This document shows positions 1-64,000 of a stretch of DNA of 64,000 bases, piece after piece. Position 1 is the first letter of the stretch. Each line of letters opens with the position of its first letter. The position numbers were made by a program, and so were the translations under genes. The stretch lies in contig NZ_FPBL01000001.1 of the NCBI RefSeq assembly GCF_900116685.1, positions 186,001-250,000 on the forward strand. Direction: 5' to 3'. The notes below the pieces were generated by a model that was not told the DNA's origin, searched no databases, and saw nothing but the letters and a program-made list of their open reading frames with translations. This stretch comes from Nitrosomonas eutropha (GTDB taxonomy: Bacteria; Pseudomonadota; Gammaproteobacteria; Burkholderiales; Nitrosomonadaceae).

Positions 1-1
1 A

Positions 2-70
2 CAGCAAAAACTGGTCGAACTCGTCCAGTTAGCCATCTGTCAACGGCTGGAAGGAATCAGTTGCCATTGA
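2..70 (+). other. Possible 3' end of an upstream gene
   Basis: An open frame enters from the left edge and closes with TGA at 68-70, giving a tail of 22 residues that ends LEGISCH. It could be the C-terminus of a gene starting outside the window. Nothing in it identifies a family, and it may be a chance frame. Confidence 0.2.
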
Positions 71-250
71 CTTTTCCTCCATTCAAACAGATCTTCAGCT
101 CATCCAGTGTTTTGTACTTGTCACGTGCGACAATATGCCACATTGTTTATTCCAAATGATTATTTGATACTGGGTGCCGGGCTATGCAAGGCATGAAATA
201 TCCGGGTATAGCCTCTTTTGCCAATCATTCAAATATCAAGAAAAATTTAG
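71..250. other. Intergenic stretch before the PEP-CTERM gene
   Basis: No convincing gene. A 28-codon minus-strand frame (143 to 57, starting MWHIVARDKYK) is too short to call. The part next to 251 must hold the promoter of the PEP-CTERM gene, but I see no clear -35/-10 pair and only a weak AAGAAAA before its ATG. Confidence 0.3.
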
Positions 251-1057
251 ATGAACAAGACAATCAAATATGCATTGCTTTTAGCCGCCGGTATAACCTC
301 ACTACCTGCCACTGCTCATATCAGCTATAGCAGCCGTGATTTTGGAATCTACGATTCGACCACTGGCGGATCAAGCACCATTCTTCATCAATTCGTAACA
401 GGGAACTACGGCTGGATAGATGGGACTGATTCCGATCAGGGGAATAGTCACGGAGTACTGCCTTTCCGGTTTACGCTTACCAGCTCGGCCAGCGTAATGC
501 TCAGTTTCCGGGAAGATAGCGCGATGACCACCAACTACAAAGGTGAAGCAGCCCTTTCAATGCTGGGATTGACGCCTGGATTCTCACTATATCGAGGATT
601 AGCTCACGTTTCACCTCACGAACTTGATCATGACAACACTGAAGGCTCCAAACTCCTGCGCCCTGCAAGCAGCGAAGGCTCATTCGTGGCACTGGCTGAC
701 TGGAGCATCACTAGTGAAGATGATCCGCAGGCGCTGGATCCAAGCTACCTCACCTATATCGGGCACGCTTATGATGGGGCCGTGGATTATGGTAATGGCC
801 TCATCCCAGGTGGGGATGGAATAGCGAATCATTTTGTGTCGAAGACATTCCAGCTTGATCCTGGTGATTACTCTGTCTTCGCAGGTGGCTCAAATTACGG
901 GGATCAGCTGGAAGGCAACCCAAGCCTCGCAGCCCGTTATGGTTTAAACGCTTCCTTTAGCATAATGCAACAAGTTCCCGAACCAGAGACATACACTTTA
1001 CTGTTAACAGGCTTGGGGTTACTGAGCATCGTCACACGTCGCAGACGAGAGTATTAA
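251..1057 (+). CDS. PEP-CTERM sorting domain exoprotein
   Basis: A 268-residue exported protein. It has a Sec-type signal peptide (MNKTIKYALLLAAGITSLPATA) and ends with a textbook PEP-CTERM tripartite signal: VPEPE at about residues 242-246, a hydrophobic helix (TYTLLLTGLGLLSIV) and a basic RRRR tail. In known systems the tail is recognised by exosortase (EpsH/XrtA) and the protein is released to the surface or matrix, usually in exopolysaccharide-producing Gram-negative bacteria. The middle region is rich in Ser, Gly and Asp and matches no enzyme family I know. No exosortase or EPS gene lies beside it; metG follows convergently 36 bp away. Sorting signal certain, function of the body unknown. 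Confidence 0.85.
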   Translation: MNKTIKYALLLAAGITSLPATAHISYSSRDFGIYDSTTGGSSTILHQFVTGNYGWIDGTDSDQGNSHGVLPFRFTLTSSASVMLSFREDSAMTTNYKGEAALSMLGLTPGFSLYRGLAHVSPHELDHDNTEGSKLLRPASSEGSFVALADWSITSEDDPQALDPSYLTYIGHAYDGAVDYGNGLIPGGDGIANHFVSKTFQLDPGDYSVFAGGSNYGDQLEGNPSLAARYGLNASFSIMQQVPEPETYTLLLTGLGLLSIVTRRRREY

Positions 1058-1092
1058 TAACCATACAATCAATTGGCATTTCTCAGAAACGC

Positions 1093-3195
1093 TTACTTCA
1101 CCTGCATACCTGGTTGTGCGCCACTGTCCGGGGCGAGCAGGAAAGGCCCGCCACTTTCACCGCTTGCAGCCAGTACCATGCCTTCTGAGAGCCCAAATTT
1201 CATTTTACGCGGGGCAAGGTTGGCGACCATTACAGTCAACCGCCCTTTGAGTTGTTCCGGGTCATAGGCAGATTTGATACCTGCGAAAACGATACGCTGT
1301 TCAGAGCCTATATCCAGCGTCAGTTGCAGTAGTTTGTCCGCACCGGGAACGTGCTGTGCGTCGAGAATCCGGGCAATGCGCAGATCGATCTTGCTGAAAT
1401 CCTCAATTAAAATTGTTTCGGCAATGGGAGCTACATGTTGTTGTGCTTCAGCATGCCGCGTGGGTGAATGAGTGTCGTTACTGGTTGTCATGGTTTGTCG
1501 GTTGGCTTCCGTTAATGCAGCAATTTGTTTGGGATCAATACGGGTGATAAGGTGTTGATAAGCATTAATAGTGTGGCCTGCCGGCAGCAGCATAACGGAT
1601 AAAGGTTGTTCAGCTTGCCGCTTGGGCCAGCTTAGTGCTGGCCAATTGAGAAAATGCTCGATACGTTCTGCGGTATAGGGCAAAACCGGTTTCAGATAGC
1701 AGGAGAGCAGGTAGAACATCTGAATCCCCAAGCTACAGGCACGGTGCAACTCACGTTCGCGCGTTTCATCCTTGGCTATTTCCCAAGGAGCAAGCGTGTG
1801 AATCAGTTCATTGACTTCATCCGTGCGCTTCATGATATGGCGTATCGCGGCAGAAAAATCACGTGCCTCGTAGGCCACTTCGATGATGCCCGGCTGCCAG
1901 CCGGAGAAATGTTCATCTACCGTTTGTTGCAGCAGTTGATAATCTTCACCCGTCACCAGCTTGCCGTCGAAACGTTTGCTGATAAATCCGGCGCAACGGC
2001 TGGCAATGTTGATGTACTTGCCGACCAGATCCGCATTAACACGCGCAACAAAATCTTCCAGGTTAAGGTCGATATCCTCCATGCTGCCGTTGAGCTTGGC
2101 GGCATAGTAGTAACGTAACCATTCCGGATTCAATCCCTGTTGCAGATAGCTCTCCGCCGTAATAAACGTGCCGCGTGATTTGCTCATTTTCTCGCCATTC
2201 ACGGTCAGAAAACCATGCGCAAAAATTTGCGTGGGCGTGCGGTAGCCGGCATTTTCCAGCATTGCCGGCCAGAACAGTGCGTGGAAATAAAGAATATCTT
2301 TGCCAATGAAATGATACAACTCCGTGGTGGCGCCCTTCTTCCAGTATTGATCAAAATCAATCCCCTGCTCGGTGCAGAGCTTTTTGAAGCTGCCCATATA
2401 GCCGATCGGCGCATCCAGCCACACATAAAAATATTTGCCGGTCTCACCAGGAATTTCAAAGCCAAAGTAAGGTGCATCGCGTGAAATATCCCAATCAGAT
2501 AATTTATTCTCACCCTCTTCCCCCAGCCATTCGTCCATTTTATTAGCAGCTTCTGCCTGCAAGTGGTTGCCTGTGCGTGTCCACTTGCGCAAAAAATTAC
2601 TGCAACGTGCATCAGACAGCTTAAAGAAGAAATGCTCTGATGCTTTTCGGACAGGCGTTGCGCCGGAAACAGCGGAATAGGGATTTTTCAGCTCTGGTGG
2701 TGTATAGGCCGCACCGCAGGCTTCACAAGAATCCCCGTATTGATCAGCCGCTCCACATTTTGGGCATTCACCCTTAACAAAGCGGTCTGGCAGAAACAGG
2801 TTCTTGACTGGATCATACAATTGTTCTATCGAACGGATTGCAATCAGCCCCGCTGCTTTCAGTTTCTGGTAAATATCCTCGGCGTAGTGGCGTGTTTCAT
2901 CGGAATGCGTGCTGTAATACTGGTCGAAAACAATATAAAAACCGGTGAAATCACGCAAATGTTCTGCATGGACCCGCGCAATCAATGCTTCCGGTGAGAT
3001 ACCCTCTTTCTCAGCACGCAGCATGATCGGCGTACCATGCGTATCATCCGCACAGACATAATAGACAGTGTGCCCCTGCATTTTCTGGAAACGTACCCAG
3101 ATATCGGTCTGGATATATTCAACCAGATGCCCCAGATGAATGCTGCCATTGGCATAAGGCAGCGCGGAAGTTACCAGAATATTGCGTGCGGTCAT
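1093..3195 (-). CDS. metG: Methionyl-tRNA synthetase
   Basis: Charges tRNA-Met with methionine in the cytosol. Length 700 aa fits the long bacterial form. Class I signatures are present: HLGH at residues 20-23 and KMSKS at 336-340. A zinc knuckle with Cys144, Cys147, Cys157 and Cys160 interrupts the catalytic domain. The last ~110 residues form a separate tRNA-binding OB-fold (EMAP II/Trbp111-like, starting near [14 protein letters not shown]), which in this family promotes dimerisation and tRNA binding. It is divergent from the apbC/mrp gene across about 105 bp. Confidence 0.97.
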
Positions 3196-3300
3196 CAGTT
3201 ACTCATCTATTCAAAACATATAATAAGAGAAGATTGTAACAAACCAGCTGGCGCGATATTTGCTAACATCAATACTTTTGTGGCGGGAGCACGCTCATCA

Positions 3301-4386
3301 ATGATCACACAACAACAAATTGAAACGGTGCTGGGGCAAACCATTGATCCCACGACCGGTAAAGATTACCTTACCAGCAAAACTGTCAACAATATTCAGA
3401 TCAATCAGACCGGCGTAGCAATAGATATTGAACTTGGCTATCCGGCTAAAAGTGTGCTGGATACCATCCGTCAGCAGATTGAATACGCCTTGCGTACCCT
3501 GCCCGGAATCGGATCAATCACAGTTAATGTCACCAGCAATATCATTGCCCATGGCGCACAGCGCAAACTCAAACTTTTACCTGGTGTCAAGAATGTGATT
3601 GCAATCGCTTCTGGTAAAGGGGGGGTGGGTAAATCCGCTACTGCCGTCAATCTGGCACTGGCGCTGGCAGCCGAAGGGGCAACGGTAGGCCTCTTGGATG
3701 CCGATATCTATGGCCCGTCACAACCGCAAATGCTCGGCGTCAGTGGGCAGCCACATTCACCGGATGGCAAAACCATTGAGCCAAAGATGGCCTATGGTGT
3801 CCAGATGATGTCAATTGGACTCCTCATTGATGTGGAATCTCCGATGGTCTGGCGTGGCCCGATGGTAACGCAGGCTTTGCAGCAACTATTGAATGACACT
3901 CTCTGGCAAGATCTGGATTATCTGCTGATTGATCTGCCACCTGGCACGGGCGATATTCAACTGACACTCGCCCAGAAAATTCCGGTAACTGGCGCGGTCA
4001 TCGTCACTACACCGCAGGATATTGCCCTATTGGATGCCCGCAAGGGTCTGAAAATGTTTGAGAAGGTCGGCATTCCCATTTTAGGAATCGTGGAAAACAT
4101 GAGCCTGCACACCTGTTCGAACTGCGGGCATACCGAGCCAATTTTCGGAACGGGGGGCGGTGAAAAAATGAGCAAGGATTACAACGTCGAACTGCTGGGT
4201 GCCCTGCCGCTGGACATCCGTATCCGCGAGCACACGGATGCCGGCACACCCAGTGTCGTGGCTGAACCGGATGGACAAATTGCCGCCATCTACCGCACGA
4301 TTGCACGCCGGGTCGCCGCCAAAATATCGGACATGGCGCGTGATTACACGGATGTATTTACACAAATTATCATGGAAGACGATTAA
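3301..4386 (+). CDS. apbC: Iron-sulfur cluster carrier ATPase ApbC/Mrp
   Basis: P-loop NTPase of the Mrp/NBP35 family that binds and passes on [4Fe-4S] clusters. The ATG at 3301 follows GGGAG (about 3284) and gives 361 aa; the frame stays open upstream into metG territory, but that part has no family match. Domains: N-terminal MIP18/DUF59 module (about residues 1-90), deviant Walker A GKGGVGKS at 105-112, Walker-B-like LLIDLPPGTGD, and the cluster-ligand pair Cys272-x-x-Cys275. The divergent metG and downstream dcd arrangement is common in proteobacteria. The gene runs into dcd with a 12-bp gap, so the two are probably cotranscribed. Confidence 0.95.
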   Translation: MITQQQIETVLGQTIDPTTGKDYLTSKTVNNIQINQTGVAIDIELGYPAKSVLDTIRQQIEYALRTLPGIGSITVNVTSNIIAHGAQRKLKLLPGVKNVIAIASGKGGVGKSATAVNLALALAAEGATVGLLDADIYGPSQPQMLGVSGQPHSPDGKTIEPKMAYGVQMMSIGLLIDVESPMVWRGPMVTQALQQLLNDTLWQDLDYLLIDLPPGTGDIQLTLAQKIPVTGAVIVTTPQDIALLDARKGLKMFEKVGIPILGIVENMSLHTCSNCGHTEPIFGTGGGEKMSKDYNVELLGALPLDIRIREHTDAGTPSVVAEPDGQIAAIYRTIARRVAAKISDMARDYTDVFTQIIMEDD

Positions 4387-4398
4387 TCAAGGCCACGC

Positions 4399-4965
4399 AT
4401 GTCGATCAAATCAGATAAATGGATCCGCAGGATGGCTGCCGAATACGGTATGATTGAGCCATTCGAGCCCGGTCAGGTTAAACAAAGAGATGGGCACAGC
4501 ATCGTCTCCTACGGTACATCCAGCTATGGTTACGATATCCGCTGTTCGGATGAATTCAAGCTATTCACCAATCTAAATTCAACCATTGTTGACCCGAAAC
4601 GTTTCGATTCAAACTCGTTTGTTGATGTAAAAAATGATATTTGTATCATCCCGCCCAATTCCTTCGCGCTGGCACGCACAGTTGAATATTTCCGTATCCC
4701 GCGCAATGTGCTGACCATCTGCCTCGGAAAATCCACGTACGCCCGCTGCGGCATCATTGTCAATGTCACACCATTTGAGCCAGAGTGGGAGGGTTATGTC
4801 ACACTGGAGTTCTCCAACACAACCCCCCTGCCCGCCAAGATTTATGCCAATGAAGGCGTTGCCCAGGTCATCTTTTTTGAAGCGGATGAAGTATGTGAAA
4901 CCTCCTACAAGGATCGCAAGGGTAAATACCAGTTTCAGCAAGGGGTGACGTTACCAAAAATATAG
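4399..4965 (+). CDS. dcd: dCTP deaminase
   Basis: Deaminates dCTP to dUTP, feeding dTMP synthesis. 188 aa, the usual length of the homotrimeric enzyme. Signature residues are visible: the GKSTYAR loop with Ser112 and Arg116, and the catalytic Glu137 in VTLEFSN. The C-terminal lid ([14 protein letters not shown]) closes over the nucleotide. It starts 12 bp after apbC, suggesting one transcript. I see no phosphatase signature that would make it a bifunctional DCD:DUT. Confidence 0.95.
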
Positions 4966-5052
4966 GTTTGAGAAATACCAAAAGGTACTTCCAACCAGCT
5001 CCTCCTGCCCTGCTCCTGATACTTCATAACAAGCAACAGAGCCAACTATCCA

Positions 5053-5388
5053 CTATTCAGTTTTTTGGTTAGTGTATTCGGCTGGAGCAAAAAATACTAG
5101 CACGGTCAGATCTTCTGTTATGTCATAAAAACAGTGATCAACATTGGCAGCTACAAAAATAATGTTCCCAGCTGAAATCTGCCGATGGTCGCTACCCACC
5201 CGCATACTCGCCTGGCCCCGTGTCACATAATAAACTTCATCCTCGGCATGCGGTTCCTGCAGATCAGACGATCCCGCAGGCAGAGTGTAAATCCCCATAC
5301 TGAGTGATGGCGTCCGCAAGAACTCCAGATAGGTATCTCCCGATTCCTTTTGCCGGTTGATTAAATCCAGCAATTTGTATATACCCAT
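5053..5388 (-). CDS. Small cupin-domain protein
   Basis: Single-domain cupin, 111 aa from the ATG at 5388. A TTG three codons upstream is possible, but AGGGG sits about 10 bases before the ATG, which favours the shorter form. Cupin motif 1 is recognisable as PHAEDEVYYVTRGQASMRVG (His, Glu and a later His would bind metal) and motif 2 as GNIIFVAANVDHCF. Proteins of this size are often sugar- or metabolite-binding or small dioxygenases; substrate unknown. It lies downstream of the MtfA-type gene on the same strand with a 73-bp gap. Confidence 0.75.
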   Translation of the reverse strand: MGIYKLLDLINRQKESGDTYLEFLRTPSLSMGIYTLPAGSSDLQEPHAEDEVYYVTRGQASMRVGSDHRQISAGNIIFVAANVDHCFYDITEDLTVLVFFAPAEYTNQKTE

Positions 5389-5461
5389 ACGCTTCAATTC
5401 CCCTGATCAAATTAAAATAGGCATCTAGCTTGAGTGATAAATCTGAATAATAATGGCCCAT

Positions 5462-6238
5462 TCAGGCCGGTTCTGTCTGCCGCGCTGCCGGATCCTGACG
5501 ATAAAACCAGGTCAGTTGCTGATATACCGCTGGAAAATGGTGCTTCAGCTGATGCGGCCTGATAAAAAAAACTTCACTCAATACCGCAAAAAATTCTGCC
5601 GGATCCGTTGCTGCGTAAGGATTGATAGCCGTTTCCTCAGCCTGTTCCACCTGCCTGCAGAAAATTTCATAAGCCTGGCTGAAAACCTCAGCCCAGCTGC
5701 GCGGATCCATCCCACTGTGCAGGGGTGGATAACCGTTGGCAGAACCATTCAGCATATCCAGCTTGTGTGCAAACTCGTGGATTACCACGTTATGCCCGTG
5801 TTTATCATGAACATGGGCCACATCCTCCCATGACAGAATCACCGGCCCGGCCAGCCAGGATTCGCCCGCAGCCACCATCCGCCTGGTATGTACAATCCCA
5901 ATTTCATCCCGATAGGCGCGATTGAGAATAAATTTGCCGGGATAGACGATTACTTCCACCCAGTCATCGTAATATTCCGGATCCAGTTTCAAAATCAGCA
6001 GACAAGCTTGTGCCGCGATCATCACACGCATCGCTTCTGTCATGACCAGTCCCTGCACGCCATTAATTTTTTTGTCATGCAAAAAAATTGTTGACCATTC
6101 CCGCAACCAATGGAGTTCATCCCGAGTTAATCCATACAGGAACGGTAACTGATCCACTACCGGCTGCCAGATAGATTCGGGAATCAGCTTGCGTTTGAGA
6201 ATCCGGCGCCGCCGCCATTTTTCCAGAAGCCAGATCAT
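5462..6238 (-). CDS. mtfA: MtfA-type zinc peptidase (glucose regulated peptidase family)
   Basis: 258 aa, close to E. coli MtfA (YeeI). The zinc site HExxH is present as His154-Glu155-Phe-Ala-His158, followed by KLDMLNG as in the family. In enterobacteria MtfA binds the repressor Mlc and has aminopeptidase activity; in Betaproteobacteria Mlc is often missing, so a different partner is likely. The N-terminal basic helix (WRRRRILKRK) is typical. Cytosolic, no signal peptide. Confidence 0.88.
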   Translation of the reverse strand: MIWLLEKWRRRRILKRKLIPESIWQPVVDQLPFLYGLTRDELHWLREWSTIFLHDKKINGVQGLVMTEAMRVMIAAQACLLILKLDPEYYDDWVEVIVYPGKFILNRAYRDEIGIVHTRRMVAAGESWLAGPVILSWEDVAHVHDKHGHNVVIHEFAHKLDMLNGSANGYPPLHSGMDPRSWAEVFSQAYEIFCRQVEQAEETAINPYAATDPAEFFAVLSEVFFIRPHQLKHHFPAVYQQLTWFYRQDPAARQTEPA

Positions 6239-6442
6239 TCAATCACCTGAAAGCATCATATTGCTGAGAAAAAGAGTACTGTTTGTTTGTTCCAAGAGTT
6301 GGATTTACAATTTTTATGGAGAAAATCTGTTACCAGTCTACAGATTGCAAGGCACAGGAGGCATGATGACAACTATAATTTCCAGCATCCCACGGCGGGC
6401 ACACTTGTCCATTCTGCTGATCTGCCCCTTCTCTCCCCTGCT
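6239..6442. other. Divergent intergenic region, mtfA / P-type ATPase
   Basis: About 200 bp. The ATPase frame is open through part of it, but the 52 extra residues look unlike any P-type ATPase N-terminus, so I treat it as leader. It must contain both promoters; no clear pair could be assigned by eye. Confidence 0.35.
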
Positions 6443-9181
6443 ATGAAAAATCAATTTACAGATAAGAATATCGAAGCGCTGCGACAAACGCAGTGGTATA
6501 CACTGACTCAATCAAAGATCGAGCAGATTCTGCAAACCGGGCCCAATGGCCTGAAAGCTGCTGAAATCCGGGAGCGCCTTGCCCGATTCGGATCGAATCG
6601 CCTGCCCCCACCCAAACGACGCGGGCCGTTGATTCGTCTGCTGATGCAATTCCACAACATCCTGTTGTATATCATGATTGCTGCAGCGCTCATCACCGCT
6701 CTACTGGATCACTGGGTGGATAGTGGCGTACTGCTGGCTGTAATCATAGTCAATGTCCTCATTGGTTTCATTCAGGAAGGAAAAGCTGAAACGGCGCTCG
6801 ATTCCATCCGGGCCATGCTATCACCCCGCGCAACCGTCATCAGGGATGATTCCCGCCATGAAATCGACGCTACTGAACTAGTACCGGGTGATATGGTATT
6901 GCTAGCTTCCGGCGATCGAGTGCCGGCGGATATTCGTCTGACTTCAATCAGGGAATTACAGATTGATGAAGCGACACTGACCGGGGAATCCATACCAGTA
7001 AAGAAACACATTGAAGCAAGCCTGCCCGATACCCCGCTGGGTGATCGCTCCGATATGGTCTATTCCGGCACCCTTGTCGTATTCGGCCAGGCCAGTGGAA
7101 TTGTTGTCTCTACCGGCAGTGCAACCGAGCTGGGCAAAATCAATCAGATGCTCACGGATATCAAGAGTCTGTCCACTCCGTTATTACGTCAGATTGATAA
7201 CTTTGGCCGCATACTGGCCATCGCCATTCTTGCAGCTTCTGTCGCGACTTTCGTACTGGGCACCATTTGGCGCGGCCATGCTCCAGAGGAGATGTTCATG
7301 ATGGCGATCGCGTTGATCGCTTCGGCGATACCAGAAGGGTTACCGGCCATCATGACCGTAACACTGGCACTGGGGGTTCAACGTATGGCACGACGTAACG
7401 CCATCATCCGGCAACTGCCCGCTGTCGAGGCACTGGGATCGGTAACCGTCATCTGCTCTGACAAGACCGGCACGTTGACCCGCAACGAAATGACCGTGCA
7501 GCACGTGATCTGCGCCGACCATGTATTCAATATCAGCGGTGTTGGCTATACGCCAGCAGGCGAATGCAGCATTGACGGACAAGTTATTGATCCCGCCCAT
7601 TATCCGGCGCTTACCCTGGCAATTCGCACGGGCGTGTTGTGCAATGATGCACGGTTACAAAAGGAGCACAATCAGTGGCATGTGGAAGGAGATCCCACCG
7701 AAGGCGCTCTACTGGTGCTGGGTGAGAAAACCGGTTTTTCCAGCCATCTTGCCAATACTGCCTGGCCGCGCCTGGATATCATTCCGTTTGAATCACAATA
7801 TGCCTTCATGGCCACCTATCACCGCGACAGTGATGATGAGCCCTGGATCTTCGTCAAAGGGGCGCCGGAACGTATTCTGGAGATGTGTACAACCCAGTTG
7901 CAGCAGAATGGTGAACAGCCGCTTGACGCCGGCTACTGGCAGCGAATGGCAACCGCCACGGCGGCTCAAGGATTACGCTTGCTGGCATTAGCTTGTAAAC
8001 GTATGGCGCCACAGGAAAACAATCTAAAAATGGCCGACATGGAAACAGGATTCACACTACTGGCTCTAGTTGGCATCATTGATCCGCCGCGTGAAGAAGC
8101 TATCCGGGCAGTAGCGGAATGCCATCGCGCCGGCATCCGGGTCAAAATGATTACCGGTGATCATGCAGAAACGGCTTGCGCTATCGGAGCACAATTGGCT
8201 ATCGGCACCGGCAAACCGGCTCTTACCGGAGTAGAAATCGCTGCCATGGACGATAATGCCTTGCGTAAGGTAGTCATGAATATCGATATATTCGCCCGCG
8301 CCAGCCCTGAACACAAACTGCGCCTGGTAGAAGCTTTGCAGACCAGCGGGCAGGTAGTGGCCATGACCGGTGACGGCGTGAACGATGCACCAGCACTCAA
8401 ACGTGCGGATATCGGCGTGGCAATGGGTATGAAGGGGACTGAAGTCGCCAAGGAAGCATCCGATATCGTGTTGGCGGATGACAACTTTGCCACTATTGTT
8501 TCTGCAGTACGCGAAGGCCGGGCCGTTTACGACAACCTGAAAAAATTCGTACTATTCATGTTACCGGCCAGTGGTGGTCAGACGTTGGTAATCATTGCCG
8601 CCATTTTGTTCGAACTCACACTGCCACTTACACCAGCACAGGTATTGTGGATCAATATGGTAACGGCCAGCACCCTGGGACTAGCACTGGCTTTTGAACC
8701 GGCAGAACGTAATCTCATGAGTCGCCGCCCACGCCCGCCGACTGAGGCATTTCTGTCTGGTTTTTTCGTGTGGCGCATTCTAATGGTATCCGTGCTGATG
8801 ATGATCGGTGCACTTGGCCTTTTTCTGTGGGAGCTGGGTAATGGCACTCGGATTGAAACAGCGCATACGATCGCTGTTAACACGATCGTAATGGCAGAGA
8901 TGTTCTATTTGCTTAACAGCCGCCATATTTTTGCCCCGATTACGCTTATCAAAGGTTTGACTGGCAATCGTTATATCCTGCTGACCATTATTGTTTGCAC
9001 GCTGCTGCAGATTGCTTATACCCACCTGCCCGCCATGCAGACCATATTCAAATCAACCGATTTGTCAGTGCTGGAATGGTGTAAATCCATCGCTGCCGGA
9101 TTGATGGTGTTCTACGCGATCGAACTGGAGAAATTCATTATCCGGCACACTCACTTCGTTTCATTGACAGCCAAAGATTAG
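6443..9181 (+). CDS. Cation-transporting P-type ATPase (P2 type)
   Basis: 912-residue membrane ATPase. The ATG at 6443 is chosen because family similarity begins there (cation ATPase N-terminal domain, [13 protein letters not shown]); the frame stays open to 6287. Landmarks in order: TGES in the actuator domain, PEGLPA in helix M4 (about 297-302), phosphorylation site DKTGTLT with Asp340, nucleotide domain, hinge GDGVND (about 643-648), and six C-terminal helices. PEGLP in M4 is typical of P2A Ca2+/Mn2+ pumps and related Na+/K+ pumps and argues against the P1B heavy-metal class; no N-terminal CxxC metal-binding domain is present. Substrate not provable from sequence; Ca2+ or a monovalent cation is the best guess. 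Confidence 0.9.
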
Positions 9182-10009
9182 AAACTTACTCATCGCAAGA
9201 AGTGTAACCTCTAGTAGCAGTGGTGATAGCGAGCAGAGTGCACCAGGAAATAAACAGTGAACTACAAAATTTCTATAGATAACGGAGGATGCCAAACATT
9301 GCAATCGGGATAATCGTGACAAGAACTGTATTCACAATATTCTAAAGAAATAAGCTAAAAATCTGATTATTACGATTGCGGATAAGGAAGCTACAAAAAT
9401 TATCAGAAGTAATTTCAGTAAGTATCTTTTCGCCCTTCTTGGCAAAACCAACAGCAGCATTAATATTACTGATCCAATCGCAATTAATGTTAGCACTTCT
9501 AAAAATTCCTGAAATAACACTGTTTATCCAAGTAAAAGAAAGGATCCAAACATACATATTCAGATTCTCCCACAAAAAGACAAGCAAGATACGCTAAGAA
9601 AGCGATTGAGAAGATTGCAGATTTTGCCCATTGTTGAGCTTATTACATAGCTTCATAGCTTTTCAGCACACCATTAAAACAGACAAATCTTCAATACTTC
9701 CTGGCTTTCCTTTCCCCACAGCCATATAGTAAATCCGGCAAGGATAAAGCTATCCAGACAGGCAGAAACGGCGGAGGCTGGGTCACTATTCGCCACATTC
9801 CATTCGCGACTAAAGAACTGAATTTATTGATGAAAGAGAAATTTATCTCTGGGATAATAAAAAATACTGTCTTCGCAAACGCCAGCGGCGTAAAGCAATC
9901 CAGTGAGCGGAAAAGCTATTCCACGGCCAATATTTCCAACGCAGACGCTCCCTGCACGATCTTCATTATCCCCAGGCTCACCGTCACCGCACGCATGAAC
10001 AATCTATGA
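9182..10009. other. Gene-poor 830-bp stretch
   Basis: No confident gene. Two weak candidates: a minus-strand 62-codon frame (9520 to 9332, GTG start) with two very hydrophobic segments around a basic RRAKR turn, which could be a small membrane protein but lacks a good ribosome site; and a plus-strand frame from about 9680 to 10009 with protein-like composition (TGRNGGGWVTIRH...) and no start or recognised family, possibly a gene remnant. Composition is AT-richer than the flanks, consistent with an insertion or decay zone. Confidence 0.3.
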
Positions 10010-11101
10010 TTATGTAGCTACTCCCTCCTCAAGTAATAACTCAGCCGGTTTGTCATACCCCAAAACGGTTTTCTTGAAGTGATCAGCATACTGATAAATA
10101 TCTGAAAGATCTGTTACGGACACTATCCTCTCCTCTTTTTCTTCAAATAGCCCCAGCGTCATCCTGGAAGGATTATTGAATCGCAAACGACAGATCGGCT
10201 TGCGATTATTGTCATCAAGCAATATTGCACAGTAGCTTTTAGAATCTCGCATAACCACTCGCTTCGGATCGACAGTTTCCCGAAGAATTGCACGGACAAT
10301 ACGATACCCCTCAAATTCTTCTTCAGTTGTAATAATCCCATCTGAATCCTGATCAGAGATTATGTTGTCTTTCTTCAACTCTTCTGATGGTTCCATAGCC
10401 AGCTTGAGTCTCTCATTGATTTTGTCCGAAATAAGTTGTTGAAATGCATTCTTGGTTATCAAAGTAAATTGCTCCTTTATTGCAGGAGTTATACGTTTTC
10501 CATTAATGACTTCGGAGCATGCCAATCTGACAAAATCCTCAGATGGGGCAACCATCCAATCAGCTAGAACATTGTGGATCGCTCTTGTATATTTCAGATC
10601 ACTTGCCGTATTTAATATCAACTCAACATTGAACGCAGGCTTGGCAAATTTTTTAAGCTCCTCTACATACTGATCCTTGAAGTCAAGAATATTGAATTCA
10701 AGAAATGGCTTTTCATCCATCTTATTTGCTTGTTCCAGGTCAGTGAAGAAGCGGTACAAAATACCATTTGTAAGCACTCCAAAACGTGCTTCCGTTGCAT
10801 GAAAATATCTGAACAATTGCGATGCATGACCAATATTCAGATCACTCCCGCTTTTCTTACATTCAAAAAGCATAATCGGCTTGCCATCCTTCAGAATGGC
10901 ATAATCAACTTTTTCTCCTTTTTTCATCCCTACATCAGCTACTAATTCTGGTGTTACTTCATTCGGGTCAAATACGTTGTAGCCAAGTATTTGTATGAAT
11001 GGCATGATTAATGCATTCTTTGTTGCTTCTTCAGTTTGTACCGTATCTTTTATCTTTCTGACGCGAATTGATAGCTCTTTGAGTTGATCAATCAAATCCA
11101 T
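10010..11101 (-). CDS. Solitary type I restriction R-subunit N-terminal (HSDR_N) nuclease-like protein
   Basis: 363 aa from the ATG at 11101, which has GGAG eight bases upstream; the frame is open 16 codons further. Residues about 20-160 match the HSDR_N fold with a PD-(D/E)xK active site: Asp66 (KVDYAI), Glu80 and Lys82 (FECKKSG), and a downstream QLFRYF helix. There is no helicase part; instead the last ~150 residues form a separate domain with a repeated strand pattern (CAILLDDNNRKPICRLRFN). Stand-alone proteins of this shape are widespread and uncharacterised; nuclease activity on DNA is inferred from the intact active site. No methylase or specificity gene is adjacent. Sits next to a gene-poor stretch, as a recent arrival might. 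Confidence 0.8.
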   Translation of the reverse strand: MDLIDQLKELSIRVRKIKDTVQTEEATKNALIMPFIQILGYNVFDPNEVTPELVADVGMKKGEKVDYAILKDGKPIMLFECKKSGSDLNIGHASQLFRYFHATEARFGVLTNGILYRFFTDLEQANKMDEKPFLEFNILDFKDQYVEELKKFAKPAFNVELILNTASDLKYTRAIHNVLADWMVAPSEDFVRLACSEVINGKRITPAIKEQFTLITKNAFQQLISDKINERLKLAMEPSEELKKDNIISDQDSDGIITTEEEFEGYRIVRAILRETVDPKRVVMRDSKSYCAILLDDNNRKPICRLRFNNPSRMTLGLFEEKEERIVSVTDLSDIYQYADHFKKTVLGYDKPAELLLEEGVAT

Positions 11102-11226
11102 ATTATTTTCTCCATAAAAGTAATTATTTCCTTTTCTTCTACGGAACAAACCCCAGAAACTTGATCATAGAGCAGACACAGCAATCAGCTTATTATGTAT
11201 ATTTCCTGGAACCTCTGAAAATATAA

Positions 11227-13413
11227 TCAGAACTTGATGTTAAGCCCTGCATAAACTGAGCGCCCCATGCCGGGAACAGCAATACCGTAAGGGATACCAT
11301 TAATTCCCATGGTCATTCCCTGCCCGGTATACGCTCCGCCCAGCGGCAGATAGTAGAGGCGGTCAAACAGATTTTCCACGCCCAAATCAACACGGACGTT
11401 TTTCCATGTGTAACTGGTACGCAGATTTGTCAGAAAATAGCCTTTGGTATGAATTTCGTTGCGTACCGAGGAAACATCATTTTTGCGAGTGGCGCCAACC
11501 AGTTCGATGGCGTTGCTCCAGTTACTGTACTGATGGGTAAGCGTCAGCTTGCCGTTGAGCGGCATGATATTGTAGAGATCGTCACCCGTTTTCTTGTTTT
11601 CTCCCCGCGTGTAGTTCATCAGGCCGCGCAGACCAAACTCGCCGAGACTGGTTTTTACCAATACCGTGCGGCCGGAAAGATCCACTCCATAAAGATGGGC
11701 GGAGTGATTGGCATATTGCAGGACGACGAATTGATTATTCGTGGTGACTGCCGGAATCCGGATTGCATCAACGTAATTATTTACATAAGTGAAGTAAGGT
11801 GTGGCCTTGATTTCCCATTCTCGATCAGCCGCGTGCAGATCTATGGTAAGGGAGGCGGTATAGGCTTTCTCCGGCTTGAGGTCCATGTTGCCAACGTAAC
11901 CGTTACCATCGCCGACAAAATTATTCATGATAGCGGCCATGCTCCAGGTAGACCAGGTGTAGCGCTCATACAGATTCGGTGTGCGCACCTTGCGCGCCAG
12001 GCCCAACTCAAGATCAACCATATTGCCCGGTGTGTAACGCGCCAGCGCTGTCAAATCAACGTTGTTGTCATTACGTTTATGGCCACGCGCATTAAAGGCA
12101 GCTGAATCGGGAATCTGGTTACCCATCATGTTCCCGTAGCCATGAACATTGTCCGCATCCGTTTCCAGATGCTCGTAACGAGCACCCAGCAACGTGGTCC
12201 ATTGTGGATTGAAATGCCGTTCCCATTCAGCAAAGAATCCCAGCCGATCACGCTTGCCATGATTAATATTCTGAAAATTCAGAGGTGACATGGCACCGGT
12301 TCCGGATGGCGGCCACCAGTCACGCAGAGTGTAGTGCTGATACAGTGCGCCGACACGCAGCAAATCGTCATCGGTGAGGTAAACATCTCCTTTCAGGTTG
12401 AGGCCAAGGGTACGGCCACGGCTGGACATCGGCATACCGTTCAATGCTGTACCGTAAACCAGTTGCTTGTCATCGCTGAAATTCATGTAATGATCAACTG
12501 CTTCGTAATAAACACGACCATCGAGCGTTCCCCAGTTGTACTCGCCCAGGTAGCGCGCGTTGATCCGTTTTTGTTCATTGTCCAGCATATCCATGCGCTG
12601 ATTGGGGTAGAACTGGTACGGCACATTCTGATAACCGAATTTCGCCTCCAGCAGATGATTATCTGCCCGCAATGCAAGTCCCAAAGTATGCGTCAAGCTT
12701 TTGTAGGCGGTGGAGCCGACCTCATCCAGTGGAAGCGTGTGCCCTGGCCGCCCTGTGGCCGTTGTTGTCTTGAAATTGCCGCCTGCCTTGTAGTTATCTG
12801 CTGTGGTAATTGCGCCTGAATAATTGATGCTGAAAAATTCATTGGCCAGTGTTGCGGACAGATTGCCTCCAAAGGCATTGTTGTTGCTGCGATAAAAAGA
12901 GCCAACTTCACCCTTGATGAGTGAGCGCTGGCCGGGTGCAGCAAATTGCGGCGCGGCTGTTTCCGCGACAATCGTTCCGCCAATACTGTCACCTCCCACG
13001 CTGACTGGCGAGATGCCGGCATACACCCGAATTTTTGCAACGTTACCCGGATCAAGGTAGGACAGTGGCGGATTCATATGATTGGCACAGGAAGAAATGA
13101 AATCCATACCATCAATTGTGATACGCAGACGATCATCTGCCAGGCCATGAATCACCGGCAAGCTGGAAACACCCCCCGCTCCATAGAGATGCACACCCGG
13201 TACATCCCGCAACAAAGAAGCGGTATCACGGGTAACGGCATGCTGCGCAGCAATTTCGGTTGAACCGATTTCAACTGACGCAGCAGCATCACGAATCTTG
13301 CCGGTTTTAACGACAACTTCATTCAAGGTAGTCTGTGCCAGTGCTTGTTGTACAACAAAGGAAGATAAAGCAACAGCTATAGCTGATGCGAATGGAGTGA
13401 CACGATAGTTCAT
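11227..13413 (-). CDS. oprC: TonB-dependent copper receptor, OprC-like
   Basis: 728-aa outer-membrane beta-barrel with signal peptide (cleaved after AQA LAQ near residue 27), plug domain (about 30-160) and barrel ending in the terminal aromatic KF. In Pseudomonas OprC, copper is bound by a CxxxM-HxM site. Here Cys109-ANH-Met113 lies in the plug (SSCANHMNPP) and His308-Tyr-Met310 in the barrel (AVDHYMNF), at nearly the same separation. This is direct support for copper as ligand. The gene is divergent from the TetR/HlyD/ABC operon across about 190 bp. Copper uptake would suit a copper-demanding organism (inference). Specificity could still be another metal or chelate. Confidence 0.85.
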   Translation of the reverse strand: MNYRVTPFASAIAVALSSFVVQQALAQTTLNEVVVKTGKIRDAAASVEIGSTEIAAQHAVTRDTASLLRDVPGVHLYGAGGVSSLPVIHGLADDRLRITIDGMDFISSCANHMNPPLSYLDPGNVAKIRVYAGISPVSVGGDSIGGTIVAETAAPQFAAPGQRSLIKGEVGSFYRSNNNAFGGNLSATLANEFFSINYSGAITTADNYKAGGNFKTTTATGRPGHTLPLDEVGSTAYKSLTHTLGLALRADNHLLEAKFGYQNVPYQFYPNQRMDMLDNEQKRINARYLGEYNWGTLDGRVYYEAVDHYMNFSDDKQLVYGTALNGMPMSSRGRTLGLNLKGDVYLTDDDLLRVGALYQHYTLRDWWPPSGTGAMSPLNFQNINHGKRDRLGFFAEWERHFNPQWTTLLGARYEHLETDADNVHGYGNMMGNQIPDSAAFNARGHKRNDNNVDLTALARYTPGNMVDLELGLARKVRTPNLYERYTWSTWSMAAIMNNFVGDGNGYVGNMDLKPEKAYTASLTIDLHAADREWEIKATPYFTYVNNYVDAIRIPAVTTNNQFVVLQYANHSAHLYGVDLSGRTVLVKTSLGEFGLRGLMNYTRGENKKTGDDLYNIMPLNGKLTLTHQYSNWSNAIELVGATRKNDVSSVRNEIHTKGYFLTNLRTSYTWKNVRVDLGVENLFDRLYYLPLGGAYTGQGMTMGINGIPYGIAVPGMGRSVYAGLNIKF

Positions 13414-13540
13414 AACTCTTCCGAATCTCCTGTTCTGGTGTGTAATTGAACGCGGATTCTGCCAGTTTCAGTAAATGAAGGAAATGTGGCAAATTGTCGC
13501 AGCAGCCCTGGATGATCGAAATATGCAGATCAAAAGCAGG

Positions 13541-13568
13541 TTGACTTTTTCACGCCTCAATTTAAGAT
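13541..13568 (+). promoter_or_regulatory. Probable promoter of the TetR operon
   Basis: TTGACT at 13541-13546 and TAAGAT at 13563-13568, 16 bp apart, form a fair sigma-70 promoter 38 bp before the TetR start codon. The -10 overlaps the palindrome at 13564-13587, as expected of autorepression. Confidence 0.5.
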
Positions 13569-13587
13569 AGTAATTAGTTACTATCTT
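13564..13587. promoter_or_regulatory. Perfect palindrome, likely TetR operator
   Basis: AAGATAGTAA and its exact reverse complement TTACTATCTT flank a 4-base centre (TTAG). Size, symmetry and position, 18 bp ahead of the TetR start and over its -10 box, are typical of a TetR-family operator. It may also affect the divergent copper receptor gene, whose start is about 150 bp away. Confidence 0.7.
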
Positions 13588-13605
13588 TTATGTGGTTATA
13601 TATTT

Positions 13606-14214
13606 ATGAATCCTCATCCCAAATATCTCTCAGCTGATGAACGACGGGAAGTTACTGTAGAAGCTGTCGTTGAGCTTGCAAGCTCGCAAAATCCCAGTGA
13701 GATCACTACTGCAGCAATCGCCAAACACATGAACCTGACGCAAGGAGCATTGTTCCGGCATTTCCCAAACAAGGAAGCTATCTGGGAAGCAGTCATGAAG
13801 TGGGTTGTCGAGCGACTGTTAAAACGGATTGATCACTCTATTCAGAGCATTACATCACCTCTGGCCGCCATGGAAGCCATGTTCATGAGTCATATTGAGT
13901 TTGTGGCAGAGTATCCCGGGGTTCCAAGGATGATGTTTGGCGAGCTACAACGTGCAGAAGCGACTCCAGCCAAACAGCTTGTACAACTCCTGATCAAACG
14001 GTACAGAGAACGTTTGCAACGGCTGATTGAAAACGGTAAGGCCTGCGGTGAATTATCACCCTCCCTGGAGAGTGAGGCTGCAACCATGCTGTTCATCGGA
14101 ACAATCCAGGGACTTGTCATACAATCCATGCTGGCGGGTGAAGTTGCACGAATCCGCCGTGATGCCCCGGGTGTTTTCGCCATCTATTGCCGTGGCATCA
14201 GGAAGGCTCTATGA
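13606..14214 (+). CDS. TetR/AcrR-family transcriptional repressor
   Basis: 202 aa. The N-terminal helix-turn-helix is clear: ITTAAIAKHMNLTQGALFRHF at about residues 38-58, followed by NKEAIWEAV. The C-terminal ligand domain has no assignable inducer. Its stop codon overlaps the start of the HlyD gene (ATGA at 14211-14214), so it heads a four-gene operon and probably represses the exporter it is coupled to, through the palindrome just upstream. It is divergent from the OprC-like receptor. Confidence 0.9.
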   Translation: MNPHPKYLSADERREVTVEAVVELASSQNPSEITTAAIAKHMNLTQGALFRHFPNKEAIWEAVMKWVVERLLKRIDHSIQSITSPLAAMEAMFMSHIEFVAEYPGVPRMMFGELQRAEATPAKQLVQLLIKRYRERLQRLIENGKACGELSPSLESEAATMLFIGTIQGLVIQSMLAGEVARIRRDAPGVFAIYCRGIRKAL

Positions 14215-15362
14215 AATTCCCACACTTGCAGCGGCGCACGCTAGCATTGCTCGCAGTCATCACATTACTCCTGACGCTGTTTACATATATTGCCCTGCAA
14301 TCCGGGCCACTGGCCCCCATTGTGGTCACTGTAACCACGGTGGAATCACGAAGTATCGTCCCTGCCCTGTCCGGTATTGGAACGGTGCAGGCACGCTACA
14401 CTTACAAGATCGGACCGATTTTGCCAGGGCGTGTTAAACATCTGAATGTAGACGTGGGAGATGTAGTCAAGGCTGGACAGGTTTTGGGTGAGATGGATCC
14501 GGTTGATCTGAATGATCGTATCCATGCACAGGAGGCCGCCATCAAAAGCGCCGAAGCTGATTTGCATCAGGCACAAGCCAGACAACACCATGCACAAGCG
14601 CAGCTCAAACGCTATGAAAAACTGTTACCCGCTCATGGCACCAGCGAGGAAAGTGTTGCCATCAAACGGGAAGAACTGGCAGTCACCAAAGCAGCAACCG
14701 TGGCAGCACGCGAAAATCTTGGTCGTACACGTGCCAATTTGCAGGCACTGCACACACAACGCAACGATCTCAAGCTGATAGCGCCTGTGACAGGTCTGGT
14801 AACCATACGTGCCGTAGATCCCGGTACTACGCTGGTGACAGGCCAGCCTGCGGTTGAAATCATTGATACTGCACACTTGTGGATTGATACCCGCTTCGAT
14901 CAGATCAACGCCGAAGGATTAACCCCGGGACTGCCCGCTCAATTCATACTGCGTTCGCAGCAAACTGGAAGCATTACGGGACAGGTACTGCGGGTTGAAC
15001 CGCTGGCTGATACGGTCACAGAAGAAACACTGGCAAAGATCACCTTCGCCATGCCACCCTCGCAATTGCCGCCAGTGGGCGAATTGGCTGAGGTGACGGT
15101 CTACCTGTCGAAACTGCCCATCACACCAACAATCCCCAATGCTGCCATTCGCAACGAGGATGGCGTACCAGGTGTCTGGAAGCTGGTTGATGGTAAACCT
15201 GAGTTTACCCGGATAAAACTGGGACGCGCTGATCTCAATGGCCATGTCCAGATCAAACACGGATTGGCGGCAGGCGATCAATTTATCGTCTACAGTGAAA
15301 AAACACTCACCGCTTTCAGCCGGGTCAGCATAGCAAAACGGATTCCCGGTGTATCGCCATGA
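14211..15362 (+). CDS. HlyD-family periplasmic adaptor (DevB/MacA-like)
   Basis: 383 aa from the ATG at 14211, which overlaps the TetR stop by four bases. One N-terminal membrane helix (ALLAVITLLLTLFTYIAL), a lipoyl/barrel-sandwich half (VKHLNVDVGDVVKAGQVLGEMD), a coiled-coil hairpin rich in Ala, Gln and Glu (about 100-190), the second lipoyl half (LIAPVTGLVTIRAVDPGTTLVTG) and a beta-barrel. It would bridge the inner-membrane ABC permease to an outer-membrane channel. No TolC-like gene is in the window. Stop and next start overlap (ATGA at 15359), indicating translational coupling. Confidence 0.9.
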   Translation: MKFPHLQRRTLALLAVITLLLTLFTYIALQSGPLAPIVVTVTTVESRSIVPALSGIGTVQARYTYKIGPILPGRVKHLNVDVGDVVKAGQVLGEMDPVDLNDRIHAQEAAIKSAEADLHQAQARQHHAQAQLKRYEKLLPAHGTSEESVAIKREELAVTKAATVAARENLGRTRANLQALHTQRNDLKLIAPVTGLVTIRAVDPGTTLVTGQPAVEIIDTAHLWIDTRFDQINAEGLTPGLPAQFILRSQQTGSITGQVLRVEPLADTVTEETLAKITFAMPPSQLPPVGELAEVTVYLSKLPITPTIPNAAIRNEDGVPGVWKLVDGKPEFTRIKLGRADLNGHVQIKHGLAAGDQFIVYSEKTLTAFSRVSIAKRIPGVSP

Positions 15363-16558
15363 TCAATCTGGCTGTACGCGATATTCTGCACAATTGGGGC
15401 AAGTTCATTTTTACCGGCATTGGCCTCGGCCTCCTCATCGGTGTAACACTGACCATGGCAGGTGTATATCGTGGCTTGGTGGATGATGGCAGAGTTTTGA
15501 TCGACACCAGTGGTGCAGATCTGTGGGTGGTACAGCAGGATACCCTTGGCCCCTATGCCGAGCCTTCCAGTGTCCCCGATGATTTATGGCGCAGTGTCCG
15601 TACCATTCCTGGTGTGGCACAGGCAGCCAATGTCACATATCTGACCATGCAAGTCAGAAAAGAGGATGAAGATGTCAGAGTAATGGTTGCAGGCATCGCA
15701 GCAGGCGGCCCCGGAACACCAGGGTGGCCACCTCATCTTGTTGCGGGCAGGCAGATTACACGCAGCCATTATGAGGCCGTGGCAGATATTGCTACCGGCT
15801 TCAGGCTGGGGGATCGCCTTAAAATCCGTCGCAACCACTACACCGTAGTTGGCCTGACACGCCGAATGGTCTCATCCAGTGGTGATCCGATGGTTTTCAT
15901 TCCGCTCAAGGACGCACAGGAAGCACAATTTCTCAAAGATAACGATGCCATCCTGATGCAAAGGCGCCGTACCAGAGCCAATCCGACGTTTTCCTTTCCC
16001 GGAAAACCAGATTTGCCGGATGCAATTATTACCTTGCAAACTGCCAATAACTACGTCAATGCAATACTAATACGCATTAGACCGGAGTTCACACTGGAAG
16101 AAGTAGCTGAACCAATCCGACGCTGGAAACGGCTGACGGTATACGACCGGGTACAAATGGAAGATATTCTGGTCGGCAAGCTGATTGCCACCTCTGCCGA
16201 ACAGATCGGTTTATTTCTGATCATCCTGGCCATCGTCAGTGCGGCTATCGTAGCCTTCATCATTTATACCCTGACCATGGATAAAATCCGCGAAATCGCT
16301 GTACTCAAGCTGATCGGTACACGCAATCGCACCATCGCCGGTATGATTCTGCAACAATCCCTGATGCTGGGTGTGATCGGGTTTGTCGTCGGCAAAATTT
16401 CAGCCACCTTCGCCGCCCCCTTATTTCCCAAATATGTGCTGCTGATACCAATTGACTCCATGCTGGGATTCCTCGCTGTACTGGTGATTTGTATCCTTTC
16501 CAGTATCGTTGCCATCCGCATGGCACTTAAGATTGATCCGGCAGAAGCAATCGGGTAA
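15359..16558 (+). CDS. FtsX-type ABC exporter permease (DevC/MacB-like)
   Basis: 399 aa. An N-terminal helix (FIFTGIGLGLLIGVTLTMAG), a large periplasmic MacB-PCD-like domain (about 40-260), then three helices in the C-terminal FtsX domain (about 275-395). It lacks a fused ATPase, which is encoded by the next gene. Together with the HlyD adaptor this is the DevBCA type of tripartite exporter. Substrate unknown; lipid, peptide or macrolide-type exporters of this family exist. Confidence 0.88.
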   Translation: MINLAVRDILHNWGKFIFTGIGLGLLIGVTLTMAGVYRGLVDDGRVLIDTSGADLWVVQQDTLGPYAEPSSVPDDLWRSVRTIPGVAQAANVTYLTMQVRKEDEDVRVMVAGIAAGGPGTPGWPPHLVAGRQITRSHYEAVADIATGFRLGDRLKIRRNHYTVVGLTRRMVSSSGDPMVFIPLKDAQEAQFLKDNDAILMQRRRTRANPTFSFPGKPDLPDAIITLQTANNYVNAILIRIRPEFTLEEVAEPIRRWKRLTVYDRVQMEDILVGKLIATSAEQIGLFLIILAIVSAAIVAFIIYTLTMDKIREIAVLKLIGTRNRTIAGMILQQSLMLGVIGFVVGKISATFAAPLFPKYVLLIPIDSMLGFLAVLVICILSSIVAIRMALKIDPAEAIG

Positions 16559-16565
16559 ACCTGAC

Positions 16566-17288
16566 ATGAGCAATAGAGGAATCCGCATCGAAAATTTGAG
16601 CAAGCGCTTTGGTAAAGGTGAAGCCGCTGTATTCGCACTCAAGAACGTCAACATGCAAGTCGCCCCTGGCGAAGTGGTCGGACTGATTGGTCCGTCCGGC
16701 TCAGGCAAAAGTACGCTGCTTAAATGTCTCGGCGCGGTGATTGACCCTACATCCGGACGCACGACCCTGGATAATGAAACCATCTTCGATAATGGCTGGA
16801 AACTACGTGATTTGCGCGCTTTGCGTCGTGACAAAATTGGCTTCGTGTTCCAGGCACCCTATCTGATCCCGTTTCTGGATGCGACTGACAATGTTGCGCT
16901 TTTGCCGATGCTAGCTGGTGTGAGCGATGACGAGGCACGTAAACGCGCACTGGAACTGCTCGCTGCACTGGATGTGCAGCATCGTGCTCGTGCCATGCCA
17001 GCACAACTGTCCGGTGGTGAGCAACAGCGCGTAGCCATTGCACGAGGGCTGGTCAATCGCCCTCCTGTCATTCTAGCTGACGAGCCCACCGCTCCCCTGG
17101 ATTCACAACGTGCACTAGCAGTAATCCGTATACTTAACACAATGGCTAGGCAATTTGAAACTGCCATCATTGTTGTGACACACGATGAAAAAATTATCCC
17201 GACCTTCAAGCGTATCTACCATATTCGCGACGGCGTGACCCATGAAGAAGCAGGAGAAGGGCGCAGTACTGACAGCCCCTCACATTAA
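16566..17288 (+). CDS. ABC transporter ATP-binding protein (DevA/LolD-like)
   Basis: 240 aa from the ATG at 16566, 7 bp after the permease stop; the frame is open 19 codons further but that part lies in the permease gene. Walker [10 protein letters not shown] (about 45-53), Q-loop [10 protein letters not shown], signature [15 protein letters not shown], Walker [14 protein letters not shown] and the switch His in VVTHDEK are all intact. It is closest to the LolD/MacB-type ATPases that drive FtsX-like permeases. Last gene of the TetR operon. Confidence 0.92.
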
Positions 17289-17504
17289 AAATATGATATG
17301 TGGTTGTGTTGCCAAGAGAAAGTGCGCAAATGGATTTTCTACACCATGAATCAATCAGCATGTGATCAAACCTGGCAAAAATACCGATCGCGATGCCGGT
17401 GACGAACCGGGCATGCACCAGATATGAAAATTTCCTGAGCGCTGCGGGCGATTACTCGTTACCTTGGTTTACAGATTTAGGAATATACAAAGCAATGCTA
17501 CTGT
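17289..17504. other. Intergenic between ABC operon and fur
   Basis: Convergent 216 bp. No gene I can support; a minus-strand frame (ending inside the ABC gene) and a short plus-strand frame both lack ribosome sites and homologous features. No strong hairpin plus T-run terminator was seen. Confidence 0.3.
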
Positions 17505-17945
17505 CTATTTGTTATGCGGGCAGTTTTCCTTGATACAGTCCGCATATAATGACAAAGAATGATCCTGCAGCACAAATCCCCGCTCCTTAGCAATTTTCAC
17601 CTGGCGTTTTTCGATTTCGGGATCAAAGAATTCTTCAACGTGACCACATTGCAGGCATACTAAGTGGTCATGATGATTGCCACTGGCCAGTTCAAAAACT
17701 GCCTTGCCACTTTCAAAATGATGACGCTCAAGCAATCCGGCCTGCTCAAACTGGGTCAGAACACGATAAACCGTTGCCAGACCGATATCTTCTCCTTCAC
17801 CCAGCAATTCTTTATAGACATCTTCTGCCGAGAGATGCCGAATCGGGCTGTTCTCAAACAAATTCAATATCTTCAAACGCGGGAGTGTTGTCTTCAATCC
17901 CATTGTCTTAAGATCTATACCTTTCAAATTTTCTGATTTACTCAT
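17505..17945 (-). CDS. fur: Ferric uptake regulator Fur
   Basis: 146-aa iron-sensing repressor. N-terminal winged helix (about 10-85: [15 protein letters not shown]...[19 protein letters not shown]), then the metal site [16 protein letters not shown] with the CxxC zinc pair, and a C-terminal C-x4-C (CIKENCPH). The divergent bamE across about 210 bp is the standard betaproteobacterial arrangement. It likely controls iron genes elsewhere; I saw no convincing Fur box (GATAATGATAATCATTATC type) upstream of the local TonB receptor. Confidence 0.95.
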
Positions 17946-18154
17946 AAGTTATTTACCCAAAAAATTACTGTATTTGTGAGACAATTGAAAAGCGTAAACC
18001 TTCATCATAATTTCTTTTTAGTCAGGAGAAATTCCCTGACGCACTACAAAAATACGTATTACAGTCACTTTTTATTTACACTTTACGTTGCCCCGGGGGG
18101 AGCCAACCGTTCATAATATCCTATCCCGGATGGATTGAAAAATATTGGCCTGGT

Positions 18155-18643
18155 ATGTACGCATTCTTCCCACGACTGTTATTGCTGTTATTGCTTCCCT
18201 TCCTGCCACACTGCACTTATCTTCCTCCATTCCCTTACAAAATTGATATCCAGCAGGGTAATGTTGTCACTGAGGAAATGGTAGCCAGGCTAAAACCAGG
18301 AATGACCCGTTCACAGGTCCGATTCACATTGGGCACGCCGCTGGTGGTAGATGTATTCCATGGTGACCGTTGGGATTACATCTATCGTCTCGCGCCAGGT
18401 GGCCGTATAACCGAAGAACGGAAACTGATTGTTTTTTTTAAGAATGACCGACTATCCCATATTCAAGGAGATTTTCCGCAACCCCCTGCCTTCAGCGAGC
18501 CTTCTCCGGTTTTTTCCATCCCCGAAAAAACATTTGGATCCCCTCCTGGTGTTGATGGCATAGAAAACGAGGGATCTGACAAAAAAGAAACAATCGATTT
18601 CCTCAAAGAAAATCAGACAAATTTTTACAGGGATAATCAATGA
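18155..18643 (+). CDS. bamE: Outer membrane assembly lipoprotein BamE (SmpA/OmlA)
   Basis: 162 aa. Lipoprotein signal with hydrophobic run [13 protein letters not shown] and lipobox Cys near residue 22. The SmpA/OmlA fold follows, with the conserved [20 protein letters not shown] and DRWDYIYR. The C-terminal ~55 residues are a Pro/Ser-rich extension longer than E. coli BamE (113 aa). It is the small lipoprotein of the BAM complex that inserts outer-membrane proteins. Its stop overlaps the dapB start by four bases. Confidence 0.92.
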
Positions 18644-19446
18644 CACTGTTAAACATAGCCGTTGCCGGAAGTACCGGCCGCATGGGTCGGACTATCATGG
18701 AAACTATTGCCGAAGCGCAAGATCTGCGGTTATCTGCAGCACTTGAACAACCCGACAGTCCATATCTGTCGCAAGATGCAGGTGGTTTAACCGGAACACC
18801 CTGTGGAGTTGTCATCAATAGTGATTACGCCTCCACACTGACAGGCAGCGATGTGCTGATCGACTTCACTCGCCCCGCCGGAACATTGGCACATCTTGCC
18901 GTGTGCCGTCAATCAGGCATCCACATGGTAATCGGCACTACCGGATTTTCAGCAGAAGAAAAAGAAATCATTCGCGATGCAGCAAAAGACATCGCCATCG
19001 TATTTGCTCCCAATATGAGTGTGGGTATCAACATACTGTTCAGGTTGCTTGAAGTCGCCGCACAGGCGTTACCTGCTGGTTACGATGTGGAAATCATTGA
19101 GGCACATCACCGTCACAAAGTGGATGCACCTTCCGGAACTGCCCTGCGTATGGGGGAAGTGATTGCACAAACTCAGGGAAAAGATCTTGAGAAAGTAGCA
19201 ATTTACGGGCGTGAAGGCCATACTGGTGAACGTGCGGCAAGTACCATCGGATTTTCAACCATACGCGGTGGAGATATTGTGGGCGACCACACAGCACTAT
19301 TCGCCGGAATCGGCGAACGCCTAGAAATCACCCATAAAGCCAGCAGCCGTAAAACATTTGCTGCCGGTGCCGTGCACGCAGCCCGTTTTCTCGCTACCCA
19401 AAAATTTGGGTTGTTCGATATGCAGGATGTGCTGGGGCTACGCTGA
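18640..19446 (+). CDS. dapB: 4-hydroxy-tetrahydrodipicolinate reductase
   Basis: 268 aa, the usual length. Catalyses the NAD(P)H-dependent step of the diaminopimelate/lysine pathway, needed for peptidoglycan. N-terminal Rossmann motif [13 protein letters not shown], catalytic and substrate motif [16 protein letters not shown] (His-His and Lys), and the GDHTALFAG end. It is coupled to bamE by an ATGA overlap. Confidence 0.96.
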
Positions 19447-19539
19447 TTTACACCAGCCTTGTATTGATCAAGTGCGCGGCAAACCTCGCCATTTCAGGGT
19501 GGAAAGGATAGCGAGGACTTTGTTGCCGTCCCTGGTTTT

Positions 19540-19881
19540 TCAATGTGGCGTTTGCTGCTGCTCGATGTACTGGCGCACGATCTCGATGGGCGTACCACCA
19601 CAGCTACCGGCGAAGTAGGACGGCGGCCACAGCGCTCCGCCCCATAGTTTCTTGCGGACGCCAGGATAGTTCTTTTTGCGGATCATCCGGCTGGATACGC
19701 CTTTTATGAACTCCACCAATTCAGCCTCAAAGGCTACGCAAACGCTGGCAAAGATGTCGCGCAGATCGTCGAGGATTTGTTTAGTGAACACTTCACGGCG
19801 ATATTTGGTCAAAAAGACCAAATGCACATGCATCAGAAATACGCAATGCCTTCCGTGGCGAATGTCATTGTTATTGCTCAT
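19540..19881 (-). pseudogene. tnpA: IS200/IS605-type transposase TnpA with internal deletion
   Basis: 113 aa from the ATG at 19881. It reads as a normal TnpA start (HCVFLMHVHLVFLTKYRREVF) up to FEAELVEF, then jumps to IKGVSSRMIRKK. In intact relatives the missing ~25 residues contain the HUH (DDHVHLLV) metal site that positions the scissile DNA. The catalytic tyrosine region (IEIVRQYIEQQ) remains. The deletion is in frame, so the ORF stays open but cannot be an active transposase. Confidence 0.8.
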
Positions 19882-19902
19882 AGGCCAAACTATACTATCT
19901 CC

Positions 19903-20007
19903 ATGCAACGCCTCCAAGCCTTTAAATACGAACTTCGGCCAGACGGCCAGCAGCAGCGGCAAATGCGCCGCTTCGCTGGCTCGTGCCAGTTTGACCTGCT
20001 CAAGTAA
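19903..20007 (+). pseudogene. tnpB: TnpB N-terminal fragment
   Basis: 34 codons (MQRLQAFKYELRPDG...RFAGSCQF) match the start of IS605-type TnpB and then stop at TAA. It is divergent from tnpA with 21 bp between start codons, the normal IS605 layout. The RuvC-like body and zinc finger are absent, so only the element's centre survives. Confidence 0.8.
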
Positions 20008-20045
20008 AACCGTACAACCCAGTTAAGCAACATTTTTCAACTGAG

Positions 20046-20526
20046 ATGGACCTGCTCAAATCGCAGGAAACCAACCTGGATTACATCCTGAAGCTGATTT
20101 TCGAGCACAACAAGAAGACCAAGAGTAAGTCTGGCCTGGTGGATGAAGTGCGCCGGGTGATTCGCGCCAGCTTTGGGTAACCGCGCTAAAGAAAGCCTGC
20201 TGGTGGATTTCATCAATCAGATCGATCTGGACCAGATTGGCGACAAGGCCAGTGTGATTGATGCCTTCTTCACGTTTACCCAAGCGCAGCAGCAGCGTGA
20301 GGCGTAAGAACTGATCAGCGATGAGGAGCTGAATGCAGAGGCGGCTCGTCGCTATATCGCAACATCGTTAAAGCGTGAGTTTGCCAGCGATAATGAAACT
20401 GAGCTTAATGCCATCTTACCCAAGATGAGCCCACTGAACCCGCAATACCTCACGAAAAAGCAAAGTTTTTTCCAGAAAATTGCTACTTGTGTTGAAAAAT
20501 TCAAAGGTGTTGGTGGAAAAATTTAG
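20046..20526 (+). pseudogene. hsdR: Type I restriction HsdR C-terminal fragment (EcoR124-like)
   Basis: Reads as the last ~160 residues of an EcoR124-type Hsd[20 protein letters not shown]..., then after one frameshift near 20175 [20 protein letters not shown]..., and, past an in-frame TAA at about 20306, [20 protein letters not shown] to KFKGVGGKI and a final TAG. It carries a frameshift and a nonsense codon and lacks nuclease and helicase parts, so it is dead. It is a different lineage from the EcoEI-like hsdR at 46-49 kb. Confidence 0.8.
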
Positions 20527-20585
20527 CTTAATTTCAATCAAGTAGAATAAAGTACTGCTAATTAATCTATATTTTCCTGATCTCA

Positions 20586-21386
20586 ATGGCAACTTACGCG
20601 ATTGGTGACCTGCAGGGTTGCTACCAGCATTTCCTCGAACTACTCGACTTGACTGGCTTCAATTCCACCCGGGACAAACTATGGCTGGTGGGTGATATCG
20701 TCAATCGTGGGCCGGATTCTCTTTCATTATTGCGTATGTTAAGAGCGTTAGGCGAGGCTGTCGTGATAGTGCTCGGCAACCATGATCTTCACCTTTTGGC
20801 AATTGCTGCGGGTTCTGCCCAACAGAAACACGGGGATACCCTGCAACCGGTTCTGGATGCTCCGGACAGAACAACACTGCTTGACTGGCTAAGGCACCAG
20901 CGACTGTTCTATCACGAAGATGAATACGCTCTGGTTCATGCCGGGCTGTTACCTGCCTGGCATACTGAGCAAGCGGCAATACTGGCACAGGAGGTTGAAG
21001 CAATCATCCACAGCGATCAATTTCAGGAGTTTTCCCGATCGATGTATGGTAATGCGCCTGATTGCTGGCAGGATACGCTACGGGGAGAGAATCGCTGGCG
21101 AGTCATCATTAATGCCATGACTCGTATGCGCGTCTGCTCACCGGAAGGAAACATGAACTTTTCCTACAAAGGTAGTCTTTCAGCTATTCCGAAAGGCCTG
21201 TTGCCCTGGTTTGACATTCCCTGGCGCGCCAGCAAAGATACAACGATTGTATTTGGGCACTGGTCTGCACTAGGATTACATCTAATGCCTAATCTGATTG
21301 CTCTGGATACGGGATGCGTCTGGCAAGGCTGCCTGACAGCTATTCGGTTGGAAGACAGGAAGGTATTTCAGGTACCGTGTGCATAA
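20586..21386 (+). CDS. apaH: Symmetrical bis(5'-nucleosyl)-tetraphosphatase
   Basis: 266 aa. Metallophosphatase that splits Ap4A into two ADP; also removes Np4 caps from RNA in enterobacteria. Motifs of the PPP phosphatase fold: GDLQGC near the N-terminus, GDIVNRGPDSL and GNHDLHLL, with ENRWRVIINAMTRMR and the FGHWSALG end typical of ApaH. Its 3' end overlaps the convergent plsC-like gene by 47 bp. Confidence 0.95.
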   Translation: MATYAIGDLQGCYQHFLELLDLTGFNSTRDKLWLVGDIVNRGPDSLSLLRMLRALGEAVVIVLGNHDLHLLAIAAGSAQQKHGDTLQPVLDAPDRTTLLDWLRHQRLFYHEDEYALVHAGLLPAWHTEQAAILAQEVEAIIHSDQFQEFSRSMYGNAPDCWQDTLRGENRWRVIINAMTRMRVCSPEGNMNFSYKGSLSAIPKGLLPWFDIPWRASKDTTIVFGHWSALGLHLMPNLIALDTGCVWQGCLTAIRLEDRKVFQVPCA

Positions 21387-22137
21387 CCTTGAGTGATAAC
21401 GCTTGAGCAATGGCCTTTTCCGCCAGACGCGCAAGTTCGCGGCGGTTTTTATCAACTCCGGAAATGGGGTTCATGAAATTTAATTCGGCCAGAATTTCTG
21501 GTTCATTCAATACCAACATCAGGGATTGCAATATCGTTACGGTAACATAGACCACGCTTGTATTCCGTGAACCATCGCGGTTCCTGTAACGAATCGCAAC
21601 CGGACAAAGCAATGCTTCTGCTGTTACAGCTGGTTGCAACAAGGAGGCGTGAAAATGCAGAAGCACATCGCCGTTACAGGTCGCACCTTCGGGAAATATA
21701 GCCACAGAGTATCCAGCTTTCAGAATGCTATCTATTTGCTGATTGATTCGTAACGTATCTCCACGTTTTTTACGTTCAATAAACAGTGTCCCGACACTCC
21801 GGCATAACCAGCCCAGCACTGGCCAGGTGCTGATTTCTGCCTTTGCAACGAAGCGCACGGGATACAAAGCCAGAATAACGATGATATCCAGCCACGAGGT
21901 ATGATTCGCTACAAAGAGCACCCCTTGCTGATTACAGGCAGGCAGAGAGCCACCGGAAGACAACTTCACATTAAGGATATGAAGAAATTTCTGTGCCCAT
22001 TTACAGATCATATGATTCTGCCGGGCCGTACTGGTATACGGAAGAAATAGCGATTGCAGCAACCCGGAAGCAATATGCAACATCAACCTGATAAACCGGA
22101 TACTTTTGACCAGCTTATTTACCCTGGTTACGGCCAT
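21340..22137 (-). CDS. plsC: 1-acyl-glycerol-3-phosphate acyltransferase (PlsC-like)
   Basis: 265-aa membrane-associated acyltransferase. The catalytic HX4D box is NHTSWLD (about residues 78-84), and the substrate box is FPEGAT. An N-terminal hydrophobic segment (LMLHIASGLLQSLFL) anchors it. It makes phosphatidic acid from lysophosphatidate, or acts on a related lipid such as ornithine lipid. It is the last of the minus-strand series after pfkB, 72 bp apart, and overlaps the apaH end. Confidence 0.85.
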   Translation of the reverse strand: MAVTRVNKLVKSIRFIRLMLHIASGLLQSLFLPYTSTARQNHMICKWAQKFLHILNVKLSSGGSLPACNQQGVLFVANHTSWLDIIVILALYPVRFVAKAEISTWPVLGWLCRSVGTLFIERKKRGDTLRINQQIDSILKAGYSVAIFPEGATCNGDVLLHFHASLLQPAVTAEALLCPVAIRYRNRDGSRNTSVVYVTVTILQSLMLVLNEPEILAELNFMNPISGVDKNRRELARLAEKAIAQALSLKVMHTVPEIPSCLPTE

Positions 22138-22209
22138 GGCAAATAATAAGTCAAATTGATCCGGGAAGAACCAGGTTGATAAATGTATTTTTCAGCCTTG
22201 GGCAAGCCG

Positions 22210-23145
22210 CTAAAATATGCGACTGCCAAAAGATTCAAAATAGTGCTGGCCGATTTCATCACGCTCATAGCGATGATTCTGGCCGCCACGATAAGCGATC
22301 TTCAGCGTGCCCATGAGTGAGGCAAGTTGCCCGGTTTCCTGCCAATCCATACCCTGAGCAATGCCGTAGAGTAGCCCGGCGCGATAGGCATCTCCGCAGC
22401 CCGTTGGATCAACTACTTTCTTCGGACGAACAGCCGGTATCCGGAATTGCTTACCTTGCGCATAAATCACCGAGCCTTCTGCTCCTTTTGTCTCGATGAG
22501 TGCATTGACCCGGGTAGCCAGCTTGTTCAATGTATAGCCAGTAAGTGACTGCAACAACTGAGCTTCATAATCATTAACCGCAATATAATCTGCTTTTTCA
22601 ACAAAATCGAGCAGCTCGTCCCCGTTGAACATCGGCATTCCCTGGCCAGGATCAAACATGAATGGAATACCCGCCTCATGAAACTCCCGGGCATGAGCCA
22701 ACATTCCCTCCCGGCCATCCGGAGCGACAATACCAAGAATTATATCTGCAGCGTCTTTCACACTATTCTGGTGCGAAAAATTCATTGCTCCCGGATGAAA
22801 GGCGGTGATCTGGTTATCATCCAGGTCAGTAGTGATGAACGCCTGCGCTGTAAAAGTATCCTGTACCTGACGGATATGAGTCTGCGCCAGCCCGAGCTTT
22901 CCCAGCCTGTAGGCATAGGGCTGAAAATCATCTCCAACCGTCGCCATAATCAAAGCCTTGCCATCCAGCATCTGCAGATTGTAAGCAATATTTGCCGCAC
23001 ATCCTCCAAATTCCCGGCGCATCTCAGGCACCAGAAACGCCACATTCAAAACATGGATTTTGTCCGGAAGAATATGGCGTTTGAAACGGTCTTCAAACAC
23101 CATGATTGTGTCATAGGCGATAGAGCCACAAATCAGTGTATGCAT
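22210..23145 (-). CDS. PfkB-family carbohydrate/nucleoside kinase
   Basis: 311 aa. The C-terminal PfkB signature DPTGCGDAYRAGLLYG contains the catalytic Asp and anion hole; the N-terminal glycine-rich motif is EFGGCAANIAYNLQML. This subgroup is often annotated adenosine kinase. It phosphorylates a sugar or nucleoside with ATP; the substrate is not fixed by sequence. It follows gcvPB by 33 bp on the same strand and may be part of the glycine-cleavage transcript. Confidence 0.85.
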   Translation of the reverse strand: MHTLICGSIAYDTIMVFEDRFKRHILPDKIHVLNVAFLVPEMRREFGGCAANIAYNLQMLDGKALIMATVGDDFQPYAYRLGKLGLAQTHIRQVQDTFTAQAFITTDLDDNQITAFHPGAMNFSHQNSVKDAADIILGIVAPDGREGMLAHAREFHEAGIPFMFDPGQGMPMFNGDELLDFVEKADYIAVNDYEAQLLQSLTGYTLNKLATRVNALIETKGAEGSVIYAQGKQFRIPAVRPKKVVDPTGCGDAYRAGLLYGIAQGMDWQETGQLASLMGTLKIAYRGGQNHRYERDEIGQHYFESFGSRIF

Positions 23146-23178
23146 ATCAATTCAAAGTTATCACGCGCAAGAGGTCAA

Positions 23179-24630
23179 TCAGCCCGCTGGATTCCATACC
23201 AGATCAAGTTCACGAGCAGCCTTGACATCATCTATTTTCCGCAACGGCATGTTATGAGGTGCCGCCTTGACCATTTCCGGTTGCGTGTCTATCTCATCCA
23301 GAATCTCCTTCATCGCAACAACAAAGCGATCCAGTGTTTCTTTGGATTCAGTTTCGGCCGGCTCAATCAGCAAACATTCCGGCACCAGCAGCGGAAAATA
23401 GACGGTTGGCGCGTGAAAACCCTTGTCCAGCAGGCGCTTGGCCAGGTGCATTGCGGTCACTCCGGTTTTATCTTTGATTTCCTTCATAGTGACAATGAAT
23501 TCGTGACTGGCACGCCGGCTGGGATAAGCAATCTCAAAGCCCAGCTTACGTAACTCAGCCAGCAGATAATTAGCATTAAGTGTTGCATATTCTGCAATCC
23601 GAAACATTCCTTCTGCACCCAGTAACCTGACATAGATGTAAGCACGCAACAACACTCCGGCATTACCCATGTGTGCGGATAAGCGTCCGATGGATTGAGG
23701 ACGATCTTTCTCCGTCAACCAGCGATAAACGCCCTGCTCATGCGCCACGATGGGGATCGGTAAATAAGGCAACAAACAGTCTGCCACGCCTACCGGAGCC
23801 GCACCCGGCCCTCCACCGCCATGCGGGGTCGAGAAAGTTTTATGCAGATTCATATGGATCACATCAAATCCCATGTCACCCGGTTTGACTTTACCCAGTA
23901 CTGCATTAAGATTGGCCCCATCGTAGTACAGCAAACCACCGGCCTCATGCACAACCCGGCTCATTTCTGCCACTTTTTTCTCAAATACGCCCAGGGTGGA
24001 AGGGTTTGTCAGCATTAAACCAGCCGTTCTGGGGCCCACTGCCGCTTTCAAGGCTTCCATATCCACGTCACCATCGCGATCCGTAGGAATCTCGATCACT
24101 TTATAACCGCACATGACAGCAGTAGCCGGATTGGTGCCATGCGCAGCATCCGGGATGATGATCTCGGTGCGCTCGGTATCCCCACGTGCTTCATGATAAG
24201 CACGAATCATCGTAATACCGATCAGTTCGCCCTGTGCACCCGCCATGGAAGTCAGGCTGACTGCAGACATGCCCGTAACGTCTTTTAGGATTTCCTGCAG
24301 CTCATACATACAAGCCAGGAATCCCTGACCGGTATCTTCAGGTGCCAGCGGGTGGCGTGACAAAAATTGTGGCAGCATGGCCAGTGCATTACAGGCACGC
24401 GGGTTGTACTTCATGGTGCAGGAACCAAGTGGATAAAACTCCGTATCTATCGAAAAATTTTTCTGGGATAGACGAGTATAGTGGCGCACCGTGTCCATCT
24501 CGGAAACTTCAGGCAACAAGGGAGCGGATTTGCGCTTCAGATTATCTGGAATATTGTTCTTGATTGGCCGAGTTGCCGGAGCCTGGGAATAATTCCGGCG
24601 ATTTTTGCGGGAATGTTCAAATATCAGCAT
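23179..24630 (-). CDS. gcvPB: Glycine dehydrogenase (decarboxylating) subunit 2
   Basis: 483 aa, the C-terminal half of a split P-protein. PLP lysine is Lys264 in [16 protein letters not shown]. With GcvPA it decarboxylates glycine and passes the aminomethyl group to lipoylated GcvH. The start of family similarity agrees with the ATG at 24630. Gap to gcvPA 74 bp. Confidence 0.96.
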
Positions 24631-24704
24631 GTTTTATCTTATGTGGGTGAGATTGATTCAATACAGAACAAGCAACGCTGCTCTCTTCTGGTTTTCTTCT
24701 AATT

Positions 24705-26060
24705 TCAGGCCTTCAGTACCTGTCGCAACATTTCAGTATACTTATCCAAATCTTCCGCTATTTTGGTTTCCGTTGCACAGACCAGCAGCGTGTTCTTCAG
24801 ATCCGGATAGTGATTCTCAAGAAGTACACCTCCCAGTACACCTTGCGCCTTGAGCTTGCTCAAGACCTTATCAGCCGGAACAGATAACTGAAGCACTGCT
24901 TCGTGGAAGAACGGGCTGTGGAATGCCTTCTTCACACCGGGAAGTGTTTCCAGTTGTTCTACCAGCGCTAAAGTATTTGCATGAGATTGGGCGGCAACCC
25001 GATACAATCCTTCAGGCCCCAGTAACGACATGTAAATTGTCGCTGCTGTTACCATCAATCCCTGATTGGTACAAATATTGGAAGTTGCTTTCGAACGACG
25101 GATATGCTGCTCCCTTGCCTGCAATGTCAAGGCAAACCCTTCTTTTCCTTCCAGATCGGTAGTCCGCCCAATGATCCGCCCCGGCATTTGCCGAACCAAT
25201 TCCTGTTTGCAGGCCATAAAGCCAAAGTATGGCCCGCCACTGGAAAGTGGAATTCCCAGAGGTTGCCCTTCTCCAACAGCGATATCCGCTCCCTGACGCC
25301 CCCATTCTCCTGGTGGTTTCAACATGGCAAGTGCAGTCGGATTAACCACTGCAATAGCCAGAGATTGCTTGTCGTGCGCCCAATCTGCCAGCATATCAAC
25401 CTGTTCGAGCACACCAAAAAAATTGGGCTGAGGAATAATCAGTGCAGCAAATTCTTCCTGTGCAAACTGGTCAAGCTGATCAATAGCTACCTGTCCGGTG
25501 GCAGGATCGTATGGAACCTCAACTACTTCGATCGCCTGATTTCTGACAATAGTACGAACCACACTGCGATAAATCGGGTGCACAGTCTGAGGAATCAGAA
25601 TACGTCTGGATGATTTGTGCTGGCGCACAGCCATCAGAGCAGCCTCGGCCAGAGCAGATGCCCCGTCATACAAACTGGCATTGGACACATCCATTCCGAC
25701 CAATGATGCCATCATGGTCTGGTATTCATACAACAACTGCAATGTACCTTGGCTGGCCTCTGCCTGATAAGGAGTGTAGGAAGAATAAAATTCTCCCCGG
25801 GTTGTTATCTGCCAAACTGCTGCTGGAATATGGTGTTCATAAGCACCTGCACCGATAAAGCTGAGATAGAACCCGTCTTTCTGCGCACGTTCGTACATGA
25901 GGCGCGAAATCTCCATTTCGCTCATGCCGGTCGGTACCCGGGTTAATTTTCCGTTTTTCAGCTCGGCGGGGATTTCATCGAATAATTCATCGATAGATGC
26001 AGCGCCAATGCTGGCAAGCATTTCTGTTACATCTTCTTCTGTATGGGGAATAAATGGCAT
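24705..26060 (-). CDS. gcvPA: Glycine dehydrogenase (decarboxylating) subunit 1
   Basis: 451 aa, the N-terminal half of the split P-protein ([31 protein letters not shown]...). Conserved [15 protein letters not shown] and [16 protein letters not shown] identify it. It pairs with GcvPB as an alpha2beta2 decarboxylase. A 209-bp gap separates it from gcvH, longer than elsewhere in the cluster; I see no obvious element in it. Confidence 0.96.
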
Positions 26061-26269
26061 GATTAACTGTATTATCCAAAAAACTTAAATGATTATGTCT
26101 GCTTGTCTATTTACTGCAAACAGCTTTAACAGAGCAGTGAAAAACTATCTGTATCGCCATGGTCGTGTTGAAACAAGCTCAAAGCCCATTTATCGTACAT
26201 AAATTGCGCTTTTCTGCCTGTTTTTACCTTGTCCTGACCGCATCGTCGTCAACGTTTCTCACCATCCTG

Positions 26270-26659
26270 TTAATGTGCATCACTTTCCAGCAGTTTTTCA
26301 TATCCGCTGGCATCAAGTAATTCATCAATTTCAGCAGTATTGGCCGGCTTAAGTTTAAACAGCCAGGCTGAATAACTGTCTTCATTTATTTTTTCCGGGG
26401 ATGATTCCACCTCGGCATTGGCAGCAATAACTTCTCCGCTGAGTGGAGCATAAATATCTGAAGCCGCCTTAACAGATTCCACCACCGCACAATCTTCATT
26501 TTGTGCCAAGGTACGCCCTACTTTGGGTAATTCAACGAATACCATATCCCCCAGTAATTCCTGGGCATGTTGAGTGATACCTACTATTACCGTACCATCC
26601 GCCTCCAACTTGATCCATTCATGTGATTTTGCATATTTCAGCTCTGCTGGAACGCTCAT
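26270..26659 (-). CDS. gcvH: Glycine cleavage system H protein
   Basis: 129 aa lipoyl carrier. The lipoylated residue is Lys64 in [16 protein letters not shown]. It shuttles the aminomethyl group between P and T proteins. Second gene of the gcvT-H-PA-PB cluster, 72 bp after gcvT. Confidence 0.97.
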
Positions 26660-26731
26660 TTATCCGTCACTCCCCAAAATTTAGGTTTAAAAATTCAAGA
26701 TGCTTTATCTGCTGATACTTTTACAAAAAAA

Positions 26732-27823
26732 TCAGATCAGTGCCTGGCCATTGCGTACAAACGGGTATTTAACGACCTTTGCCGCAAGCTGCTTATCCCG
26801 TACGACAACATGTACCTGCTCTCCTGTAGTAATTCCCACCGGAATACGCGCCAGTGCAATCGACTGATTTAAGGTGGGCGAAAATCCACCACTGGTAATT
26901 TCCCCTTCGCCAACAGCTCCCTCATGCTGAGTAATGATTTTCTGATGATTACGTAGCACTCCTTTATCCAGCAGAACCAGCCCTACCAATTGTTGATTAA
27001 CCGGTCTTTCAAGCAGGGCCTGTCTACCGATAAAATTACGCTCACTTTTCAAGTCTACAGTCCAAGCCAGCCCGGATTCGAGCGGATTGGCTGTTTCGTC
27101 CATATCCTGGCCGTAAAGATTCATACCTGCTTCCAGACGCAAAGTGTCGCGCGCACCCAAACCGGCCGGGGCCACACCCGCCGCGTGCAGCCCTTGCCAG
27201 AAAGCTGCAGCTTCATCAGCTGGTAATGTAATTTCAAAGCCATCCTCACCGGTATAGCCGGTACGTGCGATGAAATAGCTGCCAAACGTTATTGACTGGA
27301 ATGGCTTCAGGTCTTCTGAAGCTGCTTTGGAATCTGGGATAACAGCCCATACTTTCGCACGAGCATTCGGCCCCTGCACAGCGATCATGGCAAGGTCGCG
27401 ACGTGGAGTAATGGTTAAATCAGGGGCATGCTGACTGGACTGTAAGGTAATCCAGTCAATATCCTTATCCGCCGTACCAGCATTAACCACCAGACGGAAC
27501 CAGGATTCGGATAGGAAATAAATGATCAAATCATCGATAATCCCGCCAGCAGGATTCAACATACAGGTATAGAGCGCCTTACCAGGGACAGTAAGCTTAT
27601 CGATATTGTTTGCTACCAATCCTCGCAGAAACTGACGAACATTTTCGCCGCGAAGATCGACTGTTAGCATATGGGAGACATCAAACATGCCAGCATCACG
27701 CCTGACAAAATGGTGCTCATCCAGCTGGGAACCATAATGCAAGGGCATATCCCAGCCACCAAAATCCACCATTTTTGCGTGCATGGCACGGTGTGCCGCA
27801 TTCAGAGGGGTTGTCTTCAGCAT
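26732..27823 (-). CDS. gcvT: Glycine cleavage system T protein (aminomethyltransferase)
   Basis: 363 aa. Folate-dependent transfer of the methylene group from GcvH to tetrahydrofolate with release of ammonia. Family landmarks: FDVSHM near the start, [30 protein letters not shown]. First gene of the cluster and directly downstream of the tandem glycine riboswitch. Confidence 0.97.
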
Positions 27824-27924
27824 TTATTCTCTCTCAAAAGTAAAAGGAAAGTTTTTACCTGTACTATTTCCGCATCCACGCAATACTACTCATGATCGCA
27901 GCGGCCAACAGATATCAACTACCC

Positions 27925-28120
27925 CCTCTGTCCTTTTACCTGAGAGTTTTACGGATAATCCTCCGCATGCCCCTTCGGTGGCTGAAACTGTTTCAGCGCT
28001 CTCCAGATTGCCGATCACAAGCAGTTACTCAAGCCTTACAGCCACACCTGAGCGATTCCGGGGGGTTCGCCTTCGGTGACGCCGTGTTTTGTGCAGACAC
28101 AGCGCACTCTCCTGCCTGGA
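27925..28120 (-). ncRNA. Tandem glycine riboswitch
   Basis: Two aptamers read on the minus strand. Aptamer I (about 28117 to 28042) opens with GGAGAGTGCGC, contains GTCACCGAAGGCGAA and closes with CGCTCAGGTG. Aptamer II (about 28005 to 27931) opens GGAGAGCGC, contains GCCACCGAAGGGGCA and closes ACTCTCAGGTAAAAGGACA. This is the classical cooperative gcvT element, which switches on the glycine cleavage genes when glycine is abundant. The gcvT start lies about 100 bases downstream, leaving room for an expression platform. Confidence 0.95.
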
Positions 28121-28139
28121 TGAAATATTAGCAGGTCGA

Positions 28140-28169
28140 ACTATACTCTAGCTTGGGATATTAAGACAA
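28140..28169 (-). promoter_or_regulatory. Promoter of the riboswitch-gcv transcript
   Basis: On the minus strand, TTGTCT (28169-28164), 18 bases, then TATAGT (28145-28140). Transcription would start about 10-15 bases before aptamer I. This is the only good sigma-70 match upstream of the riboswitch. Confidence 0.7.
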
Positions 28170-28210
28170 GGTGGGGCCAACTCGGAGAAAATTGGGATAG
28201 AAGCGGTGTA

Positions 28211-29362
28211 GTGATCCAACATGATCCGACCACTGCGGACAATATCACCTACGCCTACGACTTGCTCGGCCGCACGACGGCTGCCAACAAAACCGGCTAT
28301 ACCATCGGCTATGTCTATGACAATGCTGGACGGCTGACCAGCACCACTGCCGGCGGCAAGACGCTCGCCTACCAGTATAATCCGGCAGGCAACCGCACCC
28401 GGCTCACCTGGCCGGAGACTGCGTTCTACGTCACCAGCACCTATGACGCGCTCAACCGTCCGACCGCGATCAAGGAAACCGGCACGGTCAACCTGGCCAC
28501 CTACGCCTGGGATGACCTCAGCCGTCGTACCACAGTAACGCTGGGTAACAGTACTACCACCAGCTATGCCTACAGCACCCAGAGTGCACTTTCCAGCCTC
28601 ACTCACAACCTGACAGGGACCGCGCAGGATCAGACCTACAGCTACACCCGTAACCAGGCGCAGGAAATCGCAAGCCAAAGCTGGGCCAATGATCTGTACC
28701 AGTGGACGGGTTATGCCAACGGCACCAAGAGCTACACCGCCAACGGCCTCAACCAGTACACCATCGCTGCCGGCGCTACGCTCACGCATGACACCAAGGG
28801 CAACCTGACCGGGGATGGGGTATAGACCTATACCTACGATCTTGACAACCAGCTGATCAGTGCCAATAAAACCGGCTCAAGCAACAGCCTGGCGTATGAT
28901 GGTGCCGGCCGGCTGCGGCAAACCACCCTGGCGGGCACCGTTACTGATCTCACTTACGATGGGGTGGAGCTGGTAGCTGAATACAACAGCGGCGGTACAC
29001 TCCTGCGCCGCTATGTGCATGGCCCCGGCATTGATGAACCGCTGGTGTGGTATGAAGGAACGACTACCACTGCCAAGACCTGGCTGTACCAGGATCAGCT
29101 GGGCAGTGTTATCGGTACTGCCAACAGTGCCGGCACCAGTACCGCTATCCACAGCTATGGCCCATTTGGTGAACCCAATACCACTACCGGTATCCGCTTC
29201 CGCTACACCGGCCAGCAGTTCCTCGGTTCACTCAACCTGTACTACTACAAGGCACGCTTCTACTCCCCGCACTGGGCAGATTCCTGCAGACCGATCCGAT
29301 CGGCACCGCGGATGATCTGAACCTCTACGCCTATGTGGGGAATAATCCGATCAACTTCAGTG
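28211..29362 (+). pseudogene. Rhs/YD-repeat core fragment, broken
   Basis: YD-repeat protein lacking its whole N-terminus. Repeats such as YAYDLLGRTTAANKTG and YTRNQAQEIASQSW run to a TAG at 28823-28825, where the nearby duplicate has TGG (Trp). The same frame then continues through the Rhs core end ([20 protein letters not shown]). At about 29267 one base is missing, and the conserved [33 protein letters not shown] continues in another frame. So there is one nonsense mutation, one frameshift and no start or secretion domain. No signal or VgrG partner is present. Confidence 0.85.
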
Positions 29363-29910
29363 ATCCAAGCGGATTAATTGCTGCCGAAGCCAGTATGCTG
29401 ATGGGTAAACTGGGTTCCTGGGGAAGGGAGAATGCCGGTACACTCGCAGAAATAGGGATAGGATTGACACCTGCAGGCGTCTATGCTGACATCTACACTG
29501 CAACAACAGGCAGATCACCGATAACCGGTGATTCTCTCTCCGGTTGGGAACGGGTTGCGATACTGATCTCAGGCGTCTCTGAAATCAGAAATGCAGGAAG
29601 GGCGGTAAGTGCGGTAAGTGCGGCACCGCTGGTTAAGTGGAGCGCACAAGAGAAGCATTTTCCTGGACATAACTCTTACGAGCCAGGAAAAAATATCTTA
29701 ACGAGTGACCCTACGAAACTTGCGAAGCAGGCAGGAACAGGTCAACAAGTTGGGAAAATTCCTGTGGGTACTCCCGGCTCAAAAGAAAGAGTTAATTTTG
29801 GTGAAAACATCGGAACCTACATAGACAAGGCTGGTAATGCTTCTCCAACAACTAATGGAATGATTCATTACTCTAAAGATGGAATTCACATCGTTCCAGC
29901 AAGGCCATAG
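29335..29910 (+). CDS. Rhs toxin tip, Ntox50-like, on a broken carrier
   Basis: 191-codon frame beginning at the Rhs junction ([12 protein letters not shown]), so it is a C-terminal module rather than an independent gene. A pretoxin segment ([24 protein letters not shown], shared by many Rhs and polymorphic toxins) is followed by [26 protein letters not shown] and [18 protein letters not shown]. These I recognise as the polymorphic toxin type 50 (Ntox50) pattern, a predicted RNase. The frame is intact to the stop. With its carrier broken upstream it may be unexpressed, or expressed from an internal start (an ATG at 29398, for example) as an orphan. Family call from memory, not searched. Confidence 0.7.
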
Positions 29911-29912
29911 TC

Positions 29913-30224
29913 ATGACGTCAATGCAAGAAGCGATAATTGACGCGCGCTTATCCATACAGAGAGCTTTGTTAGGAGCGGTTTCAGCGAATCTCCGTGCTG
30001 TGGTCTTCTCTATCGAGGATCGGCAGATAAATGTGCGTTTTTATTTTGATGGCTTGATTGAGGAATCTGATTTTGAGTCTGCTTCTTGTGTCGAAACGGA
30101 GATTCTTGCTGATTACCAAGCAGAGGATACGGTTACTGTTGAGTGTATAAGGCTGGATTCTCCTGGCGTCATTAGTGATGCTGGAGTTTGGGTCTACCAT
30201 CGACAAGAGGCTTCTGGTGAATAG
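29913..30224 (+). CDS. Probable immunity protein for the adjacent toxin tip
   Basis: 103 aa, starting two bases after the toxin stop, the usual position of an immunity gene. Acidic, with VSANLRAVVFSIEDRQINVRFYFDG and SASCVETEILADYQAED; proteins with this pattern accompany Rhs-type toxins. No signal peptide, so cytosolic like the target of an RNase toxin. It is intact while the carrier is broken, as expected if it still neutralises incoming toxin. Confidence 0.65.
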   Translation: MTSMQEAIIDARLSIQRALLGAVSANLRAVVFSIEDRQINVRFYFDGLIEESDFESASCVETEILADYQAEDTVTVECIRLDSPGVISDAGVWVYHRQEASGE

Positions 30225-30433
30225 ATGCTGCAAAGGGAGCAGGCGAGGCGATCCAGGTTACGAAGAGCGGTGGTGCTCTTCTTCCTGGGGCTAAGCACCA
30301 GATTCCCGAGGGTTTTGTTCGAAATCCGCATTGCTTCGGCAGCTGTGGCGAGGTAGTCGATGGAAATTTCAAGGAACGACCGTGTATCGACCCGCTGACA
30401 CCTCCAGGGCAAAAGGGGCTGAACTATTCATAA
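30224..30433 (+). pseudogene. Orphan second Rhs toxin-tip fragment
   Basis: An open frame without start codon: DAAKGAGEAIQVTKSGGALLPGAKHQIPEGFVRNPHCFG...IDPLTPPGQKGLNYS then TAA. The KHQxPEGFVRNPH and DPxTPPGxKGxNxS patterns resemble other Rhs C-terminal tips. It begins within one base of the immunity gene stop and has no carrier. This is the arrangement of displaced 'orphan' tips left when a new toxin/immunity pair replaces an old one. Confidence 0.65.
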
Positions 30434-30523
30434 AAAGGGGATAGACCACGATTTTGGGTTCCCACGGCTGTAGCGGCAAGCCCTAGAGAAACGTGGTTTG
30501 TCCTCTATTTTTCTTGACTCAGT
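30434..30523. repeat. Imperfect inverted repeat between orphan tip and Rhs duplicate
   Basis: GGATAGACCACG near 30439-30451 and its near-complement CGTGGTTTGTCCTCT near 30492-30506 flank about 40 bases. This could be the remnant of a small palindromic element at the recombination point. No coding content. Confidence 0.4.
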
Positions 30524-30982
30524 TGGCCGGAGACCGCGTTCTACGTCACGACCACATTCGATGCATTGAATCGCCCAACGGCGATCAAGGAAACCGGCAC
30601 CGTAAACCTGGCCACTTACGCCTGGGATGACCTCAGCCGTCGTACCACGGTAACGCTGGGTAACAGTACTACCACCAGCTATGCCTACAGCACCCAGAGT
30701 GCACTTTCCAGCCTCACTCACAACCTGACAGGGACCGCGCAGGATCAGACCTACAGCTACACCCGTAACCAGGCGCAGGAAATCGCAAGCCAAAGCTGGA
30801 CCAATGATCTGTACCAGTGGACGGGTTATGCCAACGGCACCAAGAGCTACACCGCCAACGGCCTCAACCAGTACACCACAGCAGCAGGGGCCACCCTCAC
30901 GCATGACACCAAGGGCAATCTGACCGGAGACGGCGTATGGACGTATAGCTACGATCTTGACAATCAACTGGTCAGCGCCAAT
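30524..30982 (+). pseudogene. Duplicated Rhs core segment
   Basis: 459 bp aligned without gaps to 28409-28867 (offset 2115), nearly identical over most of its length and more divergent in its first 70 bases (TTTFDALN against STYDALN). It starts in the middle of a codon run (WPETAFYV) and breaks at VSANCHIPSD, immediately before hemF. Here the Trp codon that is TAG in the first copy is intact (GVWTYSYDLDNQL). No start, no tip. Confidence 0.85.
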
Positions 30983-31025
30983 TGTCACATCCCGTCAGAT
31001 TATATTGTTTTTTTGAAGTTGCCCA

Positions 31026-31931
31026 TCAGTCAAGCGGTAGCCAGTCCTTGCCAATCAGAAAATCAGTATAGAGTTTTGCTTCCGGACTGCCCGCTTTGGG
31101 TGACCAGTCATAGCGCCATTTGACAACAGGTGGCAGTGACATCAGGATAGATTCGGTGCGCCCTCCTGACTGCAGACCAAACAGCGTTCCACGATCCCAT
31201 ACCAGATTAAATTCCACATAACGACCACGGCGATAGGCTTGAAAATCCCGTTCGCGTTCGCCATAAGGAAGATTGCAGCGTTTTTGCAGGATTGGGACAT
31301 ACGCTGCCAGAAACTGATCCCCCACACTTTTGGTCAGGTTGAAGCAGGTAGCAAAATCCGGCTGGTTGAGATCGTCAAAAAATATACCGCCTATTCCACG
31401 CGGCTCTTTGCGATGTTTCAGGTAAAAGTATTCATCACACCATTTCTTGAAACGCGGGTAATACTCGCTACCCGAAGGCTGAAGTGCATGCTTGCAGATC
31501 TGGTGGAAATGAATAGCATCCTCTTCAAAACCATAGTACGGCGTAAGATCCATACCCCCACCAAACCACCAGACCGGTTCAACCCCTTCTTTGATGGCGG
31601 CAAAAAAACGGACATTCATGTGGACAGTCGGCGCATAAGGATTGCGCGGATGCAGCACTAGTGAAACCCCCGCTGCCTCAAACGCCCTGCCCGCAAGTTC
31701 TGGCCGGGCTGCCGTGGCCGAGGCAGGCAAACCTTTCCCATACACATGTGAAAAATTGACACCACCACGCTCCAGCACATTGCCTTCTTCAATCACACAA
31801 CTGGTTCCCCCCCCACCTTCCGGACGATCCCATGAATCGCGACGAAATGAGCCACCATCAGCCTGTTCCAATCCGGCCACAATGCTGTTCTGTAAATTAA
31901 CCAGATAATCCTTGACTTGTGCAAAGTCCAT
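31026..31931 (-). CDS. hemF: Oxygen-dependent coproporphyrinogen III oxidase
   Basis: 301 aa from the ATG at 31931, which has GGGAGAGGG directly upstream; the frame is open to 32033, but the extra 34 residues are not part of the family. Converts coproporphyrinogen III to protoporphyrinogen IX with O2. Conserved [28 protein letters not shown] and FHQICKHAL are visible. Divergent from aroC. The Rhs duplicate ends about 40 bp past its stop. Confidence 0.96.
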
Positions 31932-32103
31932 ACCCTCTCCCAATATGTGATGCTGATATTTGTCAATCGGCTTTTCGGGCAATTCTACCTGCACATCCCT
32001 GAATTGGCACGCTGATACCGCGCCACCACTCAATTGTCATCTCATCTTTCCGTTTTAGCTTGTGTTAGACTTCATGATTTTCCTGTTTAACCAAGGATCT
32101 GTC

Positions 32104-33276
32104 ATGTCTGGCAATATCATCGGAAAGCTGTTTTGCGTCACTTCATTTGGTGAATCCCACGGCCCGGCGATCGGCTGTATCGTGGATGGATGTCCACCCG
32201 GGTTGGTGTTATCCACCGGGGATATTCAACTGGAGCTGGATCGACGCAAACCTGGTACATCCCGACATGTCACCCAGCGGCATGAGGGAGATCGGGTGGA
32301 GATACTCTCGGGCGTATTTAACAACATCACAACGGGGACACCCATCGCTCTGCTGATTCGTAATGAAGATCAGCGCAGCAAGGATTACAGCAAGATCATG
32401 GATGTGTTCCGTCCTGGCCATGCAGATTACACCTACTGGCAAAAATACGGCATTCGCGATTATCGTGGTGGTGGTCGTTCATCCGCGCGGGAAACGGCTG
32501 TGCGGGTGGCAGCTGGCGCTATTGCCAAAAAATGGCTGCATGAACGCTATGGCATTGTCATTCGGGGCTATATGGCGCAGCTTGGTCCAATCACCATTCC
32601 CTTTAAAAACTGGGAGGCCATCAACCAGAATCCGTTTTTTGTTGCGGACGATGACTACGTTCCCAAACTGGAAACATTTATGGATGCTTTGCGCAAATCA
32701 GGCGATTCAGCGGGTGCCCGGATCAATGTGATAGCGGAAGGTGTACCCGTTGGCTGGGGTGAACCGGTTTACGACCGACTGGATGCTGATATTGCTCATG
32801 CCATGATGAGTATCAATGCAGCCAAAGGGGTGGAAATTGGTGCCGGATTCAACAGTGTGACGCAAAAAGGAACGGAACATTCGGATGAAATCACGCCCGA
32901 AGGATTTCTGAGCAACAATGCCGGTGGAATTCTGGGCGGCATTTCCAGCGGACAGCCGATTACCGTCAGCGTGGCGATCAAGCCCACCTCCAGCATCCGG
33001 CTCGGGCGGCGTTCTATTGACAAGGCTGGCAATCCCGCAATCGTCGAAACCCACGGCAGACATGATCCCTGCGTCGGCATCCGGGCAACGCCTATCGTAG
33101 AAGCGATGCTGGCTATTGTCTTGATGGATCATGCCCTGCGTCATCGAGGGCAGAATGAGGATGTGGTTTGTACCACTCCCAAAGTTCCTGGAAATACCAT
33201 CAATCCAACAAATCCGGCAACAACACAACCCGACGTACGTCGGGCTGAAGATCCGGAACCGGATGAAAATTCGTAA
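32104..33276 (+). CDS. aroC: Chorismate synthase
   Basis: 390 aa from the ATG at 32104, with AAGGA about 8 bases upstream; the frame is open 14 codons earlier. FMN-dependent last step of the shikimate pathway. Signatures: [30 protein letters not shown] (FMN and phosphate binding), and [17 protein letters not shown]. The tail after about residue 355 ([34 protein letters not shown]) is a low-complexity Pro/Thr/Asn-rich extension beyond the usual ~360 aa. Confidence 0.97.
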
Positions 33277-33490
33277 ACAGATTGCTTGCCACAGAAAAAT
33301 CGGCGATTCTCAACTCTACCCCTTTCAAATCAGCTCGCCGCTGACAACGAAAAAAATCACTGATCAAGCAACAACAATTGCATAATTCGTACTTAAAAAT
33401 CCATATTCGATATTCCGGAAAGCCAGAATCGTTTAAGAACCTGAAACAAGTTCCGTTTTAAGGACAACTTTATCGTAAGGAGATAGCAGA

Positions 33491-33844
33491 ATGGGCACAA
33501 GACAATCAAATTTTGCTGTTTACGTGGGATTGCTGTTTCTTTTGACCAGCAGTACTACGGGATGGGCGCAAGATATCAGTGAAATTCAACGACAATTCAA
33601 TGCTGAAATTCTCAATAAGCCATTTAGTGTCCCCAGCGATGCAGAACTGACCTCCGCATTGAAAGAGGCCACACAAAAGGGTAAATCCAGCATCGCGCCC
33701 AGTCATGCACCAGCTTGCGTCGGACCTGGTTGTACGACAGGTGGAAATTATGGTTATGGAAGCTATTTTGGCGGATACGCCCGCCCCTATTATGGCGGCT
33801 ATTACGGCCTTAATCGCTACCTTCCCTTTTATTACGGCTGGTAA
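33491..33844 (+). CDS. Small secreted Gly/Tyr-rich protein
   Basis: 117 aa with signal peptide (FAVYVGLLFLLTSSTTGWA, cut near AQD) and an AAGGAGA ribosome site. The mature part has a charged region (EIQRQFNAEILNKPFSVPSDAELTSALKEA), one CVGPGC pair, then a Gly/Tyr tail (GYGSYFGGYARPYYGGYYG). No family recognised; periplasmic or surface location inferred. First of three small envelope-protein genes in the same direction. Confidence 0.7.
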   Translation: MGTRQSNFAVYVGLLFLLTSSTTGWAQDISEIQRQFNAEILNKPFSVPSDAELTSALKEATQKGKSSIAPSHAPACVGPGCTTGGNYGYGSYFGGYARPYYGGYYGLNRYLPFYYGW

Positions 33845-33960
33845 ATTGTTTAATTGCAAAGTATATGCAAGTGGCAATCACATATCTCAACCATATATAA
33901 AAACAGTTTATTTGTTTGCTCTTTAATCTTTCACACAAATACTAAATACTAGGAGATGAA

Positions 33961-34734
33961 ATGGGTTATTCCATCAGCAAACCGGCCTGGACTCTGGCCG
34001 GAATCATGGCTCTTTCTTTGACATTGGGCGGTTGTGCTGCGGTTCATACATCCATTGCAAAAAAGGATCTGGATGTGCAAACCAAGATGAGCGACACTAT
34101 TTTTCTGGATCCGATCGAGCCAGGACAAAAAGTTGTCTACTTGAACATTCGCAATACTTCTGACAAAACCAATTTCGATATTGCTCCATCTGTTATCAAT
34201 TCATTACAAAGCAAAGGTTACCGTATTACAGAAAACCCGAAAGCGGCGCATTACTGGCTGCAAGTCAACGTGCTGAGCGTTGAGAAAGCCAGCCCGACTG
34301 CGGCTGAAGCCGCACTGAAAGCCGGCTACGGCGGGCTGGGTGGTGCGGCACTGGGTGCAGCAGCAGGTGCGGCAACTGGCGCAGCTATTAGTGGCTGGGG
34401 TGGTGCCGGGATTGGTGGGCTCGCCGGGGCTGCGGCATTTGGCCTGGTGGATACCATCGCCGGGGCTGCAGTAAAAGACGTTACCTTTATGGCCATCACC
34501 GATGTTGAGATCGCTGAGCGCGCTGAAGATGGCGTCATCGTGCGCGAAGATCGTCAGCAGGATCTAAAACAGGGGGTTGGGGGTTCCAAAAGACAGACTT
34601 CTTCCAAAGTCAGCGAAATGAACAAATATCGCACCCGCGTCGTCAGCATCGCTAATAAAGCTAATCTTGAATATGAAGAAGCTGCGCCTGAGTTAACGAA
34701 TGGTCTGGCACGCACTATTTCCGGATTATTCTGA
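33961..34734 (+). CDS. TraT-family outer membrane lipoprotein
   Basis: 257 aa. Lipoprotein signal LTLGGC with Cys near 26. The TraT pattern is clear: AVHTSIAKKDLDVQTKMSDTIFLDP, VYLNIRNTSDK, and a Gly/Ala-rich membrane-like stretch (about 120-165). The AGGAGATGAA ribosome site supports the ATG at 33961. TraT of F plasmid gives surface exclusion and serum resistance. Here it is chromosomal, with no tra genes around, so an envelope role separate from conjugation is likely. Confidence 0.9.
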   Translation: MGYSISKPAWTLAGIMALSLTLGGCAAVHTSIAKKDLDVQTKMSDTIFLDPIEPGQKVVYLNIRNTSDKTNFDIAPSVINSLQSKGYRITENPKAAHYWLQVNVLSVEKASPTAAEAALKAGYGGLGGAALGAAAGAATGAAISGWGGAGIGGLAGAAAFGLVDTIAGAAVKDVTFMAITDVEIAERAEDGVIVREDRQQDLKQGVGGSKRQTSSKVSEMNKYRTRVVSIANKANLEYEEAAPELTNGLARTISGLF

Positions 34735-34739
34735 CATTC

Positions 34740-34771
34740 TGCCTGTCGCCCGGCACAGCATCCGGGTGGCA
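34740..34771 (+). terminator. Hairpin between traT-like and Spy-like genes
   Basis: TGCC...CCCGG and CCGGG...GGCA form an imperfect stem around an 8-base loop. There is no T-run, so it may be a processing or attenuation hairpin rather than a true terminator. Confidence 0.35.
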
Positions 34772-34790
34772 ACTTATCAAGGAGATTCAC

Positions 34791-35117
34791 ATGACCATAA
34801 ACACCACGATCATCACGCTGGCTTTAGTGGCTTTGTTGTCATCCACGACCATATTGGCAGCACAGCCCGCTGACAGTCATTCAATGGTCAATCGCATGGC
34901 AAAAGAGCTGGGGCTCAGTGACACACAGCGCTCTCAGGTTGAAACTATTCTCAACAATGAGAAAAAGAAAGTTGAAGCGGTGTTCAAGGAGGAAAAAATG
35001 AAATTACAGGTAATTCAGGAAGAAACCCATACCAGCTTGCAAGCGGTGCTCACGCCTGAGCAAATGCAGAAACTGGATAAAAGAATGCGCCAGAAAAGCA
35101 GCTCTGGCAAAAAATAG
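34791..35117 (+). CDS. Spy/CpxP-like periplasmic protein
   Basis: 108 aa, signal peptide (IITLALVALLSSTTILAAQ), AAGGAG ribosome site. Mature part is all-helical and highly charged with KELGLSDTQRSQVETILNNE and AVLTPEQMQKLDKRM, i.e. two LTxxQ-type motifs as in Spy/CpxP. These act as periplasmic chaperones or envelope-stress sensors. The adjacent TraT-like lipoprotein gives a surface/envelope context. Confidence 0.7.
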   Translation: MTINTTIITLALVALLSSTTILAAQPADSHSMVNRMAKELGLSDTQRSQVETILNNEKKKVEAVFKEEKMKLQVIQEETHTSLQAVLTPEQMQKLDKRMRQKSSSGKK

Positions 35118-35267
35118 ACTTTAAGGGGCTCTGATCAAGTTCTGCCATGATCGGAGATCCCTTAATCACCACACAGCCCACACCCAGGCTACAAAACAAA
35201 AACCACATATCGGCCATGTATTATTGGATTGTCCCGCATCTGCCAGCGGCTATCTGGTAATGCGGAT

Positions 35268-35915
35268 TTACTCGGTAACATCCCCGTAATACTTCTCTCC
35301 AATCCGAATCCGTTCCCTGCCGTTTTTTTCTCGCCAATTATTGGTATCGCGCAGTGAATAAGCACAGCCACAGTATTCCTGCATGTAAAATTTCTCCCGT
35401 TTACTGATTTCCAGCATGCGTGCGGAACCCCCTTGCTTGCGCCAGTTATAGGTCCAGTAGGTAACCCCGGGGTACTGCGCGGCGGCCCTTACGCCGCTGT
35501 CGTTAATCTGTTCCATATTCTTCCAGCGCGAAATACCCAGTGAACTGGAAATAACATCAAATCCGTTTTCATAGGCATACAGTGCTGTGCGTACAAACCG
35601 CATGTCAAAACACATAGTGCAGCGGACGCCCCGCTCCGGCTCCATTTCCATGCCTTTTGCCCGCTTGAACCACTCATCCCGGTCATAATCAGCATCGATA
35701 AACGGGATGCTATGTTCTTCCGCAAAACGGATATTCTCATCCTTGCGTAAATCGTATTCTTTGCGTGGATGGATGTTTGGATTGTAAAAAAAGATAGAGA
35801 AATCAATCCCAGAAGCCATGATTGCCTCCATTACCTCGCCTGAACAAGGTGCACAGCAGGAATGCAGCAGCAATTTTTTACCGTTTTCCGGCAGTTCCAG
35901 TTTTCCACGTTCCAT
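35268..35915 (-). CDS. queH: Epoxyqueuosine reductase QueH
   Basis: 215 aa of the DUF208/QueH family, which reduces epoxyqueuosine to queuosine in tRNA independently of cobalamin. Cysteine motifs expected for the Fe-S and metal site are visible: HSCCAPC (Cys20, 21, 24), RCTMCFDMR and EYCGCAYS. It replaces the cobalamin-dependent QueG. The gene stands alone and is convergent with the Spy-like gene. Confidence 0.92.
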
Positions 35916-36083
35916 TTTTCAATCCACCTGTACGCTGTTATTCAATTGCTGCATTATAGACTTGGCTGATACTTTACTGAATCACTCGGCAGTTTTAGAA
36001 ACTTTAAAAACAGCAGCCATAAGCAGGCTGTGCAGGATCCGATAAAATCAACATAATATGACGACAGGAAATAAATTCAATCT

Positions 36084-37367
36084 ATGTTTACTTCTTTAAG
36101 GTTAATCAATTTCAAAGCCTGGGAAGACACCGGGACGATCGCACTAAAACCGGTGACTGTACTACTGGGCACCAATTCATCCGGAAAATCTTCGCTGATT
36201 CAAAGTCTGCTGCTATTGAAGCAAACGATACAATCCCCGGATCGCTCGGTTCACCTCAACCTGGGAGGTGATGAAACCAGCGATTTGTTTAACTTTGGCA
36301 GCTTCGATGATGTATTGAAACGTGGCACGCAATCTCCACGCGAATTTTCAATTACATTTGCTTTTGAGACACATGAACAGTCGCGGGTAAACGAGGGGCG
36401 ATTTTCCTGCAGCTATCGGCAAACTGCAGCAGGCGCCGCCGCCATTCAAGAGCTGGCACTCTCCACCGGTGCGCACCGTTTTCGTGCAGTACGGAGGGAA
36501 AAAGAAAACTATGCCATTTTTATTGCAGATGAAACCCGAGCATGCGCTAAAGACAGGAATTTCGCCCCTGAACGCTCTATTGCACTTCCTGCCGAGGCGA
36601 TCGCCACACTGGGCAGCAATGGCGCTATTGCTGAAGATCTGAGCCTTGTCATCCGGCGTGAGCTGGAAAATATTTGTTATCTGGGTCCACTACGGCGTAA
36701 ACCAGAACGCGATTACGTCTGGAACAAAACAACGCCCGGCCAAATTGAAAGTGACGGCCATCGCACTATCGATGTCCTGCTGTCCGGCACACTGAGCAAG
36801 GATGGCAAACACAATGAAATTCTGGATGGGATTTCTTACTGGCTGGCCCGAATGAAAGTAGCAGAAAAACTGGCCATCAAACAGCTAGGTCGTTCTTCCC
36901 GTTACGAAATTGTAGTGCATAAGGATGGCATTGCCGCTAATCTGCGCGATGTCGGCATTGGTATCCCACTGATCCTCCCTGTGCTGACCGCAGGCTATTT
37001 TGCGCCTTCAGGCAGCACCGTGATCCTGGAAGAACCTGAAATCCATCTGCACCCATTGGCACAATCCGTACTGGCAGAATTCTTTGTAGCGCTGAGCCGG
37101 TCACGCCATATTCAATTTATCGTGGAAACACACTCGGAACATCTGTTTCGCCGAATGCAAACGCTGATTGCACGGAAAGAAACATCAGCAGAACAGATTG
37201 CCATGTTGTTTGTGGAAAGAGTGGCAGATAACGCAATATTACGAAAATTGAAAGTTGATGAATTTGGCCGGGTAAATAACTGGCCACAACACTTCTTTGG
37301 CGATGCACTGGGCGAAACACGCGAACAGGCCCGATTAATGCTTGCCCGCCAGCAGGAGCAAAATTAA
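36084..37367 (+). CDS. AAA ATPase of the SMC/OLD-like (DUF3696-type) group
   Basis: 427 aa. N-terminal RecF/OLD-like pattern with Walker A LLGTNSSGKSSLIQSL (Gly29 to Ser37). The C-terminal half carries VGIGIPLILPVL, Walker B VILEEPEIHLHP (about 313-324) and a switch histidine in FIVETHSEHLFRR. These overcoming-lysogenization-type ATPases form dimers over DNA or RNA ends and are common sensors in phage-defence modules. Here no fused TOPRIM nuclease is present; the nuclease seems to be the next gene. A four-base spacing and an internal AGGAG link it to that PIN-like gene. Ribosome site AGGAAAT precedes the ATG. Confidence 0.85.
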   Translation: MFTSLRLINFKAWEDTGTIALKPVTVLLGTNSSGKSSLIQSLLLLKQTIQSPDRSVHLNLGGDETSDLFNFGSFDDVLKRGTQSPREFSITFAFETHEQSRVNEGRFSCSYRQTAAGAAAIQELALSTGAHRFRAVRREKENYAIFIADETRACAKDRNFAPERSIALPAEAIATLGSNGAIAEDLSLVIRRELENICYLGPLRRKPERDYVWNKTTPGQIESDGHRTIDVLLSGTLSKDGKHNEILDGISYWLARMKVAEKLAIKQLGRSSRYEIVVHKDGIAANLRDVGIGIPLILPVLTAGYFAPSGSTVILEEPEIHLHPLAQSVLAEFFVALSRSRHIQFIVETHSEHLFRRMQTLIARKETSAEQIAMLFVERVADNAILRKLKVDEFGRVNNWPQHFFGDALGETREQARLMLARQQEQN

Positions 37368-37370
37368 TCA

Positions 37371-37901
37371 ATGAAGCAGCGTTATGTGGTTGATACCAAT
37401 ATATTGATCCTTGCCAGTGTGGTGAATCCTGTTATGCCGAAAGATATCGATACGACACCGGAAGATCCCGCACTGCGGTTCCGGGTATGGCAATGGCTGG
37501 TTGAATTTGAAAACAGCCCGGCGAGACTGGTGCTGGATTCAGCCGGAAAGATCAAGGAGGAATATGACAACAAGCTCGGATTCAACGATTACGGGATTCA
37601 GGTTGTCATCCATAAATGGAGCACACTGGCCGTGGATAATGTGGATATTCAATATGATGCTGACGGCCATGCCATATTGCAACCACCACTGGACTCAGTG
37701 GTACACGACCTGGCTGATCGAAAAATGGTCGCCGCCGCACTGGAAGCCATGAAGCACTATGGAGAAAGCGCTATCGCCTTCGCCGGTGATACCGACTGGC
37801 ATGACTGGGAACATGCGTTGATACGTGCTGGTCTGTCACTGGAACCCATTATTGAAGACTGGTCTCGCGCCAAACACACGGAAAAGGCAAACAGGAGATA
37901 A
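37371..37901 (+). CDS. PIN-like nuclease domain protein
   Basis: 176 aa. Pattern YVVDTNILIL with Asp8, then HDLADRKMVAAALEA with Asp113/Asp116 and AGDTDWHDWE with Asp140/Asp142 gives the acidic residues of a PIN-domain RNase active site. It has an extra insert (about 20-60) compared with VapC. It starts 3 bp after the ATPase and ends 2 bp before the RNA ligase, so all three are surely one transcript. Not a classical toxin-antitoxin pair: no small antitoxin precedes it. Confidence 0.75.
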   Translation: MKQRYVVDTNILILASVVNPVMPKDIDTTPEDPALRFRVWQWLVEFENSPARLVLDSAGKIKEEYDNKLGFNDYGIQVVIHKWSTLAVDNVDIQYDADGHAILQPPLDSVVHDLADRKMVAAALEAMKHYGESAIAFAGDTDWHDWEHALIRAGLSLEPIIEDWSRAKHTEKANRR

Positions 37902-37903
37902 CC

Positions 37904-38608
37904 ATGACCGAATTCTTCCGTTTCCCTAATACCCCTCACCTGCTCTGGCTGGGGAAAGGCCAACCAAGGGATGACAAACTATTATCCGATTCCGAAGTTG
38001 CCATGCTGCTACAGGATGAGGTGCTGATTGAGGAAAAATTGGATGGCGCCAATCTGGGTATTTCTCTGGATGAGCGTGGCAAACTGCGCGCGCAGAACCG
38101 TGGTCAGTATCTGCCACAACCTTTCGCTGGCCAGTTTTCTCGTCTGAACAGCTGGCTTGGTCAGCATGGAGAAGTCCTTAAACAAACTCTGACACCGGAA
38201 CTGATCCTGTTTGGGGAATGGTGTGCAGCCCGGCATTCACTCGATTACAACAAGCTACCGGACTGGTTCCTGCTGTTTGATGTTTATGATCGAGAAGCAG
38301 GCAAATTCTGGAGCGTTGAACGACGTAATCAGTTGGCCCGGCAATTAAATTTCACCACGGTACCACTGCTAAAAAGTGCGAGGGTAACGCAAGATCAGCT
38401 GATTCAATTGCTGGAGAATGCAGAAAGCCGCTACCGCAGCGGTAAGGTTGAAGGTATTGTTATCCGCTGTGATTCGCCGCTCTGGTGCAAAAACCGGGCC
38501 AAGCTGGTTAATCGGGAATTTGTCCAGGCAATCGAAGATCACTGGCGCAGCCGGGCAATTGAATGGAATCTAGTGAATGCCAGATCAGCAAAATATACTA
38601 CATCATGA
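37904..38608 (+). CDS. ATP-dependent RNA ligase family protein
   Basis: 234 aa with all motifs of the covalent nucleotidyltransferase fold: motif I EEKLDGAN with Lys45 as the AMP acceptor, GEWCAARHSLDY (motif III region), FLLFDVYD (IIIa), KVEGIVIR (IV) and KNRAKLVN (V). It would reseal RNA or nicked RNA 3'-OH/5'-P ends. AGGAGA lies 12 bases before its ATG. Coupled to a PIN-like nuclease and an ATPase, it may repair what the nuclease cuts, or the nuclease may be controlled by the repair state. Activity inferred from motifs only. Confidence 0.85.
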   Translation: MTEFFRFPNTPHLLWLGKGQPRDDKLLSDSEVAMLLQDEVLIEEKLDGANLGISLDERGKLRAQNRGQYLPQPFAGQFSRLNSWLGQHGEVLKQTLTPELILFGEWCAARHSLDYNKLPDWFLLFDVYDREAGKFWSVERRNQLARQLNFTTVPLLKSARVTQDQLIQLLENAESRYRSGKVEGIVIRCDSPLWCKNRAKLVNREFVQAIEDHWRSRAIEWNLVNARSAKYTTS

Positions 38609-38657
38609 ACAGCCATGTGATAACTGGTAACAGAATCAGGCTGCCGGGGAGAAAATC

Positions 38658-39032
38658 ATGTCAAATCTGAAAGATCCGAGAGTATTATTTGCTGCCGAGC
38701 GCACCCTGCTTGCCTGGAACCGTACCAGCCTGTCACTAATTGCATTTGGTTTCGTGGTGGAGCGTGCAGGCAAGCTTACACTTGCCATTTCACCGGGAAT
38801 TATCAGCCCCGGCCAGTTGGTAGGCATGTTATGGCTGGGTCTGGCCTTTATTGTTCTAGGCGCAATTACCTCTGCCCATTCTGCTCGCCAGTATGCAGTT
38901 GTCCTTCGAACACTTACACCGGATGAATTCCCACCGGGCTATACAGCGAAATGGGGGCTTCTGGTCAATCTGGCAGTCGCCCTACTCGGGCTGATACTGG
39001 CATTGGCGCTCTGGCTGTGGCGTTTATATTGA
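38658..39032 (+). CDS. DUF202 inner-membrane protein
   Basis: 124 aa with three hydrophobic segments and the family signature RTLLAWNRTSLSLIAFGF near the N-terminus. Function unknown. It follows the RNA ligase by 49 bp in the same direction and may or may not belong to that transcript. Convergent with the catalase gene (46-bp gap). Confidence 0.85.
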   Translation: MSNLKDPRVLFAAERTLLAWNRTSLSLIAFGFVVERAGKLTLAISPGIISPGQLVGMLWLGLAFIVLGAITSAHSARQYAVVLRTLTPDEFPPGYTAKWGLLVNLAVALLGLILALALWLWRLY

Positions 39033-39078
39033 ACAGCACGAGTATCCTCACGGTACCAATCGCAGATCTATTGTAGAT

Positions 39079-40536
39079 CTACCCCACTTCACCCATCGGA
39101 ATTTCCAACGCTCTGGCAACGCCTTCAGCATAAGCTCTATCCGCATTCAGGCAATGGATAATATGCCGGAGCTGGCTTTCACGGGAGGCTTCACCGATAG
39201 CACGCGCAGTGTTATCGAACAGTATCTGCTGTTGCGCGGGACTCATGAGCCGGAACAGATTGCCCGGCTGGGTATAATAATCTTCATCCTCATGATGATT
39301 CCAGTGAGCGGCTGCACCTTCCAGTGCCAGAGGAGGTTCTGTATACCCGGGCTGTTGCTGCCATTCCTGATAACTGTTCGGCTCATATCCCAGCGTACTG
39401 CCGTAATTACCATCAGTGCGCATAGCGCCGTCACGATGATAGTTATGAAAAGGACAACGCGGCGCATTGACCGGAATCTGATAATGATTGACGCCCAAGC
39501 GATAGCGCTGCGCATCGCCATAAGAAAACAGTCGTCCCTGTAACATTTTATCTGGTGAAAAGCCGATTCCCGGTACGACATTCGCCGGATTGAACGCCGC
39601 TTGTTCGACTTCGGCAAAATAATTTTCCGGATTACGATTTAACTCCATCACACCCACTTCGATCAACGGATAATCCTTGTGCGGCCAGATCTTGGTCAGA
39701 TCAAACGGGTTGCAGGAAAGACCAGCCGCATCACTTTCCGGCATGATTTGCACAAATAATGTCCAGCGTGGAAATTCGCCACGTTCAATGCTTTCATACA
39801 GATCACGCTGATGGCTTTCCCGATCCTTGCCGATCAGTGTTTCCGCCTCGGCATCCGTCAGATTTTTGATGCCCTGCTGTGTTCTGAAATGAAACTTCAC
39901 CCAGTATCGTTCCCGCCGAGCATTGAAGAAGCTGAAAGTATGGCTGCCAAAACCATGCATATGCCGATATGTCGCAGGAATACCGCGATCACTCATCACA
40001 ATGGTAATCTGGTGCAGCGCTTCCGGTAGTAATGTCCAAAAATCCCAGTTATTACGCGCACTGCGCAGATTGGTACGGGGATCCCGTTTCACCGCATGGT
40101 TGAGATCCGGAAACTTTAGCGGATCACGCAGAAAGAATACCGGCGTATTGTTCCCCACCAAGTCCCAATTACCTTCTTCGGTATAAAATTTGATGGCAAA
40201 ACCGCGAATATCCCGCTCTGCATCAGCAGCGCCACGCTCCCCCGCCACCGTGGAAAAGCGGACAAACAATTCAGTTTTCTTACCAATTTGTGAAAAGATT
40301 TTTGCCTGTGTGTAACAGGTAATATCGTGTGTCACGGTGAAGGTGCCGTAAGCACCGGAGCCCTTGGCGTGCATCCGGCGCTCGGGAATTACCTCACGAT
40401 CAAAATGTGCAAGTTTTTCCAGAAACCAGATATCCTGCAGCAACATCGGGCCACGTGGTCCGGCAGTCATGACATTCTGATTATCCGGCACTGGTGCACC
40501 GGCACTGGTCGTCAATTTCCTTTTGCTATCATCCAT
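39079..40536 (-). CDS. katA: Monofunctional haem catalase
   Basis: 485 aa small-subunit catalase. Distal site [12 protein letters not shown] (catalytic His), [17 protein letters not shown], Asn in [11 protein letters not shown], and the proximal haem tyrosine in [14 protein letters not shown]. Breaks down H2O2 in the cytosol. A perfect 7-bp inverted repeat (AGATCTA/TAGATCT, 39064-39080) lies at the stop codon. A GGAGAG ribosome site precedes the ATG. Confidence 0.96.
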
Positions 40537-40563
40537 TTGTTCTCTCCTTCCGGAAGTTTTACA

Positions 40564-41910
40564 TCAAGCACCTTTTTTTCCGCTACTGGAAGCAGATCTT
40601 GAGGCAGATTTACTCACTATCCGACGAAATCTCCGGATAGCAAGAAACACGATTGTCAAAACAATTGGAATCGCAATACCAGTCATCAGTTCTATATCGA
40701 TATCTAACCCTGCTGCTTTAGCGGCCCGCAGACCATATCCCGTGATGCCCAGCAGATAATAGCTCAACACAACCACTGACAACCCCTCCACGGTTTCCTG
40801 CAAACGCAGTTGCAGATGCGCCCGGGCGTCCATCGATTTGAGCAGGTCACGAATCTGCGATTCCATCGAAATATCCACCCGCGTACGCAGCATGGAAGTG
40901 GCCCGCTCCACCCGTAATGACAGCGTATCAAGTTTGGATCGCACCAGATCAAAGGTGCTCATGGCTGAAGTAACCCGCTGCTTCCTGAATTCATACAGCA
41001 TTTGCAGGCCTTCAATGCGCTCCTCACGCAACTCGGTAATTCGTTGCTGCATGATGATGTGATAAGTATGTGATGCGCTAAAACGGTGGCTGGATTGAGC
41101 TGATATCTTTTCGATCTCTGTGGCCAGAGCGGTCAATTTCACCAGCAACTGCTGTTCATCTTCAATCGAGTTGGGTGTATTGTTGGCCGTCATCAATCCT
41201 ATCAGCTGATCTCCGTATTGCTCCAGCTGAGGAATAATTTCGCGCGTCATAGACAATGGCAAAATGGTAAGCATGCGATAAGTCTCAATCTCCAGCAGCC
41301 GCTGTACCAGCCTGCCAACCTGGCGACTGCGCAAATTATCATCATGCACCAGAAAACGAGTAAACCCGTCCGGATGGATCTGGTTATCGCTCCAGACACT
41401 GGCACTGCCCGCAGAAACTTTAGAGCCGATGACGGTATTGGACGAAAACAGAGTGGCCAGCTCACTCATGCTACGACCGGGGCACCTGCGATCTTCCAAC
41501 ACAATATGCGTTGCAACCAGCAATTCTCCAGGTAATTTCGCCAGCCATCCCTGTGGAACATACGCAATAGCTGGTTGGGCAAAAGGTTCATCAAATGAAC
41601 CCTCTCTGTAGAACGTATAGGTAGAGTATTCTGTATGCCGCTCCCAGCGCAGATGAAAATCACCCAGCTCAACGCTCAATTGATCAAAAGCACCATTGAG
41701 AATCCTGATGTTGAAATGTTTACACAACTCAATAACCAATCCGCGTTCCCTACTTACCCACTGTCGATCTGAGAGTAAAACCAGGTGAGAAAGCTGTAAC
41801 GGAATATTGACCAACTCATATACATCCGCATTCAGTTCATCATGCAACATCTTCCGCTCAAAATATTCAGGGATATCCAATAGCCAGCTTTTTATCAAAG
41901 TGTCAGTCAT
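40564..41910 (-). CDS. DUF3422 family membrane protein
   Basis: 448 aa. N-terminal soluble part (LHDELNADVYELVNIPLQLSHLVLL) and coiled-coil region (about 270-370), ending in two membrane helices (VVVLSYYLLGITGYGL and IAIPIVLTIVFLAI). The family is common in proteobacteria and of unknown function. Same strand as katA, 28 bp upstream of its start. Confidence 0.85.
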   Translation of the reverse strand: MTDTLIKSWLLDIPEYFERKMLHDELNADVYELVNIPLQLSHLVLLSDRQWVSRERGLVIELCKHFNIRILNGAFDQLSVELGDFHLRWERHTEYSTYTFYREGSFDEPFAQPAIAYVPQGWLAKLPGELLVATHIVLEDRRCPGRSMSELATLFSSNTVIGSKVSAGSASVWSDNQIHPDGFTRFLVHDDNLRSRQVGRLVQRLLEIETYRMLTILPLSMTREIIPQLEQYGDQLIGLMTANNTPNSIEDEQQLLVKLTALATEIEKISAQSSHRFSASHTYHIIMQQRITELREERIEGLQMLYEFRKQRVTSAMSTFDLVRSKLDTLSLRVERATSMLRTRVDISMESQIRDLLKSMDARAHLQLRLQETVEGLSVVVLSYYLLGITGYGLRAAKAAGLDIDIELMTGIAIPIVLTIVFLAIRRFRRIVSKSASRSASSSGKKGA

Positions 41911-41943
41911 AGTCTGAAAAATTTTCTGATGATTAAAAATCCG

Positions 41944-42744
41944 TTAATTCCAGAAATCCAGTAAAAGTTTAATGCCCAGCAAATAAAGCAGCCCTGCAAA
42001 AACTTTCCTAAGTAATGCCGCAGGAAGAATATGTGCTGTTCTGGCTCCCAGCGGTGCAGTTACCATACTCGCCAACGCCACCATAATTAGCGCGGGCAGA
42101 TAAATATATCCTAATGAATAATCCGGCAGTGGCTGTTTTTGTAACAAACCATTGGCAGCGTAACCTGCTGCACTAGCCAACGCTACCGGAAACCCGACTG
42201 CAGCAGCCGTTCCAATAGCATGATGTAACCTCGTCTGACAAGTCACAAGAAAAGGTACTGTCAGCATCCCTCCCCCAATAGACACCAGGCCGGATATTGC
42301 ACCGATTACACTGCCTGCTGCAAACATGCCGATTTTTCCCGGCAATGCATAACTCGAGCCCGGTTTGAGGTTAAACCACATCTGTGTAGCAGCAAAACTG
42401 ATAAAGAAAACAAGGACAACACTCAATATCTGGTTTGAAAGCTGGCTGGCCACAGTCGAGCCAGTCAGTGCGCCAACGATAATTCCAGGAGAAATATAGC
42501 GCACAACCCACCAGTTCACTGCACCACGGGCATGATGGGCGCGCAAACTGGAAATTGAGGTCAGGGTAATAATTGCTGTTGTCGTTCCCAGCGCCATGTG
42601 CAAAACACGGTCATCCGGGAAATCCAAAGCTATGAAAATAGAAGCTAGCACCGGCACCATCACTAAGCCACCGCCAATACCCAGCAACCCGGCAAGAAAA
42701 CCGACTATCCCTCCTGTCAGCAGGTAAACCGGCCATGCTTCCAT
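41944..42744 (-). CDS. TSUP family permease (TauE/SafE-like)
   Basis: 266 aa with eight hydrophobic segments. Two glycine-rich family repeats are visible: GFLAGLLGIGGGLVMVPVL near the N-terminus and GAISGLVSIGGGMLTVPFLV at mid-protein. TSUP proteins export sulfite, sulfoacetate or related anions. Substrate not determinable. Confidence 0.9.
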   Translation of the reverse strand: MEAWPVYLLTGGIVGFLAGLLGIGGGLVMVPVLASIFIALDFPDDRVLHMALGTTTAIITLTSISSLRAHHARGAVNWWVVRYISPGIIVGALTGSTVASQLSNQILSVVLVFFISFAATQMWFNLKPGSSYALPGKIGMFAAGSVIGAISGLVSIGGGMLTVPFLVTCQTRLHHAIGTAAAVGFPVALASAAGYAANGLLQKQPLPDYSLGYIYLPALIMVALASMVTAPLGARTAHILPAALLRKVFAGLLYLLGIKLLLDFWN

Positions 42745-42821
42745 GCCAGGGATGCCTCGTCGGTGATTTTAAGCAAGCTTGAAAATGTCGGGAACAGGCA
42801 AATATATGGCAGCATCACTGC

Positions 42822-43277
42822 TTACAGCTTTGCCTCGATGAACTTCCATTCCGCCGGATCAACAGGGGTAATGGACAGCCGATTGCCCTTTTGCAGGATG
42901 CGCATTCCTGCCAGTTCAGGGTAGCTTCTTAACTCTTTAAGGGAAAGCAGCCGGGTTTTTCTGACAAACCGGATTTCAACATTGAACCAGCGTGGATTTT
43001 CGCGTGTAGCTTTCGGATCGAAATACTTACTGACGGGATCGAACTGTGTTTCATCAGGGTAGGCAAGCTGGGAAACTTTCACGATACCGGCAATCCCCGG
43101 CTCGGGGCAGCTCGAATGATAGAAAAGAACCAGATCACCAACCTGCATCTGGTTACGCATGAAATTACGTGCCTGATAATTGCGTACGCCATCCCAAGCA
43201 ACGGTTTGTTCCGGCCTTGCAGCCAGTCCATCGATACTCATTTCCGATGGTTCGGATTTCATCAGCCAGAAACGCAT
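42822..43277 (-). CDS. EVE domain protein
   Basis: 151 aa, typical whole-protein EVE domain (MRFWLMKSEPSEMSIDGL, VAWDGVRNYQARNFMRNQMQVGDLVLFYHSSC). The fold resembles PUA/YTH domains and is thought to bind modified bases in RNA or DNA. It sits immediately downstream of 6S RNA on the same strand, a conserved betaproteobacterial pairing. Confidence 0.92.
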   Translation of the reverse strand: MRFWLMKSEPSEMSIDGLAARPEQTVAWDGVRNYQARNFMRNQMQVGDLVLFYHSSCPEPGIAGIVKVSQLAYPDETQFDPVSKYFDPKATRENPRWFNVEIRFVRKTRLLSLKELRSYPELAGMRILQKGNRLSITPVDPAEWKFIEAKL

Positions 43278-43324
43278 GCTTTTACAGGTAAAACTTGAAG
43301 AGAATCAAAACTTCTGACTAAGAG

Positions 43325-43500
43325 GATCCCCGCGAGTGCCGTCAGGCTGCTATCTTGAACCACAGGTTCAAGAGTGGCCGCCCGCCGGCCGCATCAGGCG
43401 CGCTCTGTAAACAGGGTGCGCACAACAGCGACCATTGGCTGGCAGCCAGATACAAAGAATTGGTTCAAAGAACGCAAACCTTAACAAACACCGCAGGGAA
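43325..43500 (-). ncRNA. ssrS: 6S RNA
   Basis: About 176 nt on the minus strand. The 3' half contains CTTGAACC-TGTG-GGTTCAAG followed by ATAGCAGCCTGACGGCA, matching the conserved end of 6S RNA. The ends form the closing stem: CCCTGCG-GTG at the 5' side pairs with CAC-T-CGCGGGG at the 3' side with a single bulged base. The middle allows a long rod with an internal bubble that mimics an open promoter and binds sigma-70 RNA polymerase. Ends are estimated to within a few bases. Confidence 0.88.
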
Positions 43501-43690
43501 TAAACTTGTTGCGACTGCTCCGGTATAAACAAATCATTTTATTTTGTTTTCAGGATTCGTCCAGCCCGTAAAGCATATCATCCAATTAAACTTCAATAAT
43601 TTAATTTTACGCTTAAATCCCGGCATGTCAAAATCATGCTTTTTCTACCTTATCTGCGGCTAGCTGTAAAAAACATGAATTGGAAATTAT
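43501..43690. other. Intergenic between 6S RNA and sulfatase tail
   Basis: AT-rich. It should hold the 6S RNA promoter, but I could not fix a -35/-10 pair. No coding content seen. Confidence 0.3.
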
Positions 43691-43694
43691 CAGA

Positions 43695-43912
43695 TCAGTG
43701 ATGATCAGACTTGACAAGGCCAATTTCCCTAAGCCAATGCACCGCCAAATCATTTACATCGAGATTATTATGCCGGGGTTGCATCTTGTTCTGGTTGCTC
43801 CAGCATACGTACTCCACATCCCGGTCAGGTTTGCCAAAGATTTTATATACAATAGGCATGATTGGGACGTGATCACCATACCAGCACAAACTGGCCGGGC
43901 GCTCGCATTGTT
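43695..43912 (-). pseudogene. C-terminal tail of a sulfatase/LTA-synthase-like protein
   Basis: About 72 residues in an open frame entering directly from the IS boundary: RPASLCWYGDHVPIMPIVYKIFG... to stop. The GDHVPIMP motif resembles the metal-binding end of alkaline-phosphatase superfamily (sulfatase/LTA synthase) proteins. The rest of the gene is missing, replaced by the IS element. Family call moderate. Confidence 0.55.
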
Positions 43913-44700
43913 CTAAGAACCTGTTTGCAATCTGTTTCTCACCCCTGATAATAGATGGATGAAGAGACCAAAATACGCCAGCGACATCAGCCGAGAGATA
44001 GAGCCATTACTGCGCGGTGTTGTATCTGCTGCGCACTGGCTGTCAATGGAGATACCTGCCCGACAAGTTTCCCAGGTGGCAAAGCGTATATGCCTATTGG
44101 CGTAAATGGAGCGAGCCCGACTAGGATGGCGTCAGCCTGTTGGGGCGGGCGTTAAAAAAATCAGGTTGGCGCGGCCCGAGAGAAGTTGGGGCGCAACGCT
44201 TGCAGCACGTTCCTGATCGTGGACGCGCAGAGCGTGAAGAACACGGACACGGCGGGCCAGAAGGGCTATGACGCAGGCAAGAAAGTATCGGGCATCAAGC
44301 GTCTATCGCGGTCGATACCCAGGGTTTGCCGCATGCGGTTGCAGTAACCACGGCAGAAGTGACTGATCGCAAAGGAGCGCTGCAGGCTCTCAAGCGCTGC
44401 AAACCGAGCTTGAAACAAATCCAAAGTCTGCTGTGTAATAGCGGCTACGTCGGTCAGCCTTTTGTCCAGAGCGTCAAGGACATCCTGGGCGAGCACATGA
44501 CAGTGCAGATTGCCAAGCGTAGTGAATTGCACACGTTCAAGGTTATCCCCAAACGCTGGATCGTCGAGCGCAGCTTTGCCTGGCTGGAGAAGAATCGACG
44601 GCTGTGGAAGAACTGTGAGCGCAAACTTAACACCAGCTTGCAGTTCATTCATCTGGCCTTCATGGCCGTTCTACTCAAAAGACTTTGAACAGGCTCTTAG
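43913..44700. mobile_element. Degenerate IS5-family element
   Basis: 788 bp. Terminal inverted repeats are imperfect: CTAAGAACCTGTTTGCAATCT at the left (from 43913) and CTAAGAGCCTGTTCAAAGTCT reading inward from the right end (44700). The flanks (GCATTGTT and GCGCAGGC) show no target duplication, and they belong to two different broken genes. Its single transposase gene is a pseudogene. Confidence 0.75.
43959..44688 (+). pseudogene. IS5-family (IS427-like) transposase, frameshifted
   Basis: Starts MKRPKYASDISRE, then an internal deletion and a frame change lead to [23 protein letters not shown] near 44121, a further frame change before VDAQSVKNTDTAGQKGYDAG, and another near 44300 precede the last intact frame (GLPHAVAVTTAEVTDRKGAL ... 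FIHLAFMAVLLKRL). DDE residues would be Asp in VDAQSVK, Asp in CNSGYVGQ-region (altered) and Glu in IVERSFAWLEKNRRLW. It cannot make an active enzyme. Confidence 0.85.
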
Positions 44701-44755
44701 GCGCAGGCTTCCCACCAATGATCCGAAAGAGTTGCTTTATCTGAGCCACTCTCAT
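44675..44755 (-). pseudogene. hsdS: hsdS start, cut off by the IS element
   Basis: The ATG at 44755 overlaps the hsdM stop (ATGA), the usual hsdM/hsdS coupling. It encodes MRVAQIKQLFRIIGGKPAP, which resembles the first strand and loop of an HsdS target-recognition domain, then runs into the IS end and stops at 44675. About 19 residues of the original protein are left. Confidence 0.6.
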
Positions 44756-46410
44756 CCCACCATCCCCTTCAAATCCAGCAGCTCGCGCACGATGCCGCTT
44801 TGAATCTTGGCCAGCTCAGCTTCATCCACATCACCCACCTCAGCCTGAATCAGCCTATCGAGAATCACGCCTGGCGCGTCGTACTGAACTTCTTCGAATA
44901 CGTCTTCCTTGTATCGCGACAGGGAGAGGTCGTAGTTCTCGGCCTCAATATCGGCTCGCGGCACCATGAAGCACTTGGCGGTACGGTCGGTGTCGGTGGT
45001 GGCATCGCGGACATGGTATTTGGCAATGATGTCTTGCAGATCGCCGAAACCTTCCTGCTTGGTTCGCTTGTCGTCCAGCGAGTAGCCATCGGCGGCCATC
45101 TCGTAGAACCAGACGTGCTTGGTAGCGGGCTTGGTGATTTTGTCTTTCGCACCCCAGACCTTGGTGAACAACAAAATGGCGGTACTGACGCCGGCATAGG
45201 GTTTGAACACGCCGCTGGGCAGGGTGATGACGGCTTTAAGATCGCAGCGTTCCACCAGGGTTTGGCGCAAATCCTTGAACGCCTTGCCCGAGCCGAACAG
45301 CACGCCCTGCGGCACGATCACGCAGGCGGTGCCGCCCTTTTTCAGCAGGCGATAGATGTTCTCGACAAACAGCAGCTCGGTCTTGGTGGTGGCCAGTTGC
45401 AAGGCTTCGTTGATGTCGCCCTTGTCGATGCTGCCGGTAAAGGGCGGGTTGGCGAGCACGATGTCGTATTTGGCTTCCTCAAGGTAGCTCTTACTGAGGG
45501 TGTCCTGATAGTCGATGTGCGGCTCGTCGATGCCGTGCATCATCAAATTCATCAGGCCCAGGCGCACCATGGTGGCGTCAATGTCGTAGCCGTACAGGCT
45601 TTCTTGCAGGACGAATTGACGCTTTTCATCGAACGTTGCAGCGACCGAGGTGCGCACAAAGCCGTCTTCATCGGGCGCAAGGTCTTTGGTACCGGCTTTG
45701 ATAGCTAACTGGGTGACGATGTACTGGTAGGCACCCAGCAAAAAGCCACCGGTGCCGCAGGCCGGATCGGCAATGCGGTGGCCCAATTGCGGCTGCACCA
45801 GATCGGCCATCAGCTTGATGATGTGGCGCGGGGTGCGGAACTGGCCATTCTTGCCTGCGGTGGCAATTTCCGAGAGCAGGAATTCGTATACGTCGCCCTG
45901 GATATCCTGGAAGGCCTGGCCTTTTTCCTGTGAATCCTTCTCCATCACTGCAAAGATATCGTCGATGGTCTTCACTGCCTCTACCAGCAGGGCTGGTTTG
46001 GGGATGATGAACACGGCGTTTTTCATGTGGTGGGTGAAATTGGATTCGGCACCGTTCAGATATTTCAAGAAAGGGAATACCTTGCTCTGAACATGCTGCA
46101 GCATCTCCTCGGCCTGCATGCGCTTGAACTCGCTCCAGCGCAGCGTGCGTTTGTCGATGGGACGCTGTTCCGCCACAGGCCAGTTGCGCTCCTCGGGTGG
46201 AATCCAGGTGCCGTCAAACTTGGAGGTGTATTTCTCGCCGATCCACTCGGCATCGGCCTGTCTCTTCTGATCCAGTTCGTCCAGCCGTTTCATGAACAGC
46301 AGATAGGTAATTTGCTCGATGGCGGTGAGCGGGTTGCTGATGCCACCGCTCCAGAATTTGTTCCAGAGCTGGTCGATCTTGCTTTTGAGTTCGGGATTGT
46401 TTTGTAGCAT
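44752..46410 (-). CDS. hsdM: Type I restriction-modification methyltransferase subunit
   Basis: 552-aa N6-adenine methyltransferase. N-terminal helical HsdM_N bundle (about 10-150), SAM motif I DPACGTGGFLLGAYQY (about 218-226) and catalytic motif IV NPPF (about 319-322). All intact. It follows hsdR by 15 bp. A type I methylase needs HsdS for target choice; its own hsdS is truncated, so it could only work with an S subunit encoded elsewhere. Confidence 0.93.
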   Translation of the reverse strand: MLQNNPELKSKIDQLWNKFWSGGISNPLTAIEQITYLLFMKRLDELDQKRQADAEWIGEKYTSKFDGTWIPPEERNWPVAEQRPIDKRTLRWSEFKRMQAEEMLQHVQSKVFPFLKYLNGAESNFTHHMKNAVFIIPKPALLVEAVKTIDDIFAVMEKDSQEKGQAFQDIQGDVYEFLLSEIATAGKNGQFRTPRHIIKLMADLVQPQLGHRIADPACGTGGFLLGAYQYIVTQLAIKAGTKDLAPDEDGFVRTSVAATFDEKRQFVLQESLYGYDIDATMVRLGLMNLMMHGIDEPHIDYQDTLSKSYLEEAKYDIVLANPPFTGSIDKGDINEALQLATTKTELLFVENIYRLLKKGGTACVIVPQGVLFGSGKAFKDLRQTLVERCDLKAVITLPSGVFKPYAGVSTAILLFTKVWGAKDKITKPATKHVWFYEMAADGYSLDDKRTKQEGFGDLQDIIAKYHVRDATTDTDRTAKCFMVPRADIEAENYDLSLSRYKEDVFEEVQYDAPGVILDRLIQAEVGDVDEAELAKIQSGIVRELLDLKGMVG

Positions 46411-46425
46411 GGGATGCCCTGTTTC

Positions 46426-49224
46426 TTAGGCAACCAACCGTTCGGTCAGCTGCAGGATTTCGTTGATTTCCGCCGAGCTGAACACGCCACGGATACCTTG
46501 CGGGTGGATGACCGTGAAGGGGGCGTTGATCAGGTCTTTCTTCTCTACCTTTTCTTGCTCAATGATGAAATTCTTCAACAGATTGAGGAATTCCATCTGG
46601 CGGCTGGACAAGGTGGTGTGGGCACGAATGAACTGGTCGAACGCAGCGCTGACTTCGTCAGGGAAGCTCTGCAGGACTTCGATGCCGAGGATGTGCCGGA
46701 TGAACTGGATAAAGCGCGCCTTGTGGTTCTTGTAGACCTGGCGCAGCAGATCTTCGGTAATGTGCGGGTGTTCTTCGTGCAGCAATTCGGCCAGTTCGTT
46801 GGCTTCTTCATTGCTCACCGTTTCGCCGTTTTTGATTTTCTGCAGCACCTGGTTGTGCTCGGTGAGTTCGGCAATCAAGGCTTCGACCATTTCGCGGTAG
46901 CGAGTGATGCTGACGGCTTCGTGTTGCGGGCCGAATTCCACCCATTCCTTCTTGTGCAGTTCATCGGCCAGGTCGAGGTAGGTTTGCTCCTGACCGGTGG
47001 ATTGCTCGCGGAATTTCATCAAGGGGCCGAGCTTGGTGACCATGGCATCGAAGGCGTCTTCGTCGGCCTTAGCCCAGTAGCGGCTGGTTTGCGCGGCGCG
47101 GATCAGGGCCTCTTCCTGCTCCACGAAGCTGACCGAGAGCGGCAGTTCGCTGAGCTGCTTAACGATGCCTTCCTTGAGGGTTTCGGCCTGTTCCTTGTCT
47201 TCAATCAGTACGGCCAGCGAATATTCGAGCAGGTCGCGCTCAAAGCGCATGGCCTTGAAGTCGGCCTCGGAAACGGTGCGGAACAGCGGCTTGATTTCGG
47301 CGCGCAGGAATTCCAGTCGGTCGTGGCTGAGGCTGATCCAGAAGTTGTCATCATCCAGCCGTGCGAGAGCGGCGGCGGCTTCCTTGATCACGACCGACTC
47401 TTTGGGCAGCGCGGCAATCTGCATGCGGAGCTTGGCGATTTCACGACTGGCAATGTCGGCATGGCCGCTGTCGCTGGCCTTCTCGATCTTGTCGAGGCGC
47501 AGGCCCACCAGCCGCACCGGGAGCGGCAACTGCGGTTTAAGCTCCTTGCCCTTGGGGTTGAGCTTGAAGTATTCGAAGTTGTCCCAGCAGTCGAGGATCA
47601 GGAACACATCCTTCTCAAGGCACCAGGGCTTGGGCTTGCTGGTTTCCAGCAGGCGGGTGCCGCGCCCGACCATCTGCCAGAACTTGGTGTAGGAATAGAC
47701 GGGCTTGGCAAACACGAGGTTGACGATCTCACGCACGTCGATGCCGGTGTCGAGCATGTCCACGCTGATGGCAATGCGCGGCATGTCGTTGTTGGTGAAC
47801 TGATCGAGCAGGCCGCCCTTGCCGTAGACGCGCGGGTCGTCCGACACCAGCACCTTGGCCAGTTCGCCGTGGTATTGCGGGTAGAGCTTGTCGAAGATGT
47901 CTTCCATGCGCCGGGCATGGGCCTTGGTGGCGCAGAAGAAGATGGTCTTGCCGGGTAGCACGCCGTTGGCGTCTTTGATGGCTTCTTCCATGAATTCACG
48001 GACGATCAGGGTGTTGGTGCCCTTGTTGATCACCTGCTTTTCGAGCTGGGTACCCTCGAAGTTGATGTCTTCAACCTCCTTGCCTTGCAGGATCAGCTTT
48101 TTCTGGTCTTCCAGCGAAATGGTGCGTTTGCTGATTCCCTCCATCTGGAATTTGGTCTGAATCTTCATGACCTGAAAATTGCAGAGGTAGGGCGGCACGT
48201 TGTTCACGGCCTCTTCATAGGTGTAGGCAAAGGTGGGGATGCCGTCTTCGCAATGGAAAAGCTGGAAAGTGTTGTGGTCGATAATGTCCGTCGGTGTGGC
48301 CGTCAGCCCCAGCGTGATGGCCTTGAAGTAGTCCAGCACTTCGCCGAAGGTGTTGTAGATGGAGCGATGGCTCTCATCAACGACGATGAAATCGAAGAAG
48401 TGCGGCGACAGGTACTGCGCATCATCTCGAATGATGTTGAGCATCGTCGGGTAGGTGGCGACATATACGCGACGATCCGTAGCAATCAGCTTTTCACCCA
48501 CATTGGGCCAGCGCGGCTCGTTGGGTAGGTGCTCCTTGAAGGCCGCCAGCGCCTGCTCGCGCAGCGCAATGCGGTCCACAAGGAACAGCACCTTTTCAGC
48601 GTGGCCTGCGCGCATCAAGGCATCGACCATGGCGATGCAGGTGCGGGTCTTGCCGGTGCCGGTGGCCATCACCAGCAGGAAATCACGCTTTTTCTGTTCG
48701 ATGCCTTCGAGCACCGAGCGAATGGCGCGGATTTGGTAGTCCCGGCCGGCAATCGAGGTATTGATGAACTCTTGCGTCAGCGGCTTGCGATTGCGGCGGA
48801 TGTAGGCAAAGCGCTCCAGATCATCGCGGGTTGGAAAGCCGACCACCTTGCGCGGCGGCGCGTTTTCCAGATCCCAGAAATAGAGTTCGTGGCCGTTGGT
48901 ATAGAAGCAGAATGGCAACTCGCTGCCCAGTTGCTTCTGGATGTTGTAGCAGTACTGCTTTGCCTGCTCGCGGCCAATAGCGGCATCGCGGCTGGACTTT
49001 TTGGCCTCGATCACCGCCAGCGGTTTGCGATTTTTGCCGAGCAAAACATAATCACTGAACTGGTGCCCTTCATAGGGCATGCGTGGTTCGGCTACACCAT
49101 CGGGCAAGGCGATGAGGATGTCGAATTCCTCGATCACCTGGGTGGGGTCTTTGACGTTCCAGCCAGCCTGCGCAAGTTGATGGTCGATGAGCTCCGACCG
49201 GGTTTGTGCCTCGGATTGGGTCAT
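46426..49224 (-). CDS. hsdR: Type I restriction endonuclease subunit R (EcoEI-like)
   Basis: 932 aa. N-terminal PD-(D/E)xK nuclease with Asp58, Glu73 and Lys75 (VIEAKKSS). SF2 translocase: Walker A MATGTGKTRT (about 190), DEAH-type VVDESHRS (about 281), TATP, and MVGRGTRL. The C-terminal region matches the EcoEI R C-terminal domain (SLSHDRLEFLRAEIKPLFR...). Order R-M-S is typical of the type IB family. Motifs are intact, so subunit R is probably functional if an S subunit is supplied. GC-richer codon use than its neighbours suggests transfer. Confidence 0.93.
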   Translation of the reverse strand: MTQSEAQTRSELIDHQLAQAGWNVKDPTQVIEEFDILIALPDGVAEPRMPYEGHQFSDYVLLGKNRKPLAVIEAKKSSRDAAIGREQAKQYCYNIQKQLGSELPFCFYTNGHELYFWDLENAPPRKVVGFPTRDDLERFAYIRRNRKPLTQEFINTSIAGRDYQIRAIRSVLEGIEQKKRDFLLVMATGTGKTRTCIAMVDALMRAGHAEKVLFLVDRIALREQALAAFKEHLPNEPRWPNVGEKLIATDRRVYVATYPTMLNIIRDDAQYLSPHFFDFIVVDESHRSIYNTFGEVLDYFKAITLGLTATPTDIIDHNTFQLFHCEDGIPTFAYTYEEAVNNVPPYLCNFQVMKIQTKFQMEGISKRTISLEDQKKLILQGKEVEDINFEGTQLEKQVINKGTNTLIVREFMEEAIKDANGVLPGKTIFFCATKAHARRMEDIFDKLYPQYHGELAKVLVSDDPRVYGKGGLLDQFTNNDMPRIAISVDMLDTGIDVREIVNLVFAKPVYSYTKFWQMVGRGTRLLETSKPKPWCLEKDVFLILDCWDNFEYFKLNPKGKELKPQLPLPVRLVGLRLDKIEKASDSGHADIASREIAKLRMQIAALPKESVVIKEAAAALARLDDDNFWISLSHDRLEFLRAEIKPLFRTVSEADFKAMRFERDLLEYSLAVLIEDKEQAETLKEGIVKQLSELPLSVSFVEQEEALIRAAQTSRYWAKADEDAFDAMVTKLGPLMKFREQSTGQEQTYLDLADELHKKEWVEFGPQHEAVSITRYREMVEALIAELTEHNQVLQKIKNGETVSNEEANELAELLHEEHPHITEDLLRQVYKNHKARFIQFIRHILGIEVLQSFPDEVSAAFDQFIRAHTTLSSRQMEFLNLLKNFIIEQEKVEKKDLINAPFTVIHPQGIRGVFSSAEINEILQLTERLVA

Positions 49225-49407
49225 GAGCTACCGCCCTTCAGTATCCAGCCGTTTACTCTGCACGGCTTAGCCTACTTAGGGCAAATCTCGCCGTCGATAC
49301 GCTGGTAGGTGTCACTATCGTGGATTTAATGTGGCGCTTCAACCCGGTATTACAGTCTCTTCGGCCGGCTGGCAAGAGTTCTCCTTCACGCCTTGAAACC
49401 CGAGACA

Positions 49408-52400
49408 TCATTCTTTAATCAGGCGTTCGATATGATGCAATAGCTCATCTTCCTGGTAAGGTTTGCCCATGAATTCATTTACGCCGAGTTCCTCTGCTAC
49501 TTTTCGGTGCTTCTCTGCTGTACGGGAGGAGATGATGATGATTGGAATATTTTGTAACTCCGGGTTATTACGAACAGTACGGATCAATTCAAAGCCATCC
49601 ATGTGTGGCATTTCGATATCAACCAGCATGATGGCGGGTACAGTCTCGCGCAGCAGTTGGAGCGCCCCCACGCCATCCTTGGCAATCAGGATTTCATAGC
49701 CCTGGCGTTCCAGTAGCCGGCTGGTGACTTTACGTACCGTTAGCGAATCATCCACAATCATGACCACCGGTGCGGTGGCAGAAGGATGAATAGCTGCAGC
49801 ATCGACTGGTGCCATTGGTCCTGCAGACAGCAATTCCCGCACCTGCTCGCGCTGCAGTAGCTTGATCGGATTAATGATCAATACGATGCTGCCATCTCCT
49901 GTGATCGTTGCTCCTTCAATGCCGGGCGCATTGGACAGTTGCGGGCCGATATTCTTGATGACCACTTCACATTGCCCAATTAGGGTATCGGTATGAATAG
50001 CCAGGCGCTCATGCCCTGCTTGCAATAACACAATACGATTACTGCGCCTGATTTTAGGAAAAGTATGCGACACCCCCAGCAGATGTGGCAGATAACCCAG
50101 TGGAAAGTGATCGCCGTTCCATATCAGGTGATGTTCCTGATAAGCCGTCCCGAGTGTTTCCGCATTCATTTCCAATACATGCGCTACGGTCGCTGTCGGG
50201 ATGGCATAGGTGCTATCCCCAGCCTTGACCATTAACGCTTGTGTTACAGCCAATGTCACCGGAAAACGCAAGGTGAATGTGGTTCCCCGGTTTTTCTCGG
50301 ACGTGACTGTGATGTTCCCGCCCAATTCGCCCAGCTCGTTCCTGACAATATCCAGCCCTACCCCGCGCCCGGCGATATCCGTCACGCCATCCAGTGTGGA
50401 AAAGCCATGCGTAAAAATCAGCGGATACCACTGCTCATCGTCCTGCTCATTTTCCGGGCTGCTCAACCCAAGCTGGCGCGCTTTCTCACGAATGCGCTCT
50501 GCATCCAACCCCATCCCGTCATCTTGCAGCACCATGACAATTTCGTTGCCATCCCGGTGTAGATTAAGTGTGATCTGGCCCGCTTCCGCCTTGCTGATAC
50601 CCAGGCGTTCTTCCGGAGTTTCTATGCCATGTACCAGCGCATTGCGCAGTAGATGTTCCAGGGGAGAGCTGATTTTATCCAACACACCCCGATCAAACTC
50701 AATGCTATCTCCCTGAATAATCAGATTAGCCTGCTTGCCGGTATCTTTGGTCGCCTGCCTGACAGCACGATAAAGGCGCTCGGAATAATGGCTGAAAGGA
50801 ATGGTACGAATACGCAGCAGATCCTGCTGTAACTGTCGATTCAGATGTGCCTGCTGATCCACCGTCATTGCAGCGGCACGCTGTATTTCACGCAAACTTT
50901 TATGAATGGTGACTACATCATCCATGCTTTCCGCCATCAGCCTAGTCAACTCCTGAAAGCGAGTAAAGCGATCCAGTTCCAGCGGATCAAAATCTGTCTG
51001 CTCAGTTACGGAAGGTAGCGAGCTGGCTGGCATTTGGGTTTCAGCCAGCAATTCAACTTCACGCAACTGGCCGCGCATGCGATCCACGCTTTCACCCAGA
51101 TCCTGCAAATACTGTTCCAGATCATATAGCTGTGCCTCAACCCGGGAACGAATGATACTCGACTCACCTGATTCATTAATCAGGCGATCTATCAATTCTG
51201 CATCGACACGCAGCGTAGTTTTGTGGAAAGGTTGATCAGCATCCACTGCGGATACAGGAAGGGCAGGAACAGTTTCCACTGTGGGAGGAAGCAGTTCCGA
51301 ATGCACCTCTGCTGCTTCAGTTACCGGGGCAGGCTGCAATTCAGGCTGTAAAGAGAATTGCAACTGCTCAACCTTATCCGAAATGGTATCGAACTGTGTT
51401 TCCAGCTGATCAAGCAATGCGGCGGAGGCCGTCTGATCGTACAGAGATTCAATATCACTTTCCATCTGATGCGCCAGATCACTCACTTGCTGCGCACCAG
51501 CAATCCGGGCACTGCCCTTCAGGGTATGCAAGGCGCGCAATACTGCCTTGCGTGCATTCATCTGATCGGGTTGTTTACGCCATATCCGCAGATTTGTGCC
51601 AATCTCGGATTGCAGTTCTTGTGCTTCTTCAAGGAATACTTCCAGCAATTCCCGATCCAAGTCAGCAAATGCATCTTTCACCTGCTGAAGTGATGAAGCC
51701 GGCAACGAAATTACAGCCTCCGACACTGAAGCAGATGAATCTTCCTCCAGTGCTTCGTCCACTGCCGATTCAAATGGCGCTATTTGCTCTGTTTCGGTTG
51801 CTTGTACAGCAGGAGCTTCTTCCAGAAGGCGCATCAATTCATGTGTGATTTCTGTGCTGGCCTGCACAGTTTCTGCCGAAGGGAATTGATGTTCCCGAAT
51901 TGTGGCCAACATGTCATCCAGCAAGTTGACCGCGGTTGCCATATGCGATAACGCTTGCTGTCCGGGCATGCTTGAAGTCGTCAGCAGCTGGTTAAACCAA
52001 CACTCCAGCGCTTGTCCAATCTGTGCGATGAAACCCAATTCCAGTGCGCGCGATGTACTGGCAAGCGTATGCGCTGCCAGCATGGATTCATGGGTAACCG
52101 ATAAAATGGCATCATCCCTGGGCAGACCAAGTGCCTGCTTGAGAGTAGCAACATGAGTACTGGCTTCATTGATGAAAATTCTAAAGAGATCCGCCGGTAC
52201 CTCGTTATTACCAATTCTTATTGCCGTTTCTGTCCCGGTTTCCGCGTTAGGCAATACATCAGCGATTGTCGGCAGTTGTTCAATCTCCAGAGCCTGTTCG
52301 AACCTCTCAGGTGCAAGTGGTGCAGCAGCAATATCCAGCTGTTCGTCCGTGCCATACATCAGCGCTCTGATCTGATCAAGCAGGTGTTCAGCTCTGATCT

Positions 52401-54534
52401 CTACCGCACCATCCTTTCTCAGGTTGGCGCACCAGTTACTAAACTGCCTGTGACTTTCTGCCAGCAAATCCAGAAGCGTACTGGTTGCCGTTTTTTGCTC
52501 ACTCAGCCAGCGATTCATGAGCTGCTCAATGCGCCATGCCACTTCACTCAGCGCTTCCAGCTTTACCATGCGACCACTACCTTTGAGCGTATGGAAATCA
52601 CGCCGGATGGTTGTCAGTGCATCCTGATTCGCGTGATTGGCATAACATGACTCTAAATGATCAGCGATGCTTGCCAGTACATCACTGGATTCATCGAGAA
52701 AGACTGCCAACAACTCGGGATCAATCAGCTGCTCCGGGCTACTTTCAAATAAATGATCAGTAGTCGCAGCGGATTCAATAGGAGTTTCCGGAATATCCAT
52801 TGATAAAACCTGTTCGACAGGCTTCTGGTCCAGCTGCTGAATTGTCGCTGCTAGAATTTCCTCAGCATTCGATTGGGAATTCCTGAGTGCTTCAATATAA
52901 AAACCAAGACTACTTAGCGCATCGGCCAGCAACATCTGCTCGGCCTGATCTATCGAGCAATCAGATACTGTCAGTTTCTCCGTAAGAATCCGACATGAAT
53001 CCAGCACTGTACTGGCTTGATCAAGCTCAAGTACATGTAACACACCGCTGATCTGGTTGAATAATTCAGGTAAAAGCGGCAGATCGTTGCGTATTTCCGG
53101 TTCAAAAAAGAAACGATCCAGGATATCTTCAACCTGCGCCAGATTGGTGAGCACTTCTTGCGCCACCTGTTTGAACAGTTTTTTCTCCTGGGCGAGATGA
53201 CCTGCCTGATCCGGATTGGGCAAATCAGGCAAATCGATATCCCCTCCCTTGCCAGTTGTAACTGCACGGATACGGGTGGCAAGTGCATCAACCTGTGACG
53301 GAAATTCCGGCGACAAACGATGAAAATTATCGATAGCATTTTCCGCCAGTAGCAGGGATGAGGCGATATCCAGTGCAATCCCTTCATTCATGCTTTGTGG
53401 ACGGATTCGCAAATAGGATAAGGCACCATGAATGACGCCTGCCAGTTTCTCTAGCGGTAGGCAATTTGCTTGAGAGGCCGATGCTTTGAATCGTTCAACC
53501 AGGGATTGCAGGGATGAAAGATTGTCCTGATCTTCTGTATTGAACTTGCGCCACTGATCATTAATGTCTTCCAGCAAAACACGCATGCTCTGCAGATCCG
53601 AGGCGGTTGCCTCTTCATTCATGATGGATTCGTCAAGATGCTCTTGATTGTCAATCGTGGACAAGGGAACTTGCCAGTCATAGACACGGCTGATTTCCTG
53701 GAGGCGTTCACTCACTGGCTGGCTGCGTGCGATCCGGTAAAGCAGCTCTCTTGTTAACCGAGCAGCGACAACGTGTGATTCCTTGTTTAGATGCCGGATT
53801 TCCTGCTCGATCTTCCCGCACAATCTGCGCACCGACTTGTCAACGGCCTGCTCCTGATGAAGCAGGCTATCCAGGAACCCGGAAGAGAGCCACCAAAATT
53901 TCCGCTGTTCAATAGAAGCCGGCAGTTTCTCGATTGATCGTACCGCTTCAATCATTTTCTGCAGACTCTGCTTGTCATCAGCATCTTTCAGCCAGCTTAG
54001 CAATCCCGACTGGAATTGCGCACGCGCCTGTTTGGCCGTCTCTTGCCGGGAAGCATCATCCAGATCCAGCTCTACTGATTGTAGAGGTAACGATTCACGT
54101 ATATCCGGGAAAAATAGATCGCTTTCAGAGATTTCTTCCAGCCCCTGTACTTGCATAATCTTGCGGTAGATCGGAAAAAGCCTGACCGGATTATCTGCCT
54201 CACCATCTATCAGTGCGTCCAGATAACGGTAAATGGAGCGGATCGCCTGCCGGGCAACAACCAAAGTCTGCGCCTCCGGTTCAATCCGCCGTTCCTGTAA
54301 AGCTGTCAGCAGCTCTTCCACACTGATCCCGACAAATGCCACCCCGCTCAGCTCCAGCATCTCAAGCATGCCATTCAGTTGATGCATGTAATACCGGCAT
54401 TCTTCAATCTGCCTGGTGTCATCCGTATCCGTGGCATAAGCATCAAAATGGCGGTGGATCAGGGTGAAAATCTGCTCGATGGCTTCTCTGATCCCCATAA
54501 CGGATGAGATATTTATCCTGGTGTCAGTATTCAT
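49408..54534 (-). CDS. chpA: ChpA/PilL-like hybrid chemotaxis histidine kinase
   Basis: 1708 aa. Several Hpt-like domains; two keep the phospho-acceptor motif (FHTLKGSGRM near residue 648, LHTLKGSARI near 1003), and N-terminal ones have lost it. Then the CheA dimer and HATPase region (N box LEHLLRNALVHGIE near 1296; GRGVGLDIV), a CheW-like domain (about 1400-1560), and a C-terminal receiver with phospho-Asp in VDIEMPHMDG (about 1638). It is the kinase of the Pil-Chp system that controls type IV pili. The PilJ receptor is just upstream on the same strand. pilG, pilH and pilI are not in the window. Confidence 0.92.
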   Translation of the reverse strand: MNTDTRINISSVMGIREAIEQIFTLIHRHFDAYATDTDDTRQIEECRYYMHQLNGMLEMLELSGVAFVGISVEELLTALQERRIEPEAQTLVVARQAIRSIYRYLDALIDGEADNPVRLFPIYRKIMQVQGLEEISESDLFFPDIRESLPLQSVELDLDDASRQETAKQARAQFQSGLLSWLKDADDKQSLQKMIEAVRSIEKLPASIEQRKFWWLSSGFLDSLLHQEQAVDKSVRRLCGKIEQEIRHLNKESHVVAARLTRELLYRIARSQPVSERLQEISRVYDWQVPLSTIDNQEHLDESIMNEEATASDLQSMRVLLEDINDQWRKFNTEDQDNLSSLQSLVERFKASASQANCLPLEKLAGVIHGALSYLRIRPQSMNEGIALDIASSLLLAENAIDNFHRLSPEFPSQVDALATRIRAVTTGKGGDIDLPDLPNPDQAGHLAQEKKLFKQVAQEVLTNLAQVEDILDRFFFEPEIRNDLPLLPELFNQISGVLHVLELDQASTVLDSCRILTEKLTVSDCSIDQAEQMLLADALSSLGFYIEALRNSQSNAEEILAATIQQLDQKPVEQVLSMDIPETPIESAATTDHLFESSPEQLIDPELLAVFLDESSDVLASIADHLESCYANHANQDALTTIRRDFHTLKGSGRMVKLEALSEVAWRIEQLMNRWLSEQKTATSTLLDLLAESHRQFSNWCANLRKDGAVEIRAEHLLDQIRALMYGTDEQLDIAAAPLAPERFEQALEIEQLPTIADVLPNAETGTETAIRIGNNEVPADLFRIFINEASTHVATLKQALGLPRDDAILSVTHESMLAAHTLASTSRALELGFIAQIGQALECWFNQLLTTSSMPGQQALSHMATAVNLLDDMLATIREHQFPSAETVQASTEITHELMRLLEEAPAVQATETEQIAPFESAVDEALEEDSSASVSEAVISLPASSLQQVKDAFADLDRELLEVFLEEAQELQSEIGTNLRIWRKQPDQMNARKAVLRALHTLKGSARIAGAQQVSDLAHQMESDIESLYDQTASAALLDQLETQFDTISDKVEQLQFSLQPELQPAPVTEAAEVHSELLPPTVETVPALPVSAVDADQPFHKTTLRVDAELIDRLINESGESSIIRSRVEAQLYDLEQYLQDLGESVDRMRGQLREVELLAETQMPASSLPSVTEQTDFDPLELDRFTRFQELTRLMAESMDDVVTIHKSLREIQRAAAMTVDQQAHLNRQLQQDLLRIRTIPFSHYSERLYRAVRQATKDTGKQANLIIQGDSIEFDRGVLDKISSPLEHLLRNALVHGIETPEERLGISKAEAGQITLNLHRDGNEIVMVLQDDGMGLDAERIREKARQLGLSSPENEQDDEQWYPLIFTHGFSTLDGVTDIAGRGVGLDIVRNELGELGGNITVTSEKNRGTTFTLRFPVTLAVTQALMVKAGDSTYAIPTATVAHVLEMNAETLGTAYQEHHLIWNGDHFPLGYLPHLLGVSHTFPKIRRSNRIVLLQAGHERLAIHTDTLIGQCEVVIKNIGPQLSNAPGIEGATITGDGSIVLIINPIKLLQREQVRELLSAGPMAPVDAAAIHPSATAPVVMIVDDSLTVRKVTSRLLERQGYEILIAKDGVGALQLLRETVPAIMLVDIEMPHMDGFELIRTVRNNPELQNIPIIIISSRTAEKHRKVAEELGVNEFMGKPYQEDELLHHIERLIKE

Positions 54535-54610
54535 GATGCGGCCCTGTTAATTCCGAAATTGATAATGAATGGCTTTATTTTGCTGCAGGTGACAGCTCTG
54601 TACAGAGCTG

Positions 54611-56671
54611 TCACACCTTGAAATTGGTAACTGATGACTTCAAGTCTGTCACGTGCGCTGCGATCTGCCTGATGGAGTCGGCATTCTGCTGAGTGCTTTG
54701 AGTGGTTTGCCGGGTGATGGATAAGATATCTTCCATACTTTTGACCACCTTGTTAGAAACACGGGTTTGTGTGCGCGTAGCTTCGGTAATCCTGATGACC
54801 AGTTGCGCCAGGCGTTTAGAGATTATTTCGATTTCTTCCAGGGCGCTTCCTGTAGTATTAGCACGCCTCGTTCCTCCAACCACACTCGCTGTGCTGCGCT
54901 CCATTGCAATGATAGTGTCTTGCGCATCTCCCCTGATGTTACGGATGAGCGTACTGATCTGCCGAGTCGCTTCGGTGGAGTGCTCAGCCAGACGCTGTAT
55001 TTCCTGAGCGATAACAGAAAATCCCTTGCCAGCTTCACCTGCCGTTGTTGCCTGAATGGAGGCATTTAATGCCAGGATATTGGTCTGCTCGGTGATATCT
55101 GAAATCAAGGTAACAATTTCACCAATTTCTTGTGAACTCTCCCCCAAACGCTTGATACGTTTGGAAGTTTCCTGGATATAGACTCGGATTTCATTCATGC
55201 CGGCCATGGCATCCTGTACAGCATTGGCACCGTTTTCTGCCGCGTGCAGGGTTTGTTTGGCAACATCGGCACATTCTTCCGCCGAATCGGACACTGCTTC
55301 CAGTGATTCGGCAACTCCCAGGACAGCAACTGTTGCATCCTCAATTTTATGTGCCTGTTCTTGTGTCGCGGCCAGTAAATCTGATGAAATTTGTTCTGCC
55401 TGATGAGAGGCATCAATCACTTGGGAGCTGGCGTGATTTACCTTTTTAACCAGCTCCTGCAATGCCTCAATCGTCAAGTTGATTGAATCGGCAATGGTGC
55501 CGGTAATATTTTCGGTGACGGACATGCGAGCAGTCAGATCTCCTCCTGCCGGTATCTCCATTTCATCGAGCAGGCGCAGTATTGCCTTCTGCGTGGTTTC
55601 AACATCTTGTTCACCCTGATGGATTCGTTTGCGCAAACTGGTAGAAAACATCTGGATGAATACCAGACCACTTAAAATGGTTAACATTACAGCCAGGTAA
55701 AACAGCACCGTAATGGATGTACCTTCGCTACTATTGTGCTCGATGATTGCCTGTTCGATCTGGCCCACCAGTGTTGACAATCTGTCACTGGCCGAAAATG
55801 TCTCATGCATTGCATGCCAGGCCCCGGTCGCCTCCGGTGTCAATTTCTGAGCAACACGCAACAGATCTTCGAGCGCGTTAAACTGGATACGAATCTCGGA
55901 CAATGTTTCGGAGGGAAGTTGATTACCCAGAACGGTTGAATACAACCAATCCCGGCCTTTTATTAAAGTCTGGATCATTCCGGTTATCTGTTCAGAATCT
56001 CCTGGTAATTGATCTGTTGTGCCAGATACCTGAAACCCACCCTGTATCACAGAGCTGACACTGCCGGTAATAAACTGAACAAGAATTTTTACAGTTTCAA
56101 CCGCGACTGCCTGGCTGGATGCGTGCCCTGTCTGCGCCAGCTCGGCTGAGAAATCCTGTAGTTTCTTTTGTAAGCCATTATTGACCAGATCCACCCGTTT
56201 TAAAATTTCTGCCAGATTAATCAATACTTCCCGGCTTTCCAGAATTTGGCGAGCCTGATTTTCCTTTGTACGTAACGTATTCTGAAAGGATTTAAACAAA
56301 TCTGCGGAAAGCAGCTCTGCTACGGCGGGAATGGTTTCTCGCTGATACTCTCCCCCGTATTGCAACAAGGTTGAATAATGATTCAGTTGATCGAGGTTAT
56401 TGCGCAATTGAACAAATGCCTGCTCATTCCCACGCAACGCTTCCCGGGAAATAATGACCAGATGCTGGATGCTGGTATGAATACGCCCGATGACTTCAAG
56501 TGAAGCGGTATGGTTGCGCGCTTGCTGAGTATCAACACGCAACATAATCAAAGCAATCAATAGAAACAGAACGGATAGCGCTCCTGGGAGCCACGATCGG
56601 CGAAATATCTGTAGATATCTGGTTACGGGAAGCAGTACAGTCATATCGTTGGGGTTGTTGCAACCTGTCAT
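54611..56671 (-). CDS. pilJ: Methyl-accepting chemotaxis protein PilJ
   Basis: 686 aa. N-terminal helix (LPGALSVLFLLIALIML), long periplasmic part (about 45-330), second helix (VLFYLAVMLTILSGLVFIQMF), HAMP-like linker, and cytoplasmic signalling hairpin with ITEQTNILALNASIQATTAGEAGKGFSVIAQEIQRLAEHS. The tip differs from flagellar receptors as in other PilJ proteins. It passes pilus or surface signals to ChpA. A second ATG 9 codons in is also possible. Confidence 0.9.
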   Translation of the reverse strand: MTGCNNPNDMTVLLPVTRYLQIFRRSWLPGALSVLFLLIALIMLRVDTQQARNHTASLEVIGRIHTSIQHLVIISREALRGNEQAFVQLRNNLDQLNHYSTLLQYGGEYQRETIPAVAELLSADLFKSFQNTLRTKENQARQILESREVLINLAEILKRVDLVNNGLQKKLQDFSAELAQTGHASSQAVAVETVKILVQFITGSVSSVIQGGFQVSGTTDQLPGDSEQITGMIQTLIKGRDWLYSTVLGNQLPSETLSEIRIQFNALEDLLRVAQKLTPEATGAWHAMHETFSASDRLSTLVGQIEQAIIEHNSSEGTSITVLFYLAVMLTILSGLVFIQMFSTSLRKRIHQGEQDVETTQKAILRLLDEMEIPAGGDLTARMSVTENITGTIADSINLTIEALQELVKKVNHASSQVIDASHQAEQISSDLLAATQEQAHKIEDATVAVLGVAESLEAVSDSAEECADVAKQTLHAAENGANAVQDAMAGMNEIRVYIQETSKRIKRLGESSQEIGEIVTLISDITEQTNILALNASIQATTAGEAGKGFSVIAQEIQRLAEHSTEATRQISTLIRNIRGDAQDTIIAMERSTASVVGGTRRANTTGSALEEIEIISKRLAQLVIRITEATRTQTRVSNKVVKSMEDILSITRQTTQSTQQNADSIRQIAAHVTDLKSSVTNFKV

Positions 56672-57004
56672 ATGCCGGTAATAAACCTTACTCTGGTAGA
56701 ACTTCTGTCAAAACCGCCCTTATTGGTATTTCAGCACATTCTGAAAGCCAATATTATGATGACATAATTCCAGTGCAATAGGATAGTCGCTGTCTTCCAG
56801 GTACAAAAATCAGAAGAAATTTATAAAAACCTTCTTTATCAGCGCTTTGAACCAGAGTTTTTTAGAGATTAAAGTTGTGAAGTACCTCAATGATTACGGA
56901 TGAGCACCAATACCTGTCACGAAGCGGTATTAGTCCAATGACATTTAAAGATGCTATCGCCATGAATGGGAAGTTCGTAATCAAGGGGAGATGCAGGCAG
57001 AAAA
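56672..57004. other. Intergenic between ilvA and pilJ
   Basis: About 330 bp, AT-rich. A 64-codon plus-strand frame inside has no ribosome site. Nothing else recognised; the pilJ promoter should be here. Confidence 0.35.
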
Positions 57005-58516
57005 TCAGGCAAGGAAAAACTGATAGGCAGGATTATTGCTTTCATCATCAAATTCATAACCCAGATCGTCCAGGAAATGCATAAATGCATCTTTTTCCTG
57101 TGGGAGCACTTGTATCCCAATCAGGACACGGCCGAAATCAGCACCATGATTACGATAATGAAACAAACTGATATTCCAGCGATCGCTCATTTTGTTCAGA
57201 AAATTCATGAGTGCCCCTGGACGATCTGGAAATTCAAATCGATACAGAACTTCATGGCTGACTTCCCTGGAATGCCCACCCACCATGTGGCGGATATGCA
57301 GCTTCGCCATCTCGTTGTCAGTCATATCTTCCGCACGCAAATTATTCGCTTGCAGAATCTGGATCAGATTCAATGCTTCTTCGCGATTACGGACTGATAT
57401 ACCCACAAAGACATGTGCTTTTTGAGGATCCGCATAGCGGTAATTAAATTCCGTGATGTTGCGAGCGCCCACCAGGTTACAAAACTGTTTGAAGCTGCCA
57501 GGTTTTTCAGGAATCGTCACCGCCAGGATTGCTTCACGCTGTTCACCCAGCTCAGCCCGTTCAGAAACGTGGCGCAGTCGGTCAAAATTCATGTTTGCCC
57601 CTGATGCGATTGCAATCAGGGTTTCATGCAGCAAGTTATTTTGTTTCGCGTATACCTTTAGCCCGGCCACCGAAAGCGCACCGGAAGGTTCTACAATCGA
57701 GCGCGTATCCTCAAATATGTCCTTGATCGCAGCGCAAATGGCATCCGAGTCCACTAGCAGAATGTCATCCACCAGCTTACGGCATAGTCGGAAAGTTTCC
57801 TTTCCCACCTGACGCACAGCCACACCATCCGCAAATAAACCTACTTGCGGGAGCTCAACACAATAACCTGCCTGCAGAGAGCGATACATGGCATTTGAAT
57901 CCGTTGGCTCAACTCCGATTATCCGGATATCCGGGCGAAGTCGTTTCACATACGCAGCAATACCGGAAATTAACCCCCCCCCACCAATCGGGACAAAAAT
58001 CGCATGAATTTTCCCGGGATGCTGACGCAAAATTTCCATGGCAATCGTACCTTGCCCGGCGATCACATCCGGATCATCGTAAGGATGAATGAATTCAACC
58101 CCTTTTTCCCTGGCAAGATTCAGCGCATATTCGTAGGCATCATTATAGGAATCCCCCTGCAGCAGTACTGCAGCACCCATTGCCATTACTGCATTGATCT
58201 TGATCTGCGGCGTGGTGGTTGGCATAACGATTGTGGCGGAGCAACCCAGCTTTTGCGCTGCCAGTGCTACACCTTGCGCATGATTTCCCGCTGAGGCAGC
58301 GACCACACCTTGCTGCAATACACCAGAATGCAATCTGGCCATCTTGTTATAAGCACCACGCAGCTTGAAGGAAAAAACCTGCTGCATATCCTCTCTTTTA
58401 AGCAATACACGGTTATGAATACGGGCAGATAATGATGGCGCCGGATCTAGGCGTGTTTCAACCGCAACGTCATAGACATGTGCGGTCAATATCCTTTCAA
58501 GATAATCGTTAATCAT
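57005..58516 (-). CDS. ilvA: Threonine dehydratase, biosynthetic
   Basis: 503 aa. PLP lysine is Lys51 in SFKLRGAYNKM; the glycine loop is SAGNHAQGVAL. Two ACT-like regulatory domains fill the C-terminal ~180 residues, so the enzyme should be inhibited by isoleucine. It makes 2-oxobutanoate, the first step to isoleucine. Confidence 0.96.
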   Translation of the reverse strand: MINDYLERILTAHVYDVAVETRLDPAPSLSARIHNRVLLKREDMQQVFSFKLRGAYNKMARLHSGVLQQGVVAASAGNHAQGVALAAQKLGCSATIVMPTTTPQIKINAVMAMGAAVLLQGDSYNDAYEYALNLAREKGVEFIHPYDDPDVIAGQGTIAMEILRQHPGKIHAIFVPIGGGGLISGIAAYVKRLRPDIRIIGVEPTDSNAMYRSLQAGYCVELPQVGLFADGVAVRQVGKETFRLCRKLVDDILLVDSDAICAAIKDIFEDTRSIVEPSGALSVAGLKVYAKQNNLLHETLIAIASGANMNFDRLRHVSERAELGEQREAILAVTIPEKPGSFKQFCNLVGARNITEFNYRYADPQKAHVFVGISVRNREEALNLIQILQANNLRAEDMTDNEMAKLHIRHMVGGHSREVSHEVLYRFEFPDRPGALMNFLNKMSDRWNISLFHYRNHGADFGRVLIGIQVLPQEKDAFMHFLDDLGYEFDDESNNPAYQFFLA

Positions 58517-58635
58517 GATGGCAAGGTTTTAGAGGTATCACAGTAGTTGTGAGTGAGAACCGGTAGCGAAATCTATTGCTGCTTGTATTCTGTTTCAAGC
58601 AAAGATAGTGGTACCGGTTGTAATAAATTATGAGT

Positions 58636-59811
58636 CTACTGTAGTCCTCGAGCGAGATCTGCCTTGATATCTTCCGGTGATTCCAGGCCAACTGCAATAC
58701 GCAGCAGACCATCGCTGACTCCGGCAGCTGCGCGCGCCTCCTGGCTGATACGCCCATGCGTTGTAGTGGCAGGATGAGTCAGTGTGCTTTTGGTGTCGCC
58801 AAGATTGGCAGTAATCGACATGAGCCGCGCAGCATCTACAATACGCCAGGCCGCCTCTTTACCGCCTTTTGCCTCGAATGACACAATGCTGCCACCAGTT
58901 TTCTGCTGGCGCATCGCCAGTGTATGCTGCGGATGAGACGGCAGACCTGGGTAAAACACACGTGCTACATTAGGGTGTGCTTCCAGCCAGCGCGCGACTT
59001 CCAGTGCATGATCAGAGTGTGCTTTTACCCGTATACTTAATGTTTCAAGTCCTTTCAGAATAATCCAGGCATTGAATGCACTCAGCGCCGGGCCGGCTGT
59101 CCGCAAGAAACCGAATATACCGCTATCCATCAGCAAATCACGTTTACCCAGTATTGCCCCTCCCAGGATTCTGCCCTGCCCGTCCAGATATTTTGTGGCT
59201 GAATGAATGACCAGATCTGCACCCAGTTTCAGCGGTTGTTGCACAACCGGGGTACAAAAACTGTTGTCAACCGCCAGCCACACCCCAATCCGCTTGGCGA
59301 TGTCTGCCAATGCAGCGATATCGGAAATTTCCGTGAGTGGATTGGAGGGAGTTTCCATAAAAAACAGTTTGGTGTTCGGCTTGGCTGCTGCCTGCCATTC
59401 ACTCGGATCGGTTGCAGAAACAAAAGTGGTTTCGATATTGAAACGGCTTAGGATATTGTTAAACAGGCCAACAGTGGATCCAAATAGGCTGCGTGAGGCA
59501 ACGATATGATCACCAGCTGAAAGCAGTCCCATGACGCAGGTCGTAATTGCTGCCATACCGGTGGCTGTTGCGATACAGGCCTCCGCTCCTTCCAGCACAG
59601 CCAGGCGTTCCTGCATGGCAGTTACTGTCGGGTTAGTAAAGCGCGAATAGATATTGCCGGGTTCTTGCCCTGAGAACCGTGCAGCTGCCTGGGCTGCACT
59701 ATCAAACACAAAACTTGAAGTCAGATAGAGTGATTCCGAATGTTCGTTAAACTGACTGCGATGGACGCCGGTATGAATGGCCAGCGTTTGGAGATCTAAT
59801 TCATTTGTCAT
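58636..59811 (-). CDS. metZ: O-succinylhomoserine sulfhydrylase
   Basis: 391 aa Cys/Met metabolism PLP enzyme. PLP lysine Lys207 in HSATKYLDGQ. It makes homocysteine from O-succinylhomoserine and sulfide. Position after purF and cvpA is the usual one for metZ in Pseudomonas and Betaproteobacteria, which supports metZ over metB or metC. 16 bp after purF. Confidence 0.94.
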   Translation of the reverse strand: MTNELDLQTLAIHTGVHRSQFNEHSESLYLTSSFVFDSAAQAAARFSGQEPGNIYSRFTNPTVTAMQERLAVLEGAEACIATATGMAAITTCVMGLLSAGDHIVASRSLFGSTVGLFNNILSRFNIETTFVSATDPSEWQAAAKPNTKLFFMETPSNPLTEISDIAALADIAKRIGVWLAVDNSFCTPVVQQPLKLGADLVIHSATKYLDGQGRILGGAILGKRDLLMDSGIFGFLRTAGPALSAFNAWIILKGLETLSIRVKAHSDHALEVARWLEAHPNVARVFYPGLPSHPQHTLAMRQQKTGGSIVSFEAKGGKEAAWRIVDAARLMSITANLGDTKSTLTHPATTTHGRISQEARAAAGVSDGLLRIAVGLESPEDIKADLARGLQ

Positions 59812-59827
59812 GATCGTTTCTATGTGG

Positions 59828-61345
59828 TTAATCCATTGGGAGCAGGGTTAAATCAAGTTGGGTAGTGCGCTCACCTTGTGATAACCCAAGACTGTTACGC
59901 TGCGATTCGATTCTGTAAAGATATTCCTGAGTGACACTGCCTGTTATATAATGCCCGTCAAAACAAGAGGTTTCAAAATTTGTGATGCGAGGATTGACCT
60001 GAGCAACCGCCTGCTTGAGTGCATCCAGATTTTGATAGATTAGATAATCCGCACCAATTTCACGACATATTTCTTCATCGGTACGATTTGTCGCAATCAG
60101 TTCCTGGCGGGTCGGCATATCTATACCATATACGTTAGGGAAACGTACTGGTGGCGCTGCCGAAGCGAAGTAAATTTTAAGTGCTCCCGCTTCACGCGCC
60201 ATTTGAACAATCTCCCGGCTGGTAGTGCCGCGCACAATGGAATCATCAACCAGTAGTACGTTCTTGCCACGAAATTCAATCTCGATAGCATTTAATTTCT
60301 GCCGAACCGATTTCCGGCGCTGCTGCTGCCCTGGCATAATAAACGTTCTGCCTACATAGCGATTTTTGACAAATCCTTCCCTGAAACTGATTCCAAGGCG
60401 ATTGGCAAGCTGCATGGCACTTGGACGACTGGATTCCGGAACCGGTATTACAACATCAATATCCAGATGCCGCATGGAAGTGCTGATTTTATCTGCCAGG
60501 TTCACGCCCATATTGAGACGAGTCTCATAAACTGAGATGCTATCCAGCATTGAATCAGGACGAGCCAAATAAACATATTCAAAAATACAGGGATTCAGAC
60601 TGGTGCGAGCAGCACACTGATGGCTGTAGAAGTGCCCTTCCATATCAATAAAAACTGCTTCTCCAGGTGCAACATCCCGGATCAGACGGAAACCCAATGT
60701 ATCTAGCGCCACACTTTCGGAAGCAACCATGTATTCAGTACCAGCATTCGTTTCCACGGACCCGAATACCAGCGGCCTGATCCCGTGCGGATCGCGAAAA
60801 GCCAGTAAACCATAACCTGCAATCATTGCAATCACTGCATAAGCACCCTGACAACGCTCGTGCACACCGGAAACTGCCGAGAAAATTTCAGCCGGATCAA
60901 GCTGGTAACCTGTCGCACGCTCCTGCAGCTCATGTGCCAGCACATTTAGTAATACTTCCGAATCAGAATGCGTGTTTACGTGACGACGATCTGCTAGAAA
61001 CAGCTCCTGATTGAGCACATCCGCATTGGTCAGGTTGCCATTATGCGCCAGCACAATACCAAACGGAGAATTTACATAAAAGGGTTGTGCTTCAGCAGGA
61101 GAATTTGATGATCCTGTTGTGGGGTAACGAACATGTCCGATTCCCATATGCCCTGGCAGCGCACGCATATCCCGGGTGCGAAATACATCCCGTACCATAC
61201 CTGGCCCTTTGTGCATATGAAAACTGTTACCCTGCGCGGTAACGATGCCTGCAGCATCCTGGCCACGATGCTGCAGCATTAACAGGCCATCATAGAGCAA
61301 CTGATTGGCGGGGGAACGGGCTACCACACCTAGAATTCCACACAT
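59828..61345 (-). CDS. purF: Amidophosphoribosyltransferase
   Basis: 505 aa. First committed step of purine synthesis: PRPP plus glutamine to phosphoribosylamine. Starts MCGILGVV, so Cys2 becomes the N-terminal nucleophile without a propeptide. The PRPP loop is [18 protein letters not shown]. No Fe-S cysteine set is evident. Confidence 0.97.
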
Positions 61346-61451
61346 AGCGAGCTCGCTGAAAAAGTGGATTAAAAAACTTGTAAAACTAGCAGTTCATATC
61401 TGTATTGGTTACAAGACATAAAATTTTCATACAGTTAAGCCTGGACTCAGG

Positions 61452-61946
61452 CTATCTGGCAAAACCAATAAGATTTCTGAAATCCCGGGGTAGCCAGGGA
61501 ATTACATCGGCCGCCATTATCTCTAGGGGTTCACTCAATACCGCCTGCTGCCAGAAGGGTTGTTGCGGAAGCGGAGTAAAACCGGCTGCCGTTATCAGAA
61601 ACAATATGATTACCAATCCACGCACGATTCCGAACAACGCACCCAGCATTCTGTCTATCAAGCCCAACCCTACTCCCCTCACCAGAACAGATAACAGCCT
61701 GGATACGAGCATTGTTGCCAGAAGAACAACAAAAAACGTCACACTGAAAGCCGTCAACATGCGAATGGATTCATTTACGATCCAGTCTGATAACAAGGGA
61801 GCAGCATTTACTGAATAACGACTGGCAACAAAGAAGGCAATTATCCAGGCAAGAAGTGATACGATTTCATGTACCAGACCGCGCGTGACACTCAATAAAG
61901 CTGAGAAAGATATGATTCCGATAACGATGTAATCGAAAATCGTCAT
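61452..61946 (-). CDS. cvpA: CvpA family membrane protein
   Basis: 164 aa with four hydrophobic helices (FDYIVIGIISFSALLSV, ..., GLVIILFLITAAGF). In E. coli CvpA is needed for colicin V production and purF expression context. Its start overlaps the SPOR protein stop (ATGA type at 61943-61946), indicating coupling. Confidence 0.93.
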   Translation of the reverse strand: MTIFDYIVIGIISFSALLSVTRGLVHEIVSLLAWIIAFFVASRYSVNAAPLLSDWIVNESIRMLTAFSVTFFVVLLATMLVSRLLSVLVRGVGLGLIDRMLGALFGIVRGLVIILFLITAAGFTPLPQQPFWQQAVLSEPLEIMAADVIPWLPRDFRNLIGFAR

Positions 61947-62614
61947 CTGGTTGTTACTACACCGCTCAAACCAATTTTTTTCAACCGTTCATGCTCTGCT
62001 TCAGCTGCTTCTCGCGTAGGAAAAGGGCCGATCCGCACACGAGTCATTTCATTACTGCCAACCTTGATTGTTTCGGTATATGCTCTTACCCCGTTTGAGA
62101 CAAGATTTTGCTGTTGCTGCTTGGCTTTAGAAACATCAGAAAATGCACCCAGCTGAATGACAAATGAGCCGTCTTGTATTTTTACATTATCACTTATAGA
62201 TACTTTTTCTTGAACAGTGGTAGTTTTTCCTTGAATAGCCGGAGCTGATTTTGCCAGCACTGGCTTCCTGGCAGGAATCGGTATTCCATCGAAACCACTA
62301 TCACTCGATCCGCTATTTTCAATTTTCCCGGAACGCTCAGGATCGCTGAAAGGTAATGGTTTATCCAGTTCCCGGGGAACTTCTGCCTCATCATCGACCA
62401 TTGCATTTTCCGGTGTCATCCAAGGATAAGTTTCAGAAGTCAGCTCTTCGGAAGGTATCTGAATATCAATTTCCTGCTGTTCTTGCTGAGGCTCATCATC
62501 AAGAATCATGGGCAAGAATACTACCGACACAATAACGAGCAAAATAGCGCCAATCAGGCGCTTTCTGGCACGCTTCCTCAGGGAAATTTCTTCTTCATTG
62601 ACGCTGCTGGTCAT
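61943..62614 (-). CDS. dedD: SPOR domain protein (DedD-like)
   Basis: 223 aa. Short cytoplasmic basic N-terminus, one membrane helix (LIGAILLVIVSVVFLPMIL), a Pro/Glu/Ser-rich periplasmic linker, and a C-terminal SPOR domain (about 150-220: GSFVIQLGAFSDVSKAKQQQ...) that binds denuded septal peptidoglycan. Cell-division association is inferred from the family. Confidence 0.92.
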   Translation of the reverse strand: MTSSVNEEEISLRKRARKRLIGAILLVIVSVVFLPMILDDEPQQEQQEIDIQIPSEELTSETYPWMTPENAMVDDEAEVPRELDKPLPFSDPERSGKIENSGSSDSGFDGIPIPARKPVLAKSAPAIQGKTTTVQEKVSISDNVKIQDGSFVIQLGAFSDVSKAKQQQQNLVSNGVRAYTETIKVGSNEMTRVRIGPFPTREAAEAEHERLKKIGLSGVVTTR

Positions 62615-62633
62615 TTTTTATACCTGCCTACCT

Positions 62634-63920
62634 TTAAGAAACCGTCCCGCCATGATTCTTCAATATCAAGCTGACGGTATGAAACGATCCAAAAACGCAT
62701 ATTCTATCATCACTACTGGCATGTTCACGCGCGTAAACATAGGCATTTCGTACACTCTGAAATGCACGTACATGCTCCTGTTCTTCTATCCCGGCATCTT
62801 TAAGCGCCTTCAGCATTTCATCCCCTGTTGCGCCTCTTGCCACATCCAGGCCCGCTATCAACCAGTAATCCACATTGTTTTTCAGCACCCGGATCGTACC
62901 AGCCATATCCTTATCTTTCAGCATACCCGCGATTGCATAAGTACATCCTTTTACTGGCATGGCTTCCAGATTGTCCAATAATTTACGAGCTGCGGCAGGA
63001 TTATGCGCCACGTCCAGAATAATCGCAGGCCTTGCTGAAATTATCTGAAATCTACCTGCCAGGGTTGCCTCAGCCAACCCCCGTCGTATGGCATTCATTG
63101 GAACAGGCAGTGTTCCTTCCATAGCCTCCAGTGCTGCCAGAGCAGCGCTTGCATTTTGCAGCTGGTATTCCCCTTTAAGCGCTGGTAATGACAAGTTATA
63201 GCGATGCGCTCCCTCATAGCACCATTGCAGATTATCCTGCGTGTAGCTAAAGTTTTTGTTGATGCAAGATAGTATGGCGCCCGTCACCTTCATTTTTGGA
63301 AGGAGATCGGCTGGTATATCCGGTTCAGTACAAATTGCCGGTTTATCTGGCCTGAAGATACCAATTTTTTCCTGGCCAATGGCTTCTCGGGTGGATCCAA
63401 GATAATCCATGTGATCCAGGTCAATACTGGTCAGGATGGCGCAATCCGTATCAAATACATTAACCGCATCAAGCCGGCCGCCTAATCCCACTTCCAGAAT
63501 TGCTATATCCACTTGTGCCCGCACAAATATCAGCATGGCGGCCAAGGTGCCAAATTCAAAATAAGTCAGCGTAACCTGGATTGATTCACGTACAGATTCA
63601 ATTTCAGCAAATACACTACACAAAACTTCGTCAGCAATCGCGTGCTGATCAATCCGTATTCGTTCGCCATAATGCAGTAAATGTGGTGATGTATAACAAC
63701 CTACCCGATAGGATGCATGACCGAGTATCGATTCGAGCATGGTACAAACCGAGCCTTTGCCATTTGTACCAGCAACCGTAATGACAGGAAATTCGGGTAT
63801 TAACCTCAAAGCATCTCTTACTTTCTTCACTCGCTCCAGACCCATATCAATTGCCCTTGGATGAAGTTTTTCAAGGTAGAGCAACCAGTCATCCAAAGTC
63901 ATTGATCGGACATCCATCAT
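62634..63920 (-). CDS. folC: Bifunctional folylpolyglutamate / dihydrofolate synthase
   Basis: 428 aa. P-loop GTNGKGSVCTMLESIL near residue 50, then HPDxxxTNI-like LDHMDYLGSTREAIG and the C-terminal DVAHNPAAA of the Mur ligase-like fold. Adds glutamate to dihydropteroate and folates. An alternative start is the ATG at 63902 (MTLDDWLLYL). First of the folC-dedD-cvpA-purF-metZ series; accD is usually upstream, outside this window. Confidence 0.96.
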   Translation of the reverse strand: MMDVRSMTLDDWLLYLEKLHPRAIDMGLERVKKVRDALRLIPEFPVITVAGTNGKGSVCTMLESILGHASYRVGCYTSPHLLHYGERIRIDQHAIADEVLCSVFAEIESVRESIQVTLTYFEFGTLAAMLIFVRAQVDIAILEVGLGGRLDAVNVFDTDCAILTSIDLDHMDYLGSTREAIGQEKIGIFRPDKPAICTEPDIPADLLPKMKVTGAILSCINKNFSYTQDNLQWCYEGAHRYNLSLPALKGEYQLQNASAALAALEAMEGTLPVPMNAIRRGLAEATLAGRFQIISARPAIILDVAHNPAAARKLLDNLEAMPVKGCTYAIAGMLKDKDMAGTIRVLKNNVDYWLIAGLDVARGATGDEMLKALKDAGIEEQEHVRAFQSVRNAYVYAREHASSDDRICVFGSFHTVSLILKNHGGTVS

Positions 63921-64000
63921 CGATCTGGAAGAAATAAGGTAAAAGAGACGCTCGCCATGACAGCGAGCAGTAGATTCACATTATCCCTTTTAGTCAACAC

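Follow-up and report, generated by a model that had tools for sequence, protein, structure and literature searches.

What would a cell gain from keeping an RNA-cutting enzyme and an RNA ligase side by side under an ATPase? The window analyzed here, a stretch of 64,000 nucleotides from Nitrosomonas eutropha (positions 186001-250000 of the contig; assembly 2.34 Mb), raises this question through three intact open reading frames on the + strand that encode an ATPase, a PIN nuclease and an RNA ligase, with intergenic gaps of 3 bp and 2 bp, just as a first-pass annotation made from the DNA letters had described. The reading we favor, to which we give somewhat less than an even chance, is a mobile anti-phage module in which an ATPase–PIN pair of the type catalogued in PADLOC as HEC-03 carries its own RNA ligase, the PIN cutting RNA and the ligase resealing it.

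Predicted proteins of the operon

The first gene (36084–37367, +) encodes a 427-aa protein, a putative sensor and controller of the PIN nuclease, that Pfam assigns to AAA_15/AAA_21 with DUF3696 (PF13175, PF13304, PF12476). Its Walker A region (residues 29–36; 36168–36191, +) retains G29, N31, S32, G34 and K35 in all 81 rows of the ATPase alignment and S36 in 79 of 81, and its Walker-B-like region (residues 316–319; 37029–37040, +) retains E316 and E319 in 81/81, with Gln at E317 in 19/81. Among PADLOC models HEC-03B ranked first (5.5e-87), followed by Menshen NsnB (5.8e-60) and PDC-M55A, and then PARIS AriA (4e-25). The original call of an "OLD/SMC-like" ATPase thus holds as to the ATPase but was loose as to the label, the protein being a DUF3696 AAA ATPase with HEC-03B as its best PADLOC model.

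The second gene (37371–37901, +) encodes a 176-aa protein that matches neither a Pfam family (at 0.1) nor an NCBIfam model, and for which a Foldseek search returned nothing at E ≤ 0.001. Its AlphaFold2 model is confident (pLDDT 92.4), and structure comparison assigns it a VapC-like fold. Three acidic residues, D8 (37392–37394, +), E64 (37560–37562, +) and D116 (37716–37718, +), are present in 105/105 aligned rows, and a fourth, D140 (37788–37790, +), in 104/105; by analogy with PIN enzymes, we take these to be the catalytic set. Model and conserved residues together bear out the PIN-like protein with an acidic active site that had been noticed at first: on the evidence of the model the second gene encodes a PIN-fold nuclease with predicted catalysis, the putative RNA-cutting effector. 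Identity as a HARP-like RNase P was considered and set aside as less likely, there being no HARP family match and a fold match weaker than that to VapC.

The third gene (37904–38608, +) encodes a short, putatively resealing ATP-dependent RNA ligase of 234 aa (PF09414, 5.6e-37; 127.9 bits against a cut-off of 27). Residues K45, D47, G48, N50, E105, E183 and K200 are found in 94/94 rows, so the ligase call with nucleotidyltransferase motifs and Lys45 is confirmed; K45 (motif I; 38036–38038, +) is presumably the adenylated lysine, by analogy with the ligase family. The structural model (pLDDT 89.6) comprises a nucleotidyltransferase domain and a poorly modelled end, and the nearest solved structures are Rnl3 (2vug, 3.3e-8), the Naegleria RNA ligase and T4 Rnl2. 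The C-terminal domain of the Rnl2/Rnl3 type is absent, the matched full-length chains having 317–380 residues, and a partner may therefore be needed for RNA binding.

Promoter and terminator prediction gave 4 and 3 candidates, respectively, against 3.5 and 3.2 in shuffled sequence. L036 and seven Burkholderiales loci (L064–L067, L070, L074 and L076) have a sigma-54 activator gene upstream of the ATPase, with a partial relative in L079; PADLOC "RtcR" matches at the activator loci cover the AAA part and not the CARF part. Sigma-54 control of the trio was rejected, a −24/−12-like pattern lying near only 1 of 92 ATPase starts.

Linkage of the three genes across genomes

A protein search with the PIN found 629 relatives at E ≤ 0.001, and the PIN alignment, run against species genomes, found 83 relatives, from which 80 loci were kept. 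The three genes stand in the order ATPase–PIN–ligase at 60 of the 80 loci (the ATPase being interrupted in L031 and L078), and the ligase lies directly downstream of the PIN at 74; the trio is thus linked outside close relatives, a point that the first-pass annotation had marked for checking. The ligase follows several PIN subtypes, in several phyla. Fourteen of the 80 loci are PIN–ligase pairs with no detected ATPase (L080 at a contig edge; the ligase interrupted in L057), and of 13 such loci ten fall in one clade. Gammaproteobacterial loci have this form, several of them beside hrpB and yicC, L044 adjoining an HrpB helicase gene and L053 a YicC gene, with genes of similar size and place at others. 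Two loci, L046 and L052, show the PIN only; both are at contig starts, and the frame of L052 is broken.

The usual ligase is missing from the ATPase–PIN pair at the remaining four loci. At three of them another PF09414 ligase, about 25% identical, adjoins the pair, upstream on the opposite strand in L026 and L029 and downstream in L047; the genomes of L026 and L047 have no PF09414 match besides it, and that of L029 has five in all. At the fourth, L007, a genome-wide search gave no PF09414 match.

A ligase was found in 20 of the family's 125 genomes; the PIN was found in 13, all of them among these 20. Of the seven genomes with a ligase and no PIN match, six (L106–L111) proved to be trios whose PIN is divergent (L111 with a split ATPase); the last, L112, with a ligase fragment containing a stop, gave no match. 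In the class sample, 7 of 274 genomes had a ligase match; apart from the window's own, these comprise two trios (L150, L151), two loci with no detected PIN (L152, L153) and two weak matches.

The ATPase–PIN pair as candidate HEC-03

Judged by model matches, the ATPase–PIN pair corresponds to the already catalogued PADLOC candidate HEC-03, strongly for other PIN subtypes and weakly for the window PIN. HEC-03A is the sole PADLOC match of the window PIN and a weak one (2.6e-5, 22.4 bits, residues 34–161); it matched six of seven other PINs at 8.4e-12 to 2.3e-30, with no match for that of L075, and HEC-03B matched three of three other ATPases at 5.2e-92 to 7e-138. The initial view of an undescribed module with no named system is therefore not supported for the ATPase and the PIN, which match the two HEC-03 models, one each; only the window ligase matched no PADLOC model. 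HEC stands for Hma-embedded candidate, and some HECs, with HEC-06 named, are described as antiviral (PMC12988326); HEC-03 receives a mention in a rumen survey (PMC13356809). Among the matches listed for open-licence papers, none presented an ATPase–PIN–RNA ligase trio, which the paper introducing the HECs and a review of RNA repair may mention.

A search of a phylum sample with HEC-03A matched 14 of 398 genomes, the window's own not among them. At ten of these 14 loci a ligase lies next to the PIN, and at the other four (L156, L157, L165 and L168) there is none within about 1.5 kb on each side. Whole-genome searches for these four loci found PF09414 absent from three genomes and on another contig in the fourth, so that ATPase–PIN pairs in genomes free of any PF09414 ligase number four (G410, G732, G465 and the genome of L007), and the pair can do without the ligase. 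As the top two HEC-03A matches, L156 and L157 make plain HEC-03 look like a two-gene system; on these comparisons, the window trio looks like a ligase-bearing variant of it.

These distributions bear on two other explanations. The PIN could be a toxin and the ligase an antidote that undoes its cuts, the unit being kept by addiction. The VapC-like fold and the two-gene PIN–ligase form (the 14 loci above) point that way; on the other hand, the four genomes free of PF09414 imply that a ligase is unneeded to live with the PIN, and the large ATPase would go unexplained. We lowered a plain toxin–antitoxin system in our ranking because both two-gene forms, ATPase–PIN and PIN–ligase, exist, and regard it as quite improbable. 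That the ligase is a functionless passenger in the module would agree with its absence from some pairs; its position behind the PIN at 74 of 80 loci, its association with several PIN subtypes and phyla, and active-site residues intact in every one of the 94 rows make this very hard to believe. The ligase-less pairs and the failure of HEC-03A to find the window PIN in the genome search count against the anti-phage reading.

Mobility and genomic settings

Copies of the trio occur on mobile elements. Twelve plasmid records, six of them predicted to be conjugative, carry PINs of two subtypes other than that of the window. Four of the five plasmids opened have the order ATPase–PIN–ligase (Aeromonas, Azotobacter, Tistrella and the actinomycetotal Rhodococcus), with ligases 45–63% identical to the window or subtype-2 ligase, and in the fifth, from Acinetobacter, an HNH gene takes the place of the ligase. 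The ligase alignment retrieved 34 relatives from IMG/VR; among the best 15 of the 34, the trio is present in L114, L116 and L117, and 12 have the ligase with no detected PIN (L113 being at a contig edge). Ligase relatives stand alone in viral contigs such as L115. L117 is a P4-like element with the order integrase–ATPase–PIN–ligase–psu, and the integrase-to-psu layout is described as a defence hotspot of P4 satellites (PMC9122126). In L116 an integrase gene precedes the trio; in L114 the trio is adjoined by AbiJ and lies near a phage portal gene. The window PIN subtype itself had no match in plasmids, annotated phages or IMG/VR, and there was no DNA match in E. coli.

Defence-type genes also stand beside some other trios: DrmMI or type IIG methyltransferase models (DISARM-like/restriction) in L012, L022, L024, L025 and L049, Argonaute in L013, a type I specificity gene in L050, type I specificity and YhcG genes in L038, and GmrSD and HNH genes in L109. 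These loci give no rate, the neighbor proteins having been hand-picked, and in two of the scans 9 of 20 had no match at the thresholds used. A bulk scan of 87 neighbors found no PADLOC family matching more than 4 members at 1e-20. The window copy is flanked by ordinary genes (QueH and DUF202 in Pfam) with no defence island around it. Accessory islands, proposed at the outset as a check, are thus the setting of part of the relatives and not of the window copy.

The trio occupies one and the same site in seven Nitrosomonas genomes, and the settings of the Burkholderiales loci with a sigma-54 activator and of the PIN–ligase pairs lacking an ATPase are likewise ordinary. No empty site was demonstrable in Nitrosomonas when the window flanks were compared with L147, L148 and L149: L148 had nothing in common with them, L147 shared 123 bp, and L149 shared 118 bp plus 1,441 bp across the catalase gene.

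A chromosomal unit for RNA processing or stress repair must be weighed here, in which the PIN and ligase would cut and join or circularize a particular cellular RNA under regulation by the ATPase, a role of the kind put forward for HARP and Rnl3. Those two co-occur, frequently as neighbors (PMC12153264), and the single Nitrosomonas site, the ordinary neighbors of the window copy and the gammaproteobacterial PIN–ligase pairs beside hrpB and yicC would fit such a role. The patchy distribution within the family (PIN in 13 of 125 genomes), the plasmid, satellite and prophage-like copies and the defence-type neighbors speak against it, as does the PIN being the most variable of the compared parts (mean distance 0.57, against 0.44 for the ligase); we consider this explanation unlikely. 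A tree of the PINs (105 rows) groups nearly identical proteins of separate families, for example those of L013 (Pigmentiphaga) and L014 (Comamonas), and extends into other phyla, mostly through metagenome-assembled genomes, where contamination is possible. For the anti-phage reading, the fixed Nitrosomonas site, the ordinary and non-defence neighbors and the PIN–ligase loci with no ATPase remain contrary evidence.

Coupling of the ATPase tail to the PIN

Turning to how the parts are matched, distance correlations were calculated over 71 full trios, with the ATPase tail defined as the part after residue 353; within it, DUF3696 (PF12476) spans residues 369–415 (37188–37328, +). Tail and PIN distances correlated at 0.906, part of which is due to physical linkage, tail and PIN being adjacent DNA, while the values were 0.772 for ATPase core and PIN, 0.781 for core and tail, and 0.523 for ligase and PIN. 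The ligase lies equally close to the PIN on its other side, yet does not track it.

Two loci of one family, L012 (Nitrosospira multiformis) and L109 (G105), show what appears to be an exchange. Their surrounding DNA is collinear at 82–93% identity, their ATPase cores are close (distance 0.11) and their ligases are 78.4% identical, whereas tail (distance 0.59) and PIN (0.81; 25.8% pairwise identity) belong to different subtypes; by sequence comparison, tail and PIN have been swapped jointly, with core and ligase retained. The opposite case is seen in L012, L013, L014, L024 and L028, where tail and PIN are near those of the window and the ATPase core is distant. On our reading, tail and PIN form a matched pair, with DUF3696 as a putative docking part; the core would change with the cue, and the ligase would work with several PINs.

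The weak tracking of the PIN by the ligase suits a further explanation: the ATPase–PIN pair is anti-phage, and the ligase repairs RNA damage inflicted by phages or by the host's other RNA-cutting systems, traveling with the pair as both serve in infection. Such a ligase could be spared, as in the two-gene pairs, could serve several PIN subtypes while correlating least with the PIN, and could occur alone in viral contigs, as in L115. Its place directly behind the PIN at 74 of 80 loci, even where the ATPase is lacking, argues instead for a PIN–ligase partnership, and we judge separate employment of the ligase to be improbable.

Proposed mechanism and RNA ends

The reading of an anti-phage module whose ligase reseals the cuts of the PIN draws on the linkage, the conserved active sites, the HEC-03 match, the satellite and plasmid copies, the defence neighbors, the tail–PIN coupling and the other RNA ligases beside the pair in L026, L029 and L047. 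In the scheme we propose, a cue from the phage would be sensed by the ATPase core, and the PIN would be held or switched by the DUF3696 tail at the C-terminus; once cued, the PIN would cleave a cellular RNA that is essential (tRNA being the likeliest), bringing phage growth to a halt. The ligase would rejoin the severed RNA, whether to clear up stray cleavage in healthy cells or to allow the cell to recover. In this scheme we infer what the cue and the RNA target are, that the ATPase governs the PIN, and that the ligase works on breaks made by the PIN itself; the reversible RNA-damage switch imagined in the first-pass annotation is, in these terms, a fair inference.

Whether cut ends could be rejoined directly depends on their chemistry. 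Metal-dependent PIN nucleases are generally held to leave 5′-phosphate, and such ends would suit direct resealing and explain an operon without a kinase. Ligases of this kind join 5′-phosphate to 3′-OH, and PrrC leaves the opposite ends, which is why T4 needs Pnkp (PMC3400036). VapC toxin products are reported to have 5′-OH ends (PMC6459853), which a ligase of this kind could not join without a kinase; this counts against direct resealing and thereby against the anti-phage reading.

A more demanding proposal is self-reversing immunity, in which an ATPase sensor with an exchangeable tail, a tail-paired PIN and a ligase that reseals PIN products would let infected cells arrest and then recover. 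We hold this only tentatively and think it rather doubtful; if it were true, a lone ligase of this type, as in L115, would be the counter-measure of some phages. Defences that cut RNA are commonly understood as a one-way arrest of growth, repair being the phage's part, as in T4 versus PrrC. If a widespread module brings a resealing enzyme of its own, hosts would have made reversal part of the weapon, and candidate HEC-03 would acquire a fold for its nuclease, a probable class of substrate and a testable principle of control. The ATPase–PIN–ligase combination is indeed widespread, occurring in numerous bacteria, on some plasmids and in a few phage-like elements, its ATPase–PIN part being already catalogued, and the tail–PIN exchange amounts to a natural experiment in effector holding by ATPases of this sort.

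Comparison with known systems

HEC-03 has the same ATPase–PIN gene pair in the same order; the window operon differs by an RNA ligase found in no PADLOC model and by a PIN that matches HEC-03A weakly. Menshen resembles it in the ATPase (NsnB model, 5.8e-60), but the window PIN and ligase match no Menshen model. The PIN fold and acidic residues are shared with VapBC, whose VapC toxins cleave tRNA anticodon loops or 23S rRNA (PMC5408214), and VapC52 is reported to protect a mycobacterium against a phage (PMC13273310); the window PIN, however, has no VapB-like gene beside it and is flanked by the ATPase and ligase. HARP with Rnl3 likewise places a PIN-superfamily nuclease near an ATP-dependent RNA ligase, Rnl3 being the nearest solved structure for the window ligase. 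PrrC with T4 Pnkp and Rnl1 provides cutting and repair of RNA around phage infection (PMC3400036), but there host and phage hold opposite halves, whereas the window operon unites cutter and ligase, with neither kinase nor phosphatase. Finally, PARIS (AriA–AriB) also sets an AAA_15/AAA_21 ATPase beside a nuclease, and its AriA model matches the window ATPase (4e-25). Its effector AriB is a TOPRIM nuclease that cuts tRNA (PMC12409363), whereas the window nuclease is a PIN with no AriB model match and is joined by a ligase. By analogy, the trio would most likely work like PARIS, with a PIN in place of the TOPRIM nuclease and a built-in resealer.

At a collinear site in Nitrosospira multiformis (L012:6679–9226) and a member of the same family (L109:3860–6462), the C-terminal DUF3696 tail of the ATPase and the adjoining PIN nuclease have been replaced jointly, whereas the ATPase core and the RNA ligase are retained. 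Residue 317 of the ATPase (window 37032–37034), which adjoins the Walker-B-like E316, is Glu in 62 of the 81 aligned ATPases and Gln in 19; this Glu/Gln alternation may mark subtypes differing in ATP hydrolysis.

Gene content varies around the ATPase–PIN and PIN–ligase pairs. In an Acinetobacter soli plasmid (L187:3627–6284), which carries the ATPase, annotated as two CDS, and the PIN gene, the place behind the PIN that would be expected for the ligase is taken by a gene for an HNH endonuclease. The ATPase–PIN pairs of three other loci lack the usual ligase and adjoin a different family of PF09414 RNA ligases (L026:5870–6529, L029:5863–6549, and L047:8723–9382), with the L026 and L047 members sharing 67% identity. 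Conversely, PIN–ligase pairs lacking the ATPase occur at 13 gammaproteobacterial loci (L039, L042–L045, L048, L051, L053–L057, and L059), 10 of which group as a single clade in the PIN tree. These pairs adjoin HrpB in L044 and YicC in L053, and lie close to pirin in L043.

Turning to flanking genes, a sigma-54 activator is encoded immediately 5′ of the ATPase in L036, L064–L067, L070, L074, and L076; all three activators scanned by Pfam (L036, L064, and L066) contain GAF domains. A search for sigma-54 promoter patterns gave no match at these activator-bearing loci. Within the window, a gene for QueH, associated with tRNA queuosine, lies divergent from the trio (35268–35915, minus strand), a placement shared by close Nitrosomonas relatives according to nucleotide collinearity; this neighborhood probably reflects chance. 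A TraT-family lipoprotein gene (33961–34734, plus strand; PF05818, 5.9e-76) is also close to the trio.

Finally, a stand-alone ligase with 48% identity to the window ligase is encoded among small genes (L115:4998–5663) in an 80,642-bp IMG/VR contig, and neither PIN nor ATPase was detected around it in the 10.6 kb fetched. Possibly, this ligase is a phage repair enzyme that counters systems of the ATPase–PIN–ligase type.
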